23,569 nt of DNA from NCBI GenBank assembly GCA_934646965.1, contig CAKUEZ010000025.1, positions 1-23,569 on the forward strand, given 5' to 3'. This DNA comes from an uncultured Collinsella sp. (lineage in GTDB: Bacteria > Actinomycetota > Coriobacteriia > Coriobacteriales > Coriobacteriaceae). The notes beneath the pieces are model-generated. The model was not told the origin of the DNA. It searched no databases and was given only the letters and a program-made list of their open reading frames with translations. Shown piece by piece: positions 1 through 23,569 of this stretch. The position numbers and the translations under genes were made by a program. Numbering within the stretch: position 1 is the stretch's first letter; each line of letters opens with the position of its first letter.

Positions 1-165
1 GTACCTTAGCATCAGGTAACACGGAAGACAAAACTGTACAACGATGAACCAAAGCTTGCAGAAGGAGCCGACAGAGAACCTCTCGGATATAAACAATGAG
101 TAACACTCATGCCAGAGCGCCAAAAAAGAAGTGAGCGCATAAAGGACGATAAGTAGCTCCCACAC
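1..165 (-). CDS. partial hydrophobic (membrane) protein of the EPS operon, N-terminal 55 codons
   Basis: A minus-strand frame stays open from a GTG at 165 to the window edge. Its GTG shares one base with the TAG stop of the preceding glycosyltransferase, the tight coupling seen elsewhere in this operon, and a GGGGG run lies about ten bases upstream as a possible ribosome site. The 55 visible residues begin MWELLIVLYALTSFLALW and include a second hydrophobic stretch (LWFIVVQFCLPCYLML), so at least two membrane segments are likely. In EPS clusters an unassigned polytopic protein at this place is often the repeat-unit polymerase (Wzy) or flippase (Wzx). That identity is only a guess from context, because no diagnostic motif is visible. 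The other two minus frames are closed by stops within this stretch. Confidence 0.5.
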   Translation of the reverse strand, partial: MWELLIVLYALTSFLALWHECYSLFISERFSVGSFCKLWFIVVQFCLPCYLMLRY

Positions 166-1253
166 TAAGCATCGCCCCCATAGATGCGATTAAAATATGC
201 TTCCCATCGAGCAAACGTCTCTTCAGGAAGAAATCGACCCATACTATTCGCAGCTTCTGCGCCGACAGACTCACGCAACGAATGATTCTCAACAACTGAA
301 TTCACGCGACAAGATAGAGCGGCTTCATCACCAGTTGCGATAAGAAATCCATTCTCGCCGTCAACAATAAGTTCAGCAGGTCCGCCGCAAGGACAATCTG
401 TGGCTAGGCAAGGCAATCCCATGGCCATAGCCTCCATGAGGGCATTGGGCATCCCCTCATAATCCGAGGTCATAAGAAACCCAATTGCACTAGAGAGTAC
501 AGATGGGACATCATGGGTTTGGCCTTCAAGCGAAACACTTGAGGAAAGGCCAAGACGAAAAATAAGATTCTCAAGATCTTTATGCTGTGGACCGGCACCG
601 AATATCTTTAACTTTTGCTCAGGATGGCTTTTAATTACCTCCGCAAAAGCTTTAATCATCATCGGATAATTTTTTTGCGAAGTGAGCCTACCAATAGCAA
701 CCCAATAGTTTTCCTCGCCCGATCGCTCGGTCTCAAAAAAGATATGAGCCACCTCGTTGGGAATCACTCTGGACTTTTCGCGAAGGCGCTCTGGGAACCA
801 CTCAGATGCCTGCTTGGTTTGGAAAACACAGCCGTCCGCCAGGAGAGGCATGAGAACTTTGCCAACGAATGAGCCAACCTTTCCCGAATACTCTCTATTC
901 GGATCGTTACGCACCGAAACAATATTTTTGCACGGAAGCCCAAATGATGAGATAAGTGCGCGAAAGTTCGGCTCCATCATGAACGATAGAACTATATCGG
1001 GTGCTTCTTCTTTTATAATTTTCCGAAGCTTTTGAATGCGAGAAACATTTCTTTTAATCCGTGACTGTTCAAGTTGTTTTCCTTCCAGAGAAAACCTGCG
1101 ACCCTTGCTCGAGAAGTAATACTCACCTGAATGTTCAAATGAAGTCACAAGGATGGACTCATGCCCCGTATCGGCGAAGGATGATGCGAGCTGCGTAATC
1201 ACACGCTCCGCGCCGCCCTCATAGATTTGATTTATATAAAATAGAATCTTCAT
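165..1253 (-). CDS. GT4 family glycosyltransferase, EPS/CPS assembly
   Basis: A 362-residue GT-B fold retaining glycosyltransferase, expected to add a sugar from a nucleotide donor to the lipid-linked repeat unit on the cytoplasmic face of the membrane. The N-terminal acceptor domain has the GGAER motif at residues 13-17. The donor domain has GRLTSQK at 188-194, which normally contacts the nucleotide phosphates, the E-x7-E pair at E266 and E274 (EGMPNALME), and a DCPCGGPAELI segment at 286-296 typical of the PglH/AmsD/EpsD-like branch. The ATG at 1253 follows AGGTAG at a normal distance and lies 10 bases after the stop of the deacetylase-like gene. Length fits the family. Donor, acceptor and linkage cannot be read from the sequence. 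Confidence 0.88.
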   Translation of the reverse strand: MKILFYINQIYEGGAERVITQLASSFADTGHESILVTSFEHSGEYYFSSKGRRFSLEGKQLEQSRIKRNVSRIQKLRKIIKEEAPDIVLSFMMEPNFRALISSFGLPCKNIVSVRNDPNREYSGKVGSFVGKVLMPLLADGCVFQTKQASEWFPERLREKSRVIPNEVAHIFFETERSGEENYWVAIGRLTSQKNYPMMIKAFAEVIKSHPEQKLKIFGAGPQHKDLENLIFRLGLSSSVSLEGQTHDVPSVLSSAIGFLMTSDYEGMPNALMEAMAMGLPCLATDCPCGGPAELIVDGENGFLIATGDEAALSCRVNSVVENHSLRESVGAEAANSMGRFLPEETFARWEAYFNRIYGGDA

Positions 1254-1263
1254 TAGGTACTAC

Positions 1264-1974
1264 CTATGCTCTTCGAGCAAAGTAAAGCTTGCGAGCAATG
1301 AAATCCAAAACACTTGGTCCGTTCTTCACCTGGCTCGTCGGGAACGGGATGAACGTGTTGTAATTCTTGATAAGAAACGACTCAAGCTGATTAAAGTCAG
1401 ATTCGCACATAATATTAGGGTGATAGCAGAAAGTTACCACGGGTATCTTTAAAGACCTGACCCTGCCAGACTGCTGAGGAACAAAAGTAAACCCGTTCTT
1501 AGAGTAAGGGGCAAGAGCGACAGTATCCGAAACGATACGGATATCGCTCTCAGACCGCAATGCTTCAAGCGTATTCAAATCAAAAGTGTGAGAGGGCGCA
1601 AAGAAAACCCGCGGATGGATGCCGTGCTCCGCAAGCTCAGAAACACCGCGTGATATCTTCTCACGCTGATCCTTCAGGGGCAGACCAGCGAACTCCGAGC
1701 GCCTGTTAACAGGATTCAAACCGCCATCTTCTGTAGCGTACACGTGTGTGCACCCATGCAAGGCGAGCTCCCAACCCTTTTCGCGCCATCCTTCAACACG
1801 ATTCCAATACGTATCGTCCTTAGGATATATAACGAGATCGGGATCTTCGACCATGGGAATCAAACCAACGAGAGGCTTAATCCCATGATTATCAAGGATC
1901 AATTCAACACGATCCCATTTCTCGACATCCCAATGCGGGCATGCATCGTCAAGCCGCATGATGTACTTCGTCAA
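1264..1974 (-). CDS. polysaccharide deacetylase-like protein (DUF2334 type)
   Basis: A 236-residue protein with the layout of the NodB/DUF2334 carbohydrate-esterase superfamily. It starts with RLDDACPHW, with D9/D10 as the usual metal and catalytic aspartates; then HGCTH at 73-77 supplies the two metal-binding histidines (H73, H77); then FFAPSHTFD at 124-132 and CYHPN at 183-187 supply the late-motif residues. The family removes N- or O-acetyl groups from polysaccharides. There is no signal peptide, so it probably acts on a lipid-linked or nucleotide-sugar intermediate in the cytoplasm. The start is a TTG whose last bases overlap the upstream TGA (TTGA overlap), with AAAGGAA six bases before it, which makes the rare start credible. 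It sits between two GT4 genes. The exact substrate is unknown. Confidence 0.75.
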   Translation of the reverse strand: MTKYIMRLDDACPHWDVEKWDRVELILDNHGIKPLVGLIPMVEDPDLVIYPKDDTYWNRVEGWREKGWELALHGCTHVYATEDGGLNPVNRRSEFAGLPLKDQREKISRGVSELAEHGIHPRVFFAPSHTFDLNTLEALRSESDIRIVSDTVALAPYSKNGFTFVPQQSGRVRSLKIPVVTFCYHPNIMCESDFNQLESFLIKNYNTFIPFPTSQVKNGPSVLDFIARKLYFARRA

Positions 1975-3083
1975 CGGCGTTTCCTTTCGTTAGCTAAGCG
2001 TTCTGCCTTTTCATACAGATCAACGAGCTTTCGCGCAGAATCGTGGATATCGAAACCAGCCGCTTCGATATCGCGTCTTGCATCAATCCTGAATGGAATC
2101 GTTATAGAATCAACCCACAGTCTCGGGTCATCAATAGGTAACCGAGTAACCGCATCGCATATATCCACATCATGCGTCAATGTATCGGAGATATAGCAAG
2201 GCAATCCCGAGGCAAGGGCCTCCACAACCGAAACCGGAAGACCCTCCCATTTAGATGGAAAGAGAAAAGCGTCCATCGCTTGAAGTAGTTCGGGTACGTC
2301 AGAACGATTTCCTAGAAGAACAATCGAATCAGTTAGACCCTCAGACTCGATTGCATATTCGATTTGGCTGCGAAGAGGGCCGTCACCCACCAGTAGCAAA
2401 AGAGAGTTGGGATACTTCTTCTTTAGCCCCTTGAACACATCAATCAAGAAGCCGTGGTTCTTCGATTCGTGAAGCCTTCCGACATGACCAAAGACTAACT
2501 TGCCATCCAACCCAAGCTGTACACGTAGTCTTGAACGGTCGCTCTCGTCAAATGCATATCTATCAATATCGATAGCGTTCGGAAGGTATAGATAGCGGTC
2601 GCTATTGAAAGCGCGATCACCGAAAAGCCACCTACCCGCCTCACTTGAGCATCCAACAAAGAAGTCAGACTCAAAGCGTATCGGGTATTGAAGCGCTGCC
2701 TTGACAACAGCTTTTATCCCACCATCATTCCTAGTGCTATGGCTATGGACGATAGTCGCCAAACCGGCTTTTTTGGCAACAGGCACTACGAGAGATGCAG
2801 TAGATCGCATGTGCGAATGAAGAATGCACCACTCTTCATGATCAGAGAAAAAAGAGTTCCAATTTGAGACGAACTCGAGGAGACCTGCAGACTCCAAAGA
2901 CGGCAGATGAAAGACCCGGCCGCCATATGAGCAGACAAGAGAATCAAGGTCTCCGGAAACCGGATCATGAGTGACGAAGTCAAACTGCCACTCATTGCGA
3001 TCAATCTCCTTATAGAGATTCAAAATAGCGCTCTGCGCACCGCCCCTGTCTAAGCTACCTATGTATTGAAGAACGCGTCTCAT
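1971..3083 (-). CDS. GT4 family glycosyltransferase, EPS/CPS assembly
   Basis: A 370-residue GT-B glycosyltransferase resembling the EpsF/CapM-like branch. Visible marks are RGGAQSAI at residues 13-20 in the acceptor domain, the HSHMRSTA and VHSHSTR segments near 89-118 that are common in EpsF-like enzymes, GRLHESKN at 202-209 for donor phosphate binding, VGDGPLR at 232-238, and the E-x7-E pair E280/E288 within EGLPVSVVE. The predicted role is transfer of one sugar to the growing repeat unit at the inner membrane. Its stop overlaps the TTG start of the deacetylase-like gene, so the two are translationally coupled. Six bases separate it from the broken acyltransferase upstream. Donor and linkage cannot be deduced. 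Confidence 0.88.
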   Translation of the reverse strand: MRRVLQYIGSLDRGGAQSAILNLYKEIDRNEWQFDFVTHDPVSGDLDSLVCSYGGRVFHLPSLESAGLLEFVSNWNSFFSDHEEWCILHSHMRSTASLVVPVAKKAGLATIVHSHSTRNDGGIKAVVKAALQYPIRFESDFFVGCSSEAGRWLFGDRAFNSDRYLYLPNAIDIDRYAFDESDRSRLRVQLGLDGKLVFGHVGRLHESKNHGFLIDVFKGLKKKYPNSLLLLVGDGPLRSQIEYAIESEGLTDSIVLLGNRSDVPELLQAMDAFLFPSKWEGLPVSVVEALASGLPCYISDTLTHDVDICDAVTRLPIDDPRLWVDSITIPFRIDARRDIEAAGFDIHDSARKLVDLYEKAERLANERKRR

Positions 3084-3089
3084 ATCTGC

Positions 3090-3651
3090 CTACTTATTTT
3101 TAAGCAAGCTAGTTTGGCGCTTCTGCACACAGACAGAGTCATCGGGAATGTGGCCCTTGACCACACTCCCAGCGGCGACGATGCATCCGTTACCGATGTT
3201 GGTGCCTTTAAGAATGATGGTTCCAGCCCCGATCCAGCAATTGGATCCAATTTTGACGTCACCGTAAGCGAATTCCCCGTCAACAGGAACCCCCCCCCCG
3301 GAAGATATGGTCATGATCATAAACGAGCACATTGGGCCCGAACTCGCAGCAATCACCAACAGTTATTGAAGAGCGACAATTGAACTGACATCCTGAATTT
3401 AGAAAAACACCATTACCAAATGATAGGTTTCCATCCCCCTGAACATTGAAGGAGCAACGCCCTCTAGTGCGAAGCCTGCTGCCAAAATCGACCATTGATC
3501 GTGCAGAGAGTTCGATACCGTCAGATAGGGCAAGACATGTAACTGGATTGAATTTCAGATTAGAACCGTGTAAAAGTTTTCCAAAACCAAGGCGCAAGTT
3601 CGTTGTTGCAACACGGATAGCAGCACGCAAATATTTTTTGGGATTACGCAT
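3090..3651 (-). pseudogene. hexapeptide-repeat acyltransferase, frameshifted at a G10 tract (possibly phase-variable, OFF)
   Basis: The gene is split over two minus-strand frames that meet at ten consecutive G on the coding strand. The first frame starts at ATG 3651, overlapping the upstream GT4 by 8 bases, and reads through hexapeptide-like repeats to FGPNVLVYDHDHIFRGGG before a premature TGA. The second frame continues as GGVPVDGEF and then VKIGSNCWIGAGTIILKG and AAGSVV, a typical left-handed beta-helix O-acetyltransferase end. With 9 or 12 G instead of 10, one 186- or 187-residue protein results. YDHDH probably contains the catalytic histidine. The family uses acetyl-CoA to O- or N-acetylate sugars. 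The final GNPAK motif of many relatives is replaced here. It could be a real contingency gene, a dead gene, or a homopolymer sequencing error. Confidence 0.85.
3290..3299 (-). repeat. homopolymer tract G10 (coding strand) inside the acyltransferase gene
   Basis: Ten consecutive C on the plus strand, G on the coding strand, lie exactly where the acyltransferase reading frame breaks. Tracts of this length slip readily during replication and are the classic basis of phase variation in surface-glycan genes. Frame arithmetic: CGG uses two G and GTT uses one, so tract lengths divisible by three keep the full protein in frame and 10 does not. Confidence 0.9.
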
Positions 3652-4762
3652 TTTCTACCCCCATCGCGTCGCAAATTACCTCATTTACTTTTCGAACATC
3701 GAAGATTTCCTCTGCCATTCGCCGACTCTCTAGACCCATCTTTTCCTTCAAGCCGGGTTCCTCGATGAGATCCATCATTGCATTCGCAATTGCTTCGGGA
3801 TCCTGCGGCGGAACAAGGAATCCGTTGACACCGTCTTTCACAACCTCACGGCAACCTACGGCGTCAGCGACGATAAGAGGCCTACCGGTCGACATGGCCT
3901 CGAGTGCAGACTTTGGCGTGCCCTCGCCATAGTAGGAAGGCAACACGAATACGGACGACGCTTCCTGAAACGGACGTACATAATCTTGCTTACCGTGAAA
4001 TACGACGGTTCCTTCATCGATATATGGTTGAATATCATCAATCTTAAGAGCAGTAGGGTTGGTATCAAATGGCCCGACCAAGTCAAACCCCACTTCCGGA
4101 TGTACCTTTTTCACCATGCGAGCAGCCTCGAGGTAGTCAAGGACACCCTTACCGCGAACAAGTCGGCCGACGAAGAGAAATGACATTCTCGAGGGCAAGG
4201 GAGCTAGGGAATACTCTGCGGTATTCACGCCAGATCCGCGAGTAAGCACAGCCTTCTCGCGGCTAAGGATACGAAGCCCCTCGAAAACCTCAACGTCTTC
4301 CATGTTCTGAAAGAAAACGACCTTGGCATTACGCATAGCATGACGGTACTCAGCGGAGACAATAGCGCGGACAAGTCTCGACTTTGCGTCCTTCGCACGA
4401 AAGACGGAGCCGAGGCCACCCATCATTACGTAGACATCTTCTATGCCGAGCTCGTGTGCAGCCATGCAACCGTAAATATTCGGCTTGGCTTGGTACGTCC
4501 ACACCTTATCGGGTTTTTCCTCGGCGAGAAGCTTCTTAAGTGCACCTTTAGTCGCAAGGTCGGATACTGGGTTCATCCCGTTCCGCGAGATCGGATAGGT
4601 GCGGTATGAAACACCGTGCTTCTTAAAATAAGGATCCCATTCCTCATGAGGTTCGTCACCAAATACCACGACCTCTGAACCTCGACGAATAAACTCATCA
4701 ATCATGTCGATACGAAACTTAGAGATGGACCAGGTAGCAGCTGTGATAACACAAATTTTCAT
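3644..4762 (-). CDS. GT4 family glycosyltransferase, EPS/CPS assembly (early transfer step likely)
   Basis: A 372-residue GT-B glycosyltransferase. The N-terminus MKICVITAATWSISKFR followed by a YQAKPNIYG segment near residues 90-98 and MMGGLGSVF at 113-121 is the pattern of PglA-like transferases that add the second sugar to an undecaprenyl-PP-linked sugar. The donor half shows VGRLVRGKG at 198-206 (R200, K205) and the E-x7-E pair E280/E288 in EGTPKSALE. The gene follows the priming transferase with a gap of two bases, which fits an enzyme acting directly after priming. AGAAAG lies about seven bases before its ATG. Its end overlaps the start of the acyltransferase. The assignment to the second transfer step is inferred from position and resemblance only. 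Confidence 0.88.
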   Translation of the reverse strand: MKICVITAATWSISKFRIDMIDEFIRRGSEVVVFGDEPHEEWDPYFKKHGVSYRTYPISRNGMNPVSDLATKGALKKLLAEEKPDKVWTYQAKPNIYGCMAAHELGIEDVYVMMGGLGSVFRAKDAKSRLVRAIVSAEYRHAMRNAKVVFFQNMEDVEVFEGLRILSREKAVLTRGSGVNTAEYSLAPLPSRMSFLFVGRLVRGKGVLDYLEAARMVKKVHPEVGFDLVGPFDTNPTALKIDDIQPYIDEGTVVFHGKQDYVRPFQEASSVFVLPSYYGEGTPKSALEAMSTGRPLIVADAVGCREVVKDGVNGFLVPPQDPEAIANAMMDLIEEPGLKEKMGLESRRMAEEIFDVRKVNEVICDAMGVENA

Positions 4763-4764
4763 TG

Positions 4765-5520
4765 TTAGTCTTTCTGTGCTGGCGCATTGGAATCGACAAG
4801 ATTGGCTTCAGGTTTAGCGAACTCGCCTTCCACAACTTCGGAACCAGATAGTTTCGAAAATGTGCCAAAGAAGCATTTCAAGTCGAAGATAACGCTTCGG
4901 CGGCGCGTATACTCGCCGTCGAGAACTGACTTCGCCTCGATAGTCAGCTCGTCACGCCCGTTAATCTGCGCCCAACCAGTGAGGCCCGGCCGTATATTAT
5001 TGGCGCCATAGGTATCGCGCGCGGCTACGAGATCGAACTGGCTCCACAATGCAGGACGAGGACCAATGACTGACATATCCCCCTTAAAGATGTTCCAAAG
5101 CTGCGGTAGCTCATCCAAGCTTAGCTTACGCAAAGCAGGACCCACGGGAGTCAACCAGTCGCTAGCGTTTATCATATGGCTTGGCAAATCAGGGGTATCA
5201 ATCCGCATTGTTCGAAACTTATAGATGTCGAAAAGATTCTTATCTCTTCCGACACGCTTCTGTTTAAAGATGACAGGACCTGGACTCGTAAGCTTTACAG
5301 CCAGAGCTGTTCCTGCAATTAACGGACTCAGCACGATAAGGCCTAAACCGCTTGAGATAATGTCAAACGCACGCTTAACGAAGCGATATGCAGGCTTTCC
5401 GTCAAGTTCAAGCTCATCCGCAACCGATTCAGGAACAGAAGTGAGGGCATACACTGCAGGTGCATCAGAAGGAGAAAGGTTCGCGTTCATGGCCTGTTCT
5501 GTAGTCTTAATTTCAGTCAT
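4765..5520 (-). CDS. priming sugar-phosphate transferase (bacterial sugar transferase family)
   Basis: A 251-residue polyprenyl-phosphate hexose-1-phosphate transferase, which starts repeat-unit synthesis by moving a sugar-1-phosphate from a UDP-sugar onto undecaprenyl phosphate at the cytoplasmic membrane. It has one hydrophobic or re-entrant helix near residues 52-78, then KQKRVGRD at 87-94, KFRTMR at 101-106, the catalytic DELPQL at 136-141, GPRP at 153-156, and RPGLTGWAQINGR at 177-189. This is the short PglC/EpsL-like form without the four extra membrane helices of WbaP. A non-conserved tail of about 40 N-terminal residues precedes the core, and the C-terminus carries another 20. ATG 5520 is six bases after the CapD-like gene. 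The sugar, glucose, galactose or an N-acetyl diamino sugar, cannot be told. Confidence 0.92.
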   Translation of the reverse strand: MTEIKTTEQAMNANLSPSDAPAVYALTSVPESVADELELDGKPAYRFVKRAFDIISSGLGLIVLSPLIAGTALAVKLTSPGPVIFKQKRVGRDKNLFDIYKFRTMRIDTPDLPSHMINASDWLTPVGPALRKLSLDELPQLWNIFKGDMSVIGPRPALWSQFDLVAARDTYGANNIRPGLTGWAQINGRDELTIEAKSVLDGEYTRRRSVIFDLKCFFGTFSKLSGSEVVEGEFAKPEANLVDSNAPAQKD

Positions 5521-5526
5521 AAGCGC

Positions 5527-7407
5527 CTAATCGTTAAACTGCGGATGATACGTAGGAACAACCTCGGCGAGAACGGACTTAACGGTGTCGTTATCCTTGT
5601 CGAGGCAGTCGTGAAGCTTCTCGAGCTTGTCTTGAATCTCTTCCATCTTGTCGGCTTCGGCCGTGGAGATACGGATCTCCGAATGCTCGGTAGGCAGGAG
5701 CTGCTCGTTATCCATGAGGAGCTCCTCGTACATCTTTTCGCCCGGGCGAAGTCCGACTTCCTTGATTTTGATATCCTTACCGGGCTTAAGACCGCTGAGC
5801 GTGATGAGGTTCACGGCGAGGTCATAGATCTTGACCGGCTCACCCATGTCCAGAACAAAAATCTCGCCGCCATGAGCAAGCGCACCAGCAGTAATGACTA
5901 GCTTGCTGGCCTCGGGGATGGTCATAAAGTAACGCGTGATGTCCTTGTGCGTAATGGTGATGGGACCGCCCTCGCGAAGCTGACGCTTAAACAGCGGGAT
6001 AACCGATCCATGGCTGCCAAGTACATTGCCAAAGCGGACGGCGGTAAAGATTGTTTTGCTGTTAGCTGCGTAATACTGAACGATCATTTCGTCCATACGT
6101 TTCGTGGCACCCATTACGTTCGTGGGATTAACGGCCTTATCGGTTGAAATTTGCACATAATGGCTGCACTGATATTTGTCGGCAAGGCGAACCACGTTGA
6201 GCGTGCCAAAGACATTGTTCTCAATTGCCTCGCGCGCATTGCCCTCCATAAGGGGAACGTGCTTATGAGCGGCGGCATGGAAAACAACCTGCGGGCGGTA
6301 CTTCTCAAAGACCTTTGTAATCGCAGGAAGATGCGTAATGGAGCCGATATAAACCTGGATATCGGTGCCCTGATCGCGAGCAGCCTTAACGATGTCGTGA
6401 TACAGCTCGTAGGTCGTGTTCTCGTAAATGTCGAAGAGAACAATCTGTGCGGGCTTGGCGGGAAGCAGCTGACGCACAAGCTCGGAACCGATAGATCCGC
6501 CACCGCCAGTGACTAGAACGCGTTTGCCTGTGACGTAACCCATCTGGTTCAGGTCAAGCGACTTCTCCTCGCGAGAAAGCAAGTCGCTGATTTCGACTTC
6601 ACGAAGGGCAACTCTACCAACCCCATCTTGCGGAATATCGCGAACGTTGGGGAGCGTAAGCACCCTAAGGCCCGTCTTCATGCACAGATCATAAATACGC
6701 TGACGCTCCTCGAGCGAAGCGCTCGGAATGGCGACAACAATTTGCTCAGCTTCACAAGCATGTGCGATAGCGGGAATATCCTTGCACGTACCGCACACCT
6801 TAATGTCGTGAATGCGCTGATTTTGCTTATTGGGGTCATCGTCGACAACGGCAACCGGATCGCCAATCATGTCAGGATCGCCGTTGAGCATACGCTTGAT
6901 GGAAAGCGAACCGGTCTCCCCCGCTCCTACGATAAGCGTGCGCGGGAGATGGGCATCGGAATTGCTTTTAAAACGCCAGAGCTGGCTTCCGTAGACGGCA
7001 CGAATGGCAAAGCGGCCACCGCCGCAAATGATAAGAACAAGGGCCCACGCCATGACATCCTCGCGAAGCGACATGCCCTTGCCAGAGACCACGTTAAAGA
7101 TAATGTCGCCAATAATAGAGCCAACGGTAACAGCGGCGACAATGCGACCGGCTTCAGAAATACTTGCATAGCGCCAGAGGCTGCTATACATGTGGAAGAA
7201 CCAAAAGACGACAACGTTGACAAGCGCGAGCATAAATATTGCCGGACATGCTCCGGCTGCCCCGCCTATCGTTGCCCAATGCTGCGTTCCCCACGATGCG
7301 ACAAACACAGCTATAAACGTAGCTGCGATGTCATATACCATCAACGCATACGGTTCAAAGGCGCTCAGCTTCCCCTTTTGCTTTGCGCTCTTAGATTCGG
7401 TGTTCAA
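5527..7407 (-). CDS. membrane nucleotide-sugar dehydratase/epimerase, CapD/EpsC family
   Basis: A 626-residue polysaccharide-biosynthesis protein of the CapD/EpsC/PglF type, typically a UDP-GlcNAc 4,6-dehydratase or epimerase supplying an activated deoxy- or amino-sugar. Four hydrophobic helices lie roughly at residues 21-43, 54-74, 88-107 and 116-135. A first Rossmann-like domain carries GAGETG at 161-166, and the catalytic SDR domain has TGGGGSIGSE at 300-309 (NAD-binding), HAAAHKHVPLME at 377-388, and STDKAVNPTNVMGATKR at 421-437, where the usual YxxxK is replaced by MxxxK as is normal in this family. The start is a TTG with GGAAGAG about ten bases upstream; a later in-frame ATG at residue 23 is the alternative. 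It follows loaP by 86 bases and precedes the priming transferase by six. Confidence 0.92.
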   Translation of the reverse strand: MNTESKSAKQKGKLSAFEPYALMVYDIAATFIAVFVASWGTQHWATIGGAAGACPAIFMLALVNVVVFWFFHMYSSLWRYASISEAGRIVAAVTVGSIIGDIIFNVVSGKGMSLREDVMAWALVLIICGGGRFAIRAVYGSQLWRFKSNSDAHLPRTLIVGAGETGSLSIKRMLNGDPDMIGDPVAVVDDDPNKQNQRIHDIKVCGTCKDIPAIAHACEAEQIVVAIPSASLEERQRIYDLCMKTGLRVLTLPNVRDIPQDGVGRVALREVEISDLLSREEKSLDLNQMGYVTGKRVLVTGGGGSIGSELVRQLLPAKPAQIVLFDIYENTTYELYHDIVKAARDQGTDIQVYIGSITHLPAITKVFEKYRPQVVFHAAAHKHVPLMEGNAREAIENNVFGTLNVVRLADKYQCSHYVQISTDKAVNPTNVMGATKRMDEMIVQYYAANSKTIFTAVRFGNVLGSHGSVIPLFKRQLREGGPITITHKDITRYFMTIPEASKLVITAGALAHGGEIFVLDMGEPVKIYDLAVNLITLSGLKPGKDIKIKEVGLRPGEKMYEELLMDNEQLLPTEHSEIRISTAEADKMEEIQDKLEKLHDCLDKDNDTVKSVLAEVVPTYHPQFND

Positions 7408-7493
7408 ATCTCTTCTACTCTTCCCTATTGATCCCGTTGCCTACGTCCCCGCCCCCGAGGATCCTCCCCGTTCCGTTAAACAGTCGCCTGCAG

Positions 7494-8039
7494 CTAGGCG
7501 ATCGCCTTTTTGAGGTTTCGCATGACGCGCTGGTCGTTGGAAAGCACTGCGAGGCCCACGCGGGTGGTTACGCGTCGGCCGCACAGATCAAGCTCCAAAT
7601 AAGCAGTGCTCTTGCGTCTGTTAATACTTTTGATAAGGCCTTCGTGGCCAAGCAGCGGACCAGCCGTCACTACGACCTGGTCGCCGTCCTTTAAGGCCTC
7701 GCTCATGGGAACTACCCTGTCTCCTTTATGGGTAAAGCTGCCAATGAGCTGGGTCTCTTCTTTTGCCAGCGGCACAAACTGACCGTCTTGGGCAAGCACC
7801 CGGGCAAAGTCGTCCATGCGCAGCAGATACTGTTGCACGGTGCGGGGGTCTGCCGTATCGCAGATCAGATAACCGGGAAAGAGCGGCTTGGTCGTGTTGA
7901 CCCATTCGCCGTGTACCTTGATCTCGGTTTGATATTGGGGATAAAAGAGCTCTTGCATGGCGCCCTGTGGCACCACGCGCTCGATGCGCTCGCGCATTAT
8001 ATCTTCGCGACCGTTAATGACCTGGATCACATACCACAC
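7494..8039 (-). CDS. loaP: LoaP-like NusG paralogue, operon-specific antiterminator
   Basis: A 181-residue NusG/RfaH-family protein, first gene of the EPS operon. The N-terminal NGN domain covers about residues 1-105 and includes WYVIQVINGRED at 2-13 and the PLFPGYLIC segment at 52-60 that marks the RNA-polymerase-binding face. The KOW motif lies at about 117-150 (LKDGDQVVVTAGPLLGHEG). In LoaP and RfaH proteins known elsewhere, such factors let RNA polymerase read through terminators in long polysaccharide or antibiotic operons. The GTG at 8039 is preferred, because AAAGGGGG lies eight bases upstream and it yields the canonical MWYV start; GTG codons at 8045 and 8048 fall on or beside that site. 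The symbol is assigned by motif and context, and a general NusG function is less likely this close to EPS genes. Confidence 0.85.
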   Translation of the reverse strand: MWYVIQVINGREDIMRERIERVVPQGAMQELFYPQYQTEIKVHGEWVNTTKPLFPGYLICDTADPRTVQQYLLRMDDFARVLAQDGQFVPLAKEETQLIGSFTHKGDRVVPMSEALKDGDQVVVTAGPLLGHEGLIKSINRRKSTAYLELDLCGRRVTTRVGLAVLSNDQRVMRNLKKAIA

Positions 8040-8240
8040 GAGCACCACCCCCTTTGCTGTCTTACGTGTGGCTCACGGGGTTTGGGTATGGCTACGCCAG
8101 GGCGCTTGTGCGCGAAGGCGCTCCATATTCAAACCCTGAGCCCAGTCAGACAAGCACGTGGCTCTGCCCCACCGTGAACGGTATGTATGCGTGCAGTTGC
8201 TAGAGACGCGGCCGTGTATCGCAAAAATGACCGCATCCCC

Positions 8241-8298
8241 AGCTGGCTGCGTGCGGTCCAGTCAAGCGGGTACAAAACTGGACCGCACGCAAACAGCT
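8241..8298 (-). promoter_or_regulatory. strong hairpin in the leader of the loaP-EPS operon
   Basis: Perfect 14-bp arms TGCGTGCGGTCCAG (8248-8261) and CTGGACCGCACGCA (8278-8291) flank a 16-base loop. A 2x2 internal mismatch is followed by five more pairs, AGCTG with CAGCT. On the EPS strand the hairpin is about 200 bases before loaP. It has no U-tract, so it is not a standard intrinsic terminator. LoaP proteins studied elsewhere need an RNA hairpin in the operon leader, so a recruitment element is an attractive reading. A protein-binding DNA palindrome or a dispersed repeat is also possible. Confidence 0.6.
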
Positions 8299-8501
8299 AA
8301 GGCGTACTGCGTTTTGCCATTACGATTTGTCTACGAGGACGACGTTTAAGACCTTTATCGTCACTTGCAGCTTTTGCGCATGGCAACTTTATTGGAGCTC
8401 GTGGTGTTTCTGGCACCGCCGTTACGGCCGGATGCTGATCGACCCTGTGCGTAGCGCTCTATTGGAGCCGTAAGCACAGTTGAACCCATGTAACGTTAGG
8501 T

Positions 8502-8529
8502 ATCCTAGCACAAGGAATTAGGGAACCAA
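8502..8529 (-). promoter_or_regulatory. possible EPS operon promoter (extended -10)
   Basis: On the minus strand TGCTAGGAT forms an extended -10 (TAGGAT at 8507-8502). TTGGTT at 8529-8524 stands 16 bases upstream as a weak -35. Transcription would start near 8495, giving a leader of roughly 450 bases before loaP. The match is modest and other starts are possible. Confidence 0.3.
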
Positions 8530-8571
8530 ATTTGGGATGTGTTGGACAACATCTCACTTGTTTGCAGCGCC

Positions 8572-8583
8572 GGGGGGGGGGGG
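8572..8583. repeat. homopolymer tract G12 (plus strand), intergenic
   Basis: Twelve consecutive G on the plus strand lie upstream of the EPS operon, about 42 bases beyond the candidate -35 at 8524-8529. Together with the G10 tract inside the acyltransferase it is one of only two such long G/C runs in the window, and both belong to the EPS locus. Confidence 0.9.
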
Positions 8584-8936
8584 TTGTTCTGCCAGATTAT
8601 TCGCATTGCCGCAGGTGAATGAGAGGGGTTCGATAAAAACCGGGCGAGATACTGACAAAATGGCGCTGCGATGCGGTGACGGGGCTGTGAATGTCTAACA
8701 AACAAAGTACAAAAGCCGGAAGTAAATTGCGCAACATTTTGAGGGTGTTGGCGTGGGCGTCGCATTGCGAAGATGCTTATCGCACAACAGGCACGCCTGG
8801 CTACAGAGTCAACGCATTTTGGGGTGGTTTGTTGGATAACTTTTGGGGTGCAGCTAGATGTGGGCATACGGATTATGGGAAGAGGTTGACGATCGCGTCT
8901 CCCAGTGCGAGGCTCTCCAAAAATGGAAGAGAATGC

Positions 8937-8968
8937 ATATAGAACATGCGTTCTATATCTGATATAAT
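8937..8968 (+). promoter_or_regulatory. LexA-type SOS box overlapping a TATAAT promoter
   Basis: Perfect 9-bp arms ATATAGAAC (8937-8945) and GTTCTATAT (8950-8958) flank ATGC. The core GAAC-ATGC-GTTC fits the Gram-positive LexA/DinR consensus GAAC-RNRY-GTTC exactly. A consensus -10 TATAAT lies at 8963-8968, and the position of a -35 (8940-8945, poor match) falls inside the palindrome, so a bound repressor would block the promoter. The start point would be near 8975, just before an ATG at 8976. The transcript reads toward the RhuM-Fic gene. Binding by LexA is inferred from the motif only. Confidence 0.65.
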
Positions 8969-9014
8969 AGAGTAAATGGTATACGGGCAACGTGAGCCGG
9001 TGCGGAGGCCCCCA

Positions 9015-9205
9015 ATGGTACGTATCGGCGAGATGGATGCTTTATTCGCAGCGACCGTCACTCAGAGCCCTTAGGCAGGTACGCGCCCCTGCTGGCCGAC
9101 ACCCATAAAGTTCGGCAGACAATCGAGTATCGAATTGGACATGCATGTGCCCAATGGATTGATGTGGTGCGCGAAAATGAATGGCAATCAGATTGTTCTC
9201 TTTGA
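9015..9205 (+). pseudogene. small unidentified ORF, apparently frameshifted, before rhuM
   Basis: ATG 9015 has a near-ideal ribosome site (GGAGG at 9004-9008, six-base spacing) and opens MVRIGEMDALFAATVTQSP before a TAG at 9072. An in-frame ATG at 8976 would extend it to 32 residues as a leaderless start from the SOS promoter. Moving to the -1 frame just before the TAG continues as LGRYAPLLADTHKVRQ and then a protein-like stretch ending QWIDVVRENEWQSDCSL with a stop at 9203-9205, which overlaps the rhuM start by 29 bases. The strong ribosome site and natural composition suggest a real gene of about 60 residues that has lost or gained a base. No family is recognised and no slippery heptamer is seen. 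Confidence 0.35.
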
Positions 9206-10112
9206 ATCCAACGACCGAGAGGTCACGATTCCTGTTGTAATTGACAAAGGAAGCGAAACTGTATGGCTGACCCGAAATGAGATGGCAGCGCTGTTTGATA
9301 GGGATGTCAAAACAATCGGCAAGCATATCAATAACGCTTTAAAGGAGGAATTAAGCGACGATGATTCAGTTGTCGCAAAATTTGCGACAACTGCTGCTGA
9401 CGGTAAAAGATATCAAACTGATCATTACAGCTTAGACATGATATTGTCCATTGGATACCGCGTTAAATCCCAACGCGGTATTGAATTCCGTCGCTGGGCA
9501 ACCAATGTGCTCCACAAATTTATTATTCAAGGACACGTTGAAAACGAACGCAGGCTCGAGCAACTAGGGACAGTCGCTCAGATTATCGAACGTCTACCCG
9601 ACGACCTCGGTTCTCGCGAGATACTCGATATTGTTGAGAGCTATATAGATGTCTTTAAACTGCTCGATGAGTACGATCGTGAATCCATTGATCGGCCCAA
9701 GGGACAAACTGGGATATACACACTCGAATACGAGCTCTGTATGAAATTAATAGCCCAAATGCGCAGCCGATTTACGAGCGACCTGTTTGGCGTAGAAAAA
9801 GATCAGTCCCTCCGCAGCAGTATCTCGGTAATCAACCAGTCGTTTGGCGGCCAAGACCTCTATCAATCCGTTCAGGAAAAGGCAGCAAATCTGTTGTACC
9901 TCATCATCAAAAACCATTCATTTCTCGACGGAAACAAGCGCATCGGATGCAGCCTCTTTCTCTACTATCTAGATTGCAACGGACTGCTTTTTCGCGGCTT
10001 AGACAAACGAATCGCAGACAGCACGCTTGTAGCCGTCGCGCTCATGATAGCCGAGTCTAGACCTGAAGAAAAAGAATCTATGGTCTCTCTGGTTATGAAC
10101 TTTTTGGAGTAA
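9177..10112 (+). CDS. rhuM: RhuM family protein with C-terminal Fic/Doc domain
   Basis: The N-terminal RhuM domain is recognisable from TVWLTRNEMAALFDRDVKTI, followed by the conserved HINNALKEEL, the VVAKFATTAADGKRYQTDHY segment, SLDMILSIGYRV and GIEFRRWATNVLHKFI. The C-terminal domain has the Fic-type loop HSFLDGNKRIG at residues 247-257 (H247 catalytic, D251 and N253 for metal and phosphate). Fic enzymes transfer AMP or phosphate to hydroxyl side chains, and Doc is a toxin of this fold. RhuM was named as a Salmonella pathogenicity-island protein and its biochemical role is unsettled. The start at 9177 (311 residues) is chosen because the family begins just before this block; ATG 9135 would add 14 unconserved residues. 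The gene is AT-rich against its right-hand neighbours, which fits acquisition. A toxin or effector role is inference. Confidence 0.85.
   Translation: MNGNQIVLFESNDREVTIPVVIDKGSETVWLTRNEMAALFDRDVKTIGKHINNALKEELSDDDSVVAKFATTAADGKRYQTDHYSLDMILSIGYRVKSQRGIEFRRWATNVLHKFIIQGHVENERRLEQLGTVAQIIERLPDDLGSREILDIVESYIDVFKLLDEYDRESIDRPKGQTGIYTLEYELCMKLIAQMRSRFTSDLFGVEKDQSLRSSISVINQSFGGQDLYQSVQEKAANLLYLIIKNHSFLDGNKRIGCSLFLYYLDCNGLLFRGLDKRIADSTLVAVALMIAESRPEEKESMVSLVMNFLE
9367..9393 (+). repeat. perfect 13-bp inverted repeat inside rhuM
   Basis: CAGTTGTCGCAAA (9367-9379), one central A, then TTTGCGACAACTG (9381-9393). It encodes the conserved VVAKFATTA segment, so part of the symmetry may follow from the protein, but 26 symmetrical bases is more than coding needs. 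Confidence 0.7.
9455..9481 (+). repeat. perfect 10-bp inverted repeat inside rhuM
   Basis: ATACCGCGTT (9455-9464) and AACGCGGTAT (9472-9481) flank a 7-base loop AAATCCC. It lies within the GYRVKSQRGIEF coding stretch, about 60 bases after the first palindrome. Confidence 0.7.
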
Positions 10113-10150
10113 ATGGGGCGTCGACACATAATCTTCCACTTGGAGGTAAA

Positions 10151-10186
10151 CATCGATGTGGTGGTTTCCATCGATGTGGTGGTTTC
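10151..10186. repeat. 18-bp direct tandem repeat, two copies
   Basis: CATCGATGTGGTGGTTTC occurs twice with no gap (10151-10168 and 10169-10186), just after rhuM. No flanking third copy is seen. The rest of 10113-10235 shows nothing else. Confidence 0.85.
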
Positions 10187-10235
10187 GAACACGCACAACG
10201 AGAGTCAATCCCCAGATGGGAGTCTGAGAGTTTAG

Positions 10236-10266
10236 AAATAAAAAGGCCACTCAATTGAGTGGCCTT
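10236..10266 (-). terminator. intrinsic terminator of the tRNA-Ala gene
   Basis: A 24-base perfect palindrome (10243-10266, half-site AAGGCCACTCAA) gives a stem of about ten pairs with a four-base loop. Read on the minus strand it is followed by TTTTTATTT, so it terminates the tRNA transcript 11 bases after the CCA end. On the plus strand only two T follow the stem, so it would be a weak terminator for rhuM. Confidence 0.8.
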
Positions 10267-10276
10267 GCATCCACGA

Positions 10277-10352
10277 TGGTGGAGACGAGGGGGATCGAAC
10301 CCCTGACCTCTTGACTGCCAGTCAAGCGCTCTCCCAGCTGAGCTACGCCCCC
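10277..10352 (-). tRNA. tRNA-Ala (anticodon GGC)
   Basis: A 76-base cloverleaf. The acceptor strand GGGGGCG pairs with CGTCTCC and keeps the G3:U70 wobble that identifies alanine tRNAs. The D arm is GCTC-AGCTGGGA-GAGC. The anticodon arm is CTTGA-CTGGCAG-TCAAG with anticodon GGC reading GCC/GCU. The T arm is AGGGG-TTCGATC-CCCCT. The discriminator is A73 and the 3-prime CCA is encoded. It stands alone with its own promoter and terminator. Confidence 0.97.
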
Positions 10353-10365
10353 GTGACGAGGAGAT

Positions 10366-10394
10366 ACTATAGGGGAAGACTTTCTTTGATGCAA
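10366..10394 (-). promoter_or_regulatory. promoter of tRNA-Ala
   Basis: On the minus strand TTGCAT (10394-10389) and TATAGT (10371-10366) are separated by exactly 17 bases. The -10 ends 13 bases before the mature 5-prime end of the tRNA, a usual spacing for a short tRNA leader. Confidence 0.75.
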
Positions 10395-10425
10395 GGGGGA
10401 ATTTTGAATTGACTATCTGTCTTAC

Positions 10426-10491
10426 GGGTTTTATCGGGACGGTTAAACACTTGCAAGGCGATTATTTCTATCCACCGTCCCGGGAAAACCC
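10426..10491 (-). repeat. long-loop inverted repeat downstream of the thiamine pyrophosphokinase gene
   Basis: The arms are GGGTTTT-at-CGGGACGGT (10426-10443) and ACCGTCCCG-gg-AAAACCC (10474-10491), pairing 16 of 18 bases around a 30-base loop. It lies between the stop of the minus-strand kinase gene (10506) and the tRNA promoter. There is no U-tract on either strand, so it is a weak terminator at best. It may stabilise the mRNA end or belong to a dispersed repeat. Confidence 0.6.
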
Positions 10492-10505
10492 TGATGCGAT
10501 AGACC

Positions 10506-11147
10506 TTACTTGTAGAGGTAAGCAATGGCGGTGCCGGTATGGACGGTAATCGTTGCGGTTGAACGCACGATGTTGCTGATGCCGGTGTCGGCTAGTGGGG
10601 CTAGCGGGGCGTGATCTAGCTCCCACTCTAGGCCGTGTTCGCTGACCTGGGTGTTGGGGGCGATGGCGATGATGGAGAAGGTCTTGCCGTTGGCGCCTTC
10701 TATGGTCCAGGACTCACCTGAGTGCAGAATGCGGGCAGTCACATCGTCCTCGGCAATCCAGACGGGGGCGTCATCGTAGCCCGCCAGCAGCCCCAGCACG
10801 CTCAGCGCCATGTCGGGGCGGCCTCCGGTAGCGCAAGTTGCAACTACCTCGGCACCTGGCCAGCGGCGGCGCACGGAATCCAGCGCCAACGCCAAGTCGG
10901 TATAGTCCTTGTACGGGTCGTGGCGCTCAACTTCAAAATCTACAGCGGCATCGACCAGTGCGCGACCGGCGTCGCTTACCGTGTCGGCATCACCCACATA
11001 TACGTCGCATCCCAGCCCGGCGCTCAGCAGGGCATCCAACCCGCGGTCCACGGCGACAACGCGGTCGCACTCCCCTGCCAAACGGCACAGTAACTCGGCA
11101 CTTGCCACCACGGGCGAGCCGCACACAACCAGTACTTTGTAAGCCAC
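10506..11147 (-). CDS. thiN: thiamine pyrophosphokinase
   Basis: A 213-residue cytoplasmic enzyme that converts thiamine plus ATP to thiamine diphosphate, the last step of thiamine salvage. Family marks appear in order: VDRG at 33-36, VGDADT at 51-56 (family GDFDS), KDYTDLALAL at 80-89 (the metal and ATP aspartate block), GGRPD at 108-112 (family GGRxDH, with the histidine replaced by M), and GISN at 189-192. The C-terminal beta-sandwich that binds thiamine follows residue 145. The start is a GTG at 11147 with GAGGG just upstream, 9 bases after the HAD gene stop, so both are probably on one transcript. The changed GDFDS and GGRxDH positions are conservative drift rather than loss of the active-site aspartates. 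Confidence 0.9.
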   Translation of the reverse strand: MAYKVLVVCGSPVVASAELLCRLAGECDRVVAVDRGLDALLSAGLGCDVYVGDADTVSDAGRALVDAAVDFEVERHDPYKDYTDLALALDSVRRRWPGAEVVATCATGGRPDMALSVLGLLAGYDDAPVWIAEDDVTARILHSGESWTIEGANGKTFSIIAIAPNTQVSEHGLEWELDHAPLAPLADTGISNIVRSTATITVHTGTAIAYLYK

Positions 11148-11156
11148 GGCCCTCGC

Positions 11157-11846
11157 CTAGCCCTCAAACGCCAGCACGCGATCGAGCGCAAGCTCCTCAT
11201 AGCTGTCGATAAAGATATCGCAGCTGGCGCGCACCTCGTCGCGCTCCATACGGCCATGCGGATCATAGATGCCCACACGCTTAAAGCCCGCGATGCCGGA
11301 GCTCTTAAGGCCAAAGACCGCGTCCTCAAACACCCACGCGCGATCAAACTCGTGTCCATGGCGCTCCTCCAGACGGCGCAGCGCCAGCTCATACACATCG
11401 GGGAACTGCTTGGAGCGGCCGGCCTCGCCCGTCGTGGTAATAAACTCCATGTAGGCGTCGAGTCCCGAACCCGCAAGCGCCGACGCAACCAGCTCGGCCG
11501 GTGTGGACGTGGCCACACACATGGCGATACCCGCCGCTTTCACCTGCTCCAAAAACGCCAGTAAGCCCTCGCGCGGTGGCACCTTGGAGTAGCCATCGAT
11601 CAGGATCTCACTCAGCTCGCGATACACTTCCCCGCCATTCGCGCAAATGCCCCACGTGTCGTGGTAGGCCTGGCACTCGTCCTCGAGCGACAGGTGCTCA
11701 AACTGAGCGAAGTCATCGACCGTCACCTCTATACCGTGGCGGCGCAATAACTCGGGCTGGGCATAGGCCCAAACGGGGGTACTGTTCACCAACGTGCCGT
11801 CGCAATCGAAAATAAAAGCAACGTTGGGGGCGGCGGTCTGGGACAT
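11157..11846 (-). CDS. HAD superfamily hydrolase, beta-phosphoglucomutase-like subfamily
   Basis: A 229-residue HAD protein with all four motifs: FDCDGTL at residues 13-19 (D14 nucleophile, D16 acid/base), ATSTP at 112-116, K146 in GRSKQFPD, and VFEDAVFG at 172-179 (E174/D175 for magnesium). A helical cap lies between residues 25 and 95. Members are sugar-phosphate phosphatases or beta-phosphoglucomutases, and the substrate cannot be told here. The ATG at 11846 is chosen because AAAGG lies eight bases upstream; a TTG at 11867 would add seven residues but has no ribosome site. It shares a regulatory region with the divergent glycogen operon, which hints at a role with phosphorylated sugars, though that is inference. 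Confidence 0.85.
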   Translation of the reverse strand: MSQTAAPNVAFIFDCDGTLVNSTPVWAYAQPELLRRHGIEVTVDDFAQFEHLSLEDECQAYHDTWGICANGGEVYRELSEILIDGYSKVPPREGLLAFLEQVKAAGIAMCVATSTPAELVASALAGSGLDAYMEFITTTGEAGRSKQFPDVYELALRRLEERHGHEFDRAWVFEDAVFGLKSSGIAGFKRVGIYDPHGRMERDEVRASCDIFIDSYEELALDRVLAFEG

Positions 11847-11867
11847 AAACGAACCTTTCGATGTCAA

Positions 11868-11956
11868 ATGGTAAACATCCTGCTAAAAACGTTTTACCAA
11901 ACGTCAAACTAACAATCTTGAAACCCTAATTGGTAAAACTGTCAAGAGTTTTACCA
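11868..11956. promoter_or_regulatory. cluster of GGTAAAAC operator-like sites between HAD gene and glgB
   Basis: Three related sites fall in 90 bases. GGTAAAC occurs at 11870-11876. AAAACGTTTT at 11886-11895, whose minus strand extends to TTGGTAAAACG, has the central CG typical of LacI-family operators. A 10-bp inverted repeat has arms TGGTAAAACT (11931-11940) and AGTTTTACCA (11947-11956) around GTCAAG. On the minus strand TTGACG (11907-11902) lies beside the middle site and could be the -35 of the HAD promoter with a poor CAGGAT -10, which would put the operator inside the promoter. The same TTGGTAAAAC occurs before the GH13 gene at 21981. The binding protein is unknown. Confidence 0.5.
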
Positions 11957-12043
11957 TCGCAATTCTGCCAGTGGTCTAAACATGGCGCTCACCGATTAAA
12001 AGCCGCCGCAAAACCACTTTCCTCCATAAAAGTAATGTACAGG

Positions 12044-12126
12044 TGTTATGGTAGTTTCTGCCGAAAGTTCCACCGAGCACGCGAGGTGGAACGAATCATA
12101 GAACTATCGCCGTCCCTTCGATTCGT
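12044..12126 (+). promoter_or_regulatory. glgB leader: extended -10 and two inverted repeats
   Basis: TGTTATGGT at 12044-12052 resembles an extended -10 without a good -35. Downstream, arms GTTCCACC (12067-12074) and GGTGGAAC (12085-12092) form an 8-bp stem with a 10-base loop. ACGAATC (12091-12097) pairs with GATTCGT (12120-12126) and shares two bases with the first stem, so the two folds compete slightly at their joint. The remaining bases from 11957 to 12177 show nothing else. Confidence 0.3.
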
Positions 12127-12177
12127 GCAGCCCTGGACCTTTCGCATCTAGTCACCAAGGCAACACGCTGCCGCGTC

Positions 12178-14496
12178 ATGATGGGATCAAACGTGAGCGA
12201 TACAAAGCTAAAGCCAACGGCTAAAAAGCCCGCTACCCGCAAGCCCGCTCCGCACGCACCGGAGCTTTCCAAGGACGATGTCTATCTGTTTGGCATCGGC
12301 ATGTGGGAGCGCAGCTGGGAAAAGATGGGCGCGCACCCCGACACGCAGAATCGTACGCGCGGCTGGCGTTTTTGCGTTTGGGCGCCCGACGTAAAGAGCG
12401 TGCATGTCATTGGCGAATTTAACGACTGGGACGAGGAAGCCAACCCGCTGGTGCCCGTGCATACGAGCGCTATCTGGGAAGGCTTTATTCCTGGCGCCGA
12501 GCAGGGCCAACTGTATAAGTACCTGATTGAGACCAACGAGGGCGAAAAGCTCTACAAGGCCGATCCGTACGCCTTTAAGGCCGAGTGCCCTCCGGGTACG
12601 GCCAGCGTGCTGTGGACCCTCGACGGTTATAAGTGGAACGACGCCGCGTGGCTCAAGCGCCGCGCCGGCCATAACCACATGTCCCAGCCGCTCAACATCT
12701 ACGAGGTGCATATTGGCTCGTGGAAGCGCCACGGCGACGCGCCCCAAGGCGAGCCCGACGAGTACGGCAACTATCCCGGCCCCATGGATCCCTTCCCCGC
12801 GCAGCGCGGCGAGTTCTACACCTACGACGACCTGTCGGTGGAGCTCGTGGACTACGTGCGCGACATGGGTTATACGCATATTGAGGTCATGCCGCTTATG
12901 GAGCATCCCTTCGATGGCTCCTGGGGCTACCAGACGACCGGCTACTATGCCGCCACGTCGCGCTACGGCGACCCGCAGCAGCTCATGCACTTTATCGATG
13001 CGTGCCACGAGGCTGGCATCGGCGTGATCATGGACTGGGTGCCCGGCGGTTTTTGCGCCGACTCCCACGGCCTTGCCACCTTTAACGGCCACATGCTGTT
13101 TGAGCACGAGATTCACCCCAACTGGGGCACGCATAAGTTCGATTTCGCCCGCGGCGAGGTCCGCTCCTTCCTGGTCTCCAACGTGCTGTACTGGCTCGAG
13201 AACTTCCACGTGGACGGCATTCGCATGGACGGTGTGTCCAGCATGCTGTACCTCAACTTTGGCATCGACGATCCCGGCCAAAAGAAGTTCAACAAGTACG
13301 GTACCGAGGAGGACCTGGACGCCAGCGCGTTTATCCGTCAGGTCAACTGCGCCGTTGAGGCTCACTACCCCGACGTGATGATGATGGCCGAGGAGTCCAC
13401 CGCGTGGCCGCTCGTGACCTATCCGCCGCAGGACGGCGGCCTGGGCTTCCACTACAAGTGGGACATGGGCTGGATGAACGACACCCTGCACTACATGCAG
13501 ACCGATTTTCCGTGGCGCCCCGGCAACCACGGCCTGCTCACGTTCTCCATCATGTACGCCTTTACCGAGAACTTTATCTGCCCCTTGAGCCACGACGAGG
13601 TCGTGCACGGCAAGTGCTCGCTGATCGGCCGTATGCCGGGCGACTGGTGGCGCCAGTTTGCCGGCCTGCGCACGCTGGCCTTCTACCAGATGACGCACCC
13701 CGGTGCCAAGCTCAACTTTATGGGCAACGAGATCGGCCAGTTTATCGAGTGGCGCTACTACGAGTCCATCCAGTGGTTCCTGACCGAGGAGTACGAGACT
13801 CACAAGCATCACCAGGCGTTTATCAAGGCGCTCAACCACCTGTATACCGCCGAGCCCGCCCTGTACGAGCGCGGCTATACCGACGACGGCTTTACCTGGA
13901 TCGATGCGGACAACTCCAAGCAGTCCATCGTGAGCTTTGTGCGTCAGGGCGAGGACGTCGACGACGATCTGGTGATCCTGATCAACTTTGACCCGGCGAG
14001 CTATGAGAGCTTCCGCGTGGGCGTGCCGCGCGAGGGTGACTGGGAGGTCATCTTCGATTCCGACCGTCCCGAGTTTGGCGGCAGCGGCTATGCCGGCGAG
14101 GAGCCCTACACCTGCTCGAGCGAGCCCTACCCGTGGAACGGGCAGATGGACTCTATCGAGATTAAGGTGCCCGGCCTGGCAGGCGTGGTGCTCAAGCGCC
14201 GCGGTCCCAGCAGCTATAAGCCGCCGGTGGTTGAGGAGCCGAAGAAGGCTACGCGTAAGCGCACGTCCTCGGTGAAGCCCAAGCCCAAGCCCAAGGCAGC
14301 GGCTGCCAAGAAGGCTCCGGCTAAGGCGAAGGCTGCTACGACCAAGGCAACCAAGGCCAAGGGTGCGGCAAAGCCCGCGACCAAGGCGACCGCGGTCAAG
14401 GCTACCGCGAAGCCTACGGCCAAGAAGCCGGCTGCCAAAAAGGCAACTACCAAGGCCAAGTCAGCTTCTGTTAAGTCGCCTGCCAAGGAAGCGTAA
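12178..14496 (+). CDS. glgB: 1,4-alpha-glucan branching enzyme with basic C-terminal tail
   Basis: A 772-residue GH13 enzyme that cuts alpha-1,4 chains and rejoins them as alpha-1,6 branches in glycogen. A CBM48-like domain lies near residues 60-145 (GEFNDWD). The catalytic barrel has DWVPGGF at 286-292, GIRMDGVSSML at 347-357 with nucleophile D351, AEEST at 404-408 with acid E405, and SHDEVV at 471-476 with D473. The all-beta C-domain ends near 675. About 97 further residues, rich in Lys, Ala, Pro and Thr, include VVEEPKKATRKRTSS and PAAKKATTKAK and resemble linker-histone tails. The first 27 residues are similarly basic. The start is uncertain: ATG 12178 has no clear ribosome site, while GTG 12193 has GGGA six bases upstream. 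It is the first gene of the glg operon. Confidence 0.95.
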   Translation: MMGSNVSDTKLKPTAKKPATRKPAPHAPELSKDDVYLFGIGMWERSWEKMGAHPDTQNRTRGWRFCVWAPDVKSVHVIGEFNDWDEEANPLVPVHTSAIWEGFIPGAEQGQLYKYLIETNEGEKLYKADPYAFKAECPPGTASVLWTLDGYKWNDAAWLKRRAGHNHMSQPLNIYEVHIGSWKRHGDAPQGEPDEYGNYPGPMDPFPAQRGEFYTYDDLSVELVDYVRDMGYTHIEVMPLMEHPFDGSWGYQTTGYYAATSRYGDPQQLMHFIDACHEAGIGVIMDWVPGGFCADSHGLATFNGHMLFEHEIHPNWGTHKFDFARGEVRSFLVSNVLYWLENFHVDGIRMDGVSSMLYLNFGIDDPGQKKFNKYGTEEDLDASAFIRQVNCAVEAHYPDVMMMAEESTAWPLVTYPPQDGGLGFHYKWDMGWMNDTLHYMQTDFPWRPGNHGLLTFSIMYAFTENFICPLSHDEVVHGKCSLIGRMPGDWWRQFAGLRTLAFYQMTHPGAKLNFMGNEIGQFIEWRYYESIQWFLTEEYETHKHHQAFIKALNHLYTAEPALYERGYTDDGFTWIDADNSKQSIVSFVRQGEDVDDDLVILINFDPASYESFRVGVPREGDWEVIFDSDRPEFGGSGYAGEEPYTCSSEPYPWNGQMDSIEIKVPGLAGVVLKRRGPSSYKPPVVEEPKKATRKRTSSVKPKPKPKAAAAKKAPAKAKAATTKATKAKGAAKPATKATAVKATAKPTAKKPAAKKATTKAKSASVKSPAKEA

Positions 14497-14554
14497 CAAA
14501 GACGTTACCGCTGTAATCACCCGCCCCTCTGGGGCGTAGGATGTAAGTCATAAC

Positions 14555-14587
14555 CGTTCCGGGAGATATCCCCGGGGGAAAGGAACG
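14555..14587 (+). promoter_or_regulatory. possible fold around the glgP ribosome-binding site
   Basis: CGTTCC (14555-14560) can pair with GGAACG (14582-14587), enclosing CCGGG and CCCGG that can pair inside. The outer right arm overlaps the AAAGGA ribosome site before ATG 14589. Just upstream CGCCCC-tct-GGGGCG (14522-14536) forms a small stem. Neither has a U-tract. Control of glgP translation is only a suggestion. Confidence 0.3.
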
Positions 14588-14588
14588 T

Positions 14589-17015
14589 ATGAATAAGATC
14601 TTCGACAACAAGCAGGAGTTTACCGAGCTCTATCGCGATGCCGTCATGAGCATTAGCGGCAAGAGCGTCGAGGCCGCCAGCGACCTCGACCGCTTTAACG
14701 CCCTGGCCAAGCTCGTGGCCGAGAAGGCGCGCACCGTCGCCACCGCCAGCGACGCCCGCGTCACCGCCGAGGGCAAGAAGCGCGTGTACTACTTCTCGAT
14801 CGAGTTTTTGATCGGCCGCCTGCTCGACAACTACCTGCTCAACTTTGGCGTGCGCGACATGGTCGCCGAGGCGCTCGACGATATGGGCTTCGACCTGTCC
14901 GTCATCGAGAACCAGGAGCCCGATCCGGCTCTGGGCAACGGTGGCCTGGGCCGCCTGGCCGCATGCTTCCTGGATTCCATGGCAGCCGAGGGCATTGCCG
15001 GCTACGGCAACGGCATGCGCTACCGCTACGGCCTGTTTAAGCAGGAGATCGTCAACGGCAGCCAGGTCGAGACCACCGACGAGTGGCTCACCCACGGCTA
15101 TCCCTGGGAGGTCCGTCGTCAGGACAAGGCCGTGACCATCAAGTTTGGTGGCCACGTTGAGGGCTTTGAGGAGGACGGCCGCACGTTCTACCGCACGGTG
15201 GATACGCAGGACATCCTGGCCGTTCCCTACGACATCCCCGTCGTTGGCTATGCCGGCGAGACCGTCAACAAGCTGCGCGTTTGGGCTGCTGAGCCGGTCG
15301 TAGAGCACTTTGACCTGGAGGCCTTCAACCGCGGCGACTATGCTCTCGCCGACGCCGAGCGCGCCGAGGCCGAGGCCATCAGCGCCATCCTTTACCCCAA
15401 CGACGCCGGCGAGCACGGCCGTCTGCTGCGCCTGAAGCAGGAGTACCTGTTTGTCTCCGCCGGCATCTACAGCCTGCTCGACACCTTTGAGAAGGAGCAC
15501 GGCGAGAACTGGGAGCTGCTGCCGCAGTTTGTGGCCATCCACACCAACGACACCCACCCCGCCATGTGCGGCCCCGAGCTCATGCGCATCCTCATCGACG
15601 AAAAGAAGCTCGAGTGGGACGACGCCTGGAACATCGTGACGCAGGTCGTGAGCTACACCAACCACACCATCCTGCCCGAGGCCCTGGAGAAGTGGCCCAT
15701 CGGCACGTTCTCCAAGCTCCTCCCCCGCGTGTACCAGATCATCGACGAGATCAGCCGTCGCTGGCACGAGTCGTTCGACACCACGCAGGAGGGCTGGCAG
15801 GAGCGTCTGCGCCAGACCGCCATTCTGTGGGACGGCGAGATTCGCATGGCCAACCTGTCCGTGATCTGCAGCCACAGCGTCAACGGCGTGGCCAAGATTC
15901 ACTCCGACATCATTAAGAACATCGTGCTCAAGGACTTCTACGCCCTCACGCCCGAGAAGTTCAACAACAAGACCAACGGCATCTCGCACCGTCGCTTCTT
16001 TGCCGAAGCCAACCCCACCTACGCCAAGCTCGTGACCGAGGCCATTGGCGACGGCTGGCTCAAGGACGCCTTTGAGCTGGAGAAACTTAAGGAGTTCCAG
16101 AACGACAGCGAGTTCCTGAAGGCCGTGGGTGCCTCCAAGCGCGCCAACAAGGAGCGTCTGGCCGACTACGTTAAGGCCGAGACCGGCCTGGTTATCGACC
16201 CCAACACCGTCTTCGATGTTCAGGTGAAGCGCTTCCACGCCTACAAGCGCCAGCTTATGAACATCATGAAGGTGATGGACATCTACAACCGTCGCATCGC
16301 CGATCCCAACTTCCACGTGACGCCGACGACCTTCATCTTTAGCGGCAAGGCTGCCTCGAGCTACACCTTTGCCAAAGAGACCATCCGCCTCATCAACTCC
16401 GTCGCCGAGGTCGTCAACAACGACCCGCGTGTGAACGAGGTCATGAAGGTCTGCTTTATCCCCAACTTCCGCGTGAGCAACGCCCAGCTCATCTACCCCG
16501 CCGCCGAGATCTCTGAGCAGATTTCGACCGCCGGCAAGGAGGCCTCGGGCACGTCCAACATGAAGCTCATGATGAACGGCGCCATTACGCTGGGTACCCT
16601 CGACGGCGCCAACATCGAGATCGCCGACCTGGCCGGCCGCGAGAACGAGGCCATCTTTGGCCTGACCGCTCCCGAGGTCGAGCAGCTCTGGGCATCCAAC
16701 AGCTACTTTGCGTGGGATACCCTCAACGGCGACCGCGAGCGTCTGGGCCGCGTGATGGACGAGCTCAAGGACAACACCTTTGCGGGTCTTTCGGGCAACT
16801 TCGAGAGCATCTACAACGAGCTCATGAACAACAACGACCCCGACCTGGTCATGGCAGATTTCCGCAGCTACGTGGATGCGTGGGAGAAGCTCACGGGCAG
16901 CTACGGCGACCAGGAGACCTGGAACCGCAAGGCGCTGCTCAACACCGCGTCCAGTGGCTGGTTCTCGAGCGATCGCACCATTCGCGAGTACCGCGACGAG
17001 ATCTGGCACGCGTAG
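14589..17015 (+). CDS. glgP: glycogen/maltodextrin phosphorylase
   Basis: An 808-residue PLP-dependent GT35 enzyme that releases glucose-1-phosphate from the non-reducing ends of glycogen in the cytoplasm. It has YYFSIEFLIGR near residues 67-77, NGGLGRLAACFLDS near 117-130, the IHTNDTHPAM block, the KRFHAYKRQLMN segment, and the phosphorylase signature EASGTSNMKLMMNGA with K659 as the lysine that forms the Schiff base with PLP. Length matches bacterial phosphorylases, and unlike its operon partners GlgB and GlgA it has no basic tail. ATG 14589 follows GGGGGAAAGGA. It sits 92 bases after glgB and 104 before glgC, both gaps holding hairpins, which fits one transcript with internal processing or tuning. 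Confidence 0.96.
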   Translation: MNKIFDNKQEFTELYRDAVMSISGKSVEAASDLDRFNALAKLVAEKARTVATASDARVTAEGKKRVYYFSIEFLIGRLLDNYLLNFGVRDMVAEALDDMGFDLSVIENQEPDPALGNGGLGRLAACFLDSMAAEGIAGYGNGMRYRYGLFKQEIVNGSQVETTDEWLTHGYPWEVRRQDKAVTIKFGGHVEGFEEDGRTFYRTVDTQDILAVPYDIPVVGYAGETVNKLRVWAAEPVVEHFDLEAFNRGDYALADAERAEAEAISAILYPNDAGEHGRLLRLKQEYLFVSAGIYSLLDTFEKEHGENWELLPQFVAIHTNDTHPAMCGPELMRILIDEKKLEWDDAWNIVTQVVSYTNHTILPEALEKWPIGTFSKLLPRVYQIIDEISRRWHESFDTTQEGWQERLRQTAILWDGEIRMANLSVICSHSVNGVAKIHSDIIKNIVLKDFYALTPEKFNNKTNGISHRRFFAEANPTYAKLVTEAIGDGWLKDAFELEKLKEFQNDSEFLKAVGASKRANKERLADYVKAETGLVIDPNTVFDVQVKRFHAYKRQLMNIMKVMDIYNRRIADPNFHVTPTTFIFSGKAASSYTFAKETIRLINSVAEVVNNDPRVNEVMKVCFIPNFRVSNAQLIYPAAEISEQISTAGKEASGTSNMKLMMNGAITLGTLDGANIEIADLAGRENEAIFGLTAPEVEQLWASNSYFAWDTLNGDRERLGRVMDELKDNTFAGLSGNFESIYNELMNNNDPDLVMADFRSYVDAWEKLTGSYGDQETWNRKALLNTASSGWFSSDRTIREYRDEIWHA

Positions 17016-17048
17016 GGGTGCACACTCCCCTAGCCGCACGGCATTACC

Positions 17049-17079
17049 CGGCGGGCGCGAATAGGCTCCGTGCCCGCCG
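17049..17079 (+). promoter_or_regulatory. GC-rich hairpin between glgP and glgC
   Basis: CGGCGGGC (17049-17056) and GCCCGCCG (17072-17079) form an 8-bp stem with a 15-base loop. No run of T follows, so it is more likely an mRNA stability or attenuation element than a full terminator. An 8-codon mini-ORF (ATG 17101 to TAA 17127) follows and contains the glgC ribosome site. Confidence 0.4.
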
Positions 17080-17119
17080 CTAATGAATTAAGGAACATCG
17101 ATGACAGAAGGAGAAATCG

Positions 17120-18268
17120 ATGAGTAAGAAAGAATGCATCGCGATGCTCCTCGCAGGAGGACAGGGCAGCCGATTGGGGGCACTCACCCAAAAGATCGCT
17201 AAGCCGGCGGTTAGCTTTGGTGGCAAGTTCCGCATTATCGACTTTTCGCTCTCCAACTGCTCCAACTCGGGCATCGACACGGTGGGCGTTCTGACGCAGT
17301 ATCGTCCCTACCTGCTGCATGCCTACGTGGGCTCCGGCGAGGCCTGGGATCTGGACAGCCGTGACGGCGGCGTGTCGATCCTCCCGCCGTACGAGACGCA
17401 GACCGGCGGCGCCTGGTATGCGGGCACGGCCGACGCCATCACGCAGAACCTGGACTACATCAAGGCCAACGATCCCAAGTACGTCCTGATTCTTTCCGGC
17501 GACCACCTGTATCGCATGGATTACCGCAAGATGCTCAAGACGCACATCGAGAACAACGCCGACCTCACGGTGAGCGTTATGCCCGTGCCGTGGGAGGAGG
17601 CCAGCCGCTTTGGCATCCTGACCACCGACCCCGAGGACGGCCGCATCACCAAGTTTACCGAGAAGCCCGAGAAGCCCGATTCGAACCTCGCGTCCATGGG
17701 CATCTACATCTTCTCGGCCGACGTGCTGATCGAGGCCCTCGAGGAGGACGCCCTGGACCAGCGCTCGAGCCACGACTTTGGCAAGGACATCATCCCCAAG
17801 CTGCTCGGCGAGGACAAGCGCCTGTACAGCTACGAGTTCCACGGCTTTTGGAAGGACGTCGGCACCATCGCCAGCTTCCACGAGACCTCGATGGACCTGC
17901 TGGGCAACAACCCCGAGTTCGACCTCTTTGACAAGAGCTTCCCCATCATGTCCAACATCACCACGCGTCCGCCGCACTACATTGGCCCGGACGGCCGCCT
18001 GGACGACTGCCTGGTCTCCAACGGCTGCAAGATCTACGGCACCGCTCGCCACTCGATCCTTTCGACCGATGTCATCATCGAGGAGCGTGCCGTGGTCGAG
18101 GACTCCGTGCTGCTGCCGGGTGCGCACGTTAAGAGCGGCGCGCACATCTGTCGCGCCATTTTGGGCGAGAACTCCACGGTCGAAGAGGGCGTGAAGCTCG
18201 GCTCTGTCGATACCACCAAGGATACGGCCGTCGTTGGAAATGACGTCGTTATCGGGAAGGGGGAATGA
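17120..18268 (+). CDS. glgC: glucose-1-phosphate adenylyltransferase, catalytic subunit
   Basis: A 382-residue nucleotidyltransferase that makes ADP-glucose from glucose-1-phosphate and ATP, the committed step of bacterial glycogen synthesis. It has the pyrophosphorylase loop [14 protein letters not shown] with G13, G14, G16 and R18 intact, [13 protein letters not shown] at 34-46, [10 protein letters not shown] at 126-135 with D128 as the metal-binding aspartate, and FTEKPEKP at 179-186 as the glucose-1-phosphate site. A left-handed beta-helix lies from about residue 290. GAAGGAG is seven bases before ATG 17120. Four bases separate its stop from glgD, so the two subunits are made together. 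It is one of the two-subunit GlgCD type known from Bacillus-like and related Gram-positives. Confidence 0.95.
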
Positions 18269-18272
18269 TCCG

Positions 18273-19400
18273 ATGATCAATCGCAAGGCCATCGGTTATA
18301 TCACCGCTAACTACTCTTCGACCTACGGCAGCGTGCTGCTCAAGGACCGCCCCATCGCGTCCGTTCCGTTTTTGGGCCGCTACCGCCTGATCGACTTCCC
18401 GCTGTCCAACATGATGAATGCCGGCATTAAGACCGTCGGCGTCGTCATGCCGGGTAACTACCGCTCGCTGATCGACCACGTGGGCTCGGGCAAGGACTGG
18501 GGCCTGGACCGCAAGAAGGGCGGCCTGTTCATGGTGCCCGGCAACGCGTATGGCACCACCAAGGGCGGCATGCGCTTCCTGCTGCGCGACATCATCTCCA
18601 ACAAGACGCTGTTCCAGCGCTCGGACAAGCCCTATGTCGTGATGATGGGCACCAACATCATCTTTAACATGGACCTCAACACCATCATCGAGGCGCACGA
18701 GAACTCCGGTGCCCAGATGACCGTGGTGTACTGCAAGGCCACGCGCAATGTTGATGACGAGACCAAGCTCGAGATTAACGAGAACGGCCGCCTGACGGGC
18801 GTGAGCGCCGGCGTCGTGTACGGCGACAACGCGTCCATGGACTGCTGCATCGTCAACCGCGAGACGCTGCTCGAGATCATCGATCACTACCAGGCCGCCG
18901 ATTATCTGGACCTGCTCGAGGCACTCCAGGGCGACTTTGGCAACATCGACGTGTGCAGCTACGAGTACAAGGGCGAGGTCGTGGGCGTGTTTAGCGAGAA
19001 GTCGCTGTATCGCCGCAGCATGGACCTGCTCGACCAGACCGTGGCCGACCAGCTCTTCGACCCCGAGCGCCCGATCCTGACCAAGGCCCACGACGTGCCG
19101 CCCTCGCGCTACGCGACCGGTAGCCACGCCTGCAACTCGATCATCTCGGCCGGCTGCATCATCAAGGGCACCGTGCGCAACTCGATCCTGTCGCGCGGCG
19201 TCGTGGTTGAGGAAGGCGCCTCGGTGACCAACTCGATCATCAACCAGAGCTGCATCATCAAGAGTGGCGCCCGCGTCGAGAACGCCATCTTGGACAAGAA
19301 CAACGTGGTGCCCACCAACACCGAGCTTCGCGGCACGCCCGAGAACATCCTGGTGCTGGGCAAGGCTCCGTTAACTTCCGATACCACCATCGCTCGTTAA
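18273..19400 (+). CDS. glgD: glucose-1-phosphate adenylyltransferase, non-catalytic subunit
   Basis: A 375-residue GlgC homologue whose active-site motifs are degenerate. The glycine-rich pyrophosphorylase loop is replaced by ITANYSSTYGSVLLKDRP at residues 10-27, and the metal-binding SGDHLYRMD is replaced by MGTNIIFNMD at 125-134. The fold-forming GRYRLIDFPLSN (35-46), the GSGKDWGLDRKKGG loop (71-84) and the C-terminal beta-helix remain. In studied Gram-positive systems GlgD raises the activity of GlgC in a mixed complex and makes little product alone. ATG 18273 is chosen because GGGGGA lies eight bases before it, it begins the conserved region, and it lies four bases after glgC; an upstream ATG at 18234 would overlap glgC and add 13 unconserved residues. 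Confidence 0.93.
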   Translation: MINRKAIGYITANYSSTYGSVLLKDRPIASVPFLGRYRLIDFPLSNMMNAGIKTVGVVMPGNYRSLIDHVGSGKDWGLDRKKGGLFMVPGNAYGTTKGGMRFLLRDIISNKTLFQRSDKPYVVMMGTNIIFNMDLNTIIEAHENSGAQMTVVYCKATRNVDDETKLEINENGRLTGVSAGVVYGDNASMDCCIVNRETLLEIIDHYQAADYLDLLEALQGDFGNIDVCSYEYKGEVVGVFSEKSLYRRSMDLLDQTVADQLFDPERPILTKAHDVPPSRYATGSHACNSIISAGCIIKGTVRNSILSRGVVVEEGASVTNSIINQSCIIKSGARVENAILDKNNVVPTNTELRGTPENILVLGKAPLTSDTTIAR

Positions 19401-19431
19401 CATTGGCGTCGCATAATCGCACGTAAACTGA

Positions 19432-19467
19432 AGAATAGCCGCCCGGTTTGTACCAGGCGGCTATTCT
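19432..19467 (+). promoter_or_regulatory. strong hairpin between glgD and glgA
   Basis: AGAATAGCCGCC (19432-19443) and GGCGGCTATTCT (19456-19467) form a perfect 12-bp stem. Inside, GGT and ACC can add three pairs after a C-A mismatch, leaving a 4-base loop. TCGAATTG rather than a T-run follows, 23 bases before the glgA ATG. It could be an attenuator, a processing barrier or a stability element. Confidence 0.55.
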
Positions 19468-19490
19468 CGAATTGCAACATGGGAGACAAT

Positions 19491-21815
19491 ATGGCAGAAA
19501 CCAGCAAAAAGATGCAGATCGTGTTTGCCTCGGCCGAGTGCGCACCGTTTGTTAAGACCGGTGGCCTGGGTGACGTGGCGGGCTCGCTGCCCTCGGCGCT
19601 CGTGCGCGCCGGCGCCGAAGTCATCGTGATGGTGCCCAAGTACGCCACCATCAAGGACGAGTACAAGGCGCAGATGGAGCATTTCTCCGACTTTTACGTG
19701 AGCCTGGGCTGGCGCAACGAGTACTGCGGACTCGAGAAGCTCGAGCACGACGGCGTCACCTATATGTTTATCGACAACGAGCGCTACTTTGCGCGCGACT
19801 ATCCGTACGGCTTCTTTGACGACGGCGAGCGCTTTGCGTTCTTCTCCAAGGCCATCACCGAGAGCCTGCAGCACCTGCCGGCCGGCTTTGAGTGCGACAT
19901 CCTGCACTGCAACGACTGGCAGACGGCACTGGCGCCCGTGTTTTTGCGCGAGTTCTACCAGGGCCTGCCGCTGTACGACCGCGTCAAGACCGTGTTCTCG
20001 ATCCACAACGTGGCGTTCCAGGGCCAGTTTAGCGACACCGTGATGGAGGACATCCTGGGCGTGGCGCATATTCCGGCGGCCGCCTCGCAGCTGCGTTGCG
20101 ACGCCTGCAGCGTCAACTACATGCTGGGCGCGCTGCGCTATGCCGACGCCATCACCACGGTAAGCCCCACCTATGCCAGCGAGATCCAGACGCCCGAGTT
20201 TGGCGAGGGCCTGGACGGCGTGCTGCGCGAGCGTTCCTACGCACTGCAGGGCATTTTGAATGGCATCGATGTGGCGGGCTTTGACCCGGCGACCGATACG
20301 CGCATTGCCGCCAACTACACGGTTGAGGACCGCTCCGGCAAGGCTGTGTGCAAGGCCAAGCTGCAGGAAGAGCTGGGGCTCGAGGTTCGCGACGACCGTC
20401 CGCTCATGGTTATGGTCACGCGCCTGACGCGCCAGAAGGGCATGGACCTGGTCATGTACGCGCTCGACCGCATTTTGGCCGGCGGCGTGCAGGTGGCGGT
20501 GCTGGGCACCGGCGACCGCGACTACGAGGATGGCCTTCGCTACTTCCAGGACAAGTACCCCGGCACCATGGCCGCACGTATCGAGTTTGATCCGGCGCTG
20601 TCGCAGCGCATGTATGCCGCTGCCGACATGTTCCTGATGCCTTCGAAGTTTGAGCCCTGTGGCCTGTCGCAGATCATCGCCATGCGCTACGGCACCCTGC
20701 CCATCGTGCGCGAGACCGGCGGCCTGAAGGACACCGTGCAGCCGTACAACGAGTTTACCGGCGAGGGCACGGGCTTCTCGTTTAGCAACTTTAACGGCGA
20801 CGAGATGGGCGACGCGGTCTTCCGCGCGGCACGTCTGTTCTGGGACAACCGCGACGCTTGGAACCAGCTGGTCACGCAGGCCATGAGCCAGGACTTTAGC
20901 TGGACGCGCTCGGCGGATAAGTATCTGGATCTGTACTTCTTTATGCATCCGGAGATCGAGAGGCCGGCGGCTGTGGAGGCTGCTGCGCCTGTTGAGGAGC
21001 CTGCTGCTGTTGAGGAGCCTAAGGTTGAGCCCGAGGTTGTGGCCGAGCCGGTTGTTGAGGCGCCCGTTGCTGTTGAGGAGCCCAAGGTTGAGGAGAAGCC
21101 GGTTGAGGCTACTCCCGAGATAAAGGCCAAGGCCACAGCAGAGGCTGCTCCCGAGCCCGAGGCCAAGCCGGCTGCGAAGCCTGCCGCCAAGAAGACCACG
21201 ACGCGCAAGACGACGGCCAAGAAGGCTACGACGACCAAGGCCGCTGCCATCAAGACGACTGCCTCCAAGGCAACGACCACGCGCAAGCGCACGACCGTTG
21301 CCGCCAAGACTGAGGTCACTCCCGAGGTAAAGGCCGAGGCACCTGCTGTTGAGGCCAAGCCCGCGGCAAAGGCTCCGGCAAAGACCGCTGCCAAGAAGAC
21401 GACCGCGGCTAAGGCTACGACTGCCAAGAAGACTACGGCAACGAAGACGACCACCAAGGCCGCCGCAAAGTCTGCTGCCAAGGTCGAGGAGACGCCCGTC
21501 GAGCCCAAGGCAGAGGCCAAGCCGGCCGCCAAGACCACCACGCGCAAGCGCACCACGACGACGGCCAAGAAGACCACGGCAAAGGCAGCTGCTCCCAAGG
21601 CAGAGGCAAAGCCTGCGGTAAAGGCCGAGCCGGCACCGAAGGCCACCGAGGCTAAGACCGAGACCAAGGCCGCTCCGAAGACTGAGGCCAAGGTTGAGGC
21701 AAAGGTCAAGCCCGCCAAGGAGACCCCGGTCTCCCCCGCCGCTCCGGTCGAGGATAAGGCTCCTTCCAAGAAGACTTCCGTCCGCAAGGCTACGGCCACC
21801 CGCAAGCGCCGCTAA
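19491..21815 (+). CDS. glgA: glycogen synthase with a very long Lys/Ala/Thr/Pro-rich C-terminal tail
   Basis: A 774-residue GT5 enzyme that moves glucose from ADP-glucose onto glycogen chains. The synthase part spans about residues 1-488, a normal GlgA length, with KTGGLGDVAGSLP at 22-34 (K22 binds ADP-glucose), HCNDWQT and SIHNVAFQG in the N-domain, TRLTRQKG, and the catalytic KFEPCGLSQ near 384-392. Residues after about 489 form a 286-residue low-complexity extension: first acidic VEEP/PEV repeats, then basic blocks such as AAKPAAKKTTTRKTTAKK, with TRKR three times, the last within the terminal six residues. ATG 19491 is preferred since GGGAGA lies four bases upstream; ATG 19479 adds four residues. 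The tail is not part of the known enzyme family. Confidence 0.95.
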   Translation: MAETSKKMQIVFASAECAPFVKTGGLGDVAGSLPSALVRAGAEVIVMVPKYATIKDEYKAQMEHFSDFYVSLGWRNEYCGLEKLEHDGVTYMFIDNERYFARDYPYGFFDDGERFAFFSKAITESLQHLPAGFECDILHCNDWQTALAPVFLREFYQGLPLYDRVKTVFSIHNVAFQGQFSDTVMEDILGVAHIPAAASQLRCDACSVNYMLGALRYADAITTVSPTYASEIQTPEFGEGLDGVLRERSYALQGILNGIDVAGFDPATDTRIAANYTVEDRSGKAVCKAKLQEELGLEVRDDRPLMVMVTRLTRQKGMDLVMYALDRILAGGVQVAVLGTGDRDYEDGLRYFQDKYPGTMAARIEFDPALSQRMYAAADMFLMPSKFEPCGLSQIIAMRYGTLPIVRETGGLKDTVQPYNEFTGEGTGFSFSNFNGDEMGDAVFRAARLFWDNRDAWNQLVTQAMSQDFSWTRSADKYLDLYFFMHPEIERPAAVEAAAPVEEPAAVEEPKVEPEVVAEPVVEAPVAVEEPKVEEKPVEATPEIKAKATAEAAPEPEAKPAAKPAAKKTTTRKTTAKKATTTKAAAIKTTASKATTTRKRTTVAAKTEVTPEVKAEAPAVEAKPAAKAPAKTAAKKTTAAKATTAKKTTATKTTTKAAAKSAAKVEETPVEPKAEAKPAAKTTTRKRTTTTAKKTTAKAAAPKAEAKPAVKAEPAPKATEAKTETKAAPKTEAKVEAKVKPAKETPVSPAAPVEDKAPSKKTSVRKATATRKRR

Positions 21816-21848
21816 TTCGGACGATCCAAAACTCAATCCTCAACAAAC

Positions 21849-21876
21849 AAGGGGGCGCCCCAGCCGGCGCCCCCTT
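21849..21876 (+). terminator. terminator of the glg operon
   Basis: AAGGGGGCGCC (21849-21859) and GGCGCCCCCTT (21866-21876) form an 11-bp GC-rich stem with a 6-base loop, 34 bases after the glgA stop. The T-tract is short (TTCTGAGTAGATTTTT), but the stem is strong and ends the gene block. Confidence 0.75.
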
Positions 21877-21880
21877 CTGA

Positions 21881-21975
21881 GTAGATTTTTGGGACATGCC
21901 TTAAAATCTACCTTTTGACTTAGCGACCGAGCGCGTCATAAAAGGTAGATTTTAAGGCATGTCCCAAAAATCTAC
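21881..21975. repeat. 36-bp perfect inverted repeat (23-base spacer) after glgA
   Basis: The left arm 21881-21916 begins GTAGATTTTTGGGACATGCC and ends CTACCTTTT. The right arm 21940-21975 is its exact reverse complement. Each arm contains its own smaller dyad (GTAGATTTT with AAAATCTAC), so the element is a dyad of dyads. It directly follows the glg terminator. No transposase or target-site duplication is seen. It may be a palindromic intergenic repeat, a small non-autonomous mobile element, or a bidirectional transcription barrier. Confidence 0.9.
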
Positions 21976-21980
21976 CTTGG

Positions 21981-21996
21981 TTGGTAAAACGATTTT
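21981..21996 (+). promoter_or_regulatory. operator-like site before the GH13 gene
   Basis: TTGGTAAAACGATTTT is identical over its first 11 bases (TTGGTAAAACG) to the minus-strand site at 11901-11891 before the HAD gene. It has a central CG with flanking A and T runs, as in LacI-family operators. It lies about 38 bases upstream of the candidate -35 of the GH13 promoter, a position that would suit an activator or a distal repressor site. Confidence 0.45.
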
Positions 21997-22000
21997 CTAG

Positions 22001-22031
22001 CACAGCCGTTCGCCGATAGTGAACGGCTGTG
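22001..22031. repeat. 11-bp inverted repeat upstream of the GH13 promoter
   Basis: CACAGCCGTTC (22001-22011) and GAACGGCTGTG (22021-22031) flank a 9-base loop. The right arm ends two bases before the candidate -35. It could be a second operator or, read on the plus strand with the following GGTTTAT, a weak terminator. Confidence 0.5.
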
Positions 22032-22033
22032 GT

Positions 22034-22062
22034 TTATACAACTAAAGTGCAACGGATATACT
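22034..22062 (+). promoter_or_regulatory. promoter of the GH13 gene
   Basis: TTATAC (22034-22039) and TATACT (22057-22062) are separated by 17 bases. Transcription would start near 22069, leaving a leader of about 54 bases. The -10 matches well and the -35 only moderately, which fits a regulated promoter beside the operator-like sequences upstream. Confidence 0.5.
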
Positions 22063-22122
22063 TAGGAACTGTGCGTTAAGCCATGACCCGTTGGCCATGA
22101 TTGTATAGAACTGGACCATACT

Positions 22123-23569
22123 ATGAGATTGATTCACAACAGCCGCCTGCCGCAATTTCGCACTCCGTTTGGCGCTGTGACCACTGGAACGACCCTTTCG
22201 CTTTCGGTGATTTTGGAGGACGCCGATCCCAACCAGGCAACGCTGACGCTGCGCACCTGGGTCGACGAGATCGGGGAATCTCTGTATCCCATGACACACG
22301 AGGGCGACGGCATCTTTACCGCCGAACTGGAATGCGCCGAACCCTGTCTAATCTGGTACAGCTTTATATGCAATATCGAGGGCCAGCCCGAGGTCCGCTT
22401 GGGCGCACCGCAGGGTCGCACCGGCGGCGAGGGCGTAACCTACGACTACGCCGAGGTTCCGTCCTTCCAGGTTACCGTCTACAAGCACCGCGAGAACCGT
22501 CCCACCTGGTACGAGCGCGGCATGGTCTATCAGATCTTCCCCGATCGCTACGCCCGCGACGAGCACTGGCGCGAGCGCACGCTGGCCGAGGTCGAAAAAC
22601 CGCGTAAGGGCATTCAGCGCCGCATGGTCGAGGACTGGAACGAGCCGCCCGTGTACGAGCGTGCCGAGGACGGCTCCATCAAGACCTGGGACTTCTACGG
22701 CGGATCGCTCAAGGGTATTCAGGAAGACCTGCCCCGCATTGCCGAGCTGGGCTTTACGGCCATCTACCTCAACCCCATCTTTGAGGCGACGAGCAACCAC
22801 CGCTACGACACCGCCGATTACACCAAGATCGATCCGATTCTGGGCACCGAGCAGGACTTTACCGAGCTGTGCCAGGCGGCCGAGAAGCTGGGCATTTCCA
22901 TCATTCTGGACGGTGTCTTCAACCACACGGGCGACGACTCCATCTATTTCAATCGCTATGGCAACTACCCCGGCGTAGGTGCATGGCAGAGTGAGGATTC
23001 GCCGTGGCGCGATGCGTTTACCTTCCACGAGGACGGCTCGTACGACTGCTGGTGGGGCGTGGGCAATATGCCCGCCATCAACGAGAACTCCGAGCTCGTG
23101 CGCGAGAAGCTCTTGGGCAAAGACGGCGTCATCCGCAAATGGCTCCGCGCCGGTGCCCATGGCTGGCGCCTGGACGTGGCCGACGAACTTTCCGACGACT
23201 TTCTGGCTGAGATTAAGAAGGCCGTACTCGCCGAAAAACCCGATGCGTTGCTGCTTGGCGAAGTCTGGGAGGACGCCTCCAACAAGATCAGCTACGGCCA
23301 TCTGCGCCGCTACCTGCAGGGCTCCGAGCTCGATTCTGCTATGGACTACCCCTTCCGCGACATGGTCATCGGCTTTTTGATGGGCTACAAGAACGCCTAC
23401 CAGGCAGCCGAGGATATCGAGACCCTGCGCGAAAACTATCCGCGCGAGGCTCTGTCCTGCGCGCTCAATCTGCTCTCGAGCCACGATCGACCGCGCATCA
23501 TCTCGGTGCTCGGCGGCGGCCCCGACGAGTCGCAGCTGCCCGAGTGCGAGCGCAGCAAATGGCGTCTGG
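22123..23569 (+). CDS. GH13 alpha-glucan hydrolase (neopullulanase/cyclomaltodextrinase-like), partial
   Basis: The first 482 codons of an alpha-amylase-family enzyme that continues past the window edge. Residues 1-120 form a beta-rich N-terminal domain, then MVYQIFPDRYA at 134-144 opens the catalytic barrel. All four GH13 regions are visible: DGVFNHTG at 263-270, GWRLDVADEL at 347-356 with nucleophile D351, LLGEVWED at 377-384 with acid E380, and SSHDRPR at 452-458 with D455. The long N-domain and the MVYQIFPDRF-type start are usual in maltogenic amylases, neopullulanases and cyclomaltodextrinases. There is no signal peptide, so it should act on internal maltodextrins or glycogen debris. ATG 22123 has only a weak CTGGA ribosome site. 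It has its own promoter, after the glg operon. The exact specificity is uncertain. Confidence 0.92.
   Translation, partial: MRLIHNSRLPQFRTPFGAVTTGTTLSLSVILEDADPNQATLTLRTWVDEIGESLYPMTHEGDGIFTAELECAEPCLIWYSFICNIEGQPEVRLGAPQGRTGGEGVTYDYAEVPSFQVTVYKHRENRPTWYERGMVYQIFPDRYARDEHWRERTLAEVEKPRKGIQRRMVEDWNEPPVYERAEDGSIKTWDFYGGSLKGIQEDLPRIAELGFTAIYLNPIFEATSNHRYDTADYTKIDPILGTEQDFTELCQAAEKLGISIILDGVFNHTGDDSIYFNRYGNYPGVGAWQSEDSPWRDAFTFHEDGSYDCWWGVGNMPAINENSELVREKLLGKDGVIRKWLRAGAHGWRLDVADELSDDFLAEIKKAVLAEKPDALLLGEVWEDASNKISYGHLRRYLQGSELDSAMDYPFRDMVIGFLMGYKNAYQAAEDIETLRENYPREALSCALNLLSSHDRPRIISVLGGGPDESQLPECERSKWRL

Follow-up and report, generated by a model that had tools for sequence, protein, structure and literature searches.

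What are the long, low-complexity tails for that end two enzymes of a Collinsella glycogen operon, and do the two tails belong together? The window, which is the whole stretch of 23,569 nucleotides that we analysed, comes from a Collinsella close to C. aerofaciens and contains the operon in the order glgB-glgP-glgC-glgD-glgA. Its last gene encodes an ADP-glucose glycogen synthase, GlgA, that is 95-99% identical to the GlgA of 20 Collinsella loci (L001-L020). An initial annotation had noted a tail on this enzyme and another on the branching enzyme GlgB, and had proposed that they form a matched, designed assembly system.

The glycogen operon and its two tailed enzymes

GlgA is a full-length member of NF001898, with 658.7 bits against a cut-off of 603 over residues 12-486. 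GlgB is a full-length member of NF008967, with 814.1 bits against a cut-off of 577; of its 772 residues, the family match covers 30 to 675 and stops there. The features of the operon, all on the forward strand, are the following.

12178..12276, +, basic N-terminal leader of GlgB, KLKPTAKKPATRKPA, residues 1-33, net charge +4
12277..14202, +, GlgB branching enzyme body, residues 34-675, net charge -47, pI 4.8 (NF008967, residues 30-675)
14203..14493, +, C-terminal polycation tail of GlgB, residues 676-772, net charge +26 (composition, charge)
14589..17012, +, GlgP, glycogen phosphorylase, tail-free (TIGR02093, 8-807 of 808)
17120..18265, +, GlgC, glucose-1-phosphate adenylyltransferase, tail-free (NF003670, 3-379 of 382)
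18273..19397, +, GlgD, tail-free (TIGR02092)
19479-21815, +, gene of GlgA, ADP-glucose glycogen synthase, 778 codons before the stop
19479..20954, +, GlgA catalytic part, residues 1-492, net charge -24, pI 4.7 (NF001898/TIGR02095, residues 12-486)
20955..21158, +, GlgA tail, acidic proximal block, residues 493-560, net charge -12 (composition, charge; pLDDT below 50)
21159..21767, +, GlgA tail, basic distal block with AKKTT, TTRK and PAAK runs, residues 561-763 (composition, charge, pLDDT)
21768..21812, +, conserved C-terminal 15-mer of GlgA, KKTSVRKATATRKRR, residues 764-778 (pN/pS, 22 genomes)

The N-terminal leader of GlgB (12178-12276) is similar across the C. aerofaciens clade. Just 3' of glgA, at 21881-21975, lies a perfect 36-nt inverted repeat with a 23-nt loop. 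Its 22-base core has one to five matches per genome (at most two mismatches) in four related genomes, and the repeat looks like a small dispersed palindromic element. Between a polysaccharide gene cluster and the glg genes, the ORF at 9135-10112 contains an HSFLDGNKR stretch, which we take to recall the Fic/Doc motif.

GlgA ends in a long, acidic-then-basic extension

Since the GlgA family match stops at residue 486, positions 20955-21812 constitute a 286-residue extension (residues 493-778) that makes up 36.8% of the 778-residue protein, in agreement with the initial annotation. The acidic-then-basic order described there is confirmed as well: the first 68 residues carry a net charge of -12 and the other 218 a net charge of +39, for a net +27 over the tail, whose terminus indeed reads TRKRR. 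Ten amino acids are missing from it, and A, K, T, E, P and V account for 267 of the 286 residues.

The tail is predicted to be intrinsically disordered. In an AlphaFold2 model built with 20 aligned sequences, residues 495-774 of a 774-residue form of GlgA lie below a pLDDT of 50, and the enzyme part is folded with confidence.

Within the operon, the tails are restricted to GlgA and GlgB. GlgP, GlgC and GlgD, already described as lacking them, extend by at most 9, 27 and 9 residues beyond the aligned region (81, 82 and 82 loci, respectively); one GlgD alignment that ends early (L102) was set aside from this count.

With 53 lysines in the GlgA tail and 27 in that of GlgB, the tails might conceivably act as a post-translational switch, in which modified (for example, acetylated) lysines would report the energy state and gate glycogen synthesis. 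It is the lysine count that would suggest such a switch; no modifying enzyme is found among the five glg genes, and we consider this reading very unlikely.

The GlgA and GlgB tails are not of one design

The case for a common design had rested on VEEPK followed by TRKR in both tails, with three copies in GlgA. The succession is present in both, and its copy number needs correction: in the GlgA tail VEEPK occurs twice (residues 511 and 532), VEEP three times and TRKR three times (residues 601, 688 and 774), and the GlgB tail has one VEEPK and one TRKR. Shuffled sequences of equal composition have these motifs far less often than the tails of the window do, so they are not due to chance in this genome. 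They are local nonetheless. Within the C. aerofaciens clade, VEEPK then TRKR is found in 4 of 22 GlgA and 8 of 22 GlgB sequences; among the other family members read, one of 31 GlgA and none of 32 GlgB sequences have it. We therefore rejected VEEPK...TRKR as an address common to both tails, the motif being local to one clade. No string longer than six residues is shared by the two tails of the window, and 65 of 200 shuffled pairs reach this length.

The tails also differ in the arrangement of their charges. The GlgB tail is a plain polycation without an acidic block, and therefore the two are not of one design, contrary to what had been proposed. Across genomes, all 56 complete GlgA tails are net positive and have a positive distal third (L059 and L101, both cut, and L073, with undetermined bases, are left out of this count). 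Their proximal third is negative in 33 and not net negative in 23, and the acid-to-basic order is significant against shuffles (p<0.01) in 39. Among the 73 GlgB tails of at least 20 residues, 72 are net positive and none has a negative proximal third; the acid-to-basic order reaches p<0.01 in a single one, and 10 are devoid of any acidic residue. These counts differ to the point that the design of GlgA is not that of GlgB.

GlgB tails are more widespread than GlgA tails

We read the tails at the glg loci of 43 Collinsella-genus genomes and of 40 genomes of the class, hand-picked from a class-wide draw. A long-frame GlgA is found in 43 of 43 genus genomes, though in one of them the contig ends within the tail. 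The window's family, f1, was further represented by 15 fetched genomes from outside the genus. Of these, 11 have the GlgA tail (again with one truncated by the end of its contig); the other four, all of genus g67, lack it and carry the GlgB tail alone. Beyond f1, the GlgA tail is found at two of 17 loci of family f3 (L115 and L129), at one of seven loci of family f5 (L119) and at L025. The class-wide draw gave a GlgA match in 201 of 296 genomes, many of them weak. In a search of a protein database with the GlgA tail, all matches listed (120 of 7953) carry GlgA-type domains.

The GlgB tail is spread more widely. Of 58 f1 genomes fetched, 56 have GlgB on the stretch, in each case with a tail of at least 22 residues, and net charges are +2 to +31 among the f1 tails compared. 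In f3, which may be Atopobiaceae, GlgB is seen at 14 of 17 loci, with a tail of at least 52 residues at 13 and of 19 residues at one; the GlgB open frames of f3 agree with these readings. A second branching-enzyme match, at about 40-44% identity, occurs in a number of f3 genomes (for example, G208:C85 and G187:C8), its frames being mostly 600-700 residues long. Outside the class, 62 of 119 phylum-wide genomes have a branching enzyme over the cut-off; a lysine-rich C-terminal tail was found at none of 30 loci drawn, non-randomly, from the best-scoring of them. Two of these loci, L168 and L178, have other low-complexity ends, and the stretch at L161 taken for a GlgB tail resembles a different enzyme.

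The tails had been presented as paired on the two enzymes, and the survey bears this out only in part. Among the 76 genomes with both enzymes seen (in nine more GlgB lies off the stretch), 57 have both tails, 16 the GlgB tail alone, 3 neither and none the GlgA tail alone. Two of the 16 are borderline, with 22-residue tails (L120 and L123, the latter of net charge -2); the other 14 have at least 52 residues. With 16 cases of one kind and none of the other, the GlgA-tailed genomes form a nested subset of the GlgB-tailed ones: the GlgB tail does not need that of GlgA.

In a tree of 85 GlgA catalytic domains, the tail state changes at least four times for GlgA (tails of at least 30 residues) and at least twice for GlgB (at least 20 residues, of which K+R make up at least 12%). 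The tree was built quickly and its branches are long, and such changes count gains and losses alike. The GlgA tail seems to have arisen more than once, with gain, rather than loss, as the direction that we infer. The plain lysine-rich tail of GlgB is the more widespread and probably the older element in the order.

The two tails vary independently

The initial annotation had itself named tails that vary independently between species as evidence against its proposal, and independent variation is what we observe. The log tail lengths of GlgA and GlgB are uncorrelated under PIC (r 0.09, p 0.50, 52 genomes). Their raw rank correlation (0.34, p 0.013) is gone under this treatment and is thus attributable to ancestry. 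The net charges of the two tails (r -0.13, p 0.28) are likewise uncorrelated under PIC, as are the charge of the GlgA proximal third and that of the GlgB tail (r -0.18, p 0.13). Compensation of charge between body and tail was considered too and rejected: raw rank correlations of -0.41 and -0.40 shrink to r -0.06 to -0.005 (p>0.5) with phylogenetic contrasts. The tails are not present and sized together as those of a co-evolved GlgA-GlgB scaffold pair, and a designed, matched pair is not supported.

Both tails are under selection, and the GlgA terminus is nearly frozen

Across 22 C. aerofaciens-clade sequences, the GlgA tail has a dN/dS of 0.25, against 0.04 in the body, and the GlgB tail one of 0.33, against 0.03; the tail values are rough, since alignments of repetitive sequence hold many gaps. 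The analysis supports that both tails are conserved and under purifying selection. The strongest constraint is at the very end of GlgA: over 22 genomes compared end to end, the last 15 codons have a pN of 0.014 and a pS of 0.204, against 0.102 and 0.188 for the preceding 15. The 15-mer is almost frozen, constrained like the enzyme body. Elsewhere in the family, related ends (such as TSVSAARKTTTRKKR) occur in 11 of 31 tails, or in 17 of 31 by a looser pattern.

We rejected the GlgA terminus as a general address tag, a V-S-A-A-R-K pattern having met no other C-terminal end in eight genomes, one of them more distant. Searched as degenerate DNA, this pattern matched the GlgA end in five of the eight; its four other matches, of which G020 has one and G061 three, fall well within their frames, 34 to 117 residues short of the end, in non-matching sequence.

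Selection bears on two alternatives. The tails could be low-complexity drift, functionless products of slippage or repeat expansion in dispensable ends, as their plasticity would suggest: among 52 family members their lengths run from 105 to 473 residues in GlgA and from 22 to 140 in GlgB, and gap cells per pair and column amount to 0.12 and 0.06, respectively. Drift is nevertheless hard to reconcile with a dN/dS well below 1 and a conserved GlgA terminus, with a GlgB tail in 57 of 57 GlgA-tailed genomes where GlgB is seen, with the tail-free GlgP, GlgC and GlgD of the same operon, with at least four changes of GlgA tail state, with the mirrored tail of a second GlgA and with the lack of a comparable tail in a 400-kb genome sample (both described below). 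We find it improbable.

The other alternative is a brush for solubility or against occlusion, which would prevent burial or aggregation of the enzymes on dense glucan, and for which only overall charge and length would matter. It is consistent with a sequence that diverges fast under a stable composition, with the finding that, of the five operon enzymes, only those building at the particle surface are tailed, and with the lack of co-variation between GlgA and GlgB. Yet the near-frozen 15-mer and the net positive charge of 72 of 73 GlgB tails ask for more than a generic brush, which stays a serious though unlikely rival.

A second glycogen synthase carries the mirrored order at its other end

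Some genomes of f3, another family of the order, encode a paralogous GlgA that shares 44-47% identity with Collinsella GlgA in the catalytic domain. This second GlgA (L154-L158 and L219-L227) sits apart from the operon GlgA. In 11 of 12 genomes it is at least 74% identical to the query copy of L158, and in G233 56%. It has an N-terminal tail of about 100-350 residues in 9 of the 12 genomes, of about 32 in two and almost none in one. The starts were set by a simple rule, and an internal start would cut two of the tails to about 205 residues.

In all nine long tails the acidic residues are on average nearer to the catalytic domain, with p<0.01 in three of the nine. The tail of L158 has the order of the operon GlgA in mirror image: basic TRKTTTRKTTK runs are distal, and a long EPEPVVEAAPEPEP run adjoins the enzyme. 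These nine tails are related and hence do not represent nine independent events. The mirrored order is still our strongest hint that the charge order has a purpose.

Similar tails are rare, and a lysine-rich composition is not specific to glycogen

In the parts of genomes that we examined such tails are rare but not exclusive to GlgA and GlgB. In the Collinsella genome G003, a single contig, two degenerate DNA patterns gave 69 matches (31 in the reversed control) and 18 (10 in the control), and candidates were inspected in 11 further stretches. Clustered matches fall in GlgA, GlgB and a topoisomerase I, with weak ones in a short unknown protein and in ribosomal protein L17. In a sample of G003 stretches taken at even spacing, 400 kb in all (17% of the genome), three ORFs exceed a K-based threshold (a version that counts R and E was swamped by wrong frames), with scores of at most 33 of 40; GlgA and GlgB score 40, and no other tail of this sample is comparable to theirs. 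The GlgB tail, used as bait in seven genomes with HMMER, retrieved GlgB itself in four and otherwise weak pieces.

The topoisomerase I of G003 (L139:2731-5313) ends in a KAT-rich tail of about 44 residues; its best match is NF005555, and it scores just below the cut-off of the archaeal-type model TIGR01057. The GatB of an f3 genome (G098; L150:2554-4827) has a C-terminal tail of about 150 residues, rich in lysine, alanine and proline. As such tails also end unrelated proteins, composition alone does not point to glycogen.

Nucleic-acid tethering is a third alternative, in which the lysine-rich ends would bind DNA or RNA and glycogen synthesis would be anchored at the nucleoid or adjusted by RNA. 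Apart from GlgA and GlgB, the partial scans of G003 brought up one comparable tail, that of a topoisomerase I, and the lysine repeats of actinobacterial TopA are said to be similar to histone H1 and to make the enzyme processive (PMC7398561). The likeness to TopA is compositional only, though; the whole of GlgA is near-neutral (net +3), which together with its acidic block would weaken DNA binding; and glycogen needs no template. Tethering thus appears rather improbable.

Polyphosphate, another polyanion that had been put forward, loses ground as a required partner. PPK1 (PF02503) is found in 39 of 42 Collinsella-genus genomes; G017, G025 and G027, in which it has no match, keep the GlgA tail and some GlgB tail, that of G025 being short. 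Polyphosphate made by PPK1 is therefore not a strict need.

A tentative role in concentrating glycogen synthesis

The placing and sizing of glycogen particles in bacteria are poorly understood. Our results point to a real but undescribed role of the tails in where or how glycogen is made. The reading that we favour, tentatively, is that they are selected electrostatic retention modules that concentrate the glycogen-building enzymes. Sitting on the synthase and the branching enzyme, which build the glucan at the particle surface, the disordered tails would act through their charge. GlgA would have gained the longer one, acidic near the catalytic domain and basic at its far end, on the background of a GlgB tail. 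The polycation ends may make many weak contacts with acidic partners, for which the strongly acidic bodies of the neighbouring Glg enzymes, the acidic block of a GlgA tail, and a cellular polyanion (RNA or DNA, for example) are candidates. Such contacts could hold the synthase and the branching enzyme at high local concentration while glycogen is made, and the acidic block may serve as a spacer that holds the basic end off its own catalytic domain. The acidic bodies of GlgA and GlgB (-24 and -47) speak for this reading; the lack of co-variation in length and charge, the 23 of 56 GlgA tails whose proximal third is not net negative, and a significant order in only three of nine second-GlgA tails speak against it.

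A more elaborate and distinctly doubtful version would have coriobacterial glycogen made in a true synthesis body, a condensate of the acidic enzymes held together by the GlgB polycation and by GlgA tails with their charge blocks as electrostatic cross-links; selection would have rebuilt the GlgA tail repeatedly, at either terminus, each time with the acidic part by the enzyme.

Related gut bacteria offer a natural series, in which both enzymes are tailed, only GlgB is, or neither is, and to which a second synthase tailed at its other end belongs. This series makes the role of the tails testable by deletion and swapping.

Comparison with known systems

Searches of open-licence full texts brought up nothing pertinent, whether on GlgA or GlgB tails or on the glycogen of Collinsella. 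A review (PMC11046441) makes no mention of a disordered, lysine-rich or N-terminal extension in 300,000 of its 445,374 characters. With the GlgA and GlgB of other bacterial glycogen operons, the window has the catalytic domains and the operon in common. Disorder plays a role in plant starch synthases. For these enzymes and for granule-initiation proteins, protein interplay and the placing of starch synthesis are described in two articles (PMC6156364, PMC10801857). The system differs in belonging to plants.

In composition, the tails are of the type seen in TopA and HupB, which are K/A/P/T-rich, strongly basic and disordered; the disorder comes from the predicted fold of the GlgA tail, and the basic content amounts to +26 in 97 residues for the GlgB tail and +39 in 218 residues for the distal part of GlgA. 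HupB of mycobacteria and HupS of Streptomyces are HU proteins with a lysine/alanine-rich C-terminal tail. They differ in being DNA-binding proteins. Actinobacterial topoisomerase I resembles GlgA and GlgB in that an enzyme carries C-terminal, histone H1-like lysine-rich repeats (PMC7398561). Its substrate, however, is DNA, whereas GlgA and GlgB act on an uncharged glucan and the GlgA tail includes an acidic block. A lysine-repeat tail, known from DNA enzymes, would extend to polysaccharide synthesis.
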